A stretch of 64,000 nt of DNA, taken from the NCBI GenBank assembly GCA_963205115.1, contig CAUJHV010000080.1:1-64000 (forward strand), in the 5' to 3' direction. The notes under the pieces were generated by a model, which saw only the letters and a list, made by a program, of their open reading frames with translations, was not told the DNA's origin and ran no database searches. The DNA comes from Pseudomonadota bacterium. Lineage in GTDB: Bacteria > Pseudomonadota > Gammaproteobacteria > Burkholderiales > Burkholderiaceae_C. Position numbers and translations under genes: made by a program. Shown in pieces: positions 1-64,000 of the stretch; positions within the stretch are counted from its first letter, which is position 1, and each line of letters begins with the position of its first letter.

Positions 1-64
1 CGGTCGCGCGCACCGTGACGGGGGCGCCCGCCGGTGACGGCCCGCGCATGAAGCGCGGACCTAC

Positions 65-86
65 GCGGCGCCCTTTCGGGCGCCGC
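65..86. terminator. GC-rich hairpin near the left edge
   Basis: A perfect 9-bp stem (GCGGCGCCC / GGGCGCCGC) closes on a TTTC loop. No T-run follows on either strand, so it is terminator-like rather than a textbook intrinsic terminator. It lies about 190 bp beyond the stop of the leftward DUF1028 gene and could end that transcript or one entering from the left. Apart from this hairpin I see nothing recognisable between the left edge and base 274. Confidence 0.35.
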
Positions 87-274
87 GCACCCCTTCGCTG
101 CGCTGCGGGGCGCCCGTTTCGCCCCTGCAACCACCCGACCCCACCCCGCCCCGTCGCGAATCACCAGGGGTTCGCATTGGAATTCATGGGTGCGGTGTAC
201 GGTGTTGCCGGCAGGACGCGGGAGAACCAGCGGGTACAGCCGCCATCGTCAGGCGTGCGTCGCGCAACCCGGTC

Positions 275-982
275 TCAACGCCGCAAATGCCGCGCCACCC
301 AGCCCGGCACATGCTCCATGCGCCACTGCCACCAGCGCGGCACGGCCGGCGTGTGGGCGCGCTGCACGTAGTACGGCACCATGGGGCAGAACCAGTCCCA
401 CAGGCGGCGCAACTCGGCCTCAGGCTGGTCATGCAGGTCCACGCGCAGGTCAACCAACGGAAAGGTTTGGTCGCCGTACACCAGCAGCGCAGCCGAGTTC
501 TGGCCCTCGGGCTGGCCGCCGGCGTCTCGGCCGGCTTCCACGGCGCGCACCAGCCGTTCGGCCAGTGTCTTCGTGGCGGATGCTTCGAAGGCCTCGGCCA
601 TGGCCTTGACCACGCCTTCACCGGCCAGCACGTTGCCGGCCACGGCGTAGCCGTCGCCCAGGATGTGTCCGCACCAGGGTGCGTTTTTCTCGCCGGTAAA
701 GGCAAATGAGCGGCCGTAGACGTCGACCACATGGATCTGGCGCGATTGCGGGAAGGGGTCGGCCGACTGCAGCTCGGCCACGATCTTCTCGGCCGACAGT
801 GCGGAGCCGATCAGCTGGCGCGCCAGCGGCAGCAGGTGCGGGTTGGCCACTGCCTGCAAGGAAGCCGCGCCGCGCTGCGGCACCACCACCGGGCAACGCA
901 CGCCCACGTTGGGCGAGTAGGTGGCGATGCCGACGCCGAATTCGCCGCTGCGCGGGCAGCGGGCCACGATGGAAAAGGTCAT
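275..982 (-). CDS. DUF1028 family protein
   Basis: A 235-residue protein opening with MTFSIVARCPRSGEFG and continuing with GVGIATYSPNVG, the conserved N-terminal pattern of the DUF1028 family. This family is thought to adopt an N-terminal-nucleophile hydrolase-like fold, and its substrate is not established. The start is supported by a GGAGTGA ribosome site that overlaps the end of the upstream gene. Its ATG lies 7 bp after the stop of the Bug binding protein gene, so the two are very likely co-transcribed and translationally coupled. In related bacteria DUF1028 genes often sit beside transporters for small organic substrates, so a hydrolytic step on the imported compound is a reasonable inference, not shown here. 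No signal peptide is seen, so it should be cytoplasmic. Confidence 0.82.
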   Translation of the reverse strand: MTFSIVARCPRSGEFGVGIATYSPNVGVRCPVVVPQRGAASLQAVANPHLLPLARQLIGSALSAEKIVAELQSADPFPQSRQIHVVDVYGRSFAFTGEKNAPWCGHILGDGYAVAGNVLAGEGVVKAMAEAFEASATKTLAERLVRAVEAGRDAGGQPEGQNSAALLVYGDQTFPLVDLRVDLHDQPEAELRRLWDWFCPMVPYYVQRAHTPAVPRWWQWRMEHVPGWVARHLRR

Positions 983-989
983 GTCGGTT

Positions 990-1976
990 TCACTCCATCT
1001 TGATGCCGGACTCCGCCGCCATTCGCCGGTAGTTGTCGAACTCGGCCATCGTCAGTCGGCCCAGCGCCTCGGGCGTGCCGGGTCGGGTGATGGAGCCGGT
1101 GTCTTCGATGCGCTTGCGCACCTCGGGCCGAGCCAGCAGCTTCAGCAACTCGGCCGACAGGCGCTGGATCACGGGCTTGGGCGTGCCGGCCGGCGCATAC
1201 AGCGCGTTCCATGAGGTGAAGTTCAGACCCGTCAGGCCCTGCTCGTCCAGCGTCGGGATGTCCGGGCCCGTGGCTGCTCGCGACGGCGCGGTGATGCCGA
1301 TGATCTTGATCTTGCCGTCCTTGGCCAGCGGCACCTGCGTGGGCAAGGTGCCGAAGTAGATCTGCACACGCCCGGCGATGAGGTCGGTGTTGACCTGCGG
1401 CGCGCCCCGGTAGGGAACGTCGGTGATCTGCGTGCCCGTCATGCGCGCCAGCGTGAGGCAGGCGAACTGGTTGCTCGAGCCGTTGCCGTGGTGGCCGCAG
1501 CTGAGCTTGCCGCTGTTGGCCTTCACGTAGGCCAAGAAATCGCTGGCCGTGGTGCCCGGCACCGAGGTGTGCGTGGACAGCACGATGGGCAGCTCGGCCA
1601 CGTAGCCGATGGGCTCGAAGTCCTTCGGGCCGTACGTGGCGCTCTTGTTCAGCGCCGGTGTGATGGCCGTGGGCGCGCTGCCGCCCATGATCAGCGTGTA
1701 GCCATCCGCGGGCGCCTTGGCCACCGATGCATGCGCGATGCCGCCGCTGGCGCCGGTGCGGTTTTCGACCAGCACCTGCTGGCCCAGCGACTTGGCCAGT
1801 TCTTCGCCGACGATGCGGCACAGCAGATCGGTGATGCCCCCGGCCGGGTACGGCGACACGAGGGTGATGGACTTGGCCGGCCAGGCCTCGTTGGACTGAG
1901 CCGACGCGAGGCCGGCCAGGCTCAGTGCCACGGCGGCCAGCGCCCGGCGGCGAAAGCGGAATCCACTGGATTTCAT
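990..1976 (-). CDS. Bug/TctC-family periplasmic binding protein
   Basis: About 328 residues. The N-terminus has a basic start (FRFRRR), a hydrophobic stretch and a LASAQS cleavage region, i.e. a Sec signal peptide. The mature part carries the Bug (Bordetella uptake gene) fold landmarks: SPYPAGGITD near the start, VENRTGASGG, PADGYTL and a VPYRGAPQ loop. Such proteins capture carboxylates for tripartite tricarboxylate transporters, but no TctA/TctB membrane genes are in this window, so it is an orphan receptor. The second in-frame ATG at 1976 is chosen because a GAGG ribosome site precedes it, while the ATG at 2006 has none. It is followed by the DUF1028 gene and is divergent from a LacI regulator, which probably controls it. 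The ligand cannot be told from sequence. Confidence 0.88.
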   Translation of the reverse strand: MKSSGFRFRRRALAAVALSLAGLASAQSNEAWPAKSITLVSPYPAGGITDLLCRIVGEELAKSLGQQVLVENRTGASGGIAHASVAKAPADGYTLIMGGSAPTAITPALNKSATYGPKDFEPIGYVAELPIVLSTHTSVPGTTASDFLAYVKANSGKLSCGHHGNGSSNQFACLTLARMTGTQITDVPYRGAPQVNTDLIAGRVQIYFGTLPTQVPLAKDGKIKIIGITAPSRAATGPDIPTLDEQGLTGLNFTSWNALYAPAGTPKPVIQRLSAELLKLLARPEVRKRIEDTGSITRPGTPEALGRLTMAEFDNYRRMAAESGIKME

Positions 1977-1990
1977 GGCCGGAACCTCGC

Positions 1991-2006
1991 ATGTAATTGA
2001 TTTCAT
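1991..2006. promoter_or_regulatory. Candidate LacI operator, copy 1
   Basis: ATGTAATTGATTTCAT is an imperfect palindrome lying 15 to 30 bp upstream of the Bug gene start. Read on the minus strand it is ATGAAATCAATTACAT, nearly the same as the element at 2071-2085 (ATGAAACGATTACAT). Two matching palindromes in the divergent gap between a LacI regulator and its likely target suggest an operator pair; this is inference from position and repetition. Confidence 0.5.
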
Positions 2007-2070
2007 CCAGTCTAGGAACGGCAGACGCGAACGTCAATCGATAAAGCGTCTCTTGGGTGAGGATGGCAAA

Positions 2071-2085
2071 ATGAAACGATTACAT
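2071..2085. promoter_or_regulatory. Candidate LacI operator, copy 2
   Basis: ATGAAACGATTACAT shares the half-sites ATGAAA and TTACAT with the element at 1991-2006, in opposite orientation, and lies 29 bp before the ATG of the LacI-type gene. The copies are about 80 bp apart, a distance compatible with looping or with separate control of the two divergent genes. This copy would be placed for autoregulation. Confidence 0.5.
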
Positions 2086-2113
2086 CGTCACCGCAGACTC
2101 GACAGCCGATCCC

Positions 2114-3136
2114 ATGGCAGGTTCCGCCCCACCCGCACCGCCTTCGGTGGCCGATGTCGCCCGCCTGGCGGGCGTGTCCGCGGCCACCGTCTCGCGGGCC
2201 TTCAACACGCCCGACCTGCTGGTGGCGGACACGCTGCAGCGCGTGCAGAAGGCGGCGGCGCAGCTGGGCTATCAGCCCTACGGCCTGGCGCGCTCACTGC
2301 GCAAACGGCGTTCGATGGTGGTGGGCATCGTGATGCCCTCGCTGCGCTACGCCTACTACGCCGGCACGCTGGAACACCTGCAAGGCCTGCTGGCGCGCGA
2401 AGGCTACACGGTGCTGCTGAGCTCCGCCAACCACGACCCGCAGGCCGAACTGGAAGGCGTGCGCGCGCTGATGGCGCAGGGCGTGGACTTCGTCGTTCTC
2501 TTCGGCCGGCCGCTGCACGACCAGAGTGCGCCGCTGCTGGCCTTGCGCGGCGTGCCGCACCTGCGCTGCTGGTCGGCGCTGCCCGACGAGCCGTCGGTGG
2601 CCTTCGACCACGGCAGCGCGATGGCCGACGTGGCGCATCACCTCGTGGCGCTGGGTCACCGGCGGTTTGCGGTTGTCATCCCTTTTGTCGCGCTGGCCGA
2701 TCGTTTTCGCGGCCGCCTGACGGCCCTGCGTGAAGCGCTTGCCGCGCACGGCCTGGCGCTGCCGCATGCCGCGGTGGTGGACGACGGCGGACTGGATGCA
2801 CCGGCCGGCCGCGCGGCCTGGCGCAGCCTGCAGGCGCGCGGGCAGCAGCCCACCGCAGTGATCTGCAGCAACGACCTGATCGCCGCCGGCGTCATCCTGG
2901 AGTGCCAGGCGCAGGGCCTGCGCGTGCCGCGGGACGTCTCCGTCAGCGGCTACAACGATTCCGCCCTGGCCGGCGCCTTCGAGCCGGCCATCACCTCGGT
3001 GGACACGCCGGTGGAACTGCATGCGCAGGAGGTGGCGCGCGTGCTGTTGGCGGCCCTGCGCGAGCGCACGCCCATTCCCTGCCTGCGGCTGCCCACGCAC
3101 CTGCACGTGCGCGCCAGCACCGGGCCGGCGCCGTGA
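2114..3136 (+). CDS. LacI-family transcriptional regulator
   Basis: 340 residues. The N-terminus holds the LacI helix-turn-helix (SVADVARLAGVSAATVSRAF, about residues 11-30) and hinge region (GYQPYGLARSLRKRRS). It is followed by a periplasmic-binding-like sensor domain, with VVGIVMPS opening the first subdomain and AVICSNDLIAAGV and DVSVSGYNDS in the second. The length is normal for the family. It is transcribed away from the Bug/DUF1028 pair, and matching palindromes lie in front of both transcription units. By analogy it represses the uptake genes until a ligand binds. It ends 51 bp before the stop of the converging AhpD-like gene. Confidence 0.92.
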   Translation: MAGSAPPAPPSVADVARLAGVSAATVSRAFNTPDLLVADTLQRVQKAAAQLGYQPYGLARSLRKRRSMVVGIVMPSLRYAYYAGTLEHLQGLLAREGYTVLLSSANHDPQAELEGVRALMAQGVDFVVLFGRPLHDQSAPLLALRGVPHLRCWSALPDEPSVAFDHGSAMADVAHHLVALGHRRFAVVIPFVALADRFRGRLTALREALAAHGLALPHAAVVDDGGLDAPAGRAAWRSLQARGQQPTAVICSNDLIAAGVILECQAQGLRVPRDVSVSGYNDSALAGAFEPAITSVDTPVELHAQEVARVLLAALRERTPIPCLRLPTHLHVRASTGPAP

Positions 3137-3187
3137 GTGCGGGCCGGGCCACCACCGGGCGCACGGGCCCGACGTCATCGGCCAAGG

Positions 3188-3559
3188 CTAGGATGTCTTC
3201 GGGGCTGCAGCCCGCGCGAACTCATCGAAAGCGGCGATGGCATTGGCGGCGTACATCACCGAAGGTCCGCCGCCCATGTACGTGGTCACGCCGAGCATCT
3301 CGTCGACCTCCTGCCGCGTCGCACCCAGCTTGACCAGGGCCTTGGCATGGAAGCCGATGCAGGGGTCGCAGCGCGCAGCGACGCTCAAGGCCAGCGCGAT
3401 CAGTTCCTTGGTCTTGGCGTCCAGGGCGCCGTTGGCGGTGGCCGATTTCCCCAGCTCATGGAAGCTCTTCATGACCTCGGGCGTGCTGGTGCGCAGCGAG
3501 GACAGCCCTGCCGAGATGGACTGGGTGAGATCGCGGTACTTGTTGGTCGGTTCGGTCAT
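3188..3559 (-). CDS. Carboxymuconolactone decarboxylase / AhpD-like protein
   Basis: 123 residues with the AhpD-type active-site pattern: KTKELIALALSVAARCDPC followed by IGFHAKALVKLGAT, that is a CxxC pair with a conserved His three residues downstream of the second Cys. Family members are small helical trimers or hexamers with peroxidase or disulfide-reductase activity, or decarboxylase activity when the Cys pair is absent. The intact CDPC pair favours a redox role. It is cytoplasmic, with no signal sequence. It lies downstream of the Met/His-rich exported protein gene on the same strand, about 95 bp away, so co-expression is possible but not certain. Confidence 0.88.
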   Translation of the reverse strand: MTEPTNKYRDLTQSISAGLSSLRTSTPEVMKSFHELGKSATANGALDAKTKELIALALSVAARCDPCIGFHAKALVKLGATRQEVDEMLGVTTYMGGGPSVMYAANAIAAFDEFARAAAPKTS

Positions 3560-3653
3560 ATGACTTTATAGGTTAGCTGCCAAGATCCGGTTTCCACCAG
3601 CGGGTTCACGATCGGGCCGAACCCGCCGGGGTGATGCACGGCGCCAGGATGCC

Positions 3654-4085
3654 CTACTTCTTCAGGCCGGCGCAGGGATCGCGTCGCGGCTGCGGCAAGG
3701 CCTTGCCACCACGCTCCTTGGCACGTGCGGCCATCTGCTCGTGGTGCTGGTCCTGGTAGGTCTTGCACTCGTCGTAGCTCTTCATCGCACGCATGCGGTC
3801 ACGGTGTTCCGTGCGCTCCTGCGGATTCATCAAACCCCAGCCAGGGGTGTTGTTGGAACCCGGTCGCGCCGCGCCGTGACCCGCGTGAGGCCCCATGCCT
3901 GCACCCATGCCGTGGCGCATTCCGGCGCCCATTCCCGCGCCCATGCCGGGCGCACTGGCGGCAGGCCCGGCGCCCATCGGCCCTACACCGGTGCCCGGCC
4001 CCTTGCCACTGCCGGGTTGTGCCGTCACAGCACCCGTACCCAATCCGAGCAGGGAGGCCAGCAGGATGATTCGAAGGTTCTTCAT
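3654..4085 (-). CDS. Exported Met/His/Gly-rich protein, possible metal binder
   Basis: 143 residues. It starts with a Sec signal peptide (MKNLRIILLASLLGLGTG, cleavage near VTAQ). A low-complexity tract at about residues 29-72 has repeated GMGAGM-type units, HGMG, GPHAGHG and similar, rich in Met, His and Gly. The C-terminal half (NPQERTEHRDRMRAMKSYDECKT and following) is soluble, charged and contains two Cys. Periplasmic Met/His-rich proteins often buffer copper; that is an inference here. Support comes from the CsoR-type palindrome 36 bp upstream and from the Met-rich multicopper oxidase in the same region. I recognise this as a conserved-looking protein but cannot name it. Confidence 0.75.
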   Translation of the reverse strand: MKNLRIILLASLLGLGTGAVTAQPGSGKGPGTGVGPMGAGPAASAPGMGAGMGAGMRHGMGAGMGPHAGHGAARPGSNNTPGWGLMNPQERTEHRDRMRAMKSYDECKTYQDQHHEQMAARAKERGGKALPQPRRDPCAGLKK

Positions 4086-4120
4086 GGTTCGCTCCTTGGC
4101 ATGTGAGACAACAGTGGAAG

Positions 4121-4138
4121 GATACCCTTATGGGTATC
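4121..4138. promoter_or_regulatory. CsoR/RcnR/CstR-type palindrome
   Basis: GATACCCTTATGGGTATC is a perfect 7-bp inverted repeat around TTAT, 36 bp upstream of the Met/His-rich protein start and so where it could overlap a promoter. The layout ATACCC-N4-GGGTAT resembles operators recognised by the CsoR/RcnR family, which sense Cu(I), Ni/Co, formaldehyde or persulfides. No such regulator is encoded in the window, so a trans-encoded repressor is implied. Confidence 0.55.
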
Positions 4139-4512
4139 AACACTCCTTGATTCGGGGCAAGCGAACCGACGGAACTCCGGGGTCGGCGGAGGGTCCGATC
4201 GGGTCGCCTCCCGACGACCCCACGCGCCGTGTGAGGCCAACCACGGCGTGGTCGTGCCGCCGGACTCGGGTGCGCTAGCCCAACGTGCACCCGCCGTGAC
4301 GCTGTCGTCCAGGTCGATGCTCATCCTCGCAGCCTGCCGGGGCTGTGCCGTCGACAACCACCTGACCCGCAAGCTGCCGACCAACGACATGCTGCTGGTG
4401 CCTGCATGAAGGGGCTGTTCGCGGGCGCGACGAACACCGGTCTTAGCGGTCGCGGGGCCAGTCGATGCGTCCGGTGTGCGGGGTGGCTGATCCCCGAGGC
4501 TTGAACCGAGTG
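4139..4512. other. Gap with possible decayed coding remnant
   Basis: No intact gene is visible between the Met/His-rich gene promoter and the decaheme cytochrome stop. On the plus strand an open stretch ends at a TGA at 4407-4409 and its last residues (NHLTRKLPTNDMLLVPA) look protein-like. No start or ribosome site accompanies it, and I cannot assign it to a family. It may be the tail of a deleted gene. Confidence 0.25.
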
Positions 4513-5388
4513 CTAGTCCTTCTGTCGCCCGCCCCGCTCACGACCGCCACGCTTTTCCGGCTCCACGCGCGGATCCCGGTGGCACTCCACGCAGTTCTGG
4601 AAGTCCCGGATGCCTTCCTCGACGTGCTCCTGACGCACCTTGGCTTCCGAGTGCTCGTGGCATCCGTAGCAGGTGTAGCGGCTGTAGTCGTTGTTCTTGT
4701 GGCAAGTCTCGCAAGTGGCTTCGTGGTCGCGGTCCAGCACGAAGAACTTGTTGTGGTCGAAGGTCGCCGGCTTCCAGGCGTCGGTCTTGTGACAGGACTT
4801 GCAGCCGCCTTGGAACTGGCGATGCAGGCGGTCGGTCGGCGCGTTGTGGCAGCTCTCGCACCGGTCCAGCTCGGCCTTGGCCAGCAGCGCGTGGTCAAAG
4901 TGGGCCGGCTTCCAAGCCTTGCTCTCATGGCACTTCGAGCATTCGATCTTCAGATCGCGGTGCACGGTGTCCTTGGGCGCTGCATGGCATGAGGAGCATG
5001 TGTCGCGCACCGCGACCTTCAGCAAGTCGTGCGAGAACGGCTTGCGGCTGCGCTTCGTGAGCTTCGGGCCCTGGTGGTCACTGTGACAAGCCATGCAGTC
5101 CTGCTCGATCAGTTCCTGGTGGAAGGACACCTTGACCGTACGGCTCGGGATCGGCACACCCTTGGTGGTCTTCAAACCAACGTCGGCCGTCGCGTGGCAT
5201 TCGGTGCACCGCTGTGACGATGCGCCGCGCCAGACCGCATGGCAGGCGAAGCAATCGGTGGCCAGCTCTGCATGGCCCTTGACCAGCGGCCCGGGGCTCA
5301 CCATCAGGTGCGGGTAGACAAAGGCCAGCGCCACCAGCACGAGCAGATTGAGCGCGATCACGGCCAGCAGGACGGGGCGCTTCTTCAC
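4513..5388 (-). CDS. Membrane-anchored decaheme c-type cytochrome
   Basis: 291 residues. An N-terminal membrane anchor (about residues 5-25) is followed by exactly ten CxxCH haem-attachment motifs: CFACH, CTECH, CMACH, CSSCH, CSKCH, CESCH, CKSCH, CETCH, CYGCH and CVECH. The repeats are interleaved with FDH/FSHD-type histidine segments that could give the distal haem ligands. This matches the cytochrome c3/NrfB-like multihaem class exported to the periplasm. A GTG start at 5388 is chosen because it overlaps the TGA of the upstream cytochrome b gene (GTGA) and leads straight into the anchor. With the b-type protein and the flavo-iron-sulfur reductase it should form a membrane electron-transfer chain from cytoplasmic reductant to a periplasmic acceptor. 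The final acceptor is unknown. Confidence 0.88.
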   Translation of the reverse strand: MKKRPVLLAVIALNLLVLVALAFVYPHLMVSPGPLVKGHAELATDCFACHAVWRGASSQRCTECHATADVGLKTTKGVPIPSRTVKVSFHQELIEQDCMACHSDHQGPKLTKRSRKPFSHDLLKVAVRDTCSSCHAAPKDTVHRDLKIECSKCHESKAWKPAHFDHALLAKAELDRCESCHNAPTDRLHRQFQGGCKSCHKTDAWKPATFDHNKFFVLDRDHEATCETCHKNNDYSRYTCYGCHEHSEAKVRQEHVEEGIRDFQNCVECHRDPRVEPEKRGGRERGGRQKD

Positions 5389-5969
5389 TTCCAGCCCCAG
5401 AACAGGAAGATGGCCACGATGTGGGCCGTCGCCAGCACGCTGAACGCGAGCGTGATGGGGAAGTGCACGACGCGCCACTGCTTGACCACGTCGAAGGTCA
5501 GGCTGTCCCAGTAGAGGCGGTCCTCGAGCTCCCCTTCGCTCAGGCCGCGATCGCGCATGCGCTGGCGGGCTTCCTCCATGCGCTTGCGCGCGCGGTCCAG
5601 GAGGAACTTGCCCGTCAGTCCGCTGCCCACGTTGATCAGCATCGCCCACACGGCGAGCCATCCGAGGATGGCGTTGAAATGCACACCCGCGTGGACCAGC
5701 ACCAGCAGCGATCCCAGCCAGGCCAGCAACTCGTGCCAGCGCAGCAGTTTCGCCGGATGCCCACTCTGGATGAGCTTGCGCTTGCGCAGCGAGTAGACGG
5801 TTGACCCGATGATCAGCAGGGTGCCGGGAATGCCCAGCCATCGGCCGACCCAGAGCAGGTCGAACAGGTGGAGCATGCCGTCGAGCGCCAACGCAATCAG
5901 CGCCAGTGCGGCAAAACTCCCGAGGAAGGGCAGCACCTCGCGGGTGAGGAGTTTCGGGCGCTGCGGCAT
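5385..5969 (-). CDS. Cytochrome b-type integral membrane protein
   Basis: 194 residues with four predicted membrane helices (about residues 13-31, 45-60, 79-120 as a double span, and 170-190). Candidate haem-binding histidines lie in LVHAGVHF and in VVHFPIT / ATAHIVAIF, the paired-His pattern of b561 or ferric-reductase-like cytochromes. A charged amphipathic loop (RARKRMEEARQRMRDRG) faces the cytoplasm. The ATG at 5969 overlaps the TGA of the reductase gene (TGATG), and the stop overlaps the GTG of the decaheme gene, so all three proteins are translationally coupled and probably made in fixed proportion. By position it would pass electrons from the reductase to the decaheme cytochrome. Confidence 0.78.
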   Translation of the reverse strand: MPQRPKLLTREVLPFLGSFAALALIALALDGMLHLFDLLWVGRWLGIPGTLLIIGSTVYSLRKRKLIQSGHPAKLLRWHELLAWLGSLLVLVHAGVHFNAILGWLAVWAMLINVGSGLTGKFLLDRARKRMEEARQRMRDRGLSEGELEDRLYWDSLTFDVVKQWRVVHFPITLAFSVLATAHIVAIFLFWGWK

Positions 5970-7213
5970 CAGGCCTCCAGCACGACGGCCGACGTGGGCC
6001 GACCCACGCACAGCAGGCAATGGCCCGGCGCCACGTCGTGGTCGGGCACGTGATCGTATTGCACCGTACCTTCGAGCAGGCGGGTCTCGCAGCTTCCGCA
6101 GCCACCCGAACGGCAGCCGGATTCGACGGCAACGCCGTGCCGCTCCGCAAAGTCGAGCAGCGAGGCGTCTCGGCCCTCCCACGCCAGCGTTCGGCCGGAG
6201 CGCTGGAACCGCACGTCGAGTTCAGCGGCCAGCGGAGCCGAGGCTTCAGGCGTCCCGGGCAGCTTGACGGAAGCCGGCCCAAAGGCCTCGTAGTGGATGT
6301 CTGGCAGCGGCACACCCCAGGCCGCGAGCGCGGGCACCAGCGACTCCATCATCGCCGGCGGACCGCAGACATAGAACTGGTGGCGTCCGTGCGGCAGGGT
6401 GCGCCGCATCAGTTCGACATCGACATGGCCGCGGTGTTGGAAATCGCGACCTTCGACGTCGGCTACGCCGGGCCGGCTGTAGACGATGTTCAGGCGCAGT
6501 GCTGGATGCTTCGCGGCGATCTGCTCGAGGCCTTGCTTGAAGGCCTGCTCCTGGCTGTTGCGCAGTCCGTAGTAGAGGTGCAACCTGCGCTGTGGCTGTT
6601 CGTCCACGCACCAGCGCAGCATGCTCATCATTGGCGTGATGCCGATGCCCCCGCCGATCAGCACCACCGGCACGTCCGGGTCGGGGTCGATGAAGAAGTG
6701 CCCGGCGGGGGCCTTCAGGCGCAGGATGTCGCCGACCTGCACATGGTCGTGGAAGTGGTTGGAGGACAGGCCCGGTGTGAACTCGGGGTGATCCGGCGGC
6801 GCGGGCACGCGCTTGATCGTCACGCGGTAGTACGACGGATCGGGACGTTCGGACAACGAGTAGCAGCGCGTGATGGCGCGCGGCACTGCAGTGGCTTGCG
6901 AACCCTGCGGTCCGACCTCCAGCGTGAAGGTCAGGAACTGCCCGGGCTTGAATGCCGGCAGGGGCTGGCCGTCGACAGGCTGCAAGTGGAATGAACACTG
7001 CGACTGCGCCGCATCCTCGAAGGCGCGCTGCACGACGCGAAACTCCCGCCACCCGACCCAGGCACCCTTCGACGGCGCCGCCCCCTCGAGCCCGGCGGTC
7101 GTGGGTGGGATTGCCGCCAACGCCCGTCGACGCATCACCGACACGCCGATCCCTGCCATCAACTGCAGGAGCAGCGCGGCAACGATCAATCCGAGCAGTT
7201 CAACGGCGGTCAT
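5969..7213 (-). CDS. Membrane-anchored FAD/NAD(P)H oxidoreductase with C-terminal 2Fe-2S ferredoxin domain
   Basis: 414 residues in three parts. A single N-terminal membrane helix spans about residues 5-25. A ferredoxin-reductase module follows: CYSLSERP resembles the FAD-binding RxYS region, GGGIGITPMMSML is the nucleotide-binding turn, and FYVCGPPAMM is the C-terminal NAD(P) motif. A plant-type 2Fe-2S domain closes the protein, with CRSGGCGSC and a distant CLLC supplying the four cysteines. The order resembles the reductase components of oxygenases and flavocytochromes. Fused ferredoxin, membrane tether and direct coupling to cytochrome b and c genes suggest an NAD(P)H-dependent electron input to a respiratory branch rather than to a soluble oxygenase. 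No oxygenase gene is nearby. Confidence 0.85.
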   Translation of the reverse strand: MTAVELLGLIVAALLLQLMAGIGVSVMRRRALAAIPPTTAGLEGAAPSKGAWVGWREFRVVQRAFEDAAQSQCSFHLQPVDGQPLPAFKPGQFLTFTLEVGPQGSQATAVPRAITRCYSLSERPDPSYYRVTIKRVPAPPDHPEFTPGLSSNHFHDHVQVGDILRLKAPAGHFFIDPDPDVPVVLIGGGIGITPMMSMLRWCVDEQPQRRLHLYYGLRNSQEQAFKQGLEQIAAKHPALRLNIVYSRPGVADVEGRDFQHRGHVDVELMRRTLPHGRHQFYVCGPPAMMESLVPALAAWGVPLPDIHYEAFGPASVKLPGTPEASAPLAAELDVRFQRSGRTLAWEGRDASLLDFAERHGVAVESGCRSGGCGSCETRLLEGTVQYDHVPDHDVAPGHCLLCVGRPTSAVVLEA

Positions 7214-7448
7214 CGATCAGGTTCGCATCACACACGCCGCCCCAATGGCGCCTTGCGAGCGGGTTCAATCGATTCTGGGCAGATGCCTCTCGCAGCTGCT
7301 TGATGGCGATCAACGGGGGCGGTGTGATCTCTCGCCCGGCAGCGCCATGCCGACGACTGGCGCATGCACGGCCAGGATGGAATCCCACGAGGTGATCGAG
7401 ACACCCATGGCAACGCCGGCGCTCTTCGGGGATGTTTGAGGTTCTGGG

Positions 7449-7678
7449 TCATTCAGTTGATGTGCCGCTGATGTCAGGGAAGGCCCCGAGGATGCGGCAG
7501 GGCGGCATGTCCTTGCCCAGCTTCTCCGTCATCGCGTGCTGGACATCGATGTCACTGAGGATGCCGAAGCCTTCCGCCTTCAGCGCGGCCTTGGTCTTCA
7601 CCATGGCCTCGTCGAACGACAGGCCCGTGAGCGTCGTGGTGAAGCCGTACTTCGGGAACCTCCGGGTCGGTTGAATCT
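7449..7678 (-). pseudogene. DUF302 protein fragment
   Basis: Reading leftward from just after the arsA stop, one frame gives FPKYGFTTTLTGLSFDEAM, then KAALKAEGFGILSDIDVQ and CRILGAFPDISGTSTE before a TGA at 7449-7451. The YGF...L.FDEA...LK.EGFG.L..IDV pattern and the CRILGA turn are the N-terminal half of a DUF302 domain. Intact family members are about 130 residues; here only about 70 remain. No convincing ATG or ribosome site precedes the fragment, and the C-terminal half is missing. The upstream edge nearly touches the arsA stop. I call it a truncated pseudogene, though a short product cannot be excluded. Confidence 0.65.
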
Positions 7679-9697
7679 TCAGGCGGGAACAGCGGTGGCG
7701 GAGGCTGGCGCACAGACCAGTGGCGACAACTCACCGAGGCCGATCGGGGGTACGGACAGCCATGGCAGCACGTAGAGCCGCCGCGCCAGACCTGCGGACA
7801 TGCGCTCGATCTGCCGGTGTTCGCCGGTCAGCCGGGCCTGCAGCAAGGGGTCGTGCGTGCCCGCCGCCAACACACTCTTGTTGAGCACCCAGGCATAGGG
7901 CTCGATGCAGGCGCGCCGCAGGTCGTCCTGCAAGGCAGCCGCCTGCGACACCGGCGTCACTTCGGGCAGTGTCACGAGAATGATCTTCGTGTACGCCGCA
8001 TCCTGCAGCCGCATCAGCGGTGTGACCACGCGCGCGGCGCCCTGCCCTTCGAATGCGCGGGTCATTTGCCGGTGGTAGGCGCCGGTTGCATCCATCAACA
8101 GCATCGAGTGCCCGGTGGGTGCGGTGTCCAGCACCACGAAGGCGCTGCGGCCTTCGCTGACGATGCGTGAGAAGGCGTGGAACACCGCCACCTCCTCGGT
8201 GCACGGCGACCGCAGGTCCTCCAGCAACAGCGCCTGTTCTTGCGCGTCGAGATGGGGCGACTTCGCGGCCATGATCTTGTCGATGTAGCGCTGCGTCTCG
8301 ACCTTCGGGTCGATGCGGCTCACCTTCAATCCCGGCAGATCGCCGTTCAGCGTGGCAGCGAGGTGGGCCGCGGGGTCGGTGGTGCTCAGGTGCACCGTTT
8401 GACCGCGCTGCACGAGCCCGATCGCCAGTGCCGCGGCGATGGTGGTCTTGCCGACACCTCCCTTGCCCATCACCATGATCAGGCCATGGCCAGCCCCTGC
8501 CAGGTCATCGGCCAGCGCAGCCAGACCCGGGAGCGGGCCGCTTTCCCACGTCTGTGCTGCGGCATGCGGGGTCCGTGGTGCGGCGCCAGGGATCAGCAGC
8601 GCACGCAGGGCCGGCAGGCCGACGGTATCGAAGGCGCGCAGCGGTACCCGGTCCTGGGGCAGTTCACGCAGCGGTGCAGGTATGGCGGCCAGGGCCTGCC
8701 GGCCCAGCTCTTCGATGGCGCAGGCCACGGCGTCACCGCGGTCGCTCGCACGGAAGATGCCATTGATCGCCAGGCGTTGGTTCTCCAGGCCCAGTTCACG
8801 CAGCTCGACCGAGGTGCGCGCCGCTTCGGCCATCGCCCCGCGGTCGGGCCGGGTGACCAGCACCACGGTGGTCTGTGCCGGATCGCTCAAGGCGCTGAGC
8901 GCGGCCTTGAACCGGACTTCCTGCATCTTCAGCCCTGAGTGCGGCCCTAGGCACGATGCACCCCGGTCGTTGCCTTCCAGGAAACCGGTCCAGGCCTTGG
9001 GCAGGCTGAGCAGCCGCAAGGTGTGCCCGGTCGGCGCGGTGTCGAAGACGATGTGGTCCCAGGCTTCTGCACCATCGGCGAGCAGCGACGAGAACTCGTC
9101 GAAGGACGCGATTTCGGTCGTGCAGGCGCCGGAGAGCTGCTCGCGAACCGTCGACAGCTCCTCCGCGCTCGCATGCGCGCCCATCTGCGCCAGCACGCGC
9201 TGGCGGTAGGACTCGGCCGCGTTGTCGGGATCGATGTTCAACACCGACAGGCCGGGCGCACCCGGCACCGGAACGGGCGTATTGCGCAAGTCGATGCCCA
9301 GCATCTCGTCGAGGTTCGATGCGGCATCGGTGCTGACCAGCAGCACCTTCTTGCCGGCGTCCGCCAGGGTCAGCGCGGCGGCGGTGGACAGCGAGGTCTT
9401 GCCCACGCCGCCCTTGCCGGTGAAGAAGAGATGCCGGGTGGGGTTTTCAACAAACCCGACGCGGGCCGGCTTGAACCAGACCTTCACGGATTCACGCGAT
9501 GGGATGCCACCACTGTGGACCACCTGGTCGGCAATGACGACGGCCGGCGTGGCGTGCACCCCGTAGGCCCTGATCTCGTCATGGCTCTCGACCTTGACGA
9601 TCTCGACTTCGATGCCTGAGTCGCGAGCGGTGCGTTCGATGACGCCGATGGTGCTGCGGCACTTGCTGCAGCCGGACCCCAGAACCTTGATCTTCAT
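7679..9697 (-). CDS. arsA: Thioredoxin-fold domain fused to ArsA arsenite-pump ATPase
   Basis: 672 residues. Residues 1-78 form a small thioredoxin-like domain: MKIKVLGSGCSKC with Cys10/Cys13, and a cis-Pro turn ATP at 49-51, like the archaeal small redox-active disulfide proteins. The rest is a two-half ArsA: P-loop GKGGVGKTS at about 94, DTAPTGHTLRLL at about 219, second P-loop GKGGVGKTT at about 411, and a second DTAPTGHS. The three arsenite-binding cysteines of E. coli ArsA (113, 172, 422) have counterparts in SGACTTEI (192), ASCLGP (249) and RSPCTEE (499), each shifted by 77-79 residues, as expected for an added N-terminal domain. The ATG at 9697 follows a GAGGA site. No arsB, arsD or arsR is in the window, so its membrane partner must lie elsewhere or differ. 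A Get3-like role is less likely given the metal cysteines. Confidence 0.9.
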   Translation of the reverse strand: MKIKVLGSGCSKCRSTIGVIERTARDSGIEVEIVKVESHDEIRAYGVHATPAVVIADQVVHSGGIPSRESVKVWFKPARVGFVENPTRHLFFTGKGGVGKTSLSTAAALTLADAGKKVLLVSTDAASNLDEMLGIDLRNTPVPVPGAPGLSVLNIDPDNAAESYRQRVLAQMGAHASAEELSTVREQLSGACTTEIASFDEFSSLLADGAEAWDHIVFDTAPTGHTLRLLSLPKAWTGFLEGNDRGASCLGPHSGLKMQEVRFKAALSALSDPAQTTVVLVTRPDRGAMAEAARTSVELRELGLENQRLAINGIFRASDRGDAVACAIEELGRQALAAIPAPLRELPQDRVPLRAFDTVGLPALRALLIPGAAPRTPHAAAQTWESGPLPGLAALADDLAGAGHGLIMVMGKGGVGKTTIAAALAIGLVQRGQTVHLSTTDPAAHLAATLNGDLPGLKVSRIDPKVETQRYIDKIMAAKSPHLDAQEQALLLEDLRSPCTEEVAVFHAFSRIVSEGRSAFVVLDTAPTGHSMLLMDATGAYHRQMTRAFEGQGAARVVTPLMRLQDAAYTKIILVTLPEVTPVSQAAALQDDLRRACIEPYAWVLNKSVLAAGTHDPLLQARLTGEHRQIERMSAGLARRLYVLPWLSVPPIGLGELSPLVCAPASATAVPA

Positions 9698-9986
9698 GTG
9701 TTTGTCCTCTGCGGGAACTGTGCACCGCCTGGCACCGGCTGGCTTGACCTCGATCAGCCTGCAGCGCCGGCGACCCGTCACCTGTCCGCCACCGCACCGC
9801 CGCGTCGATCAGGGCATGCGCGCCGGATCGAGTGCGACTTGCGCAGTCACGGCAGCAGGCGGTCGATAAGGACCCGCACGCGGGCTGTCCGGCGGGCGCC
9901 GCCCCTGTGCTGCAGGTTCATCGGGGGACCGCCTTGGAGCGCCCACCCGCGCCCAGCCGGCGATGCCCTCGCCACAAGCAACCGGC

Positions 9987-11645
9987 TCAGGCACTCACGC
10001 GGTAGTTGCGCATCAGCCCCGAATCCTCGTGTTCGAGCATGTGGCAGTGGTACAGGAACAGGCCCGGATAGTCCCGGAACTGCATCAACAGCCGCACACG
10101 TTCGCCGGGCATCAGGAGAACCGTGTCCTTCCAGCCGTCATCGACGAGACCGGCGCTGACGGTGGCGTATTCGCGGGCGTACCGGCGGGCCACGGTTCGA
10201 GACAGCACGCGGAACTGCAGGCCATGGACATGCATCGAGTGGGGCATGGCCATGCCCATCATGGAGCCCTGCGCGTCGTTGCGGAACTCCCAGATCTCGT
10301 GCGTGCCCAGCTTGACAGTCTCCAGCTCGCTTGCGGCCAGCATGTCGAAGCTCTCGCCGTTGATGCCCCAGACCATCATGCCCATGGTGGGTTCGAAGAC
10401 CTTGGGATGCGACACGTTGACCGCCACGCGGGGATCGGCGGGTGCGATCGTCGACAACACGGACGGCGGCTCGCCAGGAAGCGCAGGCCCGGTATCCATC
10501 CGGAAGCGCTGCACCTCGAACGCGGCGCCGTCAGCCAGGCCGCGCCCGGCGCCGCCCATCATTCCGCCCATGCCGCTGTCGAACGCGAGGCTGCGCAGCA
10601 CCGCCTCGCTGCCCGCGGGACGGCTGCCGAAGTCGACCCACAGATCCACACGCTCGGCCGGCGCGAGCATCACGTACGCACGCTGCACAGGCCGCGCCAG
10701 CAGGCCACCGTCGTTGCCGATCACGTGCAATGGCGCACCGTCGCTCCACGCGAGCTTGAAGCTGCGGGTATTGGATGCGTTGAGCATCCGCAGCCGGTAG
10801 GGGCGACGGGCGACTTCGCGCACGGCGGGCATGGCGCCGTTGACGAGGATCTGGTCACCCAGCATGCCCATCATGGCCGCCATCATCGAGCCCATGCCGC
10901 CGCCCATCATGCCGCGCATGCCACCGCCCATCATCCCGCCCATCCCGCCCTCGCCGCGCCCCATCATTCCGCGCGACGGCGTCCCGGCGCCCTCGAGCGT
11001 GCGGCCGAGATAGACGAACTGGTTGTCGCCATCGAATGCCCGGTCCTGGATGACGAGCGGCACATCCTGTGCACCGCTGGGCAGGCCCAGCGCAGCCTCC
11101 TCGTCGTCGCTCACGATGAACAGGCCCGCCAGCCCGGCGTAGACCTGCGCGCCCGTGCGGCCATGGGGATGCGGGTGGAACCAGTAGCAGCCGGCGCGGT
11201 TGACTACGGTGAAGGTATAGACATAGCGCTCGCCTGGCGCGATGGCGAAACGCGGGTGCCCGTCCATCGCTTCGGGCACGTGCAGGCCGTGCCAATGGAT
11301 GATGGTGGGCTCACCCAGCCCGTTGACCAGGTCGATGCGCACGCGCTGGCCGCGCCGCACACGGATGATGGGACCGAGGTAGCTGCCGGCCATGTCCTCC
11401 ACGGCCGCGCGGTCACCCTGCAGCAGGCGCGTGCGGTAGCGCCACACCCGCGTGGGCGCGCCGGGCCGGATCGACACCTCGCCCGGTTCGGCATGCAGTT
11501 CCAGGTGCAGGTCGGGACGTGCCGTCTCCTGGCCCTGGGCGGGCCAGGGTGAAAGTCCCCAGGCCATGCCCGCCGCGCCTGCTGCTGCGCGAGCCGATCG
11601 AAGCAGCAGTGCCCGTCTGTCGGCGTCGGGTTCGGATGCGTGCAT
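9987..11645 (-). CDS. Tat-exported multicopper oxidase with Met-rich insert
   Basis: About 552 residues. The N-terminus has a twin-Arg signal (DADRRALLLRS) and an Ala-rich hydrophobic stretch. All four copper motifs are present: HWHG (117-120), HPHPHG (157-162), HSMHVHG near 490 and HCHMLEHED...M near the C-terminus, so the blue and trinuclear sites look intact. Between the first and second cupredoxin domains lies an insert with 14 methionines in 35 residues (about 227-261). It is comparable to the Met-rich segment of CueO, which admits Cu(I) in that enzyme. A periplasmic cuprous oxidase or copper-tolerance role is therefore the best inference. The start at 11645 is taken because GGAG precedes it; an earlier in-frame codon at 11687 lacks support. 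It lies about 290 bp upstream of the thioredoxin-ArsA gene on the same strand. Confidence 0.9.
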   Translation of the reverse strand: MHASEPDADRRALLLRSARAAAGAAGMAWGLSPWPAQGQETARPDLHLELHAEPGEVSIRPGAPTRVWRYRTRLLQGDRAAVEDMAGSYLGPIIRVRRGQRVRIDLVNGLGEPTIIHWHGLHVPEAMDGHPRFAIAPGERYVYTFTVVNRAGCYWFHPHPHGRTGAQVYAGLAGLFIVSDDEEAALGLPSGAQDVPLVIQDRAFDGDNQFVYLGRTLEGAGTPSRGMMGRGEGGMGGMMGGGMRGMMGGGMGSMMAAMMGMLGDQILVNGAMPAVREVARRPYRLRMLNASNTRSFKLAWSDGAPLHVIGNDGGLLARPVQRAYVMLAPAERVDLWVDFGSRPAGSEAVLRSLAFDSGMGGMMGGAGRGLADGAAFEVQRFRMDTGPALPGEPPSVLSTIAPADPRVAVNVSHPKVFEPTMGMMVWGINGESFDMLAASELETVKLGTHEIWEFRNDAQGSMMGMAMPHSMHVHGLQFRVLSRTVARRYAREYATVSAGLVDDGWKDTVLLMPGERVRLLMQFRDYPGLFLYHCHMLEHEDSGLMRNYRVSA

Positions 11646-11892
11646 GGCTGACTCCGTGGGTGAAGGCACGCAGGACCGTGCGAACACGACCCGGCGCGCC
11701 TTGACTTAGAGGCGCTCTGCGGCCCTGTGTTCCGGATTTTCCCGACGCCCCGACACGCGGCTGATCTCTGCCTGCCGGTATCGACAGCGAGCCCACGCGT
11801 GCGACGCAAGGCTCGCCAAGCCGACCAAGGCGGTCCTGTCTTCGGGCGCAGCGCCACGGTGCGGCGGAAGCGCCCGATCGCACCTGACCGGA

Positions 11893-13125
11893 TCAGGCCC
11901 GGCCGCGCACCATATCGAGCAGGCGACCCAAGATGCGCTCGCCATCGGCACGCAGGCCGTTGTGGGCGTACTCGTTGGTGATCCAGGGTCGCAAGCCGCG
12001 CACGCGGCGCGCCGTGTCTTCGGCAAAGGCGCGCTCCACGTAGACGTCGTCGACGTAGACCGTGGCGGCCACCGGCACCTCGTTGCGCGCCAGCCGGTCG
12101 TCGTCGTACAGGCGCGGCCAGGCGTGCTCGGCCAGCAGGTGCGCGGCCTCGCGGTGCGCACGCAGCCCCGCATGTTCGTCCCACATCCACGGAAAGACAT
12201 GCTCTGCACCCAGCAGATCACCGGACAGCGCCTCTTCGGGCGCGAGCCGATGCGCCGACCAGCGCGTGGCGCCGCCATCGGCATAACAGGACTCGTGGAG
12301 CGTCGCGTAGATCGGGTTGCGTTCCCAGGCCGATGCCTCCTGTGCGTCCCACAGAAACGCCGGCGAATCAACCGGCAGTTCGAGCAGGTGATGCAAGCGC
12401 TCGAAGCCCGCGCTGTCGCCCAGCCAGATGCCGATCTGGCGGAAGCGGCGCGCCGTCAGGCGGTCGCCGTTGGGCAGGCGGATGTCCTCGTCATCGAGCG
12501 TGCGCAAGATGCGGCGCAGACGATCCAGGTCACCCGGGTAGCGCGCGTGGTAACGCTGGTTGGCTTCGCGCACACGCGCCCAGGTGGCCGCGTAGACCTG
12601 GTCGACCGGCACGCCGGTCACCGGCGCCAGGCCGCCGGTGATGAGCACCTCACGCAAGCTCTCGGGCGCCATCGACAGGTAGCTCAGCGCGGTGAAGCCG
12701 CCGAAGCTCTGGCCCAGCAGGCTCCAGCGGTCGACGTGGAGCTCGGCGCGGATCCGCTCGAGGTCGCGCACGATCGAGTCGGCACGAAAGTGCGTGAGGT
12801 ATTCGGCCTGCTCGGCTGGCGTCGCGCCGGGCAGGATGGGGCCGACCGGTGTGGAGCGCCCCGTGCCGCGCTGATCCAGCAGCAGCACGCGGAAGTCGGC
12901 CAGCGCCCGCGCCAGCCAGCCGGACGGCGGACTCGTCGGGCGCGCGGCCTCGAACCCTGGGCCGCCTTGCAGGAAGACGAGGTACGGGCGGTCCTTGCCG
13001 TCGGGCGCGGCAACTTCGCGGGTGAACACGCTGATCGTGCCGCGCTGCGGGTCGCCGTGCACCAGCGGAACGGTGTGCTCGCGCTCGGTCAGTACCGCGC
13101 CGGGGATGAGGTAAGTCGTGCTCAT
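11893..13125 (-). CDS. Alpha/beta hydrolase, proline iminopeptidase-like (S33)
   Basis: 410 residues. FLQGGPGFE gives the oxyanion-hole HGGPG-type motif (here QGGPG), VLLLDQRGTGRS is the DQRGxGxS signature of S33 peptidases, and LLGQSFGGFTAL carries the nucleophile Ser in GQSFGG. Asp and His to complete the triad lie in the C-terminal third (ITNEYAHNGLRADGERIL). Family enzymes remove N-terminal proline or cleave other small peptides or esters in the cytoplasm. No signal peptide is visible. It stands alone, with no obvious functional link to the multicopper oxidase downstream or to the broken hydrolase gene that diverges from it. Confidence 0.88.
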   Translation of the reverse strand: MSTTYLIPGAVLTEREHTVPLVHGDPQRGTISVFTREVAAPDGKDRPYLVFLQGGPGFEAARPTSPPSGWLARALADFRVLLLDQRGTGRSTPVGPILPGATPAEQAEYLTHFRADSIVRDLERIRAELHVDRWSLLGQSFGGFTALSYLSMAPESLREVLITGGLAPVTGVPVDQVYAATWARVREANQRYHARYPGDLDRLRRILRTLDDEDIRLPNGDRLTARRFRQIGIWLGDSAGFERLHHLLELPVDSPAFLWDAQEASAWERNPIYATLHESCYADGGATRWSAHRLAPEEALSGDLLGAEHVFPWMWDEHAGLRAHREAAHLLAEHAWPRLYDDDRLARNEVPVAATVYVDDVYVERAFAEDTARRVRGLRPWITNEYAHNGLRADGERILGRLLDMVRGRA

Positions 13126-13158
13126 GGGGACACGATACCCGGGATCGTGGGACGTTCC

Positions 13159-13591
13159 ATGACGACCGCGATGGGGCTACGCCTGGGCGGCGTGGCGGTG
13201 CAGAACAGCGACGTGCTCGACCAGTTCGACACCAACCCGGCGCTGAGCCCCGCCGAAGCTGGGCGACCTGTGCGTGCCCTTCCACATGGAGCAGGTGCAT
13301 GCGCGCCGCGTCGCCGACTGTGGCGCGTCGAACCTGCTGGTGCAGCGCGCCACGCGCGCTGTCGGCCACTGCGACTTCTCGCCCACCGAACTGGTGACGA
13401 CTTTCGTCGACCTGGTGAAGTGGGTGGAGGCTGGCGTCAAGCCTGCCGGCGACAACGTGCCCGACCCGGCCATGGCGGCGCAACCGACCTATGGCTGCAC
13501 CTTCACGGACAAGACCATGCAGCGCCCGTGGGACAACCCAGCACTGCTGGCGCAGGGCTACCCCAAGCCGGCGGCCTGCCCGGCGCCTTGA
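13159..13591 (+). pseudogene. Truncated and frameshifted hydrolase/esterase gene
   Basis: The plus strand encodes GGVAVQNSDVLDQFDTNPAL in one frame and, after a run of four C at about 13250, continues one frame over as KLGDLCVPFHMEQVHARR, then CGASNLLVQRATRAVGHC and VDLVKWVEAGVKPAGD up to a TGA at 13589. The parts read as the C-terminal end of one secreted alpha/beta-hydrolase-like protein in which VGHC would include the catalytic His. The N-terminal two thirds, including any nucleophile elbow, are absent upstream, where a converse gene begins. A single-base change plus a 5' deletion explains this; a sequencing error could explain only the shift. Confidence 0.6.
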
Positions 13592-13641
13592 AGGACTGCT
13601 GAGTGACAAGCGCGTGCCACCCCGGCCCGCTTGACCTGCGC

Positions 13642-13884
13642 TCATCGCGTCTGCATCGGCGCCACCACACCGGGAGCCGTGACAGGCGCCGAGGCGGCAG
13701 CCAGACGCCATTCGGCCGCGCGCTTCTGCGCCAGCACGTAAGGCGAGGGCTGGCCGGCGATGGCCATGGGATGGTCATCGGCCAGCGAAACCACGCCAGC
13801 GAACAGCGCGAAGGTCACACCGGCAGCGGCCGCGGCCGCGCCGAGCTTCACGGCGAGGCGCTGAAGCGTTGGATGTGCGTACAT
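13642..13884 (-). CDS. Small predicted membrane protein
   Basis: 80 residues beginning MYAHPTLQRLAVKLGAAAAA, with one hydrophobic helix (about residues 15-37) and a soluble tail carrying SPYVLAQKRAAEWRLAAAS. A GGGGGAG ribosome site precedes the ATG at 13884, which supports real translation. I do not recognise a family. It diverges from the ECF sigma factor gene with about 270 bp between the starts. It might be a target or membrane partner of that regulator, but nothing in the sequence proves it. Confidence 0.55.
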   Translation of the reverse strand: MYAHPTLQRLAVKLGAAAAAAGVTFALFAGVVSLADDHPMAIAGQPSPYVLAQKRAAEWRLAAASAPVTAPGVVAPMQTR

Positions 13885-14153
13885 GGTGGACTCCCCCTGA
13901 GTGGCGGGCCGCGCAACATGCGTTGCCCTCGATTGATCAGACGCCGCCACGGGCAAGAACCGGACACTGCGTGGGTCGATCGCACCGGTGTGCCGGCTCG
14001 TTTGTCATCACAACTGTGGAGAGCGTCCGCGGGCGTGAACGTGCGCACCCCGCTTCTCCACAGTTCTGTAGATGCCCCGTGGCCTTGACAGCCCTCCTGA
14101 CCCAGTGCCCGGACTACGATCGAGTCGACTGTCTGGTATTGGGGGGACAGCAC

Positions 14154-14708
14154 ATGCCTGAGATCACAGCGCTTCTGCAGCGGGTGAACACCGGGGAACA
14201 CGGTGCACGCGACGAGCTCTTCCATGCGGCCTATGGCGAACTGCGCAAGCTCGCGCACTCGCGCCTGTTCGATGGCGGGCGCAACACCTACCTGAACACC
14301 ACGGCACTGGTCCACGAGTCCTACCTGCGCATCATCCGCGGCAACGAACTGCGCGCGGAAGACCGCCGGGCCTTCTTCGCCTATGCCTCGCGCGTGATGC
14401 GCTCGGTCGTTGTCGACGCCGTGCGCGAACGCCAGGCACAACGCCACGGCGGTGATCTGGACCGTCAGACACTCGACACCCAGCTGCTCGAGAGCCTGCC
14501 TGGCGCCGAGCAGGAGCTGCTGCACGTGCACGAGGCCCTGCAGGCCCTGGCCGAGGCCGAGCCGCGCCTGGCGCAGGTGGTGGAGATGCGCTACTTCGGT
14601 GGCTACACGGAAGCGGAGATCGCGCAGGCCCTGGACCTGAGCGAACGCACCGTGCGCCGCGACTGGGACAAGGCGCGATTGCTGCTGATGGTCATGCTGG
14701 GGGCGTGA
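14154..14708 (+). CDS. ECF-type RNA polymerase sigma factor
   Basis: 184 residues. Region 2 is seen as ELRKLAHSRLF and RAFFAYASRVMRSVVVDAVRER, and region 4 as VEMRYFGGYTEAEIAQAL followed by LSERTVRRDWDKARLLL, a helix-turn-helix. The pattern (TALVHESYLRI, RAFFAYASRVMR) is that of the ECF subgroup usually found beside a PknB-type kinase rather than an anti-sigma factor. The ATG at 14154 is preceded by GGGGGGA. Downstream after about 270 bp is a large Ser/Thr kinase with C-terminal repeats, so phosphorylation-linked control of this sigma factor is likely. No zinc anti-sigma gene is adjacent. Confidence 0.92.
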   Translation: MPEITALLQRVNTGEHGARDELFHAAYGELRKLAHSRLFDGGRNTYLNTTALVHESYLRIIRGNELRAEDRRAFFAYASRVMRSVVVDAVRERQAQRHGGDLDRQTLDTQLLESLPGAEQELLHVHEALQALAEAEPRLAQVVEMRYFGGYTEAEIAQALDLSERTVRRDWDKARLLLMVMLGA

Positions 14709-14730
14709 GGGGCGGCCGGGCGGCGGCGCC

Positions 14731-14868
14731 ATGTCCGCTTTGAGGAGTCGCTTTCGTCTGGACCTCTGCAGCATGTCACCTCAACACGGCTTCGAGGAGA
14801 ACACCATGCGCCAGATCAGCGCCCGACACAGCCTGGCCATGGGCCACATCCGGGAGGAGCATGCGTAG
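14731..14868 (+). CDS. Possible small ORF between sigma factor and kinase
   Basis: A 45-codon frame runs through this gap. An internal ATG at 14806 has a consensus GAGGAG ribosome site and would give a 20-residue peptide (MRQISARHSLAMGHIREEHA). No homology is recognised. It may be a leader peptide, a decayed gene or chance. It is listed only because the ribosome site is unusually good for a non-gene. Confidence 0.2.
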   Translation: MSALRSRFRLDLCSMSPQHGFEENTMRQISARHSLAMGHIREEHA

Positions 14869-14982
14869 ACTGGCCCTTGGTTCGGCCCGTGCGGTCCTGT
14901 CGCCTGACCCGCCCTGCGATGCGGTCCGCGGCCAGATCCGGCCACGGGAGCGCCAGGCGACATCCTGAGCGTCGGAGGTTCC

Positions 14983-17900
14983 GTGCCTGCGCGTCCGGAC
15001 ACACGTCTAACGACGACCGAGCTATCGGCCCTGAGCCAGCTGCTCGACGAACTGCTGGAACTGGACGCCGCCGCGCAGGCCGACCGGCTCGCCGGACTCG
15101 ATGGTGCGCAGCGGCCACTGGAGCCCCTCCTGCGGCAGATGCTGGCCAACCACAGCAGCGGCCGCGATGCCGGATTCCTCGCCGAATGGCCCGCGCTGGA
15201 TGCGGCACCCCACTCAGCCGGCTCGCCCGACGTGGCGAAAGCCGGCGAACGCATCGGCCCCTATCGGCTGATCCGCGCGATCGGCCAGGGCGGCATGGGC
15301 AGCGTCTGGCTGGCCGAGCGCGCCGACGGCAGCTTCAAGCGGCAGGTGGCGCTCAAACTGCCGCGCCTGGCCTGGGGCTCGGGCCTGGGTGAGCGCATGG
15401 CGCGCGAACGCGAGATCGGCGCGATGCTGGAGCACCCAAACATCGCGCGGCTGTACGACGCGGGTGTCGACGATATCGGCCGGCCGTACATCGCGATGGC
15501 CTACATCGAAGGCAGTTCCATCGACCTGTACTGCCGCGACAAGCAGCTGCCGGTGCGCGAACGCGTGCAGCTCCTCGTGCAGGTGGCCCGCGCCGTGGCC
15601 TATGCACACGGCCGGCTCGTGGTGCACCGCGACCTCAAACCCTCCAACGTACTGGTCACGGAAGGCGGACAGGCGCACCTGCTGGACTTCGGCATCGCCA
15701 AGCTGGTGGACGAGGCGGCCGAAGGACAGGCCACCCTGACACAGGCGCAGGACAGTGTGCTGACACCGCAATATGCCGCGCCGGAGCAACTGCGCGGTGA
15801 ACCGGTGACGGTGCAGACGGATGTGTATGGGTTGGGACTGCTGGCGTACGAGGTGTTGACCGGTCGGGCACCGCACCAACCCAAGGGAAAGGATCGACGC
15901 AGCCTCGAGGAGGTCGTGCTCGAAGGCCAGATCCGCCCGGCCAGCAGTGCCTGCAGCGACCCGAAGACCGCGCGCGCATTGGCTGGGGATATCGACGCGG
16001 TGCTTGCCGCGTGTCTACGCACCGAGGCGGCCATGCGGTATCCGTCAGCGGCAGATGTCGCGGACGATCTCGAGAGGCACCTGAGATCAGAGCCTGTTCG
16101 GGCGGTCGCGCCCCGTTTGGCGTACCGGCTGTCACGTGCAGTCCGGCGACACCGAGTGGCCTTGATCGTCAGCACATCGCTCGTGGGCGCGGTCGTCACG
16201 GTCGGCACGGTCTGGATGCATCAACGCAGTGAAGCCTCGGTCGCAGCGGAGCGGGAACACGACATCAAGCAGTTCGTGGCCGAGATGTTCCGGTTCAACG
16301 TGCGCGGCATGGGCGCAACCCCAGGTCGTACAGCGCCATCCCCGAGCCTCTTGCTGACCCAGGGTGCCGGCCTGATCGAGCAGCGATTCCAAGGTCGACC
16401 TGACGTGCAGGTCGAGCTCTTCGCGATGGTTGGCCAGGTATTCGGTGAAATGGGCGCTCGCGCGATGCAGATCGACTACCTCAGCCGACGCTTGTCGCTT
16501 CTGGAGCCCGCCAGGATCAGCCGCACAAGCCGAGCCGCGGCACAACTGGAATTGGCAGAGGCCTTGCTGGGTGACCACCGCTCCGCTGAAGCCCTGGCGC
16601 TGCTGGACGCCGCGCTGCCGCATACCCAAGAGCGCAGTCGCCAGCGCACGCGAGCGCACTTGCTGCGCGCACGCGCGTTGATTGCATCGGGTGCTTTTGA
16701 GAGTGCAGCACCTGTTCTTGACTTGTGCGACAGATTGCTCGCCGGCCAGCGGGACCCCAGCGCGGAGTCCGCATGGCTGCAAGCGCTTCGGGCAGAAGCA
16801 CTGGTCCGCAACAACCGATACGAAGATGCACCTGCGGTGTATGAGCGCGCCGTCCAGTCCGCTCTTGCCGCAGAGGGCGATCTGTCCACAACAGCCATCG
16901 AGATCCGGCTATCGGCGGTACCCTGGATCAGGCAGGTTGGCGGGGCATACATCCAAGACTTCTTGGAACCGGCCGTAGCCGCGTTGGAGAAGCTGGGGGG
17001 GCCGGCCATGGCACGAGCGGCTCTCGAGACCGCGCGTGATGCCGCTTTCCGGCCGTCGAAGCACACCACACAGCCAGAAAGGTTGGCACGCGTGTCGCGC
17101 GCGATCGAACAGCTCAGGATCATGAGCGATGTCGTACCCCGTGACGTCACACTGGAAGCGGAGTTCTGGCGCGGCGAGGTCTTGCGAAGATACGGACAAC
17201 ATGCATTGGCAGATGCAATCTTCAAGCGCACCGAATCAACGGTATGGAACAGCGTGCGGCATCCGTACTACCGCTTTGGCATCGCGACCTCTATCGGACT
17301 CACCGCCATGGTGCGCGGCGACTCAACTGAGGCCGATCGATGGCTGAAGCTCCGCTTGGCTGAACGGCGGTCGGCAGGACGCGAAAACCATCCGTACGTC
17401 GCCAACGACTACCGGTTTCTGGCGGAAAACCTGATCATGGCTGGCCAGTTTGAGGAGGCTGAGAGGCAGCTCGCAGCAGCACCCAGCATCGACAGCATCC
17501 GTGTCTCGACACTCAACCCGGCGCGATACCGAAATCTCATCGCTGAAACTCGGGCTCGCCTGCATCTCGAGCGCGGCGATCCGCAACGCGCCCTGGACAC
17601 GCTGCCATCGCGCGCATTCGAGAAGCAGGACGGGGAAGCCAACTTCGGCTTGTTCACGGCCCCCGCCTTGATACGCGGAGAGGCTCTGTGCCACATGGGA
17701 CGTCACTTGGCCGGACTGGAGCTCATCGAATTCAGCCTCGCACAACTGGATGGGGACCACGATGAGCAGCACCCGGCAGTCGCCAGGCTGAAAGCGGCAC
17801 TGGCTTCGTGCGCATGGCGGGCCGGTCAAACGCAAAAGGCTCGCGAGATGGCTGATCAGGCCGAGCGTGCCTTCCAGTCTCAACCCGTCGTCAGCCTCTT

Positions 17901-18042
17901 CTTCACGCGCCCGCTGGCCGAGTTTCGGCGCCTGTCTCAGCCGGGTACCCGCAAGGCGAATCAGTCGTCGACGGCAAGTACACGCGCCAGAGGTAACGCG
18001 CAGTTGAGGCCACCCTCCGATCGCATGGACCGAAATCAGTAG
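14983..18042 (+). CDS. Serine/threonine protein kinase with membrane helix and C-terminal repeat domain
   Basis: 1019 residues. The kinase domain runs from about 90 to 375: Gly loop GQGGMGSVW at about 101, catalytic Lys in VALKLP, HRDLKPSN at about 214, DFGIAK at about 234 and APEQLRGE, so it should be active. A transmembrane helix at about 393-412 separates it from a roughly 600-residue extracytoplasmic part with helical, TPR-like repeats (for example AQLELAEALLGDHRSAEAL). A GTG start with GGAGG nine bases upstream is used. It follows the ECF sigma gene, the usual pairing for this sigma subgroup. The repeat half probably senses or binds a partner. Codon and base composition become less GC-biased towards the 3' end. 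Confidence 0.9.
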   Translation: MPARPDTRLTTTELSALSQLLDELLELDAAAQADRLAGLDGAQRPLEPLLRQMLANHSSGRDAGFLAEWPALDAAPHSAGSPDVAKAGERIGPYRLIRAIGQGGMGSVWLAERADGSFKRQVALKLPRLAWGSGLGERMAREREIGAMLEHPNIARLYDAGVDDIGRPYIAMAYIEGSSIDLYCRDKQLPVRERVQLLVQVARAVAYAHGRLVVHRDLKPSNVLVTEGGQAHLLDFGIAKLVDEAAEGQATLTQAQDSVLTPQYAAPEQLRGEPVTVQTDVYGLGLLAYEVLTGRAPHQPKGKDRRSLEEVVLEGQIRPASSACSDPKTARALAGDIDAVLAACLRTEAAMRYPSAADVADDLERHLRSEPVRAVAPRLAYRLSRAVRRHRVALIVSTSLVGAVVTVGTVWMHQRSEASVAAEREHDIKQFVAEMFRFNVRGMGATPGRTAPSPSLLLTQGAGLIEQRFQGRPDVQVELFAMVGQVFGEMGARAMQIDYLSRRLSLLEPARISRTSRAAAQLELAEALLGDHRSAEALALLDAALPHTQERSRQRTRAHLLRARALIASGAFESAAPVLDLCDRLLAGQRDPSAESAWLQALRAEALVRNNRYEDAPAVYERAVQSALAAEGDLSTTAIEIRLSAVPWIRQVGGAYIQDFLEPAVAALEKLGGPAMARAALETARDAAFRPSKHTTQPERLARVSRAIEQLRIMSDVVPRDVTLEAEFWRGEVLRRYGQHALADAIFKRTESTVWNSVRHPYYRFGIATSIGLTAMVRGDSTEADRWLKLRLAERRSAGRENHPYVANDYRFLAENLIMAGQFEEAERQLAAAPSIDSIRVSTLNPARYRNLIAETRARLHLERGDPQRALDTLPSRAFEKQDGEANFGLFTAPALIRGEALCHMGRHLAGLELIEFSLAQLDGDHDEQHPAVARLKAALASCAWRAGQTQKAREMADQAERAFQSQPVVSLFFTRPLAEFRRLSQPGTRKANQSSTASTRARGNAQLRPPSDRMDRNQ

Positions 18043-18597
18043 ACCGTTCGTGAACGGGAAGCCTGTCCAACGCCTCCAAGTTCCACCGTCGTGGAGGGAT
18101 CAACGTGTGTGGCCACGAGCGAAAGCGCGGCTGGCAATTTGGCGGACTGAGGCGCCGCAATGGCCCTCGAAGGCCGCGTCGGCGGGCAGAGTCACCCCGT
18201 ACCAGGCGGCCGTCGGGGTGCAGACTTCCTACCAGGCTGGCGGCAGGACTTCTGCGAGGCTGGCGGTGCTACCCGCCCACGCGACGGCTGCGACCGTGGC
18301 CGCCCTGGCGCAGGTTCCGGACGCGGTGAACAAGCCGGGCATGGCGCTCCCCTTCAAACGGTCTTGTGCGAGTGATGTCCCTGAGCGGTGTCAATCTGAC
18401 GTCGAGGAGCTGTCTGTGCAGCTCTCAGGACATCAGACGCATTCGCGAGCGAAAAGCGGACATGCGGGTGCATGGCCGCCGCCGACGCACCTCGGCGATG
18501 GCCGGCGCGACAGCGAGGCGGGCACGGATCTGCAAGCAGCCGAACCGGCCGCGTCAGTCACCGTAGCTCTGGACCCTGTGCAGGTGGCGCTGCAGGC
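18043..18597. other. 555-bp region without a clear gene
   Basis: It lies between the kinase stop and the converging B3/B4-domain gene. On the minus strand a 37-codon frame starts at 18342 with a GGGGAG site (MPGLFTASGTCARAATVAAV...) and stops at 18229; the same frame stays open for about 35 further codons after the stop. This could be a small exported protein gene with a nonsense change. A short inverted repeat (GAGCTG/CAGCTC, 18407-18424) lacks a T-run. I see no other feature. Confidence 0.3.
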
Positions 18598-19290
18598 TCA
18601 GAACGCAAAAACCGCATCGTCCGGCCGAAGCCGCTTCACCGCCGAGCACCGCATGCCCGCGCGGCCCAGGCAGGCGACCAGGTCGTCCATGGCCGCGCGC
18701 ACATCCGCGTCGGCTCCCTCATGCAGCGCCTCCGCCACGATGAGCGCGTGCGACGTCTGCGGGCGGATCACCGAACGCGCGCTCTGCCGGTGGCACCAGC
18801 GCCGCGCATGCGTGCGATCGCCAGCGTCGGCGAAAACGACCTCGCCGGGCTCCGGGTGCTCGACGGCGCCGGAGAACTCGAGGTGCTCTTCACTGCCGGT
18901 GGCGGTGCGCACCGTCAGGTCGCCTTCGATGCCGTCGATGTCGAGCACGGCCACCGGCAAGGCCCAGGCCACCGACAAGGCGTTGCACAGGTCCACCAGC
19001 GGATGCAGTCGCGGCAGATGCCCCTCCTTGCGCAGCCGCCGCTGCAAGGCCTCGGCGGCGCAGCGGTATTGCGTGGGCTTCAGGCCCATCGTCGAGAAAC
19101 CGCGGCGCCAGGCCTGGATGGGTATCGACTCGCCTTCGGGCCCGGCTGCCAGGCGTGCCTGCGCGCTGGCCATCAGGCGCTCGAAGTCGGCTTCGACATC
19201 GGCGTCCGGCCTGACACCCTCGACGATGAAGACCATGGGGACGAGTGTCGGGAAACGCGACCAGATCTCGCTGCTGTGCCGGAATTGCAT
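18598..19290 (-). CDS. B3/B4 tRNA-editing-domain protein
   Basis: 230 residues matching the B3/B4 domain of phenylalanyl-tRNA synthetase beta chain as a free-standing protein: RRGFSTMGLKPTQYRCAAEA, LPRLHPLVDLCNALSVAWAL, PVAVLDIDGIEGD and GEVVFADAG. In synthetases this domain hydrolyses mischarged tRNA; free-standing versions may deacylate tRNA or act on free aminoacyl compounds, which is uncertain. It begins 29 bp after the GlcD-like gene and is the last gene of the leftward kynurenine-pathway run. The ribosome site is weak. Its presence in an amino-acid catabolic operon is unusual. Confidence 0.8.
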   Translation of the reverse strand: MQFRHSSEIWSRFPTLVPMVFIVEGVRPDADVEADFERLMASAQARLAAGPEGESIPIQAWRRGFSTMGLKPTQYRCAAEALQRRLRKEGHLPRLHPLVDLCNALSVAWALPVAVLDIDGIEGDLTVRTATGSEEHLEFSGAVEHPEPGEVVFADAGDRTHARRWCHRQSARSVIRPQTSHALIVAEALHEGADADVRAAMDDLVACLGRAGMRCSAVKRLRPDDAVFAF

Positions 19291-19319
19291 GGGGGGTACT
19301 CGAGTGAGTTCAGAAAGGG

Positions 19320-20699
19320 TCAGGCGACGGCCTCGAACATCTTGCCGGGATTCAGCAGCCCCAGCGGGTCCAGCGACCGCTTGAGTTGCCGCATCAAGGC
19401 CAGCTCTTCCTGGGTGCGGCTGACGGGCAGCCAGGCCTTCTTGGACAGACCCACGCCATGCTCGGCCGAGATCGCGCCGCCCAGTTCGCGCAGAGGCTCG
19501 TAGACGAGCGCTTCGATGAGCTGTTGGGTCTGCATGTCGCCAGAACCCACCGCGATGGAGATGTGCAGGTTGCCATCGCCCAGATGGCCGAAGATCCAGC
19601 AATGGCCTGCGGGCCATCGCGCCTTCACCGCAGCCCGCACGCGTTCCGCATAGGCCGACATGTCGGCCAGCGGCATCGAGACGTCGAAGGCGAAATCGGG
19701 GCCGTGCCGGAACGTGAGCATCACGCTTTCGCGCAGGGCCCACAAGGCGCGCCGCTGCTCCAGCGAGGCGGCGAGCACGGCGTCGGCGAAATGGCCGAGC
19801 GCCTGGGCATCGGCCAGAGCGGCCTCCAGCGCGTCGTCGTCGGTGCCGACGACTTCGGCCAGCACCTGGTAGGCGGCGATCGATCCCAAGGGCGGGCGGC
19901 CCGACGGGCTCCCATTGACGGCCAGTTCGAAATAGTCGCGCCACATCACTTCGAAGGCGCCGAGCCTGCCACTGAAAGCCCTGTCGAGATGGCGCAGCAA
20001 GGCCAGCACCTGCTCGAAGCTGTCGCACGCCAAGAGCACGGTTCTCGGCGGGCCCGCCGCCTCGTGCAGGCGCAGCACGGCGCGCGAGACCAGACCCAGC
20101 AGGCCTTCGCTGCCGATGAACAGGTGCTTGAGGTCGAAGCCGGAGTTGTTCTTCAGCACGCGGTTCATGGACGACAGCACGGTCCCATCCGCCAGTACCA
20201 CCTCGAGCCCGAGCACCGACTCGCGTGTCATGCCGTAGCGGATGACGCTGTTGCCGCCCGCGTTGGTGGCGATGCTGCCGCCAATGGTGGCGCTGTCGCG
20301 GGCGCCGAAGTCCACGCCGTAGTGCAGGCCCTGCGCCTGCACGGCGTCGCGCAAGCTGCCCAGCACGACACCGGCCTGCACCGTGGCGGTACGGCCCACG
20401 GGGTCGATGGCCTCGATCGTGCACATGCGTTCGGTCGACACGATCAATTCGTGCGGCGCGGCGTCGGCACCGCGCACCAACCCGCTCAGGCCGCCCTGCG
20501 GCACGACAGGTTGGCGGTGTGCATGACACAGCGCCATCACCGCAGACAACTCCTGCGTGCAGCGCGGCCGCACGAGCGCGCAGGCCTGCAGCCTGTCCGC
20601 GCGGAAGACACCGGCACCTCGCTGCGCCACCGCTTCGGCGTCCAGCCATCCATCGGCTCCGACGCAGCCGCGCAATGCCTGGCGCAAGTCGTCATTCAT
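19320..20699 (-). CDS. FAD-binding oxidase, GlcD / D-2-hydroxyacid dehydrogenase family
   Basis: 459 residues. The FAD-binding PCMH domain shows VVPQGGLSGLVRGA, GVDFGARDSATIGGSIATNA GGN-type glycine loops and LVSRAVLRLHE. The C-terminal cap carries GHLGDGNLHI and EHGVGLSKKAWL, the conserved substrate and flavin-contact segments of glycolate oxidase GlcD and D-lactate/2-hydroxyglutarate dehydrogenases. It probably oxidises a 2-hydroxy acid with FAD and passes electrons to quinone or an electron-transfer protein. The ATG at 20699 is used; a TTG three codons earlier is possible. It lies between the Bug protein and the B3/B4 gene, so the substrate may be taken up through that Bug protein. Confidence 0.9.
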   Translation of the reverse strand: MNDDLRQALRGCVGADGWLDAEAVAQRGAGVFRADRLQACALVRPRCTQELSAVMALCHAHRQPVVPQGGLSGLVRGADAAPHELIVSTERMCTIEAIDPVGRTATVQAGVVLGSLRDAVQAQGLHYGVDFGARDSATIGGSIATNAGGNSVIRYGMTRESVLGLEVVLADGTVLSSMNRVLKNNSGFDLKHLFIGSEGLLGLVSRAVLRLHEAAGPPRTVLLACDSFEQVLALLRHLDRAFSGRLGAFEVMWRDYFELAVNGSPSGRPPLGSIAAYQVLAEVVGTDDDALEAALADAQALGHFADAVLAASLEQRRALWALRESVMLTFRHGPDFAFDVSMPLADMSAYAERVRAAVKARWPAGHCWIFGHLGDGNLHISIAVGSGDMQTQQLIEALVYEPLRELGGAISAEHGVGLSKKAWLPVSRTQEELALMRQLKRSLDPLGLLNPGKMFEAVA

Positions 20700-20812
20700 G
20701 GCTGGCAATACCCGGCCGGCATGTCGATGCCCGACTTCTCAACGAGTGGTTCCGCGCGCCGGCAGCCACCTTCGCATGGACGCCCGAAGGCGAGGCCACC
20801 GCAGGCCATTCC

Positions 20813-21781
20813 TCAATCGGCCTTGAAGCCCGACGCCTTGACCACCGGCTCCCAGCGCGCACGGTCGGCCGCATGCACCTTGGCAAACTCGGCGGCGTTC
20901 AGGCCGGTGGCTTCCAGGCCCAGCGCGGCGGCCTTCTGTGCCACGTCAGGCAGGCGCGACGCCGCGGCAATGGCCGCCGAGACGCGCTGCACCGTGGCCG
21001 CGGGCGTCTTGGCGTGCATGTAGGCGCCGTACCAGGCGTCACCCACCACCGTGGGGAAGCCTTGTTCGGTGAAGGTGGGCACGTCGGGCATCACCGGCGA
21101 ACGCTGCGTGCCCGATGTGGCCAGCATGCGGATGCGCCCGCTCTTGTGCAGTTCATACGGGAACTGGTCGATGCCGGCGGCGATCTGCCCGCCCATCAGA
21201 TCGTTGTTCAGCGGTGCACCGCCTTGGTAGGGCACATGCGTGAGTTCCACACCCGCCGCCTGCCCCAGCAGCATCCCCAGGAAGTGCAGCTGGCTGCCCG
21301 CCGCCGCGGTGCCGAAGTTGGCCTGCTTGAGGTTCGCCTTGTAGAAGCTCACCAGTTCGGCCAGGCTCTTGTAGGGGCTGTTGCCGCCGGTGGCGATGGC
21401 CAATGGATAACGCACGATCTGAGCCACCGGCACAAAATCGGTTTCAGTGCTGTAGGGCAGCTTGCTGAAGGTGAACGGCGCAATGACGATGGGCGCCGGG
21501 GGCGTGATAAGCACCGTGTTGCCATCCGGCGCAGCATTCTTCAGCGCTTCGGCAGCCACGCGCCCGCCGGCACCGGGCTTGTTTTCCACGATGACGGTAG
21601 CGTTCAAGGACATCGCCATCTTCTCCGCCACCAGACGCGCCATCACATCGGTGCCGCCACCCGGCGGGAAACCCACCAGCAGGCGAATGGTGGGCCTGTC
21701 CTGGGCCCAGGCGGCGCCGGCACAGAGCGCCGCGGCAGCAAGGCCGAAACCGAACCGCTTGATCGAATGATGGAACGCCAT
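20813..21781 (-). CDS. Bug/TctC-family periplasmic binding protein
   Basis: 322 residues with a signal peptide (FGFGLAAAALCAGAAWAQ) and Bug-family landmarks: LLVGFPPGGGTDVMARL, VENKPGAGGRVAAEA, APDGNTVLI and HVPYQGGAPLNNDL. The ATG at 21781 has an AGGAGA site. It lies 51 bp downstream of kynU on the same strand and upstream of the GlcD-like oxidase. No membrane components are present. Given the operon, a carboxylate linked to tryptophan or kynurenine breakdown is a plausible ligand, but this is only inferred from position. Confidence 0.9.
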   Translation of the reverse strand: MAFHHSIKRFGFGLAAAALCAGAAWAQDRPTIRLLVGFPPGGGTDVMARLVAEKMAMSLNATVIVENKPGAGGRVAAEALKNAAPDGNTVLITPPAPIVIAPFTFSKLPYSTETDFVPVAQIVRYPLAIATGGNSPYKSLAELVSFYKANLKQANFGTAAAGSQLHFLGMLLGQAAGVELTHVPYQGGAPLNNDLMGGQIAAGIDQFPYELHKSGRIRMLATSGTQRSPVMPDVPTFTEQGFPTVVGDAWYGAYMHAKTPAATVQRVSAAIAAASRLPDVAQKAAALGLEATGLNAAEFAKVHAADRARWEPVVKASGFKAD

Positions 21782-21832
21782 GTGGCTGTCTCCTGAGGTG
21801 TGTCGTTGGATGTGTGGGCGGGGAAAGGTCTT

Positions 21833-23077
21833 CTAGGTCACGGCTTTGCGCGCCATGAACGCCGGGCTGTCCCAGGCGCGGGTCTGCATCACATCACGGA
21901 GCACCGCGACGGCGTCCCAGATGTCGACATGGCGCACGTAGAGCGCGGCAAAACCGAAGCGAAGGATATTGGGTGCGCGAAAGTCGCCGATCACGCCGCG
22001 CGCGATCAGCGCCTGCATGATGGCGTAGCCGTTCTCGTGCGTCAGCGCCACCTGGCTGCCGCGCACGGCCCCATCGCGCGGGCTTGCCAGGCCAAAGCCG
22101 TGGCCGCCCAGCTCCTGGTCGACCAGCGCGATGAAGAGGTCGCCCAGCGCAATGCCCTTGGCGCGCAGCTGCTGCATGTCCACGCCGTCGAAGGCCGTCA
22201 GCGCTTCTTCCAGCGCGATCAACCCGAGTTGCGAGGCCGTACCCACCAGCATGCGGTCGATGCCGGGATGGGCCTCGTAGTCGGGGGTGAATTCAAAAGG
22301 CCGCGCATGGCCGTGCCAGCCGGCGATGGGCTGGCGCAGACCCGCCAGATGCCGCTCGGCCACGAAGACGAAAGCCGGCGCCCCGGGGCCGCCGTTCAGG
22401 TACTTGTAGCCGCAGCCGACCGCAAAGTCGGCGTCGCAGGCATTGAGCTGCACCGGCAGCGTGCCCGCGCTGTGCGCCAGGTCCCAGGCCACGAGCCCGC
22501 CCGCGCGGTGCGCCGCGGCGGTGATGCGCGCCATGTCGTACAGGCGGCCGGTCTTGTAATTCACTTCGGTCAGCGTCACCACGGCCAGCTGATCGCCGGC
22601 CTGCTCGATGGCCTTCTCCACGTCGTCGGGCGCCACGCAGCGCAACTCGGCGTTCATCAGTTCGGCCACGCTCGCCGCCACATACATGTCGGTGGGAAAA
22701 TTGCCCTGTTCGCCGATGATCACGCGCCGCCCGGGCCGCATGCGCAGCGCCGCGCCCAGCACCTTGAACAGGTTCACCGACGTGGAATCGCACACCACCA
22801 CCTCGTGCGTCTGGGCGCCGATCAGGCGCGCGATGGTGCCGCCCACACGCAGCGGCGCCGGGTACCAGTCGGCGTCGTTCCACGACCGGATAAGCCCGCG
22901 GCCCCACTCGTGCCCGATGGCGTGAACCATGCGCGGCATCACGCTCTTGACCAGCACACCCAGCGAGTTGCCGTCCAGGTAGATCTCGCCTTCGGTCAGC
23001 TGGAACAGGTCGCGGCGCGCGGCCAGCGGGTCTTCCCGGTCACGCAGGACCAGGGATTCACGGGTGAGTGGCTTCAT
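21833..23077 (-). CDS. kynU: Kynureninase
   Basis: 414 residues. This PLP enzyme cleaves L-kynurenine to anthranilate and alanine. Family landmarks are IYLDGNSLG near the N-terminus, ADWYPAPLRVG, CDSTSVNLFKVLGAA, VAWDLAHSAGTLPV, and CGYKYLNGGPGAPAF, whose Lys should form the Schiff base with PLP. The length is standard for bacterial KynU. It starts 23 bp after the kynA stop, so it is co-transcribed with kynA. No anthranilate dioxygenase or antABC genes follow in the window, so anthranilate is either excreted, used for biosynthesis or degraded by genes elsewhere. Confidence 0.95.
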   Translation of the reverse strand: MKPLTRESLVLRDREDPLAARRDLFQLTEGEIYLDGNSLGVLVKSVMPRMVHAIGHEWGRGLIRSWNDADWYPAPLRVGGTIARLIGAQTHEVVVCDSTSVNLFKVLGAALRMRPGRRVIIGEQGNFPTDMYVAASVAELMNAELRCVAPDDVEKAIEQAGDQLAVVTLTEVNYKTGRLYDMARITAAAHRAGGLVAWDLAHSAGTLPVQLNACDADFAVGCGYKYLNGGPGAPAFVFVAERHLAGLRQPIAGWHGHARPFEFTPDYEAHPGIDRMLVGTASQLGLIALEEALTAFDGVDMQQLRAKGIALGDLFIALVDQELGGHGFGLASPRDGAVRGSQVALTHENGYAIMQALIARGVIGDFRAPNILRFGFAALYVRHVDIWDAVAVLRDVMQTRAWDSPAFMARKAVT

Positions 23078-23100
23078 GAGGGCGTGGGTCAGGTCGAGGT

Positions 23101-24039
23101 TCAGAGCTCGGTCCGCAGGGACCACAGCTCGGGGAAGAATCGGTGTGAGGTGACATGCTGCAGCCAGCCCACACCTGCAGAGCCGCCCGTGCCCGGCTTC
23201 ATGCCGATGAGGCGCTGCACCGAGACAAAGTGGCGCCAGCGGTACTGCGTCATGCCGTCGCACAGCGCCATCAGCGCTTCGGCCAGGCGGTACAGGTCGT
23301 TGTGCGGCCCGGGGTCGGCGTAGACCGCCAGCCATGCACGCTCGACTGACTCGTTAGGCACGTAGTCCTCCGACCAGTCGCGCTCCAGCGCCGCGGCATC
23401 GACAGCATAGCCGCGCCGAGCCAGCAGCGCGATGGCCTCGTCGTACAGGCTGCGCGACTCCAGTGCGCGCTGCATGCCAGGCCACACATGCGGCATGTTG
23501 CGGAAGGCGCCCGCCAGGCGTTTGCTCTTGTTGCCGAGGATGAACTCGACGTGCCGGTACATGAACGACAGCTGGCCCGAGGCCGTGCTGAGGTGGTCCC
23601 GGAACTGGTTGAAGCCCTCGGGGCTGATGGTGTTGAGCACATCCCAGGAGCGGCCGATGTACTCGCACATCGCGCGTGCCCGCACCAGGATGTCCAGCGC
23701 ACTGGCGGTGTCGTCCTGGCGCAGTTGCTGCTGCGCGTTGTAGAGCTCGAAATGCAACGCCTTGAACAGCAGCTCCTTCACCTGGCCCATCAGGTAGAAA
23801 CAGTGCTCGTCGTAGGCGTCGCTGCGCAGGTGCTGCAGCGACAACAGCATGTCGATGCTCTGGTAATCGTTGTACGGGTTGCTGCGGCCCTGGAAGTCCA
23901 CCAGCGGCAAGCCGCCGGTGGCCTGAACCGTCTCGGCGCGCGAGCTGTCGCTGGTGGTCCCCATGGGCCGCGCCTCGATGCCCGGCTGCACGCCGGCGGG
24001 ATCGATGAGTTCAGGGTGATGGCGCTTGTAGCGGGGCAT
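23101..24039 (-). CDS. kynA: Tryptophan 2,3-dioxygenase
   Basis: 312 residues. This haem dioxygenase opens the indole ring of L-tryptophan to N-formylkynurenine. Diagnostic segments are DEHCFYLMGQVKELLFKAL, FNQFRDHLSTASGQLS (FR..L...SG.QS type) and CDGMTQYRWRHFVSVQRLIG, which supplies the proximal haem His in RHF, followed by KPGTGGSAGVGWLQ. The N-terminal extension of about 50 residues is typical of betaproteobacterial KynA. The ATG at 24039 follows a strong AAGGAGG site; the upstream in-frame start at 24066 is less likely. It lies 45 bp downstream of the arylformamidase. Confidence 0.95.
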   Translation of the reverse strand: MPRYKRHHPELIDPAGVQPGIEARPMGTTSDSSRAETVQATGGLPLVDFQGRSNPYNDYQSIDMLLSLQHLRSDAYDEHCFYLMGQVKELLFKALHFELYNAQQQLRQDDTASALDILVRARAMCEYIGRSWDVLNTISPEGFNQFRDHLSTASGQLSFMYRHVEFILGNKSKRLAGAFRNMPHVWPGMQRALESRSLYDEAIALLARRGYAVDAAALERDWSEDYVPNESVERAWLAVYADPGPHNDLYRLAEALMALCDGMTQYRWRHFVSVQRLIGMKPGTGGSAGVGWLQHVTSHRFFPELWSLRTEL

Positions 24040-24084
24040 GGTGTGGCCTCCTTCGTGACAGTGCAATGTGCGGCGTGGTCGGCG

Positions 24085-24987
24085 CTAGCTGGCGCCCAGC
24101 AGGGACAGCGTCTGGCGCCCCAGCGGGCTGTGCGGGCGGGTCAGTTCCAGCGCCACGTCGAAGTGGTTGCGGCCGGCCACTTCCAGGCTGTGGCAGGTGG
24201 TGCCGGCATCGCGCAGCAAGGTGCCGAACCCGTGGCTCTGACGCTTGAAGGCATCGGTTTCCACTTCACCCCAGCACAGCACCGTCTGCGGAAAGCCCTG
24301 CAGATCCTCCAGGGCGGGGCTTTGCGCCCGCGCCTGTTCAGCATCCATCCCCAAGGCCTCGTTGATCGAGGTGCCCAGCAGCGGCTCCAGCCAGTAGATG
24401 CCCGACACCAGCACCGCCGCGCGCGGCCGCCAAGCGGGCTGCGCGGGCGTTTGCCAGCCGGACATGCAGGCCATGGCGGCCAGGTGGGCGCCCGCCGAGC
24501 TGCCGGCCACGACGATGCGCTGCTCGTCGATGCCCAAGTGAGCCGCCTGCGCGACCAGCGCCCGCATGGCGCGACGGCATTCGTGGACGATGTCCCCGAC
24601 CCGTGCCGCAGGCGCCAGCGTGTAGTCCAGCGCGCAGTAGGCCACGCCGCGTTCCACGCAATCGGCCGCGCCGAAGAGTGAATCGCGCGCCGACAGTTCC
24701 TGCCAGTAGCCGCCGTGGATGAACACCAGCAACGCGCAGCCGCGGCCGCGCGCCGCGCCAGTGGCGGGCGGCGGCAGGCACAGGTCCGCCCGCTGGGCCG
24801 CGCTGCCGCCGTAGCGGATCTCCAGCCAACGCCCGCCCAGCGACTCGGCGCGTGCGCGGGCCAGCCGGCTCTGGTCCCCGTAGTCGGCGATGAAGGGTTG
24901 GTAGTTGCCGCCGATGCAAGAACTGGGCGAGTACTGCCGCTCGCGCTCGGCGGGGTCTTCGAAAGCGATGGGCGGCTGCATGGGCAT
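24085..24987 (-). CDS. Arylformamidase-like alpha/beta hydrolase
   Basis: 300 residues. LLVFIHGGYWQELSARD carries the HGGYW oxyanion motif of kynurenine formamidases, and VVAGSSAGAHLAAMA holds the nucleophile Ser in GSSAGAH. NHFDVALEL near the C-terminus supplies the catalytic His. Its place directly before kynA and kynU indicates hydrolysis of N-formylkynurenine to kynurenine. It is the serine-hydrolase (animal and yeast type) enzyme, not the metal-dependent cyclase-fold KynB used by many bacteria. The ATG at 24987 overlaps the sulfatase TGA (TGATG), so translation is coupled; a GTG one codon earlier is also possible. Confidence 0.85.
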   Translation of the reverse strand: MPMQPPIAFEDPAERERQYSPSSCIGGNYQPFIADYGDQSRLARARAESLGGRWLEIRYGGSAAQRADLCLPPPATGAARGRGCALLVFIHGGYWQELSARDSLFGAADCVERGVAYCALDYTLAPAARVGDIVHECRRAMRALVAQAAHLGIDEQRIVVAGSSAGAHLAAMACMSGWQTPAQPAWRPRAAVLVSGIYWLEPLLGTSINEALGMDAEQARAQSPALEDLQGFPQTVLCWGEVETDAFKRQSHGFGTLLRDAGTTCHSLEVAGRNHFDVALELTRPHSPLGRQTLSLLGAS

Positions 24988-26327
24988 CACCGTGCGGGCA
25001 TGTGTGCGTCGGTATACGCCAGGGTGATGGTGGCGTCTTCGGGCACGGGCGGCAGCGTCGCGTTCCAGGCCAGCCAGCGCTCGCGCATCTCGGCCAGCCG
25101 CGCGGGCTCACGCGCGGCCAGGTTGGCGCGTTCGCGCGCATCGGCGCGGATGTCGAAGAGGTACTCGTGCGCGTCCACCTTCAGATACTTCCATCGCCCG
25201 GCACGCAGGGCCCGCTGCTGCCGGTGGTTCATGCGCCAGAACATGTCGCGCGGCACACGCTGTGTCGGATCGCGCAGCATGGGCAGCAGCGACACGCCGT
25301 CGATCGGGTGCGAAGGCGCGGGTGTCCCACCGCCGGCGTCCAGCAAGGTGGCCGACCAGTCCATCGTCAGGCAATGCTGGTCGGTGCTGCTGCCGGCCGG
25401 TATCACGCGCGGCCAGCGCGCGATCCACGGCACGCGGATGCCACCTTCGGTGAGGTCCATCTTGCCGCCCACCAGTGGCCAGTTGTCGCTGAAGCGTTCG
25501 CCGCCGTTGTCGCTGGTGAACACGACCAGGGTGTCTTCGCTCAGGCGTTCGGACTCGAGCGCGGCCATCACCTGGCCGATGCCCTCGTCCATGTGGTGGA
25601 TCATGCGCAGATAGGTCTGCACATTGCCGCCTTCCAGGTGCAGCAGGTTGGGCAACTGGCGCGCGACGGCTTCGTCAGCGCGGGTTTCCCAGGGCCAGTG
25701 CGGCGCGGTGTAGTGCAGGCTCAGAAAGAACGGCTGGCCCTCACGCGCCGCGGCGGCGCGGCGGCGCACATACGCAGCGGCGCGTTGCGAGAGCAGGTCG
25801 GTGAGATAGCCCACCTCGTGGTGTTCGACCTCGCCCTCGAAGAGGTCGTGGTCGCCGCGGGACGAGGCGTGGGTGAAGTAGTCCACCCCGCCGGCCAGGA
25901 TGCCGTAGAACTCGTCGTAGCCCGAACGCAGCGGGCCGAAGTCCGGCGGATAACCCAGGTGCCACTTGCCCACCAGTGCGGTGGCGTAGCCGGCATCGCG
26001 CAGACGCGAAGGCAGTGTCGGCCAGTGCGGCGGCAGCCCCAGGCGTGGATCGCCCCGCGAGCGGCTGTTGATCGGTTCTTCCAGCGCACCGCGCAGGCGG
26101 TACTGGTAGCACATGCTCATCAGCGCAAACCGTGTGGGTGAACACACGGGGGCATTGGCGTAGCCTTCGGTGAATCGCAGACCCTGCGCGGCCAGGCGGT
26201 CCAGGTTCGGCGAGACCGCGCCAAACTCGGCCGGACGCCCGCCGTAGCAGCCCAGGTCCGCGTGGCCCAGGTCGTCGGCCACGATGAAGATGATGTTGGG
26301 ACGCGGCTGCGCGCCAGTGTGTGCCAT
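24987..26327 (-). CDS. Type I sulfatase
   Basis: 446 residues. NIIFIVADDLGHADLGCYGG is the N-terminal metal site with paired Asp, and APVCSPTRFALMS contains the C-x-P-x-R signature whose Cys is converted to formylglycine. VGKWHLGY and TSDNGGE follow as further active-site segments. No signal peptide is seen from the ATG at 26327, so it appears cytoplasmic and needs a formylglycine-generating enzyme encoded elsewhere. It is the first gene of the leftward kynurenine operon and is translationally coupled to the arylformamidase. A sulfated aromatic substrate related to tryptophan is therefore suggested. The specificity cannot be read from sequence. Confidence 0.9.
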   Translation of the reverse strand: MAHTGAQPRPNIIFIVADDLGHADLGCYGGRPAEFGAVSPNLDRLAAQGLRFTEGYANAPVCSPTRFALMSMCYQYRLRGALEEPINSRSRGDPRLGLPPHWPTLPSRLRDAGYATALVGKWHLGYPPDFGPLRSGYDEFYGILAGGVDYFTHASSRGDHDLFEGEVEHHEVGYLTDLLSQRAAAYVRRRAAAAREGQPFFLSLHYTAPHWPWETRADEAVARQLPNLLHLEGGNVQTYLRMIHHMDEGIGQVMAALESERLSEDTLVVFTSDNGGERFSDNWPLVGGKMDLTEGGIRVPWIARWPRVIPAGSSTDQHCLTMDWSATLLDAGGGTPAPSHPIDGVSLLPMLRDPTQRVPRDMFWRMNHRQQRALRAGRWKYLKVDAHEYLFDIRADARERANLAAREPARLAEMRERWLAWNATLPPVPEDATITLAYTDAHMPAR

Positions 26328-26538
26328 GGGCGTCAATCCAGGTGACGTGCGACGCACAGGATCACAGGCGCGGCCGCCCGCGTCAAAGTCCGCCGCGCAG
26401 CGTGTGCCGGTCGGCCAGACACAATCGTGCGACACGCACACGTGCCATGAGAACCGCGAACCATCGGCGTACCCTCCAGCCTGCCGCGTACCGGGACCAT
26501 GAACAGCAGGTCAGGCAAGGTAGCACCCGGGTTCGGAG

Positions 26539-26551
26539 TTGTTGAAAACAA
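26539..26551. promoter_or_regulatory. Candidate MarR operator
   Basis: TTGTTGAAAACAA is a perfect 5-3-5 inverted repeat (TTGTT/AACAA) ending three bases before the MarR ATG at 26554. MarR proteins commonly bind such short palindromes near their own start, so autoregulation and control of the divergent sulfatase-kyn operon are possible. Confidence 0.4.
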
Positions 26552-26553
26552 TC

Positions 26554-27072
26554 ATGCCCCTCACCCGTGAAAACCCCGACCCGCTGGCCGATCCCCAGGT
26601 CGTGTCGGACCTGCTGCTCTACCGCATGGCCGTCATCACGCGCAGCACCAGCCTGCCGCTGGTGCGCCTGTTCGAGGGCGAGTTCGGCATCACCCGGCGT
26701 CACTGGCACATGCTGGCCCTGCTGGTGGAGCACGGGGCGATGCCCTCGTCGCGCCTGGCCACCTTGTGCTGGCTGGATCGCCCACGCGTCTCGCGCGCCG
26801 TCTCCGGCCTGATCCAGAAGGGCCTGATCACACGCCAGGCCGGCGCCGGCCGCACCCAGGACCTGATGGTCACCGAGGCGGGCCAGCAGCTTTACGCGCG
26901 AGCCATGCGGCGCGTGGGCGCCTTGAATGCGGAACTGGCGTGCACCCTCAGCCTGGCCGAGCGCCAGTTGCTGGACGGCATGCTCACACGCCTGCAGGCC
27001 CACGTCGCCGCCATCTCCGAGCAGGCCGCACGGGAGACGCCGGCGGCGGGGCGCAACAAGCGGCGCGGTTGA
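26554..27072 (+). CDS. MarR-family transcriptional regulator
   Basis: 172 residues. The winged helix is seen as HWHMLALLVEHGAMPSSRLA, LDRPRVSRAVSGLIQKGLI and the wing RTQDLMVTEAGQQLYARA. Helical dimerisation ends flank it. The ATG at 26554 is chosen, but TTG codons at 26539 and 26542 are in frame and the GGAG site lies between, so the true start is uncertain by four or five residues. It is transcribed away from the sulfatase-kynurenine operon. Bacterial kyn operons are usually under Lrp-type KynR, so a MarR regulator here would be a different solution. MarR proteins usually respond to aromatic acids, which fits kynurenine or anthranilate. Confidence 0.88.
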   Translation: MPLTRENPDPLADPQVVSDLLLYRMAVITRSTSLPLVRLFEGEFGITRRHWHMLALLVEHGAMPSSRLATLCWLDRPRVSRAVSGLIQKGLITRQAGAGRTQDLMVTEAGQQLYARAMRRVGALNAELACTLSLAERQLLDGMLTRLQAHVAAISEQAARETPAAGRNKRRG

Positions 27073-27168
27073 TAGCGAGGCTCGCAGCAGCCATCCCATG
27101 GGCTGCGCGCCGGCGCACTGCACGCGTCACCATTGGCGGTCGCAGGCGAGCCCCCGACGACGGCCCGC

Positions 27169-27945
27169 TCAGCGCCTGACGCTGACCTCCACCCCAGCAT
27201 CACCCCCGAAACGCGCCGACACCACGTCACCCGGCGCCAGCGTCACCGCGCGGCACAGGCCGCCGGTGATGATCACGTCACCCGCCTCCAGCCGCCGCCC
27301 CGTGGCCGACAGCTGCGCGGCCAGCCAGGCCACGCCCGCCAGCGGGTCGCCCGAGGCGGCCGCACCGGTGGCTGTACCCGCAGGTGAACCGTTATGGAAA
27401 AACGCCACGTCCATCTCGGCCAGGCGCTGCGGTGCCACCGACAGCGGCGCGCCCAGCACCACCTGGGCCGCCGAGGAACCATCCGCCGTGTTGTCTTCCA
27501 GCGTGAAGCGGTAGTCGGTGAACACCGAGTCGACCACCTCCAGGCAGCTCAGCACCTGCGACACCGCCGCGGCCACATCGGCCACGCTCACCGGGCCTTC
27601 GAGCGGACGGCCCAGCACCACGGCGATCTCGGGCTCCACCTTGGGCTGGATGAGTGCGGGCGAGACGCTGTCGCCGCTGGCCAGCCGCATCGCATCGGTC
27701 AACGGCCCGAAGTTCGGCGCGGCGATGCCCATCTGCTGGCGCATGGCCAGCGAGGTGTAGCCCAGCTTCCAGCCCACGATGCGCTCGCCACGTGCCAGGC
27801 GCGCAGCGGTCACACGGGACTGGACCGCGTAGGCGTCGTGCAGGCTCAGCGCCTGGCCCTCGGAGATGGCGGCGATGGTGAGCCGCTTGGCGCGCGCGGC
27901 CAGCAGCCGCGTGGCGATGTCGTCGTGGGTGGTGTCGGGGCTCAT
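27169..27945 (-). CDS. 2-keto-4-pentenoate hydratase / oxalocrotonate decarboxylase family protein
   Basis: 258 residues of the FAH-related hydratase fold. Landmarks are VGWKLGYTSLAMRQQMGI, KVEPEIAVVLG (the E-x-E metal ligands), LEVVDSVFTDYRF and DVIITGGLCRAVTLAPGD. Enzymes of this type (MhpD, XylJ, DmpE) add water to 2-hydroxypenta-2,4-dienoate in meta-cleavage pathways, or decarboxylate 4-oxalocrotonate. The ATG at 27945 gives the family length. An ATG at 28017 overlapping the MFS stop (ATGA) would add 24 poorly conserved residues but would couple translation. It is co-directional with and just downstream of the MFS carrier, suggesting import and breakdown of one aromatic or dienoic acid. 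Confidence 0.85.
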   Translation of the reverse strand: MSPDTTHDDIATRLLAARAKRLTIAAISEGQALSLHDAYAVQSRVTAARLARGERIVGWKLGYTSLAMRQQMGIAAPNFGPLTDAMRLASGDSVSPALIQPKVEPEIAVVLGRPLEGPVSVADVAAAVSQVLSCLEVVDSVFTDYRFTLEDNTADGSSAAQVVLGAPLSVAPQRLAEMDVAFFHNGSPAGTATGAAASGDPLAGVAWLAAQLSATGRRLEAGDVIITGGLCRAVTLAPGDVVSARFGGDAGVEVSVRR

Positions 27946-28013
27946 CGTCGGCGATGCTCGGGGCGCAGATGGGCTGCTGTCAACCGGGAACCTACGGGCC
28001 GGCGCGTGGGACT

Positions 28014-29270
28014 TCATGCCGCCGGCCGTGCCGCCGCCTTCAACACATCGGAATACCAGAACGGCGCGGCAGCCAGGAGGATGCAGACCATGGCCAGTAG
28101 GAAAGAAGCCCGGTAGCCGCCAGTGAGGTCATGCAGCGCGCCCGCCAGCAGTGCGCCCAGGCCCGAGCCGATCGACAGGCAGGTGTAGACGGCGCCGTAG
28201 ATGGCGGCCTGCCCCGTACCCGGGAAGAACCGCGCATTGAGGCTGGCCACCAGTGGCCCGCGCGCACCCTGGCTCAAACCGAACAACAGCAGGTAGACCG
28301 CCAGCAGCCCATGCGCGCTGTCGAACGACATCCACAGCAGCACCGCCATGCCGCACAGCGTGCCGCCAAAACTCAGCGTGGCCGCACGCCGGTAGCCGAA
28401 GCGGTCAGCCAGCCAGCCGATGGCCGACACCCCCAGCACCGACAACAGCCCCGCCGTGCCAAACGCGCCGGCGGCCTGCAGCGGTGTGTAGCCGACATCG
28501 ACGAAGTAGGCCACCGACTGCACGATGATGATGAACACACCCACGGCGGTGAAGAACATCACCTGCACCATCAGCCAGAAGCGGCGGTCGCGCAGCGCAT
28601 GCCGCAAGGCCTGCAGGGTCGCGGCCTGGCTCACACGTGTGGCCTGGCGCTCCGGTACGCGGCCGGCGCGGATCACGCCCCAGGGCAGCAGCAAGGACAG
28701 CGGCAGCAGCACCAGCGCCGTGCCACCGATCCAGTGGTAGGCCGAACGCCAGCCCGGCCCGCCAATGAGCATCTGCACCAGCGGCACGATCACTAGCGTG
28801 CCGCAGCCGTAGCCGGCGTAGACCAGGCTGATGGCCGTGCTCAGACGCTGCTCGAACCAGCGGCTGACCAGCGCCGAAGACGGCACCACACCCAATGCCG
28901 ATGCACCGATCCCGCCCAGCAAGCCGATGCACACATAGAAGTGCCACAGTGCACTGGCCTGCCCGGCTAGCCCATAGCCCAGGCCGATCAGTGCCAAGCC
29001 ACTGGCATACAGCACACGCGGCCCGAAACGCTCGAACACCAGACCAGCCAGCGGCGCGGCCAGGCCGCTGACCACCATCAGCGCCGAGTAGACGCTGGTC
29101 ATGTGCGAGCGCGGCCAGCCGAATTCGGCACCCAGGGGCAGCAGGAACACCATGAAGGTATCGCCCACGCCGCGCCCGATGAAGTTGAAGGCGAAGCACA
29201 GCGCCACCACCAGCCACGGCCGTGCCGGTGAGGAACTCGGAGCGAGCCTACCTTCGTGTTTGGTGTGCAT
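28014..29270 (-). CDS. MFS transporter
   Basis: 418 residues with about twelve hydrophobic helices. GRGVGDTFMVFLLPLGAEFG lies in helix 1, and the loop between helices 2 and 3 carries FERFGPRVLYASG, the MFS motif-A region. The layout (six helices, central basic loop at about 195-215, six helices) resembles monocarboxylate or oxalate/formate-type carriers. The ATG at 29270 is used; an upstream in-frame ATG at 29294 falls inside a palindrome and is less likely. The neighbouring hydratase suggests an organic-acid substrate. It diverges from the formate dehydrogenase operon, about 230 bp away. Confidence 0.88.
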   Translation of the reverse strand: MHTKHEGRLAPSSSPARPWLVVALCFAFNFIGRGVGDTFMVFLLPLGAEFGWPRSHMTSVYSALMVVSGLAAPLAGLVFERFGPRVLYASGLALIGLGYGLAGQASALWHFYVCIGLLGGIGASALGVVPSSALVSRWFEQRLSTAISLVYAGYGCGTLVIVPLVQMLIGGPGWRSAYHWIGGTALVLLPLSLLLPWGVIRAGRVPERQATRVSQAATLQALRHALRDRRFWLMVQVMFFTAVGVFIIIVQSVAYFVDVGYTPLQAAGAFGTAGLLSVLGVSAIGWLADRFGYRRAATLSFGGTLCGMAVLLWMSFDSAHGLLAVYLLLFGLSQGARGPLVASLNARFFPGTGQAAIYGAVYTCLSIGSGLGALLAGALHDLTGGYRASFLLAMVCILLAAAPFWYSDVLKAAARPAA

Positions 29271-29293
29271 GCTGCAAAAGTACAAGCCATTCA

Positions 29294-29310
29294 ATGCAAA
29301 GCCATTGCAT
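29294..29310. promoter_or_regulatory. Palindrome upstream of the MFS gene
   Basis: ATGCAAAGCCATTGCAT is a perfect 6-bp inverted repeat (ATGCAA/TTGCAT) around five bases, 24 bp upstream of the MFS start on the minus strand. It is in operator position in the divergent gap with the formate dehydrogenase operon. The cognate regulator is unknown. Confidence 0.4.
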
Positions 29311-29498
29311 CAAACCGCATGGCCGGCACATCGGCATTCGAATCCTGCCACCAGGCCATCCGCCGAGTCGCATGCAATGGGCACATTGGGAGTGATGCTG
29401 TTGGTTACACACGGTCGCCAAGCTGTTAGGCTGCGTGCTCGAGCCATGGCTGCGCAACTGGACCGTTAGCCGCACGACTCGATCCGCTGGAGGCCGCG

Positions 29499-29717
29499 AT
29501 GAGCACCCACACGCTGGATTCGAAGATTGACCGCCGCACCGTCTTCGTCGGTGCCGGCTCCGCGGGGGCCCTGGCGGGCATCGCCGTCCTCATGCCGCCG
29601 CTCGCGCCTCCCCGCGCGGTGGTGTCCTCACAGCCCATTCACCACACGGCGGAAAGTCCTGGCGCCTATCGCCTCACCGACCATGTGCTGCGCTACTACC
29701 GCAGCGCAGGTGTCTGA
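29499..29717 (+). CDS. Formate dehydrogenase region TAT-target peptide
   Basis: 72 residues with a twin-Arg signal: SKIDRRTVFVGAGSAGALAG followed by a hydrophobic run and a tail TDHVLRYYRSAGV. This is the small TAT-target protein repeatedly found at formate dehydrogenase loci. The HVLRYYRSA end is its conserved C-terminus. A strong GGAGG site precedes the ATG. It is the first gene of the operon, about 180 bp before fdhA. Its function is unknown; a role in assembly or membrane placement of the enzyme is inferred from context. Confidence 0.85.
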   Translation: MSTHTLDSKIDRRTVFVGAGSAGALAGIAVLMPPLAPPRAVVSSQPIHHTAESPGAYRLTDHVLRYYRSAGV

Positions 29718-29895
29718 GACCTAGAGCCGCCGCAACGGCCTTGGGCGCGGGGCGCGCCTGAGGCCGGCCCGCCCCGCGATCCAACTGCACACGGCATGCG
29801 TTCGTCATGCCGGGCGCTGTGGGACTGCGCGCGTGGTCATGTGCTGGCGTGACTTGGCAAGGCCCTCTCCCTCCCATCCAACCAGGAGTCGCACC

Positions 29896-32895
29896 ATGTT
29901 GACTCGCAAGATCAGCAGCGCCGCCGCACACGACGGCCACGCGTCATCGGCGCTCGTTGCCAGCCTGGCACGCGGCGTGTCGCGCGCCATTCCCACGATG
30001 GACCGGCGCGCCTTCCTGCGCCGCTCGGGCCTGGGTGCAGGTGTCGGCCTGGCCGCTGCACCGCTGACCCTGGTGCAGCACAGCCAGCCTGCGCAGGCCG
30101 CAGAAGCCCCGGGCGGCGAGGCCCGCGGCAAAGTGGAAACCCGGCGCACCGTGTGCGGCCACTGCTCGGTGGGCTGCGCGATAGACGCGGTGGTGGACAA
30201 CGGCGTGTGGGTGCGCCACGAGCCGGTATTCGACAGCCCCTTGAGCCTGGGCGGCCACTGCGCCAAGGGCGCCGCGGTGCGCGAACACGGCCGCGGCGAA
30301 TTCCGCCTGAAGTACCCGATGAAGCTGGTGGACGGCAAGTACAAGCGCATCAGCTGGGACGTGGCACTGGCCGAGATCAGCAACCAGATGCTGGCGCTGC
30401 GCAAGGAGAGCGGGCCCGACGCGCTCTTCGTCGTCGGCTCGTCCAAGCACAGCAACGAGCAGGCCTACCTGCTGCGCAAGTGGATGTCGCTGTGGGGCAG
30501 CAACAACTGCGACAACCAGGCGCGCATCTGCCACAGCACCACCGTCGCCGGCGTAGCCAACACCTGGGGCTACGGCGCCATGACCAACAGCTACAACGAC
30601 ATGCAGAACTCGAAGGCGGCGCTGTATATCGGCAGCAACGCGGCCGAGGCACACCCGGTGAGCATGGTGCACCTGATGCATGCCAAGGAGGCCGGCTGCA
30701 AGGTCGTCGTCGTGGACCCGCGCTTCACACGCACGGCCGCCAAGGCCGATCAATACGTGCGCATGCGCTCGGGTGGCGACGTCGCCTTCCTCTTCGGCAT
30801 GCTGCACCACATCTTCAAGAACGGCTGGGAGGACAAGAAGTACATCGCCGACCGCGTCTACGGCATGGACAAGGTGCGCGAAGAAGTCCTGGCCAAGTGG
30901 ACACCCGACAAGGTGCTCGACGTCTGCGGCGTGGACGAAGCCAGCTGCCTGCAGGCCGCCCGGACACTGGCCGAGAACCGGCCCAGCACCATCGTGTGGT
31001 GCATGGGGCAGACGCAGCACAGCATCGGCAACGCCATGGTGCGCGCCTCGTGCATCGTGCAGCTGGCGCTCGGCAACGTGGGCGTCAGTGGCGGCGGCGC
31101 CAACATCTTCCGCGGCCACGACAACGTGCAGGGCGCCACCGACATCGGCCCCAACCCCGATTCACTGCCGGGCTACTACGGCTTGTCCGAAGGCTCGTTC
31201 AGGCACTTCGCCGCCACCTGGGGTGTGGACTACGAGTGGATCAAGAAGCAGTACGCCCCCGGCATGATGCACAAGAGCGGCATGACCGTCTCACGCTGGA
31301 TCGACGGCGTGCTGGAGAAAAACGACCTCATCGACCAGCCCAGCAACCTGCGCGCGATGTTCTTCTGGGGCCATGCGCCCAATTCGCAGAGCCGCGGCGT
31401 GGAGATGAAGCGCGCGCTGGACAAGCTGGACCTGCTGGTCGTGGTGGACCCCTTCCCCAGCGCCACGTCGGCCTGGGCCGCCATGCCCTCGGCCGGCGGC
31501 GAGCTCAACCCGCAGCGCGCGGTTTATCTGCTGCCGGCCACCACGGCGTTCGAAACCAGCGGCACCGCCACGGCCTCCAACCGTTCACTGCAATGGCGCG
31601 AGCAGGTCATCGAGCCACTGTGGGAAAGCCGCACCGACGAGATGATCATGTTCCAGCTGGCCGAAAAGCTGGGCTTCGGCAACGAGCTCACGCGCGGTCT
31701 GAAGATGGTGGCCGGCAAGGGCGGCCTGCAGCAACCCGAGCCCGAGTCCATCCTGCGCGAGGTGAACAAGTGCATGTGGACCATCGGCTACACGGGCCAG
31801 AGCCCCGAGCGGCTGAAGGCGCACATGCGCAACATGAATGTCTTCGACGTGAAGACGCTGCGCGCCAAGGGCGGCATAGACAAGGAAACCGGCTACTCGC
31901 TCGACGGTGACTACTTCGGCCTGCCCTGGCCCTGCTGGGGCACGCCCGAGATGAAGCACCCGGGCTCGCCGAACCTCTACGACACGAGCAAGAACGTCAT
32001 GGACGGCGGCGGCAACTTCCGCGCCAATTTTGGCGTGGAGCGCGACGGCGTGCCGCTGCTGGCGGCCGACGGTTCGCACTCGAAGGGCGCGGACCTGACG
32101 ACGGGCTACCCCGAGTTCGACCACATCCTGATGAAGAAGCTGGGATGGTGGCGCGAGCTCACGCCGGACGAACAGCAGAAGGCCGACGGCAAGAACTGGA
32201 AGACCGACCCCACCGGCGCCATCATCCGCGTGGTCATGAAGAACCATGGCTGCTACCCCTTCGGCAATGCCCGGGCGCGCGCGGTGGTGTGGAACTTCCC
32301 GGACCCGATTCCGCTGCACCGCGAACCGCTGTACAGCACACGGGCGGACCTCATCGCCAAGTACCCCACGCACGACGACAAGATGGACTTCTGGCGCATG
32401 CCCACGCTGTTCAAGACCGTGCAGCAGGCCAACAAGGACATCGGCCGCGAGTACCCGCTGACCATGACCTCGGGCCGCCTGGTGGAGTTCGAAGGCGGTG
32501 GCGAAGAGACACGCTCCAACCGCTTCCTGGCCGAGCTGCAACAGGAGATGTTCGTCGAGATCAACCCCAAGGCCGCCAACGACCGCGGCATACGCAACGG
32601 CGACTTCGTCTGGGTGCGAACGCCGGTCATGCAGGCCGTGCCCAGCTTCAAGGGCCTGCGCGTGCGCGCCCAGGTGACCGAGCGCGTGGGGGCGGACACG
32701 GTGTTCCTGCCCTTCCACTTCTCCGGTCGCTGGGGCGGCCAGGACCTGGCGGCCTACTACCCCGACGGCGCCAAGCCCATCGTGCGCGGGGAGTCGGCCA
32801 ACGTGGCCACCACCTACGGCTACGACAGCGTGACCATGATGCAGGAGACCAAGACCACGGTCTGCCAGATCACGCCGGCACCCACCGCCACCTGA
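29896..32895 (+). CDS. fdhA: Formate dehydrogenase catalytic (alpha) subunit, Mo/W-bis-PGD
   Basis: 999 residues. It oxidises formate to CO2 at a molybdenum or tungsten bis-pterin site. A twin-Arg signal (TMDRRAFLRRSGLG, residues 35-48) directs the folded enzyme to the periplasm. CGHCSVGC (87-94) and GGHC bind the N-terminal [4Fe-4S] cluster. Cys212 in ARICHSTTV takes the metal-ligand position held by selenocysteine in E. coli FdnG, so no SECIS element is needed. EVNPKAAN-like and FHFSGRWGG segments belong to the C-terminal pterin-binding domain. The ATG at 29896 has an AGGAG site. It is followed closely by fdhB, and the subunits should form a heterotrimer with fdhC. Confidence 0.95.
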   Translation: MLTRKISSAAAHDGHASSALVASLARGVSRAIPTMDRRAFLRRSGLGAGVGLAAAPLTLVQHSQPAQAAEAPGGEARGKVETRRTVCGHCSVGCAIDAVVDNGVWVRHEPVFDSPLSLGGHCAKGAAVREHGRGEFRLKYPMKLVDGKYKRISWDVALAEISNQMLALRKESGPDALFVVGSSKHSNEQAYLLRKWMSLWGSNNCDNQARICHSTTVAGVANTWGYGAMTNSYNDMQNSKAALYIGSNAAEAHPVSMVHLMHAKEAGCKVVVVDPRFTRTAAKADQYVRMRSGGDVAFLFGMLHHIFKNGWEDKKYIADRVYGMDKVREEVLAKWTPDKVLDVCGVDEASCLQAARTLAENRPSTIVWCMGQTQHSIGNAMVRASCIVQLALGNVGVSGGGANIFRGHDNVQGATDIGPNPDSLPGYYGLSEGSFRHFAATWGVDYEWIKKQYAPGMMHKSGMTVSRWIDGVLEKNDLIDQPSNLRAMFFWGHAPNSQSRGVEMKRALDKLDLLVVVDPFPSATSAWAAMPSAGGELNPQRAVYLLPATTAFETSGTATASNRSLQWREQVIEPLWESRTDEMIMFQLAEKLGFGNELTRGLKMVAGKGGLQQPEPESILREVNKCMWTIGYTGQSPERLKAHMRNMNVFDVKTLRAKGGIDKETGYSLDGDYFGLPWPCWGTPEMKHPGSPNLYDTSKNVMDGGGNFRANFGVERDGVPLLAADGSHSKGADLTTGYPEFDHILMKKLGWWRELTPDEQQKADGKNWKTDPTGAIIRVVMKNHGCYPFGNARARAVVWNFPDPIPLHREPLYSTRADLIAKYPTHDDKMDFWRMPTLFKTVQQANKDIGREYPLTMTSGRLVEFEGGGEETRSNRFLAELQQEMFVEINPKAANDRGIRNGDFVWVRTPVMQAVPSFKGLRVRAQVTERVGADTVFLPFHFSGRWGGQDLAAYYPDGAKPIVRGESANVATTYGYDSVTMMQETKTTVCQITPAPTAT

Positions 32896-32921
32896 CAAAC
32901 AACGACGCAGGAGACCCGACC

Positions 32922-33566
32922 ATGGCCCGCATGAAATTCATCTGCGACACGGAGCGCTGCATCGAATGCAACGGCTGTGTCACCGCCTGCAAGGCCGAGC
33001 ACGACCTGCCCTGGGGCGTGAACCGACGCCGCGTGGTGACGCTGGGAGACGGCGCGGCCGGCGAGCGCAGCATCTCCGTGGCCTGCATGCACTGCTCGGA
33101 CGCGCCCTGCATGGCCGTGTGCCCGGTGGACTGCTTCTACCGCACCGAGCAAGGCGTGGTGCTGCACGACAAGGACGTGTGCATCGGCTGCGGCTACTGC
33201 AGCTATGCCTGCCCCTTTGGTGCGCCGCAGTTCCCGAGCAATGGCACCTTCGGCCTGCGCGGCAAGATGGACAAGTGCACCTTCTGCGCCGGCGGTCCGG
33301 AAGAAAACGGCAGCGACGCGGAATGGACCAAGTACGACCGCAACCGCCTGGCCGAAGGAAAGCTGCCGATCTGCGCCGAAATGTGCTCCACCAAGGCGCT
33401 GATAGGCGGCGATGGCGATGTCATCGCCGACATCCTGCGCACCCGTGTCCTGGCCCGTGGCAAGGGCAGCGAGGTCTGGGGCTGGGCAACGGCCTATGGC
33501 CCGCCGCCCGCCGGTGCCGGTGCGGCACCGGGCGCGCCAGCCAAGGCGGAGGGCAAGAAGACATGA
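32922..33566 (+). CDS. fdhB: Formate dehydrogenase iron-sulfur (beta) subunit
   Basis: 214 residues with four cysteine groups for four [4Fe-4S] clusters: CIECNGCVTACKAEH, CMHCSDAPCMAVCPVDC, CIGCGYCSYACPFGAP and the CTFC/CAEMC pair. It has no signal peptide, so it is presumably carried out through Tat with the alpha subunit. It moves electrons from the alpha subunit to the membrane cytochrome b. It lacks the C-terminal membrane helix seen in E. coli FdnH. The C-terminus is a short Ala/Pro-rich tail. The ATG lies 26 bp after fdhA, and the stop overlaps the next start (ATGA). Confidence 0.95.
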   Translation: MARMKFICDTERCIECNGCVTACKAEHDLPWGVNRRRVVTLGDGAAGERSISVACMHCSDAPCMAVCPVDCFYRTEQGVVLHDKDVCIGCGYCSYACPFGAPQFPSNGTFGLRGKMDKCTFCAGGPEENGSDAEWTKYDRNRLAEGKLPICAEMCSTKALIGGDGDVIADILRTRVLARGKGSEVWGWATAYGPPPAGAGAAPGAPAKAEGKKT

Positions 33567-33814
33567 ACACGCTCCTGCAACACACCCGCCGCAGGCCCGG
33601 TTGGCTCGTGCTGGCCGCTGCGCTGGCCCTGGCGGCGTGCGGCGAAAAGCCGCAGACCGCGCAGCGCAAGGCCGACGACGCGCCCTGGGTCGACAACCAC
33701 ACCGCCTACCTGGCCCGGAACTACCGGCCCACGGACGAAGCCGCGTGGGTGGCGCAACTGCACCAGCGCGCGCAGACGCAGAACGAGTACACGCGCGTGC
33801 CCATCAAACCCTGA
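33563..33814 (+). CDS. Small lipoprotein in the formate dehydrogenase operon
   Basis: 83 residues. The lipobox LALAAC at the end of a short hydrophobic signal marks a lipid-anchored exported protein. The mature part (NHTAYLARNYRPTDEAAWVAQLHQRAQTQNEY) is short and polar. Its ATG overlaps the fdhB stop (ATGA), so it is made together with the beta subunit. I do not know its role. It may help hold the periplasmic complex near the membrane in place of the missing beta-subunit helix, which is speculative. Confidence 0.72.
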   Translation: MNTLLQHTRRRPGWLVLAAALALAACGEKPQTAQRKADDAPWVDNHTAYLARNYRPTDEAAWVAQLHQRAQTQNEYTRVPIKP

Positions 33815-33915
33815 CCGGCTGCCGGCCAGACACCGGCAGCCGGCACCGGCCATGTGCCGACGACAAGCGCCACGTGGCGTTGCATGCACCCACGTGTTGG
33901 ACAAGGGGTCGCACC

Positions 33916-35148
33916 ATGTTCAGATCACTTTCTTCTCCCATTCGCGCGCCGGCCGGGCCTCGGGTCTGGTGGCCGCTGCTGCTGGCCCTGTTGCTGTGCC
34001 TGGGCCTGAGCGCCTCGGCGCAAGCCGAACCGGCTGCGCAGGCAACAGCCGCTCAGACGCGCGGCACGCCGCCTGTGGCCCTGTTCATTGCGCAAGCCCA
34101 GGCGCAGACGCCGGGAGCCGCCCCAGGCACGCCGACGGACACCAACGCCCAGCGCGCAAAAACCCAGCCCGGCAACAACGCGCCCTTCTGGCGCGAAGTT
34201 CGGCACTCCGGCGAGCAGGCCGGCATTACCACCGTGCGCGGCCCCGAAACCGGTGTGCTGGAACAGCGCTTCACCCAATACCCGGGCTCGGGCTTCACCA
34301 CCGCCGGCGAGGCCTGGCGCCAGGTGCGCAACGGCTTTGTCATCCCGTATGGCGGCTCGCTGCTCGTCATCGTGCTGGTGGCCATCGGCCTGTACCACTG
34401 GCGCCGCGGCACCATGGGCCGCAGCGCGGCCGACACCGGCGGCGCCACGATCGAGCGCTTCACGCCTTTCGAGCGCGCGGCGCACTGGCTGAATGCACTG
34501 GCCTTCGTGATCCTGGCGCTGTCGGGCATCGTCATGGCCTTCGGCAAGTTCTTCCTTCTGCCGGTGATGGGCAGCACCTTGTTCGGCTGGCTGAGTTACG
34601 GTCTCAAGACCCTGCACAACTTCGTCGGGCCCTTGTTCATCGTGTCGCTGATCATCGTCCTCCTCACCTTCGTCAAGGACAACCTGCCGCAGCGCGGCGA
34701 CTGGCTGTGGCTGAAGCAAGGTGGCGCCCTCCTGGGCGGCAGCGTGCCACCTTCGCACCGCTTCAACACCGGCGAGAAGGGCATGTTCTGGATCGGCTTC
34801 ACGCTTGCCGGCCTCGTGGTGGTGTTCAGCGGGCTGTGGCTCGATCAGCTGGTGCCCGTGTGGGGCGCGAGCCGCGGCGACATGCAGACGGCCAACCTCA
34901 TCCATGCCACGGCGGCGGTGATCATGATGCTGGTGTTGATGGGCCACATCTACATGGGCACGCTGGGCTTGAAAGGCGCTGCACAGGGCATGCGCACGGG
35001 CCGCGTGGGCATGGCCTGGGCGCAGGAGCACCACGCGCTGTGGGCCCAGGACATCGCCGACGGCCGCATCCCCGCGCAACGTTCGGCTGGCGCCAAAGGC
35101 GCGCCATCCGCACCCGCAAATCCCCAGCCGAAAGAGGCCTCCTCATGA
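33916..35148 (+). CDS. fdhC: Formate dehydrogenase cytochrome b (gamma) subunit
   Basis: 410 residues. A signal peptide (WWPLLLALLLCLGLSASAQA) and a periplasmic stretch of about 120 residues (NNAPFWREVRHSGEQAGIT) precede a four-helix cytochrome b domain. Haem-ligand candidates are His in ERAAHWLNAL, LKTLHNFVGPLF, ANLIHATAAV and LVLMGHIYMGTLG. It receives electrons from the beta subunit and reduces quinone. The N-terminal periplasmic extension is usual for this betaproteobacterial type and absent from E. coli FdnI. The ATG at 33916 has an AAGGGG site. Its stop overlaps the next gene start. Confidence 0.93.
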   Translation: MFRSLSSPIRAPAGPRVWWPLLLALLLCLGLSASAQAEPAAQATAAQTRGTPPVALFIAQAQAQTPGAAPGTPTDTNAQRAKTQPGNNAPFWREVRHSGEQAGITTVRGPETGVLEQRFTQYPGSGFTTAGEAWRQVRNGFVIPYGGSLLVIVLVAIGLYHWRRGTMGRSAADTGGATIERFTPFERAAHWLNALAFVILALSGIVMAFGKFFLLPVMGSTLFGWLSYGLKTLHNFVGPLFIVSLIIVLLTFVKDNLPQRGDWLWLKQGGALLGGSVPPSHRFNTGEKGMFWIGFTLAGLVVVFSGLWLDQLVPVWGASRGDMQTANLIHATAAVIMMLVLMGHIYMGTLGLKGAAQGMRTGRVGMAWAQEHHALWAQDIADGRIPAQRSAGAKGAPSAPANPQPKEASS

Positions 35149-35420
35149 ACGTTTCCCTCCTTGCAACGGCGCTGCTTGGCGCCGCGCTCGCTGCCGGCCC
35201 TGCCTGGGCCAAGCTGCCGGCCTTGTCGGACGAGTCCAAGGCCCTGGCGGCGGCGGCCGCCGCCAAATCGGCCCAGGCCGCGAAGGTGTCGGCCTATGAG
35301 TTGTGCCAGGTACAGGACCGCGTGGCCGCGCGCTACCTGGCCAGCGCCAAGGCGGCGGGCAAGACCGTACCGGCGCCCGTGGAGACACCGCCCTGCGTGG
35401 CGCCCGCAGCCGCCTCCTGA
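35145..35420 (+). CDS. Small exported protein in the formate dehydrogenase operon
   Basis: 91 residues with a clear signal peptide (LLATALLGAALAAGPAWA). The remainder is Ala-rich and helical with two cysteines (ELCQVQDRVAARYLASAK and PPCVAP) that could form a disulfide. It is coupled on both sides: its ATG overlaps the fdhC stop and its TGA overlaps the fdhD ATG. I do not recognise a named family. The position argues for a periplasmic accessory to the enzyme. Confidence 0.7.
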   Translation: MNVSLLATALLGAALAAGPAWAKLPALSDESKALAAAAAAKSAQAAKVSAYELCQVQDRVAARYLASAKAAGKTVPAPVETPPCVAPAAAS

Positions 35421-36355
35421 TGACCCCGCCCGCCACAGCCCTGGCACACACGGACCCACGGCCCGTGCTGCCCACCGGCTTCACGTCGGTACCCGGTGCG
35501 CCGCGGCTGACGCAGGCGCACAGCCCCTTGCTGCGCGAGATCAGCGCGCTGGACGAGTACGGCGAACGGCGCCGCATCCACATCCCTGCGGAGCGGCCGC
35601 TGACGGTGTTTGTCGACAAGCACGAGCTGGTCACGCTGATGACCCTGGGCGCGCTGCCCGAATTGCTGGTGCTGGGATTCCTGCTGAACCAGCGTCTGGT
35701 GGCGGATGTGCGCGAGGTGGCTTCTGTCACCGTCGATTGGCAGGTGCAGGCCGCCGCCGTGAAGACCTGGCACGGCGTGCCGCAACTGGCTGTGCGCACG
35801 CGGCGGCGTGTGGTCACCACGGGCTGCGGCCAGGGCACGGTGTACGGCGACATCCAGACGCAGACGGACCGGCTGCAACTGCCGGACGCCAGCGCGGCGC
35901 GCTTCTCGCAAGGGGCGCTGCGCCGGATGCTGGAGGTGGTGCGCGCGCAAGACAGCATCCACCAGCGTGCGGGCTCGGTGCACGGCTGCGCGCTGTTCGA
36001 GGCCCGTGAAGGTGGCGCGATGCTGATGTTCGTGGAAGACGTCGGTCGCCACAATGCGGTGGACACAATCACCGGCTGGATGGCGCTGCACGGTGTGCCG
36101 GGCGCCGACAAGGCGCTGTACACCACCGGACGCCTGACGAGTGAAATGGTAGGCAAGGCTGCGGCGATGGGGCTGCCCGTGCTCGTCTCGCGCAACGGCG
36201 TCACGGCCATGGGCCACGCGATGGCCGAGCGCCTGGGCATGGCGCTGTTCGGGCGCGCCGCCAACCGGCATTTCCTGTGCTATTGCGGCATCGAGCGCTT
36301 CGATGCCGACCCGCTGCCGCCGCCGGCCTACCCGGTGCGCGTGGTGTCGGGTTGA
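35420..36355 (+). CDS. fdhD: Formate dehydrogenase accessory sulfurtransferase FdhD
   Basis: 311 residues. FdhD carries sulfur from IscS to the molybdenum cofactor before insertion into formate dehydrogenase. Landmarks are LMTLGALPELLVLGFLLNQ, VTTGCGQGTVYGD, RAGSVHGCALFE, FVEDVGRHNAVDTITGWM, TTGRLTSEMV and VLVSRNGVTAMGHAMAE. E. coli FdhD has two cysteines in a CxxC active loop; here only the first remains in GCGQG. The ATG overlaps the upstream TGA (TGATG). It acts in the cytoplasm. Confidence 0.93.
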   Translation: MTPPATALAHTDPRPVLPTGFTSVPGAPRLTQAHSPLLREISALDEYGERRRIHIPAERPLTVFVDKHELVTLMTLGALPELLVLGFLLNQRLVADVREVASVTVDWQVQAAAVKTWHGVPQLAVRTRRRVVTTGCGQGTVYGDIQTQTDRLQLPDASAARFSQGALRRMLEVVRAQDSIHQRAGSVHGCALFEAREGGAMLMFVEDVGRHNAVDTITGWMALHGVPGADKALYTTGRLTSEMVGKAAAMGLPVLVSRNGVTAMGHAMAERLGMALFGRAANRHFLCYCGIERFDADPLPPPAYPVRVVSG

Positions 36356-36388
36356 TGGCCGATGGATGCGGGCCACGGAGCAACGGCC

Positions 36389-36865
36389 ATGCGCGTGGTT
36401 GTCATCTTCCAGCGCTTGCAGGCACCCACGCGCTGGGAGCAGTGGCGCCACAGCCCCACCGAGGTGATCATCGATGACGGCCGCTGGCAGGATCTGCCCG
36501 CCGCACAGCCGCGGATCCTGCGCGACACCGACGGCATCACCACGACGCTGCACGCCGGCCTTCACGTGGAGCTCTTCCGCGACGAAGCCGAGGGCTATCA
36601 CCTCAACCTCAGCAGCGGCGCGCCGGTGTGGTTCGTGATGTGGCGCCAGCATCACGAAGACCCCGCTCGCGCCTGGCCCGAGATGGTGACCCTGTCGTAC
36701 AACGAAGCCGCGCGCCTGCTGGACGCGCAGGAGCGCGTGGACACCGTGCCCTTGCAGGGCCCCGTGCAGACCTGGCTGCAGGCCTTCACCGACCTGCACT
36801 ACCGCCCCGAGCCGCGGCAGCGCAAGCGGCCGCCCTCGTTTCGCAGCCCACAGGAACGCGGATGA
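36389..36865 (+). CDS. DUF3305 family protein
   Basis: 158 residues. VVIFQRLQAPTRWEQWRHSP at the start and GAPVWFVMWR / SYNEAARLLDAQERVDTVPL further on are the recognisable DUF3305 pattern. This family is almost always found with DUF3306 in formate dehydrogenase clusters and is assumed to take part in assembly of the enzyme. The ATG at 36389 is preferred because GGAG lies eight bases upstream; an in-frame ATG at 36362 is possible. Its stop overlaps the ATG of the next gene (ATGA). Confidence 0.85.
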   Translation: MRVVVIFQRLQAPTRWEQWRHSPTEVIIDDGRWQDLPAAQPRILRDTDGITTTLHAGLHVELFRDEAEGYHLNLSSGAPVWFVMWRQHHEDPARAWPEMVTLSYNEAARLLDAQERVDTVPLQGPVQTWLQAFTDLHYRPEPRQRKRPPSFRSPQERG

Positions 36866-37584
36866 ACTGCGGCGACGACGGCGACGGCTTCATGGCGCGC
36901 TGGTCGCGCCGCAAGCTGCAGGTGCACGAACCATCGCAGCCCGAGCCGCCCGTCGATGCGGACCCGGGCTCGCCGCTTGCACGTGGAGCCGACGCGCGGC
37001 AGCCTGCACCGGTCGCATCCACAGGCAAGACTCCGATCGCGAGTCCCGGCGCCGCATCCAACACCACTGCGTGTGCAGAAGCCACCCCGCCACCCACGCT
37101 GGACGACGTGGCGGCGCTGCAGCCATTGGCGCCGGACTTCTCGCGCTTCGTCGCACGCGACGTGCCGGCGCAGGTACAGCACGCGGCACTGAGCAAGCTG
37201 TTCAGCGACCCGCATTTCAACGTGATGGATGGCCTGGACGTCTACATCGAGGACTACCACCACGCCAAGCCGATACCGGCCGAGGTTCTGGAAAAGCTGC
37301 TGCACCGCCGCTCGCTGGGCATCTTCACGGACAAGGAACGGACGCAGCAGGCGATGGCCAAGGATGCGCAAGCCGCCGGCCGGGATCCCGTGGCCGCCGA
37401 GGGCGCAGGGGACGCTGTCGCCGACGGATACGCTAACGCGCCATATGCGGAGACCGCAGCGGAGGCGCAAGCGGCCGACCGGTCCGCGCCAGCAGGCGGC
37501 GCGGCATACGGATCGCCCCCTCTCGGCGCCACCCGCCCGGCCGCAGACCCCGGGCCGCCCCCGGGCGAGAAAGGCCTCGCATGA
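36862..37584 (+). CDS. DUF3306 family protein
   Basis: 240 residues. GFMARWSRRKLQ at the N-terminus and the central block LAPDFSRFVARDVPAQVQHA, KLFSDPHFNVMDGLDVYIED mark DUF3306. The last 90 residues are Ala/Pro-rich and probably disordered. It is the usual companion of DUF3305 at formate dehydrogenase loci, role unknown. It starts inside the DUF3305 stop and ends inside the next small ORF start, so it belongs to a tightly coupled maturation block. Confidence 0.85.
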   Translation: MNCGDDGDGFMARWSRRKLQVHEPSQPEPPVDADPGSPLARGADARQPAPVASTGKTPIASPGAASNTTACAEATPPPTLDDVAALQPLAPDFSRFVARDVPAQVQHAALSKLFSDPHFNVMDGLDVYIEDYHHAKPIPAEVLEKLLHRRSLGIFTDKERTQQAMAKDAQAAGRDPVAAEGAGDAVADGYANAPYAETAAEAQAADRSAPAGGAAYGSPPLGATRPAADPGPPPGEKGLA

Positions 37585-37685
37585 AGACCCTGCGGCGCAA
37601 CTGCACCGACACCCTGCACGTGGACCCGGACGCGCTGCACCAGGCGCGCGCCGTCGCGCCCACGATCAGGCCCAAGGAGTTGTGA
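37581..37685 (+). CDS. Small ORF coupled between DUF3306 and TorD genes
   Basis: A 34-residue reading frame (MKTLRRNCTDTLHVDPDALH..., ending in PTIRPKEL). Its ATG overlaps the DUF3306 TGA, and its TGA overlaps the ATG of the chaperone gene, so it fills the gap exactly. The last codons also serve as the AAGGAG ribosome site of the chaperone gene. It may be a real small protein, the remnant of a larger gene, or a coupling device. Confidence 0.4.
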   Translation: MKTLRRNCTDTLHVDPDALHQARAVAPTIRPKEL

Positions 37686-38338
37686 TGGCTGCCTCTACTG
37701 CCTCCTCCACCGCCCCTGCCATCCTCCACGCCGCCGACATCCACGACACCGAAGGCGCCCGCGCCGACCTGTACGGCCTGCTGGCGCGGCTGTGGTTTGC
37801 GCCGCCGGACGCGGCCTTGCTGGCCCGCGTGCATGCCGTCGCCCGCAGCGCGCCTCCCGCGCCGCAGACGGACGGATTCCTGGCCATGCCCTGGCGCGGT
37901 CTGGTGGACCGCTTGCGCGCCACCAGCGCGGCGGAAGCGGCCGAGGAGTTCGATGCGCTGTTCGTGAGCGTCGGCAAGCCGGAGATCCTGGCCTACGGCT
38001 CGCAGTACCTGGCCGGCGCGCTGAACCAGACGCCACTGGTGCGCCTGCGCAGCGACCTGGCGGTGCTGGGTCTGGCGCGCGACCCGGCACGCGGCGAGAC
38101 CGAAGACCACATTGCCTTCGAGTTCGAGGTGATGCGCTGGCTCATCAGTGGCGACGACCTGGCCGTGTGCAACCTCGAGCAGCAGCGGCGCTTCTTCCGC
38201 CAGCACCTGCAGACCTGGGTGGAGGCGCTGTGCGACAGCGTCATCGACCACCCCAGCGCCCGCGTGATGCGCGACGTGGCCCTACTCACACGCGCGTTCG
38301 TGCAACTGGAGGCACAGGCCTTCGACATGATCGAATAG
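37685..38338 (+). CDS. TorD/DmsD-family molybdoenzyme chaperone
   Basis: 217 residues, all-helical. RADLYGLLARLWFAPPDAALL at the N-terminus, AAEEFDALFVSVGKPEILAY and QRRFFRQHLQTWVEALCDSV towards the end follow the TorD family pattern (LF.G...P..P..S motif in a divergent form). Such chaperones bind the Tat signal of a molybdoenzyme and hold it until the cofactor is in place. Here the client should be FdhA, and possibly the TAT-target peptide. An AAGGAG site sits in the preceding small ORF. It is the last gene of the operon. Confidence 0.87.
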   Translation: MAASTASSTAPAILHAADIHDTEGARADLYGLLARLWFAPPDAALLARVHAVARSAPPAPQTDGFLAMPWRGLVDRLRATSAAEAAEEFDALFVSVGKPEILAYGSQYLAGALNQTPLVRLRSDLAVLGLARDPARGETEDHIAFEFEVMRWLISGDDLAVCNLEQQRRFFRQHLQTWVEALCDSVIDHPSARVMRDVALLTRAFVQLEAQAFDMIE

Positions 38339-38400
38339 CCGCCCCGCGCGCGGCGAAGGCCACTGCGCGCATGCCCGGTCGCGGCTGCGCCCAGCTCAGG

Positions 38401-39009
38401 TCAGCTCACGCGCTGCAGGTGGTTGGCGTCCGTGTGGTGCATGAGCCCGCGGCCCTTGATGAGCAGCAGGGTGTCCTGCTCGTAATCGATGCTGCCCTTG
38501 CCGCTCAGCGTGACCTTCAGCGTGTAGCGAACCACCTTGAAGTTGTCGATCAGGAAGGCGTTCTGGCAGATGCCATAGGTTTCCGATCCGGCTTGTGCTT
38601 CCAGCTCGAAGTGGGTGGCGTCGGGTTCGACGATACCGCCGGCGTTGATGACGAGTCCGCGGGGCACGGCAAACGAGTTCAGCAGCATCTTCGTGGCGGG
38701 GTCCCACACCCAGTAGCCGCGCTGCGCGTGGAAAGCTTCGCCGGCATGCTTGCCCGCCGTGGAAGGCGTGCCGCGCCAGGCATTCGTGTCGGCAATGACC
38801 TGGCGCAGTTTCTGATCGTGGTTCTCGACGGCGGGACTGATGGCTTCGAAGACCCAGCGCTCGCGATAGCGCCGCTCGGTATCCGTCGTCTGCTGGTCGG
38901 GCTTGCCCGGTGAGACGTCCGTGCCGCTGGTTCCCTCCCAGCTGCCGATCAGGCCGGCCAGGGGGCCATAGTCGATGGCCTCTGCGATGGGGTCTTGGGA
39001 TCTGCTCAT
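38401..39009 (-). CDS. Nitrobindin-like / FABP-family beta-barrel protein
   Basis: 202 residues. GPLAGLIGSWEGTSGTD near the N-terminus is the GxWxGxG-type opening of the haem-binding nitrobindin/THAP4 barrel (DUF1794), and MHHTDANHLQRV at the end resembles the conserved H-T-D-x-N-x-L-x-R segment. Middle strands are rich in aromatic residues (GYWVWDPATKMLLNSFAVP). It might bind haem or another hydrophobic ligand in the cytoplasm. The ATG at 39009 has a GGAGGTGA site; an in-frame codon at 39060 is less likely. It converges on the formate dehydrogenase operon. Confidence 0.75.
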   Translation of the reverse strand: MSRSQDPIAEAIDYGPLAGLIGSWEGTSGTDVSPGKPDQQTTDTERRYRERWVFEAISPAVENHDQKLRQVIADTNAWRGTPSTAGKHAGEAFHAQRGYWVWDPATKMLLNSFAVPRGLVINAGGIVEPDATHFELEAQAGSETYGICQNAFLIDNFKVVRYTLKVTLSGKGSIDYEQDTLLLIKGRGLMHHTDANHLQRVS

Positions 39010-39173
39010 CGTGTCACCTCCAGTGGACGTCCGAAAGACGTCCTCAAACTCGGCCCGCACACCGCATGCGACGCCTTTGCCGAGGCTATCCCCATTGGCG
39101 CGCGCATGACTCGCGCGGCCCGCGATCGCGACTCACGATGATGGTTATCCAAACGCTGTCATGCTACGGACGC

Positions 39174-39362
39174 ATGGCCACCCGGCGTCACTTCACACGC
39201 AGCATCATCGGGGCCCAGGTGCTGTTTCCAGTGAGCGCGATCCTGGGCGTGCTGTGCGCTGGCGGGCTGGGCAGCTACCTGCTGGCCGACCTAGCACAAG
39301 GCAACCCCATCCTGCCGGCATTCAGCGATCTGCTGGACACGGGGCACTCTGCGGCCGGATGA
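39174..39362 (+). CDS. Small predicted membrane protein
   Basis: 62 residues with one long hydrophobic segment (SIIGAQVLFPVSAILGVLCA) and a short tail. The ribosome site is weak, and an alternative ATG at 39138 would add 12 residues. It lies 69 bp before the flavoprotein disulfide reductase gene and could be transcribed with it. I do not recognise a family. Confidence 0.4.
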   Translation: MATRRHFTRSIIGAQVLFPVSAILGVLCAGGLGSYLLADLAQGNPILPAFSDLLDTGHSAAG

Positions 39363-39431
39363 GTCTGCAGTCCGAACGGCAGGCACACATTCATCCCCAG
39401 ACGGAGTCACTCTTCATCGCAGGAGGCTGCC

Positions 39432-40847
39432 ATGCCCGCTGAAACCTTCGACGCCATCATCGTGGGCGCCGGCCAGGCCGGCCCGGCCATCGCCGCGCGC
39501 TGCAGCAAGGAGGGCCTGCGCGCCGCAATCATCGAGCGCAGCCACTTCGGCGGCACCTGCGTCAACGTGGGCTGCGTGCCCACCAAGACGCTGGTGGCCA
39601 GTGCCCGCGCCATTCACGTGGCCCGGCGCGGTGCCGAATTCGGCTTCGATGCGGGCGTGGTCCGCGTGGACATGGCGCGCGTGAAGGCACGCAAGGACGG
39701 CATCGTCGGCGGCGCCCGCCAGGGCGTCGAGGCCTGGATGCGCAGCCTGGCGCGCAGCGAGGTGATCGAGGGCGAGGCGCGCTTCGTCGATGCGCTGACG
39801 CTTGAAGTGACTGGCGGCACGGGCAGCGGCAACCGGCGCCTCACCGCACCGCGCATCTTCCTGAACGTCGGCGCGCGCTCGATGCGGCCCGATCTGCCCG
39901 GCATCGACAGCGTACCCACGCTCGACAACGTCTCGATCCTGCAACTGGACCAGGTGCCCGATCACCTGGTCATCGTCGGCGGCAGCTACATCGGCCTGGA
40001 GTTTGCGCAGATGATGCGGCGCTTCGGCGCCGAGGTGACGGTGGTGGAACGCGCGGCGCATCTGCTGCCGCGCGAGGATGCGGATGTTTCCGAGGGCATC
40101 CGGGCCATCCTGGAGAACGAAGGCGTGCACTTTGCGCTGGCGTCGGATTGCATCTCGCTGGCTCGCGACGGTGCGCGCATCGCCGTCGGCGCGGCCTGTG
40201 GCGCGGAACGCCCAGTGATCGTCGGCAGCCACGTGCTGCTGGCCGTGGGCCGGCGGCCCAACACGGACGGCCTGGGCCTGGATCACGCCGGCGTGCAGAC
40301 CGATGAACGCGGCTACATCACGGTGGACGACCAGTGCCGCACCTCGGCCGAGGGCATCTGGGCCGTAGGCGACTGCAACGGCCGCGGCGCCTTCACGCAC
40401 ACCGCGTGGAACGACCACGAGATCGTCGTGGCCAACCTGTTCGACCATGATGCACGCCGCATCAGCGACCGCATCGCCTGCTACGCCCTCTTCATCGACC
40501 CTGCCCTCGGCCGCGTCGGCATGAACGAGGCGCAGGCGCGCGCCAGCGGCCACCGCCTGCTGGGTGCCACGATGCCCATGCGCCACGTGGGCCGCGCGCG
40601 CGAAGCCGGCGAGACCCAGGGCTTCATGAAGGTGCTGGTGGATGCCGACAGCCAGCTGCTGCTGGGTGCGGCCATCCTGGGCATGCACGGCGACGAGGTG
40701 GTGCACGGCCTGCTGGACCTGATGGCCGCCCGGCAGCCCTATACCGTCATCGCGCGCTCGGTGCCCATCCACCCGACGGTGTCCGAACTGTTGCCCACCT
40801 TGCTGCAGCAATTGCGGCCGCTGGACGCCGGGTCCGATCGGGCTTGA
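39432..40847 (+). CDS. FAD-dependent pyridine nucleotide-disulfide oxidoreductase, mercuric-reductase-like
   Basis: 471 residues. FDAIIVGAGQAGPAIAARCS binds FAD, GGTCVNVGCVPTKTL holds the redox-active Cys pair, VIVGGSYIGLEFAQMMRRFG is the NAD(P) fold, and GIWAVGDCNGRGAFTHTAW the second FAD motif. The C-terminal interface domain has VPIHPTVSELLPTLL, with the His-x-x-x-x-Glu pair of lipoamide dehydrogenase-like enzymes. It lacks the N-terminal HMA domain and the C-terminal vicinal Cys pair of true MerA, and no mer genes are near. A cytoplasmic disulfide reductase of unknown substrate is the best call. It is preceded by AGGAGG. Confidence 0.88.
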   Translation: MPAETFDAIIVGAGQAGPAIAARCSKEGLRAAIIERSHFGGTCVNVGCVPTKTLVASARAIHVARRGAEFGFDAGVVRVDMARVKARKDGIVGGARQGVEAWMRSLARSEVIEGEARFVDALTLEVTGGTGSGNRRLTAPRIFLNVGARSMRPDLPGIDSVPTLDNVSILQLDQVPDHLVIVGGSYIGLEFAQMMRRFGAEVTVVERAAHLLPREDADVSEGIRAILENEGVHFALASDCISLARDGARIAVGAACGAERPVIVGSHVLLAVGRRPNTDGLGLDHAGVQTDERGYITVDDQCRTSAEGIWAVGDCNGRGAFTHTAWNDHEIVVANLFDHDARRISDRIACYALFIDPALGRVGMNEAQARASGHRLLGATMPMRHVGRAREAGETQGFMKVLVDADSQLLLGAAILGMHGDEVVHGLLDLMAARQPYTVIARSVPIHPTVSELLPTLLQQLRPLDAGSDRA

Positions 40848-41261
40848 GGCGGGATTCGATCGGGACCAGGCTCATCGCGCCGGCGGCTGGCCGCGGACCA
40901 GTGGCTGGCATCTGGCATCCCCAAAAGAGAGATCGCGCCCAGCAAGCCTGATGTCGCGTGGCGTATCGGGATCTCTGGCCAGTGACCCCATATCCACACT
41001 TGCACCGCACTTCTCAGACGAGCAAGATGAGGGTCCCCGCGATCGCCATCCGATGCACGAAATCCCGTGCAATCGCCTGTCCGCGAGAGACGCGCCTGCC
41101 GTACGCGGCACTTCGATGCGCCGTTGAAGGGGTCGTTGGGATGCATCCATCACGCACCCACTCGTTCGCGGGGGCGGTGAATGGTCGGCCGCGCATTCAC
41201 CGCCATCCGAACTGCCCACGCCTGGCAGGTCTGCGGTCATCCCCACCCTAAGGAGTAAACG
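40848..41261. other. 414-bp intergenic region before the secreted protein gene
   Basis: I find no gene here. It looks less GC-biased than the flanking genes and contains the 11-bp inverted repeat listed separately at 41173-41204. The last bases hold a consensus AAGGAG site for the secreted protein. It may carry a long leader or the remains of an insertion. Confidence 0.4.
41173..41204. repeat. 11-bp inverted repeat upstream of secreted protein gene
   Basis: GGCGGTGAATG and CATTCACCGCC form a perfect 11-bp stem separated by ten bases. It lies 58 bp before the start codon at 41262, so it could be an operator for a dimeric regulator or a hairpin in the leader RNA. No T-run follows. Confidence 0.55.
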
Positions 41262-42092
41262 ATGCGAAAGCACTTCCTCACAGCGGCCGTTGGCTTGTGT
41301 GCGGCACTCGGGTCCGCACAGTCACTGGCACAGACCACCGTCACGGTCTCGCCGTTCGACATGAAGGATTGGACATTCTTTGACGACGGGACCATCAGGC
41401 CTTGCTCTGCCGGCGAGTTCTGCGGCATGGTGGATGGTCCTGATGCACCGCCTGCCGGCGACGGCAGCGCGAACCTGGAACTGGTCGGTTTGGACAAGCG
41501 GCCGTCGTTGGGGGCACGATTGGACTGGCTCGCCGGGGTCCGATTGGCGGACATCGACGTTCTGCGCTATTCGACTTACGTGAAGGTCAATCAGAACGTC
41601 CAGGCCATCGCGCTTCAGTTTCCCGTCGATAACGACGTGATGGACCAGGACTTTGCGTTCCGCGGCCGGCTCGTCTTCGAGCCCTACTTCGAGCCCAGTC
41701 TGGGGCCTGTACAGAAGCTGGTCTGGCAGACCTGGGACACGCTTCACGGGAAGTGGTGGCTCAGCAGTGCGGGCAATCCTGATCGGTTCCCGTCCACCGT
41801 GTGCAGCCAAAGCGCGCCCTGCACCGTGAGCGAATTGGTGGGCCACTACCCGAACATCGGTGTGCGCGACGTGCTCTTCGATCCGAACGTCATCTTGAAG
41901 GCGGGCGGTGGATGGGCGATTTTCTCCGGCAACGTCGACGCCCTGACCATCGGCATCACAGGGTCGGTGCCCACCACCTACAACTTCGAGCGGGGTCCGA
42001 AGGACAAGGCAGCTTGCTTCAATGGGGGCTGGGTCGGTTCTGCCAAGAACCAGGGCCAATGCGTCAGCCACTTCATGAAAGCGTCCCCATGA
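41262..42092 (+). CDS. Secreted protein of unknown function
   Basis: 276 residues. A Sec signal peptide (MRKHFLTAAVGLCAALGS, cleavage near SLAQ) leads to a mature protein of about 250 residues rich in Trp and aromatic residues (DMKDWTFFDDGT, VWQTWDTLHGKWWLSS). Six cysteines in the mature part allow disulfides. The C-terminal KDKAACFNGGWVGSAKNQGQCVSHF resembles a short Cys-pair ending found on various secreted bacterial proteins. The beta-rich, aromatic composition recalls carbohydrate-binding or adhesin domains, but I cannot assign a family. Translation is supported by a perfect AAGGAG site. It stands alone between two inverted repeats, and its codon use is a little less GC-extreme than its neighbours. 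Confidence 0.75.
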   Translation: MRKHFLTAAVGLCAALGSAQSLAQTTVTVSPFDMKDWTFFDDGTIRPCSAGEFCGMVDGPDAPPAGDGSANLELVGLDKRPSLGARLDWLAGVRLADIDVLRYSTYVKVNQNVQAIALQFPVDNDVMDQDFAFRGRLVFEPYFEPSLGPVQKLVWQTWDTLHGKWWLSSAGNPDRFPSTVCSQSAPCTVSELVGHYPNIGVRDVLFDPNVILKAGGGWAIFSGNVDALTIGITGSVPTTYNFERGPKDKAACFNGGWVGSAKNQGQCVSHFMKASP

Positions 42093-42124
42093 CTCGGCGC
42101 CGCCAGCTCGCCTGAACTGACGCG

Positions 42125-42155
42125 GCAAGGCGTTGTTCGCTTGGCAACGCCTTGC
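42125..42155. terminator. Hairpin after secreted protein gene
   Basis: GCAAGGCGTTG and CAACGCCTTGC form a perfect 11-bp stem with a nine-base loop, 33 bp after the stop of the secreted protein gene. No T-run follows, so if it ends transcription it does so without the usual U-tract or as a 3' stabilising hairpin. Confidence 0.5.
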
Positions 42156-42335
42156 GCGGCGCCCATGTGCGCGCGTGCGCAGCCGGCAATGGCCGGCCAC
42201 AGGTTCACCAAGCTCGAAGGGGCGCCTGCCGAGATTCGAATGGTCCCCGCGCGACATCGCCCCTAGCATCCTTCGCATGCCCCAGACCCGGCGAGACAAC
42301 GGGTCCTGCTGCCGACCAACGAGGGACCTTTGCCG

Positions 42336-43163
42336 ATGTCGCCGTCCACGCCCAGCGCGCCGCCGCGCCACGCCAAGATTTCCTTCGAGGGTGTCCACAA
42401 GCGCTATGCCGGTGCGCGAGCCAACGCCGGTGCGACCGTCGCGCTGGAGCGCCTGGATCTCGAGATCGCCCCGCAGGAGATCGTCTCCATCGTCGGCCCC
42501 ACGGGTTGCGGCAAATCGACGGCCCTGAACCTGCTGGCGGGCTTCGAGACACCCAGCGGCGGCCGCGTCTGCATCGACGGCCTGCCGGTGAACGGCCCCG
42601 GCTCCAACCGTGGCGTGGTGTTCCAGCAGGCCGCACTCTTCCCCTGGCTCACCGTCATGGACAACGTGACGCTGGGCATGGACTGCCGCGGCGCCGACGC
42701 CGCCGAATACCGGCCGCGCGCGCAGGCCCTGCTCGAGGAAGTGGGGCTCAAGGGCTTCGAGCAGCACCATCCCTACCAGCTCTCCGGCGGCATGCAGCAG
42801 CGTGTGCAGATTGCGCGGGCACTCATCGGCGAGCCCGACATCTTGCTGATGGACGAGCCCTTCGGCGCGCTCGATTACCAGACGCGGCTGCTGATGCAGA
42901 AGCTGCTGCTGCGGCTGTGGCAGCACTTCCGGCCGACCATCGTCTTCATCACGCACGACGTCGGCGAGGCGGTCTTCATTTCCGACCGTGTGCTGGCCAT
43001 GTCGCGCCGCCCCGGGCGCGTGATTGCCGACGTGACGGTGGACGCGCCCAAGCCGCGCGACTACGAATTCATGTCCTCCACCGCCTTCAACGAACTGGAA
43101 CGCCGCTTGCTGCTGGCGGTGCAGAACGAGGTCGAGCGCGACGACCCGGCGATGGCGCATTGA
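42336..43163 (+). CDS. ABC transporter ATPase, nitrate/sulfonate/taurine type
   Basis: 275 residues. Walker A is GPTGCGKST, the Q-loop region is VVFQQAALFPWLTVMDNV, the signature is LSGGMQQRVQIARAL, Walker B is ILLMDEPFGALD, and the switch His lies in VFITHDVGEAVF. FPWLTV and the C-terminal EAVFISDRVLAMSRRPGR block are typical of SsuB/TauB/ThiY-linked ATPases. It powers import by the adjacent permease. ATG at 42336 or TTG at 42330 both fit the GAGG site. No sulfonate-degrading enzyme genes are nearby, so the substrate remains open. Confidence 0.92.
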   Translation: MSPSTPSAPPRHAKISFEGVHKRYAGARANAGATVALERLDLEIAPQEIVSIVGPTGCGKSTALNLLAGFETPSGGRVCIDGLPVNGPGSNRGVVFQQAALFPWLTVMDNVTLGMDCRGADAAEYRPRAQALLEEVGLKGFEQHHPYQLSGGMQQRVQIARALIGEPDILLMDEPFGALDYQTRLLMQKLLLRLWQHFRPTIVFITHDVGEAVFISDRVLAMSRRPGRVIADVTVDAPKPRDYEFMSSTAFNELERRLLLAVQNEVERDDPAMAH

Positions 43164-43212
43164 CCCCGCCTACCTAACCTACAAACCCACGAGCACCGAA
43201 GGAGACCCGCCG

Positions 43213-44259
43213 ATGAAACCGATCCGCCTGCTGAAGGCCGCTGCCGGCCTGCTGGCCCTGTCCGCATCGGCGGCCTTTGCGCAAAGCAAACCGGCCGAGC
43301 CGCTGCTGGAATTCAACTACGGCCTGCCCGCAGCCAACCATGCGTCGGTCTTTGTCGCGCAGGACCTGGGCCTGTTCGAGAAGGTGGGCCTGAAGCCCAA
43401 GTTCTTCTTCTTCCAGTCGGGTGCACCGCTGCTGGCCGGCCTGAAGAGCGAGAGCCTGGACGTCGTCACCGCGGGCCTGGCGCTGGCCTTTGCGATCGGG
43501 CAGAACATTCCGCTCAAGCTGATGTTCTGGGAAGCCAACTCCGCGGCCAGCGAAGGCCTGGTGGTGGATCCGAAATCAGGCCTGAAGTCCTACCGCGACC
43601 TGGCCAAGGCCAAGAAGATCGCCGCGGCCACGGGCACCTGCGCGCAGGTGTCTCTGTACCTGATGGCCAAGAAGGCCGGCATCGAATACAGCAAGCTGGA
43701 CGTGGTCAACCTGCCGGCCCCGCTGTTCCGCAATGCCTTCATGAGCGGCTCCATCGACGCCGGCGTGGCCTGGCCGCCGTTTTCGCTGCAGCTTCAGCAG
43801 GAAGGCTATCCGGTTGTCTCCTTCGACGAGGAATACACGCCGCCCGGTGGTGTGTGCCCCGGCCTGACGGCCGCGCGGCCCGCGTTCCTGAAGCAGAACC
43901 CGCAGATCGGCGTGAAGCTGCTGCAGGTGGAGGCCATGGCCCGCGAGGCGATCGCCAAGAACCCGCAGGTGGGCATCGACGCCTACGTCAAGCGCCTGCA
44001 GCTCTCACCGGCCGTGGCCAAGGCCACGCTGGAGCGCGAGTGCTGCGGCCGCGGCATCCCCAGCTTTGCCGAGCAGCTGGACCCGTCGTCGCCGTACTCG
44101 ATGACGTCCAAGGAAGGCGGCCTGGTGGCCAAGCTGGTGCTGGCCAGCGAAGCGCTGCACGCGGCCAAGGCCATCGCCGAGCCGATTCCGCTGGCGGCCA
44201 TCCAGGAAGCCGTGGACCCGAGCCACCTGCGCGAGTACATGAAGACCCTGGGCAAGTGA
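43213..44259 (+). CDS. NMT1/SsuA-type ABC substrate-binding protein (first copy)
   Basis: 348 residues with a signal peptide (LLKAAAGLLALSASAAFA). ANHASVFVAQDLGLFEKVGL and LKSESLDVVTAGLALAFAIGQ are the ABC-type nitrate/sulfonate/thiamine-precursor receptor pattern. Conserved cysteines in ATGTCAQ and GGVCPG, and an extra CC in LERECCGRG, may form disulfides in the periplasm. It sits between the ATPase and permease genes and is clearly paralogous to the binding protein at 45115, sharing for example QDLGLFEK, APLLAGLKSESLDVVTAGL and VVNLPAPL. Confidence 0.9.
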   Translation: MKPIRLLKAAAGLLALSASAAFAQSKPAEPLLEFNYGLPAANHASVFVAQDLGLFEKVGLKPKFFFFQSGAPLLAGLKSESLDVVTAGLALAFAIGQNIPLKLMFWEANSAASEGLVVDPKSGLKSYRDLAKAKKIAAATGTCAQVSLYLMAKKAGIEYSKLDVVNLPAPLFRNAFMSGSIDAGVAWPPFSLQLQQEGYPVVSFDEEYTPPGGVCPGLTAARPAFLKQNPQIGVKLLQVEAMAREAIAKNPQVGIDAYVKRLQLSPAVAKATLERECCGRGIPSFAEQLDPSSPYSMTSKEGGLVAKLVLASEALHAAKAIAEPIPLAAIQEAVDPSHLREYMKTLGK

Positions 44260-44275
44260 CGTGCAGCCCGTTGCC

Positions 44276-45085
44276 ATGACCTCACCCGATCCGGCCCCGG
44301 CCATCGCGGAGCCGCAGACGCGCCGCGTGCCGGACGTGGCGTGGTCCATCGGCGCCATCGTCGCGCTGCTGGTGGCCTGGGTCGCGGTCACCTACTCGGG
44401 CCTGGTCAAGCCGGGTTACCTGCCCACGCCGGTGGAACTCAGCACGACGCTGGTCGAACTGGTGCGCCAGGGCTACCAGGGCAAGCCGCTGTGGGAACAC
44501 ATCGGCATCAGCCTGTTCCGCACTTTCTCGGGCTTCGTGCTGGGCGCCGTCTTGGGCGTGCCGCTGGGCCTGCTGACCGGCTACAGCCGCCGCGCAGGCG
44601 CGATGGTCTCGCCGATCATGGCCTTCATCCGCCCGATCCCGCCCATCGCCTTCATCCCGATGGCGGTGCTGTATTTCGGCCTGGGCGAGGTGGGCAAGAT
44701 CGTGCTGATCTTCTTCGTCTCGTTCAACTACGTGCAGACGAATGCGCATGCCGGCGCCGCCAACTTTCCGATTGCCTGGCGTCGTGCGGCGGAGTCGCTG
44801 GGTCTCACACGTGCGCAGGTCTTCACGCGCATCGTGCTGCCCGGGGCGCTACCGGCCATCTTCACCGGCTTGAAGGTCGCGCTCGCCCTGAGCTGGGCCG
44901 TGGTGGTGGCGGCCGAGCTGGTGGGCGCGCAAAGCGGCCTGGGTTTCATGATCTCGGACGCGGCGCTGCTGTTCCGCATCCCGGTGGTGTTCATCGGCAT
45001 CGCACTGATCGGCGTCATCGGCCTGCTGCTGAACCTGGCTTTGAATGCCCTGGAAACCCGGGTCGTGCACTGGAAGGGCCGCTGA
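44276..45085 (+). CDS. ABC transporter permease, SsuC/TauC type
   Basis: 269 residues with six membrane helices. The cytoplasmic EAA loop is seen as AWRRAAESLGLTRAQVFTRIVLPGALPAIFTGL, i.e. an EAA-G-x9-I-x-LP consensus. FIRPIPPIAFIPMAVLYFGLG is the conserved stretch of SsuC-like permeases. It starts at ATG 44276, or GTG 44261, shortly after the first binding protein gene. It forms the channel with the ATPase encoded upstream. Confidence 0.92.
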   Translation: MTSPDPAPAIAEPQTRRVPDVAWSIGAIVALLVAWVAVTYSGLVKPGYLPTPVELSTTLVELVRQGYQGKPLWEHIGISLFRTFSGFVLGAVLGVPLGLLTGYSRRAGAMVSPIMAFIRPIPPIAFIPMAVLYFGLGEVGKIVLIFFVSFNYVQTNAHAGAANFPIAWRRAAESLGLTRAQVFTRIVLPGALPAIFTGLKVALALSWAVVVAAELVGAQSGLGFMISDAALLFRIPVVFIGIALIGVIGLLLNLALNALETRVVHWKGR

Positions 45086-45114
45086 AGGTCCGCAACCACA
45101 AGAAGGATAATTTC

Positions 45115-46137
45115 ATGCGCCTGTTGTTTTCCGCATTAGCCCTCAGTGCAGCCGCCCTCATCGGCGGGCCTGCGGTCGCCCAGGGTGCCGCACCCATCGA
45201 GATCAACTACGGCTACACAACGGCCGACCACGTCAACGTCTATGTCGCGCAGGATCTGGGCCTGTTCGAGAAGGCCGGCCTGAAGGCCAAGTTCTTCGCC
45301 TTCCCCTCGGGCGCGCCGCTGCTGGCCGGCCTGAAGAGCGAAAGCCTGGACGTGGTCACCGCTGGCCTCGGGCTGGCTTTCGCGCTGGGCCAGAACATCC
45401 CGCTGTCGATCCTGTTCGTCAACTCCAACGACGCCACGGGCGAGGGGCTGGTTGTCAACGAAGGCAGCGCCATCCGCTCGTGGAAGGACATCGGCAAGGC
45501 CGGCAAGATCGCCGCGGCCTCGGGCACCTGCGCGCAGGTGGCGCTGTACCTGATGGCGCAGAAGGCGGGCCTGGACTACGCCAAGCTCAACGTCGTCAAC
45601 CTGCCGGCCCCGCTGCTGCGCAATGCCTTCAAGAGCAGTTCGATCGACGCGGGCATCGCCTGGGCGCCGTACTCGATGGCGCTGGATGCCGAGGGCTTCC
45701 GTGTGGTGAGCTGGGACCCCGAGTACACACCCGGCGGCGTGTGCCCGCGCATGACGGCCATGCGGCCGGCCTTCGCCAAGGCCAACCCCGACGTGGGCCT
45801 GCGCCTGCTGCAGGTCGACGCAGCCGCATCCGCCGCCGTGGCCAAGGATCCGCAGATCGCCATCGACGCGCTCGTCAAGCGCCTGGGCCTGACCCCGTCT
45901 GTCGCCAAGGCCACGATGGAGCGCATCTACCTGCAGCGGCCCAGTTTTGCGCAACAGGTCGATCCGTCGACCGAACACTCGCTGACCTCGGCGGATGGCG
46001 GTCTGGCCGGCAAGCTGCAACTGGCCATGCAGGTGCTGCTGGCGACCAAGAGCATTCCCGAGCCCGTGCCGATGAGCCTGATCCGCGCGTCCATCGATGC
46101 CGGGCCGCTGAAGGCCTTTGCGGCGCGGGCCAAGTAG
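45115..46137 (+). CDS. NMT1/SsuA-type ABC substrate-binding protein (second copy)
   Basis: 340 residues with a signal peptide (LLFSALALSAAALIGGPAVAQ). HVNVYVAQDLGLFEKAGL, ASGTCAQVALYLMAQKAG, VVNLPAPLLRNAF and TPGGVCPRM align with the first copy along the whole length. It follows the permease by 29 bp and is probably in the same transcript. The two receptors likely bind related ligands with different specificity or affinity. The CC pair of the first copy is absent here. Confidence 0.9.
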   Translation: MRLLFSALALSAAALIGGPAVAQGAAPIEINYGYTTADHVNVYVAQDLGLFEKAGLKAKFFAFPSGAPLLAGLKSESLDVVTAGLGLAFALGQNIPLSILFVNSNDATGEGLVVNEGSAIRSWKDIGKAGKIAAASGTCAQVALYLMAQKAGLDYAKLNVVNLPAPLLRNAFKSSSIDAGIAWAPYSMALDAEGFRVVSWDPEYTPGGVCPRMTAMRPAFAKANPDVGLRLLQVDAAASAAVAKDPQIAIDALVKRLGLTPSVAKATMERIYLQRPSFAQQVDPSTEHSLTSADGGLAGKLQLAMQVLLATKSIPEPVPMSLIRASIDAGPLKAFAARAK

Positions 46138-46221
46138 GCGCGCCTGCGCGCATGCCGGCGGCCGGCGCGCGCCGCCCAGCCGGCCATCTGCACGGGGCGC
46201 CACCGGCGACGGCTCCAGGCG

Positions 46222-46250
46222 TTGACTTTCGGAGGCGACCGGTCTAGTCT
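46222..46250 (+). promoter_or_regulatory. Promoter with TetR operator before the TetR gene
   Basis: TTGACT (46222-46227), a 17-bp spacer and TAGTCT (46245-46250) form a sigma-70-like promoter whose start would fall at about 46257, almost on the ATG, implying a near-leaderless message. The palindromic core GACCGGTC followed by TA (46237-46246) overlaps the -10 and recurs at 47027-47036. It is a likely autorepression site. Confidence 0.55.
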
Positions 46251-46257
46251 GGCCGCC

Positions 46258-46977
46258 ATGAGAAGAGGACTTGCTCCAGCCGGCGGCGACACACCGCAAG
46301 CGCGAACCACCCAGAAACCGGTCACTGCCGACAAGGCAGCGCCTCCGGTACGCAGCCGCAGCGTGCGCGCCATGGAGCGCGGCGACACGAAGCGCGCGCT
46401 GGTCTGGTGCGGGACCGAGCTGCTGACCGAACGCGGGTTCCAGGTCACTGGCATCGACGAGGTGCTCAAGCGCGTGGGGGTCCCCAAGGGATCCTTCTAT
46501 CACTTCTTCGCCAACAAGCACGAGTTCGGCGAAGCGGTGATCCAGAACTACGTCGAGTACTACGCGCGCAAGATGACGCGCATCTTCGACGACGAATCCA
46601 CGTCCCCGCTCTCACGGCTGCGCGCTTTTGTCGAGGACGCCAAGCGCGGCATGTTGAAGTACGGCTATCGGCGCGGCTGCCTGATCGGCAACCTCGGACA
46701 GGAGCTGGCCAGCCTCGACGACGCATTCCGCGTGCAACTGGAGGCTGTGCTCATCGCGTGGGAGCGGCGTGTCGAGGGCTGCCTGCAACAGGCGATCGAT
46801 GCGGGTGAACTGGCACCGGACAGCGACGCCGCTGCCATCTCGCGCTTCTTCTGGATCGGCTGGGAAGGAGCGGTGCTGCGCGCCAAGCTCACGCGCAACG
46901 CCGAGCCCCTGGACCAGTTTGCCGGCATGTTCTTCGCGATGCTGGCGCCGCCTGCCCGCCGCACTCGCCGCCGATAA
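46258..46977 (+). CDS. TetR-family transcriptional regulator, AcuR/NemR-like
   Basis: 239 residues. After an unusual basic/Pro-rich N-terminal tail of about 35 residues, the helix-turn-helix reads TKRALVWCGTELLTERGF and GIDEVLKRVGVPKGSFYHFF. The C-terminal ligand domain contains YRRGCLIGNLGQELASLDD, the pattern of AcuR/NemR-type regulators, in which a Cys in GCLIGNL may sense electrophiles. Matching palindromes lie before this gene and before livG, so it probably represses both itself and the downstream liv/CoA operon. A start at the internal Met nearer the helix-turn-helix is possible. Confidence 0.87.
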   Translation: MRRGLAPAGGDTPQARTTQKPVTADKAAPPVRSRSVRAMERGDTKRALVWCGTELLTERGFQVTGIDEVLKRVGVPKGSFYHFFANKHEFGEAVIQNYVEYYARKMTRIFDDESTSPLSRLRAFVEDAKRGMLKYGYRRGCLIGNLGQELASLDDAFRVQLEAVLIAWERRVEGCLQQAIDAGELAPDSDAAAISRFFWIGWEGAVLRAKLTRNAEPLDQFAGMFFAMLAPPARRTRRR

Positions 46978-47021
46978 CCGGCCGCTGCGTCGATCCCTCG
47001 GGTTTTCCTCGGGACCTTTTC

Positions 47022-47040
47022 TAGACGACCGGTCTATTAT
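47022..47040 (+). promoter_or_regulatory. TetR operator over the livG promoter
   Basis: TAGACGACCGGTCTA (47022-47036) contains the same GACCGGTCTA core as 46237-46246 and is flanked by inverted TAGAC/GTCTA ends. It overlaps a good -10 hexamer TATTAT (47035-47040); the -35 is weak. The arrangement fits repression of the transport operon by the TetR protein just upstream. Confidence 0.55.
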
Positions 47041-47134
47041 CAATTCGTCAGCCGCGACATCCGTCGCAGCCACGGGTCCAGAGCAGGGTGCGCCGTGCAG
47101 ATCACCAGGTACCGCAGCGTTGAACGGGGGCTCC

Positions 47135-47902
47135 GTGGCTGAGCCCTTGCTCGCGTTGAGTGCACTGGGCAAGCGCTTCGGTGGCGTGCAGGCCGTCAAG
47201 GACCTGTCGTTTGCGGTGGGCGAAGCCGAGATCGTCGGCCTCATCGGACCCAACGGTTCGGGCAAGTCCACCTCGGTAAACCTCATCTCGGGCACGCTGC
47301 CACCCTCGAGCGGCGAGATCCGCTTTGCAGGCGCCAGCGTCGCGAAGCTCTCGGTCAGCGAACGTGTGCCGCTCGGCCTGGCACGCACGTTCCAGACCAC
47401 CAGCGTCTTCCCCGAATTCAGCGTGCGCGAGCAGGTGTTGACCGCCTGCCATGTGCGCTACCGGAGCAGCGCCTCGGGCTCGGTTTTTCGTACCGCTGCG
47501 GCGCGCCGCGAGCAACACACGCAGCAGGCCAAGGTCGAAGAGATCCTCGCGTTTGTCGGGCTGTCGGCGGTGGCCGACGAAGCCGCGTCGGCGATTTCTT
47601 CGGCACAGCAGCGGCTGTTGATGATCGCCACCGCGCTGGCCACCGAACCCCGCCTGCTGCTGCTGGACGAACCGGCCGCGGGCATGGTGGCCAAGGAGCG
47701 CAAGGATCTCGCCACGCTGATCCAGCGCATCCGCGATCGCGGCACGGCCGTGCTGGTCATCGAGCACCACATGGGCTTGATCATGGAGGTCTGCTCGCGC
47801 ATCGTGGTGCTCAACTTCGGCCAGAAGATCGCCGAAGGCGCGCCGGCCGACATCCAGCAGAACCCAGCCGTGATCGACGCCTACCTGGGTGGAGCACACT
47901 GA
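47135..47902 (+). CDS. livG: Branched-chain amino acid-type ABC transporter ATPase LivG
   Basis: 255 residues. Walker A is GPNGSGKST, the Q-loop lies in GLARTFQTTSVFPEFSV, Walker B is LLLLDEPAAGM and the switch His lies in VIEHHMGLIMEV. The ABC signature is divergent: AISSAQQRLLMIATALAT in place of LSxGQQ. AGMVAKERKDLATLIQRIRD and PAVIDAYLGG at the C-terminus are LivG-typical. The GTG at 47135 with GGGG upstream gives the family start; no ATG is suitably placed. It pairs with LivF, LivH and LivM below. Confidence 0.9.
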   Translation: MAEPLLALSALGKRFGGVQAVKDLSFAVGEAEIVGLIGPNGSGKSTSVNLISGTLPPSSGEIRFAGASVAKLSVSERVPLGLARTFQTTSVFPEFSVREQVLTACHVRYRSSASGSVFRTAAARREQHTQQAKVEEILAFVGLSAVADEAASAISSAQQRLLMIATALATEPRLLLLDEPAAGMVAKERKDLATLIQRIRDRGTAVLVIEHHMGLIMEVCSRIVVLNFGQKIAEGAPADIQQNPAVIDAYLGGAH

Positions 47903-47904
47903 CA

Positions 47905-47945
47905 TGAAGCCCCCACGCTCACTGCGTTCGCCCCCCCGAGGGGGC
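47905..47945. repeat. Comamonadaceae-type GC hairpin repeat
   Basis: This block sits between livG and livF. It begins AAGCCCCCACGCTCACTGCG and ends in a GCCCCC-CCGA-GGGGGC hairpin (47930-47945). I recall near-identical intergenic sequences scattered through Comamonadaceae genomes. Inside an operon it may modulate downstream expression or stabilise RNA. It does not encode protein. Confidence 0.65.
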
Positions 47946-47980
47946 GGTCAGTGCCTTCGGAACGGCCGGGCGGCACTGAC

Positions 47981-48682
47981 ATGCTAAAGGTGCGCGATCT
48001 ACACGCGGGCTACGGCAAAGCCGATGTGCTGCACGGCGTGAACTTCGACGTCAGCGCCGGCGAGTGCGTGGCCCTGGTGGGTGCCAACGGTGCCGGCAAG
48101 AGCACCACGCTGAAGTGCATCTGCGGCCTGGTCGGCGTGCGCGGCGGCAGCATCGAATTCGAAGGCCGGCGCATCGACGGGCTGCCCGGCCACACCATCG
48201 TGCGTCTGGGCATCACGATGTGCCCTGAGGGCCGCCAGGTGTTCCCCGACATGTCGGTGCGCGAGAACCTGGAAATGGGCGCGCATGTACGCAGCGACCG
48301 CGCGCAGGCCGCCGACCTCGAAGCCATGATGGATCTCTTCCCGGTGCTGCGCTCCCGCGCGCGCCAGAGCGCCGGCACCTTGTCCGGCGGCGAGCAGGAG
48401 ATGCTGGCCATCGCACGCGCGCTGATGTCCAAGCCCAAGCTGTGCATCTTCGACGAGCCTTCACTGGGCCTGGCGCCCAAGATCGTCGCCGAGGTCGAGC
48501 AGACCCTGGCCCGCATCAAGGCGATGGGCGTCACCGTCCTGCTGGTGGAGCAGAACGCCTCGATGGCCTTGCGACTGGCCGACCGGGCCTATGTCTATGA
48601 GGCCGGGGAGATCGTGCTGCAGGGCACGGGTACGGAGTTGCAGGCACACCCGGAAGTCAGCAAGGCCTATCTGGGTTACTGA
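47981..48682 (+). CDS. livF: Branched-chain amino acid-type ABC transporter ATPase LivF
   Basis: 233 residues. LHAGYGKADVLHGVNF at the start, Walker A GANGAGKST, CPEGRQVFPDMSVRENLEMGA (the LivF-specific Q-loop block), signature LSGGEQEMLAIARAL, Walker B CIFDEPSLGLAP and LLVEQNASMALRLADRAY. It works as a heterodimer with LivG. The ATG at 47981 is chosen as the family start. The GC hairpin repeat separates it from livG. Confidence 0.93.
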   Translation: MLKVRDLHAGYGKADVLHGVNFDVSAGECVALVGANGAGKSTTLKCICGLVGVRGGSIEFEGRRIDGLPGHTIVRLGITMCPEGRQVFPDMSVRENLEMGAHVRSDRAQAADLEAMMDLFPVLRSRARQSAGTLSGGEQEMLAIARALMSKPKLCIFDEPSLGLAPKIVAEVEQTLARIKAMGVTVLLVEQNASMALRLADRAYVYEAGEIVLQGTGTELQAHPEVSKAYLGY

Positions 48683-48721
48683 CGGCGTGGCATTGAACAC
48701 TTTCGACATGGAGACAAACAC

Positions 48722-49933
48722 ATGAACAAGCTCGCAAGATCCTTCGCCGCGGCGGCTGCCGCGCTGGCCTGTCTGGGCGCCTCGGCGGCCGAGAAGGAAC
48801 TCCTGATCGGCGTCAACGACTCGCTGACGGGCCCAGGCGCGGTGTACGGCCTGCCGCAATCCAACTCGGTGCAGATGGCGGCCGACGAGATCAACGCCGC
48901 CGGCGGCATCAAGGCCGGGTCGGATGTCTACAAGTTGCGCGTCATCGCCAACGACGACAAGGCCAACCCGACCGAGGCGACCAACAGCGTGCGCAAGCTG
49001 ATCGACCGCGACGGCGTCAAGTACCTGCTGGGCTTCTGCTGCTCGGGCCCGACCAGCGCGGTGGCATCCTTCATCGAACGCGAGAACGCGCTGATGCTGG
49101 TGGGCAATGCGGCCGAGCGCGCGATCACCGCCAAGGGCACGCCGAACCTGTTCCGCACACGCCCGCCGGCTGATTTCACCGGCGCTGCCGCGGGCGTGTT
49201 CGTGGGCAAGCGCGGCGCCAAGAACATCGCGGTGATCGGCTCGCTGGATGTCGGCTTCTACACCCAGTACCTCGATGCCTTCGAGCGCGAGTTCGCCAAG
49301 GCCGGCGGCAAGATCGTCGCCAAGGAGACCTTTGGCCTCAAAGACCGCGACATGACGCCGCAGCTCACCAAGGTGCGCGCACTCAACCCCGATGCGCTGC
49401 TGGTGCTGGGTTATGTCGAGCCCTCGGCCTTTGTCTATCGCCAGGCCACCGAGCTGGGCATGAAGATTCCGCGCTACGGCTTCACCAGCGGCAGCGAAGA
49501 ACAGTTCCTGCGCGTGGCCACCAGCGAGCAGATGGAAGGCGTGTGGGACCTGCGCCCCACCGAGCTGACCGTCGAGGCGCTGGCCGACAACGCCAAGACC
49601 TACGTGGCCAACTACACCAAGCGCTTTGGCACGCCGCCGTCGCCGAGTTCCCCGTACGCCTACGACCAGGTCTACGTGCTGAAGCAGGCCATCGAACGCG
49701 CCGGCACGGCCGACGACCCGAAGAAGGTGACCGCCGAAGTGCGCAAGGTGACCGTGCCCAAGGAAGCGGTGATGAAGTACCTGCCGGTGGGCGGCACGAT
49801 GTTCGACGGCAATGGCCAGGCCTACACCTCCAACGGCGCATTCCAGTGGCAGAAGGGCAAGTGGGTCTACGTGTCGGATCTGCCGTCCAACCCGGCGCTG
49901 TACTCCGAGTTCCTGCGCAGCCTGCGCAAGTGA
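48722..49933 (+). CDS. LivK-type periplasmic substrate-binding protein
   Basis: 403 residues. A signal peptide (SFAAAAAALACLGASAAE) is followed by the leucine/isoleucine/valine-binding fold: LLIGVNDSLTGPGAVYGLPQ, AADEINAAGGI, DDKANPTEATNSVRKLIDRD and VKYLLGFCCSGPTSAV. The ligand pocket differs in detail from LivJ/LivK. With CoA-activating enzymes downstream, the ligand is more likely an aromatic or fatty carboxylate than an amino acid. It lies 40 bp after livF. Confidence 0.9.
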   Translation: MNKLARSFAAAAAALACLGASAAEKELLIGVNDSLTGPGAVYGLPQSNSVQMAADEINAAGGIKAGSDVYKLRVIANDDKANPTEATNSVRKLIDRDGVKYLLGFCCSGPTSAVASFIERENALMLVGNAAERAITAKGTPNLFRTRPPADFTGAAAGVFVGKRGAKNIAVIGSLDVGFYTQYLDAFEREFAKAGGKIVAKETFGLKDRDMTPQLTKVRALNPDALLVLGYVEPSAFVYRQATELGMKIPRYGFTSGSEEQFLRVATSEQMEGVWDLRPTELTVEALADNAKTYVANYTKRFGTPPSPSSPYAYDQVYVLKQAIERAGTADDPKKVTAEVRKVTVPKEAVMKYLPVGGTMFDGNGQAYTSNGAFQWQKGKWVYVSDLPSNPALYSEFLRSLRK

Positions 49934-49978
49934 TCCGGCTGGCCGCGGCATCGCGCTGACACCACCACGGGCTCGCCG

Positions 49979-50839
49979 ATGTTCATCGAGATCCTGCAGC
50001 AGATGTTGAACGGCCTGGCGATCGGGTCGGTCTACACCGTCATCGCGCTGGGCCTGACGGTGGTCTTCGGCATCCTGGGCATCGCACACTTCGCCCACGG
50101 CTCGGTGGCGATGTCGGGCGGCTACCTGACCTTTTTCTTCGGTGAGCGGCTGGGCATCGGCTTCTTCCCGGCGATGGCCCTGGCGATGCTCGTGGGCGCG
50201 TTGATCGGCGTGCTCATCGAGCGGCTGGCCTACCGGCCGGTGCGCGATGCGCCGCACATCAACGCCTTCATCATTGCGCTGGGACTGACGATGATGGTCG
50301 AGGGCATCAACCTGCTCGCGTTCGGGGCCGACCAGGTGGTCATCCAGACCCCCTACCGCGGCGTCTTCAACGTCGGCGGCGTGGCGGTGGCCCAACTTCG
50401 GCTGCTGGTGATCCTCACGGCCTTCACGCTGATCGGCGTGGTGGCCGTGCTGATCAGCCGCACCAAGACCGGCAAGTCGATCCGCGCGGTCGCACAGAAC
50501 CGCCCGGCAGCCGTGCTGATGGGCGTGAACGTCAACCGTGTCTCGGCCATCGTGTTCTCGGTGTCTTCCGCACTGGGTGCTGCGGCAGGCGCCCTGGTGG
50601 GGGCCTTGCTGGCGATTGCGCCCGGCGTGGGCGAGGGCCTGGCAGTCAAGGGCTTTGCCGTGCTGATCCTGGGCGGCCTGGGTTCGATCCCCGGGGCCAT
50701 CGTCGGGGGGCTCGTGCTGGGCGTCAGCGAGTCGCTGGCAGCCGGCTTCATCTCCTCGGCCTACAAGGACGTCATCGCGTTCATGGTGATGATCGTGGTG
50801 CTGCTGTTCAGGCCGGAAGGCCTGCTGGGCAAGCGATGA
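49979..50839 (+). CDS. livH: Branched-chain amino acid-type ABC permease LivH
   Basis: 286 residues with eight or so membrane helices. QQMLNGLAIGSVYTVIALGLT and VFGILGIAHFAHGSVAMSGGY are the LivH opening, and AQNRPAAVLMGVNVNRVSAI the cytoplasmic coupling loop. GLGSIPGAIVGGLVLGVSE closes the family pattern. The stop overlaps the livM ATG (ATGA), so the two permeases are co-translated. Confidence 0.93.
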   Translation: MFIEILQQMLNGLAIGSVYTVIALGLTVVFGILGIAHFAHGSVAMSGGYLTFFFGERLGIGFFPAMALAMLVGALIGVLIERLAYRPVRDAPHINAFIIALGLTMMVEGINLLAFGADQVVIQTPYRGVFNVGGVAVAQLRLLVILTAFTLIGVVAVLISRTKTGKSIRAVAQNRPAAVLMGVNVNRVSAIVFSVSSALGAAAGALVGALLAIAPGVGEGLAVKGFAVLILGGLGSIPGAIVGGLVLGVSESLAAGFISSAYKDVIAFMVMIVVLLFRPEGLLGKR

Positions 50840-51813
50840 GTACCCACACCGTGCGTACCGTGGGACTGGCCGTTGTGGCGCTGGCGGCACTGGCGCTGCC
50901 GCTGGGCGTGACGCTGCCCTACTTCCAGCACCTGATCATCCTGGCGCTGATCTGGGTTGTCCTGTCGCAGGGGCAGAACCTCATCCAAGGCTTCACCGGC
51001 TATGTCTCCATCGCGCAGGCCGGCTTCATGGGCATCGGCGCCTACGGCTCCACGCTGCTGAGCGTGAAGCTGGGCTGGCCGGTCTGGCTGACGATGGCGG
51101 CCGCCCCCGCGGTGACCGCCTTGCTGGCCGTGCTGGCCGGTTACCCCAGCCTGCGCGTGAAGGGACACTACTTCGCGATCGTGACCCTGGCGTACAACAT
51201 GGTCATCTTCATCGTGCTGATGACCTGGGGTTCGCTCACGGGCGGCGAGGCCGGCATCTCGAACGTGCCGCGCCCGCCCAACATCGCCGTCGGCGGCCTG
51301 GTGTGGGACCTCGGCAGCCGCGTCGGCTACTACTACCTGGCCTTGGCGGCAGCGGCACTCGCCACCCTGCTGTGCGCGTTGATCCTGCACTCACGTGTCG
51401 GGCGGGTGCTGCTTGCGATCCGCCAGAACGAGGCCCTGATCGAAGCCGCCGGGGTGCAGACCTGGCGCTACAAGCTGCTGGCCTTCGTGGTCAGCGCCAG
51501 CCTCGCCGGCCTGGCCGGCGCGCTGTACGCCCACTTCATCGGCTTCCTCAATCCCGATGCCTTCGGCGTCGACCACTCGCTCAATGCCATCCTCGCGGTG
51601 ATCCTGGGCGGCAGCGGGACATTGACAGGCCCGGTGGTCGGTGCATTCGCCGTGGTGTTTCTGCCCGAGTACCTGCGCGTGGCGGAAGACTATCGGCTCG
51701 TGATGTACGGCTTTATCCTGGTGGCGGCCACGATCTTCATGCCGCGCGGGCTGGTGCCGCTGGCGGCGCAGGGCTGGCGTGCGCTGATGACCCGCATCAC
51801 CCGCAAACCCTGA
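50836..51813 (+). CDS. livM: Branched-chain amino acid-type ABC permease LivM
   Basis: 325 residues. QGQNLIQGFTGYVSIAQAGFM and GIGAYGSTLLSVKLGWPVWL near the N-terminus, the coupling loop IRQNEALIEAAGVQTWRYKL, and VILGGSGTLTGPVVGAFAVV near the end are LivM hallmarks. Eight to ten helices are expected. Its start overlaps livH and its TGA overlaps the ATG of the acyl-CoA dehydrogenase gene, tying transport to metabolism. Confidence 0.93.
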   Translation: MSTHTVRTVGLAVVALAALALPLGVTLPYFQHLIILALIWVVLSQGQNLIQGFTGYVSIAQAGFMGIGAYGSTLLSVKLGWPVWLTMAAAPAVTALLAVLAGYPSLRVKGHYFAIVTLAYNMVIFIVLMTWGSLTGGEAGISNVPRPPNIAVGGLVWDLGSRVGYYYLALAAAALATLLCALILHSRVGRVLLAIRQNEALIEAAGVQTWRYKLLAFVVSASLAGLAGALYAHFIGFLNPDAFGVDHSLNAILAVILGGSGTLTGPVVGAFAVVFLPEYLRVAEDYRLVMYGFILVAATIFMPRGLVPLAAQGWRALMTRITRKP

Positions 51814-52952
51814 TGAGCACACTGACGGCTGACGAACAGCGCATCGTCGATGCGGCCAAGGGCTTCGTCGCCACACACGTGGTACCCCAGGTCCAGGCCT
51901 GGGACCGCGGCGGTGCCGACACCCGTGCCGTGCTCCCGGCAGCCGCGGCGGCGGGCCTGCTGGGGATCGAAGTGCCCGCCGCGCACGGGGGGCTCGGCCT
52001 CAGCTTCGGCTGCAAGCGGCAGGTGGCCGAAGTGCTGGCCGCCGCCGACTTCGGCCTGGCGATGTCGGTGATCAACACCCACAACGTCGCCAACCATCTG
52101 GCGCGCACGGCCGCACCGGCCGTGGCGCAGCGCCACGTGCCGGCCCTCTTGTCCGGGCAGCGTACCGGCTGCACGGCACTGACCGAGCCCGGCGCCGGAT
52201 CTGATTTCTCGGCCATCACCACGTTGGCGCGCCGGGTCGGCGACGAGTGGCAGCTGGATGGCCACAAGGCCTGGATCGTCAATGGCACGCATGCCGAGGT
52301 GGTGGTCGTCTACGCGCAGACCGAGCCTGCCAGCGGCGCGCGCGGCATTGCCGCATTCGTGGTCGACGGCGGCCGCAGTGGCTTCGTGCGGCAGCCGGGT
52401 GCGGACAGCAGCGCAGCCCGTGGCATCGATGCCGGCGGCTTCGTGCTGCAGGGCTACCGGGCCCAGGCAGACGAACTGCTGCACCCGCCGGGCGAGGCCT
52501 TCAAGGCCGCACTCGCATCGATCAACGGCGCGCGCATCTACGTCGCGGCCATGTGCTGCGGCATGGTGCGCGAATGCCTGCGTGTGGCCAGCGCCTATGG
52601 CGCGTCGCGACACACCTTTGGCGAGCCCCTCCACGGGCACCAGGGCTGGCGCTGGGGCCTGGCCGACGCCGCCATCGACCTCGAGGCGGCGCGGCTGATG
52701 GTCGATGCCGCGACCGCCCTGATCGACGAAGGCCGCGACGCCCAGACCGCGGCGGCCCAGGCCAAGGTTTTTGCCACCCGGATGGCGGGCCGGCACATCG
52801 CCGCACTGATGCACGCGATGGGCGCGGAGGGTTTGCGCGAGCAGTACCCGATGCTGCGCCACCTGGCGGCGGCCCAGGTGGCCACCCTGGTCGACGGCTC
52901 CACCGAGATGTTGCTGGACCGCGTGGCGCGCAGCCTGCGTCACGGCGTTTAA
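51813..52952 (+). CDS. Acyl-CoA dehydrogenase family protein
   Basis: 379 residues. Landmarks are CTALTEPGAGSDFSAITTLA (FAD and substrate contact), WQLDGHKAWIVNGTHAEVVV, and in the C-terminal helical domain ATLVDGSTEMLLDRVA. It should remove two hydrogens from an acyl-CoA using FAD. In typical family members the catalytic base is the Glu of a YEGT-like motif; here the matching position reads VDGS, with Asp. Its ATG overlaps the livM stop (TGATG). The ligase at the end of the operon could make its CoA-ester substrate. Confidence 0.9.
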   Translation: MSTLTADEQRIVDAAKGFVATHVVPQVQAWDRGGADTRAVLPAAAAAGLLGIEVPAAHGGLGLSFGCKRQVAEVLAAADFGLAMSVINTHNVANHLARTAAPAVAQRHVPALLSGQRTGCTALTEPGAGSDFSAITTLARRVGDEWQLDGHKAWIVNGTHAEVVVVYAQTEPASGARGIAAFVVDGGRSGFVRQPGADSSAARGIDAGGFVLQGYRAQADELLHPPGEAFKAALASINGARIYVAAMCCGMVRECLRVASAYGASRHTFGEPLHGHQGWRWGLADAAIDLEAARLMVDAATALIDEGRDAQTAAAQAKVFATRMAGRHIAALMHAMGAEGLREQYPMLRHLAAAQVATLVDGSTEMLLDRVARSLRHGV

Positions 52953-52967
52953 CCCAGGGAGAACACG

Positions 52968-53981
52968 ATGCGCGTATTCCAGATCGAAGGTGACTGGGGC
53001 ATGGACCACCTGCGCTTGTCCACGCGGGCCGAACCCCACGCGGGGCCAGGCCAGGTGGTGGTGCAGATGAAGGCGTCATCGCTGAACTACCGCGACCTGG
53101 TGGTGCCCAACCGCGGATACGGCAGCCACACCGGCCAGCTGCCGCTGATCCCGGTGTCCGACGGCGTGGGCGTGGTCACCGAAGTCGGCCCGGGTGTGCG
53201 GCGCGTGGCGGTGGGCGACCGCGTATGCCCCACTTACTTCCAACGCTGGATCAGCGGCGAGCCCGATCTGGAGCGCCTGACGCAGTCGCTGGGCGGCCCC
53301 ATCGACGGCACGATGGCGGACTACATGTGCCTGTCGGAAGAGGGTGTGTCCAAGGTGCCGGCGCACCTGAGCGACGTGGAAGCCGCCACACTGCCCTGCG
53401 CCGCGCTGACGGCCTGGAGTGCGCTGGTCACCTGCTCCCACACGCAGCCCGGGGATCGTGTGCTGATCCAGGGCTGCGGGGGCGTGGCGCTGTTCGGCGT
53501 GGCCTTCGCCAAGCTCCTGGGCGCGCATGTCACCGTCATCTCCTCGTCGGATGAACGCATCGAGCGCGTGCGGCACATGGGGGCGGACGCAGCCATCAAT
53601 TACCGCACCACACCCGAGTGGGCCAAGGCCACGCGCGACATCACCGGCGGCCGTGGATACGACCTCATCCTGGAACTCGGCGGCGAGAAAACCTTGCCGC
53701 AGTCCCTGCGCTGCATCCGGCCGGGTGGCACCGTGGCCATGATCGGCATCCTGTCCGGCAGCGCGATGGCCACCTCGCTGGGGCTGATCATCACCCGCCA
53801 GGTGCGCCTGCAAGGTGTGACCGTGGGGCACCGCGACGGGTTCGAGGCCATGCTGCGCACCATCGATCAACACCAGTTGAAGCCGGTGGTGGACCGTGTC
53901 TTCGCCTTCGAGGAATTGAAGGAAGCCATGGCCTACCTGCAGAGCGGCGCGCAATTCGGCAAGGTGTGCCTGGCGCACTGA
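52968..53981 (+). CDS. MDR-family NAD(P)H:quinone oxidoreductase / alcohol dehydrogenase-like protein
   Basis: 337 residues. SLNYRDLVVPNRGYG and DGVGVVTEVGPGVRRVAVGDR are the GroES-like N-domain, and GDRVLIQGCGGVALFGVAFAKLLGA the Rossmann NAD(P) loop. The structural zinc Cys quartet is missing, so it belongs to the zinc-free quinone reductase or enoyl-reductase branch. It starts 15 bp after the acyl-CoA dehydrogenase gene with an AGGGAG site. It probably reduces an enoyl or carbonyl intermediate of the operon substrate. Confidence 0.9.
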   Translation: MRVFQIEGDWGMDHLRLSTRAEPHAGPGQVVVQMKASSLNYRDLVVPNRGYGSHTGQLPLIPVSDGVGVVTEVGPGVRRVAVGDRVCPTYFQRWISGEPDLERLTQSLGGPIDGTMADYMCLSEEGVSKVPAHLSDVEAATLPCAALTAWSALVTCSHTQPGDRVLIQGCGGVALFGVAFAKLLGAHVTVISSSDERIERVRHMGADAAINYRTTPEWAKATRDITGGRGYDLILELGGEKTLPQSLRCIRPGGTVAMIGILSGSAMATSLGLIITRQVRLQGVTVGHRDGFEAMLRTIDQHQLKPVVDRVFAFEELKEAMAYLQSGAQFGKVCLAH

Positions 53982-53994
53982 CAACGACCGCCGC

Positions 53995-55527
53995 ATGACC
54001 ATGCTGTTTCCGATCGACCCGGCGCCCGGCGATGCTGATCGCCTGGCCTTCCAGATGTGCGAGAGCGGCGAGTCGGTGAGCTTTGGCCAACTCGACGCAC
54101 GGGCCAATCAAGTGGCACGCGTGCTGCGCGACTGCGGCGTGAAGCGGGGCACCCATGTCGCCCTGCTGATGAAGAACCACCGCCGCTTCCTCGAGGCCTG
54201 CTTCGGCGCCGACCGCGCCGGCGTCTACTACACGACCATCAACACGCGCCTGCTCGCCGACGAAGTGGCCTACATCGTGCGCGACTGCGCCGCGCAGGTC
54301 CTGGTCGTGTCGGAGGGCCTGGATGAACTGGTCCGGCAACTGCAGCCGCTCCTGCCGGCCGGCCTGCGGTGCTTCATGGTCGGCAGTCCCTTGCCGGGGT
54401 TCGAGAGCTGGGACGCCGTGGTCGATGTGGCGGAGCCCACGCCCATCAGCGACCCGGCCCAGGGTCTGGACATGCTGTATTCGTCAGGCACCACCGGGCG
54501 ACCCAAGGGCGTGAAGTGGCCGCTGCCCACCACGCCGGCCGGGGGGCGGACGATGCTGGTCCAGCTGCTGGCGCCGCTGTTCGGCTACGGCCGCGATGCC
54601 CGCTACCTCTCACCGGCGCCGCTCTATCACGCGGCACCGCTGCGTCACTGCATGACCGTCATCAAGCTCGGCGGCTCGGTATTCGTGATGGAGAGCTTCG
54701 ATGCCGAGCGTGCGCTGCAATGGATCGAGCGCCACCGCATCACGCACAGCCAGTGGGTGCCCACGATGTTCGTGCGCATGCTGAAACTGCCGCCAGACGT
54801 GCGCGCGCGCCACGACCTCTCTTCGATGCAGGTAGCGGTACACGCCGCCGCGCCCTGCCCGATCGACGTCAAGCAACGCATGCTCGACTGGTGGGGGCCG
54901 ATCGTGCACGAGTACTACGCGGGCACCGAGAACAACGGCTTTTGCAGCATCACGCCGCAGGAGTGGCTGGCGCACCGCGGGTCGGTGGGCCGCGCGGCGC
55001 AGGGCGTGCTGCACATCTGCGACGAATCGGGCCATGAGTTGCCAGCTGGTGAAACCGGCCTGGTCTACTTCTCCGACGGGCCCGAGTTCGAGTACCACAA
55101 CGACCCGGCGCGCACCGCACAAAGCCGCAATGCCCAGGGCTGGTCGACGCTGGGTGACATCGGCCGGCTCGACGATGAGGGCTACCTGTACCTCGTCGAC
55201 CGCCGCGCGTTCATGATCATTTCTGGCGGCGTGAATATCTACCCGCAGGAGGCCGAGAGCGTGCTCATCGGTCACCCCAAGGTCGCCGACGTGGCCGTGA
55301 TCGGCGTGCCCAGCGAAGACCTGGGCGAGGAAGTGAAGGCCGTCGTGCAACTGCTCGACGCGCGTGATGCGGGGCCTGAGATGCAAGCCGAACTCCTGGC
55401 CTATTGCCGGCAGCACATGGCCGCCTTCAAGTGCCCGCGCACGGTCGACTTCGATGCCGCACTGCCCCGGCAGCCCACCGGCAAGCTGTACAAGCAACTG
55501 GTGCGGGCGAGGTACTGGCCGGCTTGA
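53995..55527 (+). CDS. AMP-forming acyl-CoA ligase
   Basis: 510 residues of the ANL superfamily. The P-loop-like A3 motif is LYSSGTTGRPKGVKW, EYYAGTENNG is the A5 adenine-binding block, LGDIGRLDDEGYLYLVDRR the A7/A8 hinge, and QPTGKLYKQLV carries the catalytic C-terminal Lys. It activates a carboxylate to its CoA thioester with ATP. The substrate is probably what the LivKHMGF system imports. It starts 14 bp after the oxidoreductase gene and appears to be the last gene of the operon. Confidence 0.93.
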   Translation: MTMLFPIDPAPGDADRLAFQMCESGESVSFGQLDARANQVARVLRDCGVKRGTHVALLMKNHRRFLEACFGADRAGVYYTTINTRLLADEVAYIVRDCAAQVLVVSEGLDELVRQLQPLLPAGLRCFMVGSPLPGFESWDAVVDVAEPTPISDPAQGLDMLYSSGTTGRPKGVKWPLPTTPAGGRTMLVQLLAPLFGYGRDARYLSPAPLYHAAPLRHCMTVIKLGGSVFVMESFDAERALQWIERHRITHSQWVPTMFVRMLKLPPDVRARHDLSSMQVAVHAAAPCPIDVKQRMLDWWGPIVHEYYAGTENNGFCSITPQEWLAHRGSVGRAAQGVLHICDESGHELPAGETGLVYFSDGPEFEYHNDPARTAQSRNAQGWSTLGDIGRLDDEGYLYLVDRRAFMIISGGVNIYPQEAESVLIGHPKVADVAVIGVPSEDLGEEVKAVVQLLDARDAGPEMQAELLAYCRQHMAAFKCPRTVDFDAALPRQPTGKLYKQLVRARYWPA

Positions 55528-55838
55528 CGCGGCGACGGCGCTTCTGCCCGTCACGCCCGCCTTGGCATCGGACGGGCAACTGTCGCGGCAGCCAGTCTCT
55601 GGATGTCTTGCGCCGCGACCAAAGGCGCGTCAATCCAATGCCGACTCGGCGGCACGGGCATTGGCGCTGGGCCCGAGACCGTGAGGCGTTCTAACTCTTC
55701 ACAGCAGTAGCCGACGCCACACGCGCCCCGCGCAGCGCCCCACCCTAGCCGACGCACCTCAATGGTGCTAGTGTGAACACGACCTTCAGCTCGCTGCTGG
55801 CGGTCGCCATCACATAGCTCAGCATTGAGGAGCAAACC
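55528..55838. other. 311-bp intergenic region
   Basis: No gene is seen. An 8-bp inverted repeat CCAATGCC/GGCATTGG (55635-55664, loop of 14) about 110 bp after the ligase stop might end or protect the liv operon transcript. An AGGAG site at the right end belongs to the HdeD gene. Confidence 0.35.
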
Positions 55839-56429
55839 ATGGACACGTTGGACATTTCAAGGAATACCGAACATTGGCTGGCCGAGGCGCTGTCCCGCAA
55901 CTGGTGGCTGCTGCTGTTGCGCGGCCTCTGCGCGATTGCCTTTGGCGTGCTGGCCTACATGTGGCCGGGCGCCACGCTGGCCACACTGGTGCTGTTCTTC
56001 GGCGCCTACGCGCTGGTGGACGGCATCATCGGCTGTGTGCTGGCGGTCTCCGGCCGCAAGGAGCGCGCAGACTGGTGGGTCCTGTTGCTCTGGGGCTTGA
56101 TGGGCATTGCCGTGGGCATCCTGACCTTTGTGGCCCCGGGGCTCACCGCGTTGGGACTGGTGATCTACATCGCGGCCTGGGCCGTCGTCACCGGCGTGAC
56201 GCAGATCGTCGCGGCCGTGCGGCTGCGCAAGGTCATCAAGGGCGAATGGCTGCTGATACTGGTCGGCGTGGTGTCGGTGCTCTTCGGCTTCCTGTTGATG
56301 GCCCAACCCGGTGCCGGCGCCTTGTCGCTGCTGTGGATCATTGCCGCCTACGCCATCGTCTTCGGCATCTTGCTGGTACTGCTCGCGTTCAAGGTGCGGT
56401 CGGCGGCGCGCCACCTGACCCAGCCCTGA
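55839..56429 (+). CDS. HdeD-family membrane protein (DUF308)
   Basis: 196 residues with six membrane helices in three similar hairpins. NWWLLLLRGLCAIAFGVLAY and GVVSVLFGFLLMAQPGAGAL carry the repeated R-G-x-x-x-I-x-F-G / P-G-A pattern of HdeD proteins, which are associated with acid or stress tolerance in enterobacteria. The biochemical function is unknown. It is monocistronic, with an AGGAGC site. Confidence 0.9.
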   Translation: MDTLDISRNTEHWLAEALSRNWWLLLLRGLCAIAFGVLAYMWPGATLATLVLFFGAYALVDGIIGCVLAVSGRKERADWWVLLLWGLMGIAVGILTFVAPGLTALGLVIYIAAWAVVTGVTQIVAAVRLRKVIKGEWLLILVGVVSVLFGFLLMAQPGAGALSLLWIIAAYAIVFGILLVLLAFKVRSAARHLTQP

Positions 56430-56545
56430 AGTTGTCTTGGTAGGCCGGGCCTGGAGGGCCGGTGAAGCGCAGCGAGCGCGCCCGTGCGGCCATCCGCCTT
56501 CAGGCATGGCCACCGACGCGTCACCACCCTGCAGAAGCCGGCCCG

Positions 56546-56890
56546 TCAGCGATCGCCGCGTCGAGGCCCCAGCACCAAGCCGAGGGCATCACCGCCGCTG
56601 CGAGCACTCTCGACCAGCAGATAGATGCTGAGGAAGATCGTGCCGCCAATCAGCACCAGCGCCGCCAGCACGATGCCGACGGCACTGAAGCGGTGTCGCC
56701 ACGCCACCCACAAGGCAGCCAGCACCAGCAGGCACAGGAAATCGACGTTGAACTGCCCGGCCCAGGTCATTCGGGCGATGTCACGGGAGAAGGTCGACAC
56801 GAAGTCGGTGCCCTCTCGGCTGATCACCACGCCGGTATAGGCGAGCAGCGAAACGAGCATGACCAGAAGAAGCGCGCGCAAGAGCGTCAT
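56546..56890 (-). CDS. Small integral membrane protein
   Basis: 114 residues with three hydrophobic helices (about 3-20, 46-63 and 70-92). FSRDIARMTWAGQFNVDFLC between helices 1 and 2 is the most distinctive segment and recalls small DUF2834- or DUF1475-like membrane proteins, but I am not sure of the family. It converges on the HdeD gene and diverges from the XRE regulator about 155 bp away. Confidence 0.6.
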   Translation of the reverse strand: MTLLRALLLVMLVSLLAYTGVVISREGTDFVSTFSRDIARMTWAGQFNVDFLCLLVLAALWVAWRHRFSAVGIVLAALVLIGGTIFLSIYLLVESARSGGDALGLVLGPRRGDR

Positions 56891-57044
56891 GGTGTTGTCG
56901 GGAGAGCAGGCCGCGGCAGGCGCCTGCGGCCAGTGGATCCCGGCTCCAAAAGAAGTCGTCGACGACCGACCGTTTGCAGCTTAACCTTGGCAATGAATGA
57001 CTTCAATTACGTCCGAGGTCATCTGAATCCGCCTTCGCCTTGCC

Positions 57045-57941
57045 GTGACGACCAAGACCGACAACACTCGCGCTGCGGCCCATGTGCGGCAGCGCGCCAC
57101 ATCCCCGTCGCCCGCACCGTTCCATGATCTGCTGAAGGCCTGGCGCGGCACGCGCAGGTTCTCGCAGCTCGAACTGGCCGCCCGGGCATCCCTGTCGCAG
57201 CGCCACCTGAGCTTTCTGGAAACCGGCCGCTCCAGTCCGAGTCGCGACATGGTGCTGCGGCTGTCCCGGGTACTGGCCTTGCCCTTGCGCGAACGCAACG
57301 AGCTGCTGTGCGCCGCCGGGTTCGCGCCGGTCTACGCCGAGCGCAGACTCGACGAGGCGGCGATGGCAGGCATCCGCCTCGCCCTCGAAACCACGCTCGC
57401 GCACCACGAGCCGCTGCCAGCCCTGGTGGTGAACCGTCAGTGGGACATGGTCATGCACAACGCGGCCGTGGAACGGCTGGTTCGCCTCCTGGGGGAGCCA
57501 TCACGCGTGTGGCGTGCTGTCGACCCGACGGGCGGCCGCAACATCATGCGGCTGATGCTGCACCCGCGCGGCCTGAAGCCGCTGGTCGTCGATTGGCCCG
57601 ACATGGCCGCCTCGCTGCTGATGCGGCTGCAGGCCGAGGCGCAGGCCAATCCGGCCAACGCGGGATTGCAAGTCCTGCTGGCTGAACTGGTCGATCTGCC
57701 CGGCGTATCGGCCGCGGCGGCGGCAGACACCCCGCAGCGCGTGGATGTACCCGTGCTCTCGCTCAGGCTGCGCATCGGTCAGGCGACGCTGTCGTTCTTC
57801 TCGATGATCTGCACCTTCGGCACCGCGCTGGACCTGACGGCCGATGAACTGAGACTGGAGCTGCTGTTCCCGTCGGACGAAGCATCCGGGGCCTTCCTGC
57901 GGCAAGCCGCGGCGTTGTCGTCGAAGGAGCCGACGCGCTAA
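57045..57941 (+). CDS. XRE-family regulator with MmyB-like ligand domain
   Basis: 298 residues. The N-terminal helix-turn-helix reads RFSQLELAARASLSQRHLSF followed by LETGRSSPSRDMVLRLSRVL. The C-terminal part (PALVVNRQWDMVMHNAAVER and NIMRLMLHPRGLKPLVVDWP) is the MmyB-like PAS-related domain of this widespread regulator class, which often controls a neighbouring dehydrogenase or membrane protein. A GTG start at 57045 is used; no strong ribosome site is seen. It diverges from the small membrane protein gene, a possible target. Confidence 0.87.
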   Translation: MTTKTDNTRAAAHVRQRATSPSPAPFHDLLKAWRGTRRFSQLELAARASLSQRHLSFLETGRSSPSRDMVLRLSRVLALPLRERNELLCAAGFAPVYAERRLDEAAMAGIRLALETTLAHHEPLPALVVNRQWDMVMHNAAVERLVRLLGEPSRVWRAVDPTGGRNIMRLMLHPRGLKPLVVDWPDMAASLLMRLQAEAQANPANAGLQVLLAELVDLPGVSAAAAADTPQRVDVPVLSLRLRIGQATLSFFSMICTFGTALDLTADELRLELLFPSDEASGAFLRQAAALSSKEPTR

Positions 57942-58002
57942 CGTGTCACCCGACTGGCGCGTTGGGGCCAATGGTCGGACAAGGCGCCCCGCTGCGCCCG
58001 CA

Positions 58003-58614
58003 TCAAACGGTGCCCGAAAGGCCGATGCCCATGCGCGCCATGGCGTGCCTGACGGCCTGCTTCAGCACCTTGGCCTTGACGTCGAGATGGTCGATGCAAG
58101 GCCCGTCCATCACGCCGGCCAGCCCATGCATGGTGGACCAGATGTAAAGCGCATCCAGGTCGATGGCCTCGCGCATCTCGGCCCGGTCGCCGTGCACGCG
58201 GCGAAGAACGCCGCGCAGCACGTCGAAGGTGTGCGTGGCGTCGGCCGTCAGGTCGGCCCTGTCGGCCGGCTCCGGCCAGGTGGTGCTGAACATCAGCCGG
58301 TACTCCAGCGGGTGCTCGCGCGCGTACGCCAGGTATTGCAGGCCCAGCGCCTCCAGGTCCTGCGCCGGGTCCTCGTGGTGTGGGCGCGCGTCGAGATGCG
58401 CCGCAAAGCGCTGGAAGCAGCGGCGCATGACCTCGGTCAGCAGGTGATCACGGCTCGGGTAGTGCTTGTAGGGCGCCTGGTGCGACACACCCAGCTTGCG
58501 CGCCACCTCGCGCAGACTCAGGTTTTCCAGGCCGCGCTCGGCAATGATCTCCTGCGCGGCCACGATGCAGGCGTCGCGCAGTTCCAGCGGCGGCTCGTTC
58601 TTCGGGGTGCGCAT
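58003..58614 (-). CDS. TetR-family transcriptional regulator
   Basis: 203 residues. The helix-turn-helix reads AAQEIIAERGLENLSLREVA and KLGVSHQAPYKHYPSRDHLL. The C-terminal domain (LEALGLQYLAYAREHPLEYR and LDALYIWSTMHGLAGVMDG) is the WHG-type ligand domain. It lies downstream of the SDR gene on the same strand, 85 bp away. The divergent promoter beyond the SDR gene has a pair of perfect TetR-like operators, and this protein is the obvious candidate to bind them. Confidence 0.9.
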   Translation of the reverse strand: MRTPKNEPPLELRDACIVAAQEIIAERGLENLSLREVARKLGVSHQAPYKHYPSRDHLLTEVMRRCFQRFAAHLDARPHHEDPAQDLEALGLQYLAYAREHPLEYRLMFSTTWPEPADRADLTADATHTFDVLRGVLRRVHGDRAEMREAIDLDALYIWSTMHGLAGVMDGPCIDHLDVKAKVLKQAVRHAMARMGIGLSGTV

Positions 58615-58699
58615 GCGGGTCTGGGTGGCGAGGGACGGCTTTCACATTGAAGCTACCACACGCCTGGGCTTCAGCCGTGCGGACGATCGCCGTCCCTCA

Positions 58700-59548
58700 T
58701 CACGCCCTCGGCGCCGGCACCGTCGATGGCTGGTGGGCGGTCATGCCCTTCATCACCCGCGTGATCACCAGCACCTGCCCCCAACGCGGCAGCATCGCCA
58801 GCGACCAGCCCAGCAGCTTGGACAGCCAGCCCGGCCGCACCGTCGTGCGGCGCCCCAGCGCCTGCATCGTGACCCGTGCCACCACCTCGGCCGGCAAGGC
58901 CTGCGGCATCTGCAGGTCGGCGCGGGCGGCGAAGCCGCTGCGGATGGGCCCTGGAGCCGAGGCGATCACATCCACGCCCAGCGGCGCCCACTCCACACGC
59001 AGACCTTCCGCCAGCGTCTGCACGTAAGCCTTCGTCGCCGCGTAATGCGCCGCTCGCGGCACGCCTTGAAAGGCCAGCAGCGAACTCATGAACACCACGC
59101 CGCCGCGGCCTCGCCGCGCGAAGCGCGCGCCAAAGTGCCAGGCTTGGGCCGCCACGGAGGTGCAGTTGAGATCGGCCATCTCGGTCTCACTGCCGAGATC
59201 GCCGTCCAGCAACGCGCCCGAGGTCCCGAAACCCGCCGCCGCCACGAGCAATCCAACGTCCAGATCGGCCGTTCCTTCGGCCAGGCGATGCACGGCTTCG
59301 AGATCGGACAGGTCGGCGGCGACCACACGACAGGACGTGCCATGGGCCGCTTGCAGTTCGGCCGCCAGCGCGTCCAGGCGTGAGGCCCGGCGCGCCACCA
59401 GCACCAGGCTGAAGCCGCTGGCCGCGAGATGGCGGGCGAACGCCTGGCCGATGCCATCGCTGGCACCGGTGACCACGGCCCACGGGCCGTAACGCTTCAG
59501 GAGCGGCCCACGGGCCGTGTGCGGCGTGGTGCCGAGTACAGGGGTCAT
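58700..59548 (-). CDS. Short-chain dehydrogenase/reductase
   Basis: 282 residues. VVTGASDGIGQAFARHLA is the NAD(P) TGxxxGIG loop, VAADLSDLE an acidic turn, LLVAAAGFG the NNAG-type strand, and HYAATKAYVQTLAEGL the YxxxK active site, with Ser in VVFMSSLLAF. RRASR after beta-2 suggests NADP preference. A C-terminal hydrophobic segment (LLGWSLAMLPRWGQVLVITR) may associate with membranes, as in 17-beta-hydroxysteroid or sterol-type SDRs. The ATG at 59548 has a GGAG site; a start at 59572 is possible. Confidence 0.9.
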   Translation of the reverse strand: MTPVLGTTPHTARGPLLKRYGPWAVVTGASDGIGQAFARHLAASGFSLVLVARRASRLDALAAELQAAHGTSCRVVAADLSDLEAVHRLAEGTADLDVGLLVAAAGFGTSGALLDGDLGSETEMADLNCTSVAAQAWHFGARFARRGRGGVVFMSSLLAFQGVPRAAHYAATKAYVQTLAEGLRVEWAPLGVDVIASAPGPIRSGFAARADLQMPQALPAEVVARVTMQALGRRTTVRPGWLSKLLGWSLAMLPRWGQVLVITRVMKGMTAHQPSTVPAPRA

Positions 59549-59611
59549 CTTGATTCTCCAGGTGAACCGCATCGCGGGCGCCTGCGGATGGCAGGCCGTG
59601 GATCACGGCGC

Positions 59612-59658
59612 GGTTGACAGTGTCAACCACTGTAGGGATACTGGTTGACACTGTCAAC
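59612..59658. promoter_or_regulatory. Symmetric divergent promoter with paired TetR-type operators
   Basis: Two palindromes, GTTGACAGTGTCAAC (59613-59627) and GTTGACACTGTCAAC (59644-59658), have centres 31 bp apart, three helical turns. Each contains a -35 TTGACA. Rightward: TTGACA (59614-59619), 17 bp, GATACT (59637-59642). Leftward: TTGACA (59657-59652), 17 bp, TACAGT (59634-59629). One repressor bound at both sites would shut both promoters. The TetR gene at 58003 is the likely source. Confidence 0.75.
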
Positions 59659-59690
59659 ATCAAACGCCCGATGCGGCCGTACTGGAACCC

Positions 59691-60212
59691 ATGTCAACAC
59701 CCGCACCTGGCTGCGCATACGCACCGCGCTCGGCCCTCACCCGGATCGCCAAGGTGGGCCTGCTCGCTGCGCTGAGCCTGTGGCTGAACGCGTGCGCCAT
59801 CGGCACGGCCTGGCCCCAGCTGGCGCCCGAATCGGCAGCAGCGGCGGACGAGACCGTCGTGCTGGTGCTCACGCACGTGGTGGTCGATGCGAAGCAGCGC
59901 GCCGAATTCGACCGCCAGAACAGCCGCGTGCTGGCCAGCATGGGGCGGCACCCCGGCCTGCTGGGCTATGCCGCACGCCGTGAGGTGTTCGGCAACCAGG
60001 GCTGGACGATGAGCGTTTGGGCCAGCGAGGCCGCACGTTCGGCCTTCGTGCAATCGAGCGTGCACCGTGAGGCCATCGCGAAGAGCCTGCCGGCTCTGGT
60101 CACCGTGGAGTTGAAGCGGCTGACCGTGGCGCGCAAGGACCTTCCGTCCGACTGGGACGCCGCGCTGCGTCTGTTGGCCGACCCCGTGGGCCTGCGCCAC
60201 TATTGGGAGTGA
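59691..60212 (+). CDS. Putative lipoprotein with ABM (antibiotic biosynthesis monooxygenase)-like domain
   Basis: 173 residues. The N-terminus has a hydrophobic signal ending in a lipobox (LWLNAC). The mature domain, TVVLVLTHVVVDAKQRAEFD, GLLGYAARREVFGNQGWTMS and VWASEAARSAFVQSSVHREA, follows the ferredoxin-like ABM fold, whose members act as small monooxygenases, haem-degrading enzymes or catalytically silent dimers. It is expressed from the rightward half of the symmetric divergent promoter, so it should be co-induced with the SDR. Confidence 0.72.
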   Translation: MSTPAPGCAYAPRSALTRIAKVGLLAALSLWLNACAIGTAWPQLAPESAAAADETVVLVLTHVVVDAKQRAEFDRQNSRVLASMGRHPGLLGYAARREVFGNQGWTMSVWASEAARSAFVQSSVHREAIAKSLPALVTVELKRLTVARKDLPSDWDAALRLLADPVGLRHYWE

Positions 60213-60270
60213 ATGAACGCGGCGCCACAGTCAGCTTGTCATCGGACGGCGGTCGAGTGACGCTCGGCGT

Positions 60271-60306
60271 CAGCGCCAGCGCCAGCGCCAGCGCCAGCGC
60301 CAGCGG
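60271..60306. repeat. CAGCGC hexanucleotide tandem repeat
   Basis: Five exact CAGCGC units and a sixth with one change (CAGCGG) run head to tail about 60 bp after the ABM lipoprotein stop. They lie outside any gene I accept, so a change in copy number would not shift a reading frame. Confidence 0.85.
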
Positions 60307-60450
60307 GGTGATGCGGGACTGAAAGCCAACGTCCGACGTGATGTGCAGCCGACGTTTCGTCACACGCCGAGCCACGGGTGATGGGCGGGCTTCATGACGC
60401 ATGCGCAGGCGTCGTCTGGACGGCCACTGACCGGCCTGCACCTCGGTCAC

Positions 60451-60462
60451 GGTAGCGCTGTC
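60451..60462. promoter_or_regulatory. Candidate autoregulatory LacI site
   Basis: GGTAGCGCTGTC matches 10 of 12 bases of the perfect operator GGTAGCGCTACC found twice before the downstream Bug gene. It lies 21 bp before the ATG of the LacI regulator, where binding would reduce its own expression. Confidence 0.5.
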
Positions 60463-60482
60463 AGCGCCCCTAGAATTCCGCC

Positions 60483-61514
60483 ATGCCCGCCGACACGTCC
60501 ACACCCCGCAAGAGCCGGCGCGGCAGCGGCGCGGTGACGCTGCACGACGTGGCCAAGCTCGCGGGCGTGGCGCCCATCACCGCGTCGCGCGCCATCAACA
60601 CGCCGGGCCAGGTGTCCGAGGACGTCCGCAAAAAGGTCGGCGATGCCATCGCGCGCACGGGCTACGTGCCCAACCGGCTGGCCGGCGGGCTGGCCTCCAC
60701 GCGCAGCCGGCTCGTCGCCGCGGTCGTGCCCACCATCACCGGCCCGGTGTTTCTGCAGACGGTGCAGGCGCTGACCGAGGCGCTGGCCGCACGCGGCTAC
60801 CAGCTGATGCTCGGCCAATCGGGCTACGTGGGCAGCCGTGAAGACGCGCTGCTCGAAGCCATCATCGGCCGACGCCCCGACGGCATCGTGCTCACCGGCA
60901 TCATGCATTCCAACGAAGGGCGCAAACGGCTTTTGGCCTGCGGCATTCCGGTCGTCGAGACCTGGGACCTCACACCCACCCCGATCGACATGCTGGTGGG
61001 CTTTTCGCATGCCGAAGTGGGCCGTCGGGTCGTCGAGTTCCTGCATGCCAAAGGCCGGCGGCGCCTGGCGGTGATTTCCGGTGACGACGAGCGCGCCCAG
61101 CGGCGCCGCGAGGCCTTCCATGCCGCCGCAGCGGCGCTGGGGCTGAAGCGTGCCCCGGATGTCACCGTGGCCGCGCCCACCACGCTGCGCAGCGGCCGCG
61201 CCGCGTTGGCGGAATTGATGCAACGCCGCGGCGAAGTCGACGCCGTCTTCTGCAGTTCGGATCTGCTGGCGCTGGGGGTCATGACCGAAGCCCGCTCCCG
61301 CGGGATCGACGTGCCGGGGCAGCTCGCGGTGGTCGGCTTCGGCGATCTCGAATTTGCGGCCGATCTGCACCCCGCCTTGACCACGGTGCGCATCAACGCC
61401 GCCGAGATCGGTCGCCAGGCCGCGCAGTTCATCGTCGACCGCGCCGAAGGGCTGGCCGTGCCGTCGCCGGTCGTCGACATCGGCTTTTCGATCGTCGAGC
61501 GCGAAAGCGCCTGA
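60483..61514 (+). CDS. LacI-family transcriptional regulator (GntR-like)
   Basis: 343 residues. A basic N-terminal tail precedes the helix-turn-helix VTLHDVAKLAGVAPITASRA and hinge NRLAGGLAS. The sensor domain shows LVAAVVPTITGPVF, DAVFCSSDLLALGVMTEARS and LAVVGFGDLEFAADLHPALT, the pattern of the gluconate repressor GntR subgroup. Two perfect GGTAGCGCTACC palindromes follow the gene and one imperfect copy precedes it. With the Bug protein and glucarate dehydratase downstream it is probably a sugar-acid-responsive repressor. Confidence 0.92.
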   Translation: MPADTSTPRKSRRGSGAVTLHDVAKLAGVAPITASRAINTPGQVSEDVRKKVGDAIARTGYVPNRLAGGLASTRSRLVAAVVPTITGPVFLQTVQALTEALAARGYQLMLGQSGYVGSREDALLEAIIGRRPDGIVLTGIMHSNEGRKRLLACGIPVVETWDLTPTPIDMLVGFSHAEVGRRVVEFLHAKGRRRLAVISGDDERAQRRREAFHAAAAALGLKRAPDVTVAAPTTLRSGRAALAELMQRRGEVDAVFCSSDLLALGVMTEARSRGIDVPGQLAVVGFGDLEFAADLHPALTTVRINAAEIGRQAAQFIVDRAEGLAVPSPVVDIGFSIVERESA

Positions 61515-61541
61515 TCAGGGAAAACACTGGGCTCGCGCGCC

Positions 61542-61594
61542 TTGGCGTTTGAAGACGGTAGCGCTACCATTTAGCCGTCTCTGGTAGCGCTACC
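61542..61594 (+). promoter_or_regulatory. Promoter with twin LacI operators
   Basis: Two copies of the perfect palindrome GGTAGCGCTACC lie at 61557-61568 and 61583-61594, with centres 26 bp apart. A promoter TTGGCG (61542-61547), 17 bp, TACCAT (61565-61570) overlaps the first copy, and the second lies just after the expected start. This is a standard repressor block for the Bug-gudD operon. Confidence 0.72.
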
Positions 61595-61657
61595 GTGTCG
61601 ACCACCGGACGGCGCCCGCAGACCTCGCAAGCCCCCCACCCGACAGGACCCATCGAC

Positions 61658-62620
61658 GTGAAGAAGCTCCTCACCCTCCTCGCCTTCGGATTCGCTGCCA
61701 TCGCGGGCGCCCACGCCCAGGCCTGGCCCCAGAAGCCCGTCACGCTCGTCGTGCCCTTCCCGCCCGGCGGCTCCACCGACTCGATCGCCCGCGCGATCGG
61801 CCCGCAGCTCTCGAAGACCTTCGGGCAGACCTTCATCGTCGAGAACAAGGCCGGCGCCACCGGCACCATCGGCGCGGCAGGCGTCAAGCGCGCGCCGGCC
61901 GATGGCTACACCTTCCTCGTCACCTCGCTCGGGCCGCTGGTCATCGCGCCGCACCTGATCAAGGGCGTCGCGTACGACGCGCTGACCGACTTCGACGCCA
62001 TCACCGTGGCGGTCCAGGCCCCCAACGTGCTGGTCGTGCCGGCCGCCTCGCCGCACAAGTCGCTGGCCGACGTGGTGGCTTTCCAGAAGACCAACCCCGA
62101 CAAGATGTCGTTTGCCTCGTCGGGCAACGGCTCCAGCGACCACCTGACCGCCGAGCTGTTCTGGCTGGAAAGCGGCACGACGGGACTGCACGTGCCCTAC
62201 AAGGGCGGCAGCCCGGCCATCTCGGACCTGCTCGGCGGCCAGGTGAATGCCTCGTTCCAGAACGTCAATGCGGTGCTGCAGCACATCAGGTCCGGCAAGC
62301 TGCGCGCACTGGCCGTCACCGGCGCCAAGCGCTCCGGCGTGCTGCCCGATGTGCCCACCATGGCCGAAGCCGGCGTGAAGAACGTCGACGTCTATTCGTG
62401 GCAGGCAGTGGTCGGGCCGAAGGGCCTGCCGGCCGACGTGAAGGCCAAGTTCCACGCCGCCGTGGTTGCGGCGCTCAACGACGCGCAGGTCAAACCCGGG
62501 CTTGTGTCACTGGGGCTTGAGATCGTCGCCAACACGCCGGAGCAATTTGCCACCTTCCAGCAGCAGGAATTTGCGCGCTGGAAGAAGGTGATCGAGGTCC
62601 GCAAGATCACCGCCGATTGA
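61658..62620 (+). CDS. Bug/TctC-family periplasmic binding protein, probable aldarate receptor
   Basis: 320 residues from a GTG start that begins a compact signal peptide ([20 protein letters not shown]). Bug landmarks are [41 protein letters not shown] and [19 protein letters not shown]. An earlier in-frame GTG at 61595 abuts the second operator and is rejected. It lies just before glucarate dehydratase and behind the same LacI operators, so glucarate or galactarate is a reasonable ligand. No TctAB genes are visible. Confidence 0.9.
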
Positions 62621-62729
62621 TGGCACCCACCGCCGCAGAGCCTGCGGCGTCCAACCTGCCCAGGCACCCCGCTGGTGGACCGGCCCAGCCGGATCCGCGT
62701 CGGCCACCCATCGCGCACCGAGAACCGAC

Positions 62730-64000
62730 ATGAGCCTCGCTTCGACACCCGTGATCACCCGGCTGGAAGCCATCCCCGTTGCCGGGCGCGACAGCATGCT
62801 GCTCAACCTCAGCGGCGCGCACGGGCCCTTCTTCACGCGCAACCTGCTGATCCTGACCGACAGCGCCGGGCGCACCGGCATCGGTGAAGTACCGGGTGGC
62901 GAGAAGATCCGCCAGACGTTGGAGGACGCACGCGCCCTCGTCGTCGGTCAGCCGCTGGGCTCGCAGCAGCGGGTGCTGCAGGAGGTGCAGCAGCGTTTCG
63001 CCGACCGCGACGCCGGCGGCCGCGGCCTGCAGACCTTCGATCTGCGCACCACCATCCACGCGGTGACGGCCATCGAGTCAGCGCTGCTCGACCTGCTGGG
63101 CCAGCACCTCGGCGTACCGGTGGCCGCTTTGCTGGGCGAAGGCCAGCAGCGCGAGGCCGTCGAGATGCTGGGCTACCTGTTCTTCGTCGGTGACAAGGCG
63201 AAGACCGACCTGCCCTACGCGAGCGAACCGGGCGCCGACAACGACTGGTTCCGCCTGCGCCATGAAGCGGCGATGACCCCCGAGTCCGTTGTGCGCCTGG
63301 CGGAGGCGGCCTACGACCGCTACGGCTTCAACGACTTCAAGCTGAAGGGCGGCGCCCTGCGCGCGGAAGAAGAGATCGAGGCCGTGAAGGCTTTGCACGA
63401 GCGCTTCCCGAAAGCCCGCGTCACGCTGGACCCCAACGGCGGCTGGCTGCTGAAAGACGCCATCCGCCTGATGCGCGACATGCACGGCGTCGTGGCCTAC
63501 GCCGAAGACCCCTGCGGCGCCGAAGACGGCTTCTCCGGCCGCGAAGTCATGGCCGAGTTCCGCCGCGCCACGGGCCTGCCCACGGCCACCAACATGGTCG
63601 CCACCGATTGGCGGCAACTCGCGCACGCGCTGTCGCTGCAGAGCGTGGACATCCCGCTGGCCGACCCGCATTTCTGGACGATGGCCGGCAGCGTGCGCGT
63701 CGCGCAGACCTGCCGCGACTGGGGCCTGACCTGGGGCTCGCACTCGAACAACCACTTCGATGTCTCGCTGGCGATGTTCACGCACGTGGGCGCCGCCGTG
63801 CCTGGGCGCGTCACCGCCATCGACACGCACTGGATCTGGCAGGACGGTCAGCGCCTGACCAAGGAGCCGCTGCAGATCCGCGGCGGCATGGTGCAGGTGC
63901 CCAAGAAGCCGGGCCTGGGCATCGAGCTGGACATGGTCGAGGTCGAGAAGGCGCACCAGCTCTACCGCCAGCACGGCCTGGGCGCGCGTGACGACGCCGT
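62730..64000 (+). CDS. gudD: Glucarate dehydratase (right end cut off)
   Basis: The first 423 codons are present; E. coli GudD has 446, so about 23 residues lie beyond the window. It dehydrates D-glucarate (and L-idarate) to 5-keto-4-deoxyglucarate. Enolase-superfamily residues are in NDFKLKGG (the K-x-K base), VTLDPNGGW and CGAEDGFSG (metal ligands) and [10 protein letters not shown] (catalytic His). [20 protein letters not shown] and [14 protein letters not shown] match the GudD N-terminal capping region closely. It should be co-transcribed with the Bug protein gene 109 bp upstream under LacI control. Confidence 0.96.

Follow-up and report, generated by a model that had tools for sequence, protein, structure and literature searches.

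A thioredoxin-like domain fused to the ArsA ATPase in Burkholderiales, with a possible role in keeping the arsenite site reduced

A fused thioredoxin–ArsA gene

The window, by which we mean the whole 64,000-nucleotide stretch of DNA analysed here, carries a gene that joins an N-terminal thioredoxin-like domain to an ArsA ATPase, with a truncated DUF302 gene directly behind it (table 1). An earlier note on this DNA had given the coordinates of the fused gene correctly while leaving the strand unstated; the gene lies on the minus strand, and the plus strand has stops over the same interval. That note described a thioredoxin-like domain in frame with a full two-half ArsA, and Pfam and NCBIfam matches bear this out. 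Pfam Thioredoxin_3 matches residues 1–75 with 72.3 bits, against a cut-off of 24.8. The MTH895/ArsE family model TIGR00412 scores 74.9 bits for the domain alone and 69.7 bits for the whole protein (cut-off 62). The domain measures 75–77 residues rather than the 78 claimed previously. In the remainder of the protein, Pfam ArsA_ATPase matches in two stretches (271.5 bits), and TIGR04291, the arsenical pump-driving ATPase family, covers residues 86–647 with 704.3 bits, above its equivalog cut-off of 650. The best structural matches to an AlphaFold2 model of the whole protein (pLDDT 81.8, pTM 0.74) are ArsA structures.

Table 1. Features of the fused gene and its immediate neighbour in the window.
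Feature	Position	Strand	Remarks
Fused gene Trx-ArsA, 672 aa	7679..9697	−	ATG at 9697, stop codon 7679–7681
Thioredoxin-like domain, residues 1–77	9467..9697	−	Thioredoxin_3 / TIGR00412, MTH895/ArsE family
Cys10-Ser-Lys-Cys13 motif	9659..9670	−	C10, K12 and C13 invariant in 26/26 fusions
Pro51, presumed cis-proline (TPA)	9545..9547	−	T50, P51 and A52 invariant in 26/26 fusions
Short linker, approx. residues 75–86	9440..9475	−	no in-frame start codon; pLDDT 71 at residues 71–80
ArsA first half, residues 87–366, P-loop GKGGVGKT	8600..9439	−	Pfam ArsA_ATPase
Cys192	9122..9124	−	arsenite cysteine
Cys249	8951..8953	−	arsenite cysteine
Cys499	8201..8203	−	arsenite cysteine
ArsA second half, approx. 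residues 404–647, second P-loop	7757..8488	−	Pfam and NCBIfam
Truncated DUF302 gene directly behind fused gene	7482..7649	−	full-length copies there in some relatives

The cysteines of the protein are residues 10, 13, 192, 249, 326, 499, 597 and 662. We take Cys192, Cys249 and Cys499 to be the equivalents of C113, C172 and C422 of E. coli ArsA. All three are present, as the earlier note had stated, and they are invariant in the 55 rows, chosen from 74 usable ones, of our ArsA alignment (A2). Of 103 ArsAs put to a strict motif search, 38 gave no match for at least one of the three cysteine motifs. Truncated or broken sequences account for part of these, and others deviate only in the residues around the cysteine; L101 is of this second kind, and its C499 is present in A2. 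The E. coli residues are reported as important (PMC2963123, excerpt).

From residue 73 up to the P-loop of ArsA, the window copy holds no in-frame ATG, GTG or TTG, so that production of ArsA alone from an internal start was rejected for this copy. Across the 26 fusions described below, eight have at least one such start at the junction; for L214 and L217 these include an ATG just before ArsA, from which ArsA alone may be made.

Recurrence of the fusion in Burkholderiales

At least 26 distinct fusions were found in Burkholderiales, in a set built from relatives of the source genome, a scan of a genome collection (best 80 matches) and a draw of genomes from the family. All carry the CxKC motif and the cis-proline, and all 26 domain sequences differ. 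Since each of the 26 loci is separate and holds a fused frame distinct from the others, an assembly or frameshift artefact was rejected. Among the source genome and 60 relatives, full-length fusions occur in four genomes of the same genus (the source genome, G017, G019 and G018) and fusions cut by a contig end in two more (G029 and G010). At least 12 further fusions (L099–L103 and L105–L111) appeared among the best 80 matches of the collection scan, in records named Rubrivivax, Piscinibacter, Ideonella, Pelomonas, Pandoraea and Rhodoferax, or labelled as Burkholderiaceae, Comamonadaceae, Burkholderiales and Oxalobacteraceae. The family draw, in which a match spanning the query A1 from 1 to 139 or 140 was counted as a fusion, yielded 10 positives in 299 genomes, the source genome included; eight are new sequences and one other is the contig of L109. 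A feature of the whole class was rejected on the comparison of this figure with a draw from the class, where the only positive among 369 genomes was the source genome itself. Phage origin was likewise rejected: 10 phage records had matches, with identities below 60% (five listed).

The fused domain belongs to the MTH895/ArsE family

Modelled alone with AlphaFold2, the domain adopts a thioredoxin fold (pLDDT 95); in this predicted fold the CxxC lies where helix 1 begins, and a proline precedes strand 3. The closest solved fold is MtH895 (PDB 1ilo, TM 0.78), and sequence comparison, too, gave MtH895 and other thioredoxins as the nearest solved relatives. ArsD (PDB 3mwh) ranked 23rd among the 50 structure matches listed (TM 0.61), amid ordinary thioredoxins. 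From the name of the model, we take TIGR00412 to be the family also called redox-active disulfide protein 2.

The invariant columns over the 26 aligned fused domains include G9, C10, K12, C13, T50, P51, A52, H61 and W74, so the cysteine pair, whose conservation among fusions the earlier note had proposed as a check, is kept throughout. Beyond this pair, 22 of the 26 domains have no further cysteine. Free-standing relatives in the fetched loci mostly carry CANC (14 of 17) and TPG (14 of 17); the remaining cysteine motifs are CTNC, CAKC (in a Verrucomicrobia record) and CSKC. The last belongs to L118, which has a broken ArsA and a free-standing domain that groups with the fused ones. Among fusions, the 22 closest pairs gave dN/dS values of 0.12–0.43 for the thioredoxin-like domain and 0.12–0.29 for ArsA, and over 120 pairs the domain evolved faster (median pN/pS 0.372 versus 0.227). 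These values come from 16 of an initial 18 fusions, L107 and L111 having been omitted for linker length, and at the sequence level they indicate that the fused domain is under purifying selection.

Arsenic-resistance context and the pump partner

Fourteen query proteins, among them arsD, arsR, arsC, arsH, arsI, arsJ, arsP, acr3 and aquaporin with one or two queries each and ArsB excluded, were compared with the 64-kb window at E ≤ 1e-4, and only ArsA, the thioredoxin-like domain and the DUF302 fragment were matched. The previous statement that arsD, arsB and arsR are absent thus stands for arsD and arsR in the window, and the lack of a pump gene is confined to the window: elsewhere in the genome, acr3 lies with arsC and arsI on another contig (C6). 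ArsB was rejected as the pump of this genome; a partial match of 24.7 bits (cut-off 22.2) spans model positions 230–419 of 423 and was not counted. The ArsD family PF06953 has no match in the source genome, which is 89.7% complete.

At seven of the 26 fused loci (L100, L101, L103, L109, L209, L211 and L214), acr3 is found in the same ars cluster. The order at L101 is arsR-arsI-arsC-arsC-acr3-fusion; L100 has the same order plus arsH and DUF302, and its acr3 frame stops after approximately residue 281 of 360. At L103 and L109 the fusion is convergent to arsH-acr3-arsC-arsR, while at L209, L211 and L214 acr3 lies directly upstream of the fusion. The queries used for these assignments score above the family cut-offs for Acr3, ArsH, ArsI and ArsJ, and above the HTH_metalloreg cut-off for the ArsR-type regulator; the ArsC query has a low-molecular-weight phosphatase fold and falls below the arsenate-reductase cut-offs.

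Acr3 scored above its cut-off in nine of 15 fused genomes (2/6 in the relatives' set, 7/9 in the family draw) and in 18 of the 28 unfused genomes whose ArsA is of this type (7/9 and 11/18, with the one genome that has only an ArsA fragment included in the 28 and left out of the 18). Because fused and unfused genomes both carry it, the presence of Acr3 does not track the domain. The six fused genomes in which no Acr3 above the cut-off was found are G019, G018, G029, G010, G251 and G241, of which G029 and G010 are assemblies of 730 and 860 contigs. G018 (99% complete) has no Acr3 above the cut-off and no match to ArsB or ArsP; it does have a fragmentary second arsA, next to which lie a regulator of the ArsR type, a phosphatase resembling ArsC and an aquaporin-type channel.

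The fusion and the absence of ArsD

The earlier note had read the fused domain as a replacement for ArsD. In this explanation the reduced CxxC would bind As(III) and hand it in cis to Cys192, Cys249 and Cys499, as ArsD does elsewhere. Two of its expectations were borne out, since the cysteine pair is invariant and PF06953 is absent from all 15 fused genomes (0/6 in the relatives' set, 0/9 in the family draw). However, PF06953 is equally absent from the unfused genomes whose ArsA is of the same type, both in the relatives' set (0/10, nine with an ArsA and one with an ArsA fragment only) and in the family draw (0/18, with ArsAs 68–89% identical to that of the window); these make 0/28, and none of the 43 genomes with this ArsA type (16 in the relatives' set, 27 in the family draw) has arsD. 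As arsD is also missing where the same type of ArsA is unfused, a lack of arsD is no sign of replacement, and the ArsD-less state is wider than the fusion.

Where arsD does occur, it accompanies a different type of ArsA. ArsD occurs in four genomes of the relatives' set, namely the ones with an ArsA that shares only approximately 52% identity with the window's. In a set of 103 loci, in which at least two contigs were entered twice and many flanks are 7 kb or less, arsD was found in 11, beside ArsAs of 50–53% identity, and never beside an ArsA of 59% identity or more. At L177 it adjoins the second ArsA of the locus (52%), and L174 has an ArsA of 50% identity without arsD. In the ArsA tree, the arsD-linked ArsAs (three rows) are split from the group of the window with support of 100/100.

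The domain itself also differs from ArsD. It has no PF06953 match, and the window's copy lacks the ArsD site Cys12-Cys13-Cys18, which is present in 11 of 11 fetched ArsDs, against just two cysteines in most fused domains; its fold, as noted, is nearer to MtH895. A remote link was detected by hhalign, which aligned the domain with ArsD at 90.2% over 37 columns (DUF302 controls, 0.8% and 0.1%), but this match covers residues 40–76, the cis-proline half, and leaves out the half with the cysteines. The domain has moreover been lost in frame in G032, G031, G022 and G002, and these genomes show no ArsD and no match to TIGR00412; TIGR00412 is in fact absent from all 10 unfused or fragment genomes of the relatives' set, while free-standing copies of this type are present in other unfused genomes, from the family draw.

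The replacement reading is therefore partly supported: fused genomes lack arsD, the cysteine pair is kept and the profiles are remotely linked, but the unfused controls, the cysteine content, the fold and the deletions indicate that the fused domain is no simple substitute for ArsD. Because its cis-proline half is remotely linked to ArsD, we retain a chaperone-like role as an unlikely reading. A bolder variant, which we regard as doubtful, is that the CxKC domain would be a self-contained entry point for As(III), passing it from glutathione to Cys192, Cys249 and Cys499, and would have evolved independently of ArsD. If true, this would represent a one-polypeptide chaperone-ATPase within an ArsA clade that lacks ArsD.

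Loss and origin of the domain

In five relatives, remnant arsA genes start with the domain's opening residues and continue, in frame, into ArsA. The deletion removes approximately residues 18–81 at L006, where ArsA is open to the contig end, 11–57 at L036 and L043, 11–64 at L112 and 7–78 at L037, each of these with an open ArsA. As L036 and L043 have common breakpoints and are counted once, at least four distinct in-frame deletions have occurred. Four unfused loci of the family draw (L190, L191, L195 and L198), where the match begins at residue 55–67, may be further remnants. Since several close relatives have discarded it again, the domain is dispensable, although it is probably helpful.

In the domain tree, a branch with support of 98/87 has all 26 fused domains, together with L118, on the same side. 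This tree has 77 columns, a bootstrap that had not settled and a midpoint root; it is most simply read as a single joining event. The final ArsA tree comprises 59 rows and replaced a quick tree of 55 rows picked from the 103 loci: eight fusions were added and L149, L119, L165 and L089 were dropped for long or doubtful branches, with the partial L050 in neither. In this tree, separating fused and remnant rows from the rest needs seven changes. One clade (98/97) holds 23 fusions, five remnants and nine unfused ArsAs, and fusions L107 and L215 lie in another clade, beside the unfused L126. The number of changes alone cannot distinguish gain from loss, so it is the remnants that tell them apart. 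Both trees fit a single joining and several later losses, with L107 and L215 possibly transferred; two separate joinings, at the level of ArsA, could also account for the sequences.

A likely source of the fusion is an arsP-trx cassette directly upstream of arsA, in which a short deletion would join trx to arsA in frame. Such an arrangement is seen on a plasmid of Ideonella dechloratans, with the order regulator-arsI-arsC-arsC-acr3-sigma-permease-trx-arsA. Here the permease is ArsP_1, the small gene is Thioredoxin_3, and trx and arsA are unfused and separated by a gap of 7 bp. Free-standing copies of the domain are also neighbours of ArsP permease genes in G034, G025, G023, G017 and G036, and of ArsP at loci that contain arsA as well (L148, L215, L216 and L049).

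These arrangements lend themselves to another explanation, namely that adjacent trx and arsA genes were joined by a small deletion and are merely co-expressed, the domain serving targets of its own, as the free-standing copies next to ArsP may, with little effect on ArsA. The unfused Ideonella pair, the free-standing relatives beside ArsP and the repeated in-frame deletions are all compatible with this. Yet the fused domains group apart and share CxKC where their free-standing relatives mostly have CANC, and they are under purifying selection. Furthermore, ArsP was not found in five of the six fused genomes searched, and in the sixth, G017, it lies beside a second, free-standing copy of the domain. 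Taken with these observations, co-expression alone seems improbable.

Proposed function

We favour, with a probability of roughly 0.45, an ArsD-independent ArsA that would power Acr3 and carry an optional, ArsE-type dithiol arm that would keep the arsenite site reduced. ArsA would bind As(III) via its three arsenite cysteines, hydrolyse ATP and energise the Acr3 carrier, encoded in this genome on the other contig. The CSKC dithiol would act in cis to keep the three thiols of the site reduced and exchangeable, which is the least certain step; an alternative task for the arm would be to re-reduce an oxidised arsenical at the site. Electrons could be supplied by the general thioredoxin or glutathione systems. 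Such an arm would improve the pump without being needed for it, and some lineages could then delete the domain. We favour a redox arm because the family is thioredoxin-like, the motif is CxxC and loss is tolerated. Reduction of the metal site, which the earlier note had also named, fits better than replacement of ArsD.

Coupling to ArsC, in which the domain would re-reduce a low-molecular-weight ArsC and so link As(III) production to the ATPase that removes it, would suit the matches to the low-molecular-weight-phosphatase-type ArsC query at 7/7 acr3-linked fusion loci and the ArsC role that Castillo and Saier proposed for redox-active disulfide protein 2 (PMC2963123, excerpt), but we consider it very unlikely: the same type of ArsC also adjoins unfused ArsAs, the ArsC of the source genome scores 59.1 against a thioredoxin-type cut-off of 174.3, and seven of 26 loci are a minority.

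Comparison with known systems

The ArsA part shares two P-loop halves and the three arsenite cysteines with known ArsAs (TIGR04291; PDB 1f48 from E. coli, 9nbl and 9nbo from L. ferriphilum) and is 47–50% identical to the solved ones; the window protein differs in its extra N-terminal domain and belongs to a group that was not found here beside arsD. With the MTH895/ArsE family the domain has in common a TIGR00412 score above the cut-off, the CxxC, the proline before strand 3 and 1ilo as the nearest structure. In contrast to the free-standing members, it is fused to ArsA, and where most of those have CANC and TPG it has CxKC and TPA. ArsE reportedly takes part in a nitro-reducing ArsEFG system. 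It is described as conferring resistance to organic arsenicals (PMC9144182, excerpt, citing Chen, Zhang and Rosen 2019). With ArsD (PF06953; 3mwh) the domain shares a thioredoxin-like fold and the remote profile match of the cis-proline half, but neither the family match nor the Cys12, Cys13 and Cys18 through which ArsD works (PMC12607644, excerpt).

Published ars fusions include ArsR-ArsC, Acr3-ArsC, AqpS-ArsC and ArsN-ArsC/ArsD (PMC6205960, excerpt). They likewise place two arsenic-resistance functions on one polypeptide, and none of those in the excerpt joins a thioredoxin-like domain to ArsA; Castillo and Saier treat redox-active disulfide protein 2 as a separate gene of ars operons (PMC2963123, excerpt). 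We found no description of a Trx-ArsA fusion in the full-text literature searched, a body of text mostly without subscription papers. Both domains are thus catalogued families, and it is their joining that is undescribed in that literature.

In the literature, arsD and arsA are said to be neighbours in almost all cases and to work as one unit (PMC6205960, excerpt). The present group contrasts with that picture, with an ArsA type that goes without arsD in 43 genomes and a thioredoxin-like domain that has been gained, and lost several times. Close pairs of ArsAs with and without the domain therefore offer a natural experiment on what a dithiol partner adds to the ATPase, and bear on why a chaperone accompanies some ArsAs but not others.

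A possible DUF302 companion of the fused protein's ArsA type

DUF302 genes lie behind the thioredoxin-ArsA fusion at loci L033, L034, L099, L100, L102, L210, L211 and L217 (the L217 copy being partial), and in the window a truncated copy occupies the same place (table). As DUF302 recurs behind fusions and also behind an unfused ArsA (L114), it looks like an unrecognised companion of the fused protein's ArsA type, the clade with or without the thioredoxin-like domain. In relatives, this ArsA type is broken or fragmentary at L035 (genome G018, contig C2), L042 (G030, C133), L052 (G033, C4), L113, L118 and L216, and the arsA of the first three still adjoins DUF302. At L190, L191, L195 and L198, ArsA is unfused and its match to the N-terminus of the fusion starts at residue 55–67; these are possibly additional remnants of the deleted domain.

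Pump partner and neighbouring genes

Acr3 was not found over its family-profile cut-off in G018 or G241, both of which encode the fused ArsA and are 99–100% complete. ArsB and ArsP were also sought in G018, with no match to either, which leaves the fused ATPase without a recognised pump in that genome. The window's own genome carries acr3 on contig C6; no arsA turned up on that contig in the relatives search. Within the window, the Pfam-less product encoded in the run of genes beside the fused gene looks, by eye, like a membrane protein. For the multicopper oxidase, CueO was the best model, with a score below the CueO cut-off.

Features around the fused gene and the acr3 locus of the same genome
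Feature	Position	Strand	Remark
Truncated DUF302 gene	7482-7649	-	Directly behind fused gene
Run of multihaem c-type cytochrome, protein without Pfam match and 2Fe-2S/NAD reductase	4513-7213	-	Beside fused gene
Multicopper oxidase with Met-rich stretch	9987-11687	-	Just upstream of fused gene
ECF sigma factor gene, then Ser/Thr kinase with TPR repeats	13869-18042	+	
arsI-arsC-acr3	L091 (G000:C6:43000-59000), 5742-8067		Window's genome
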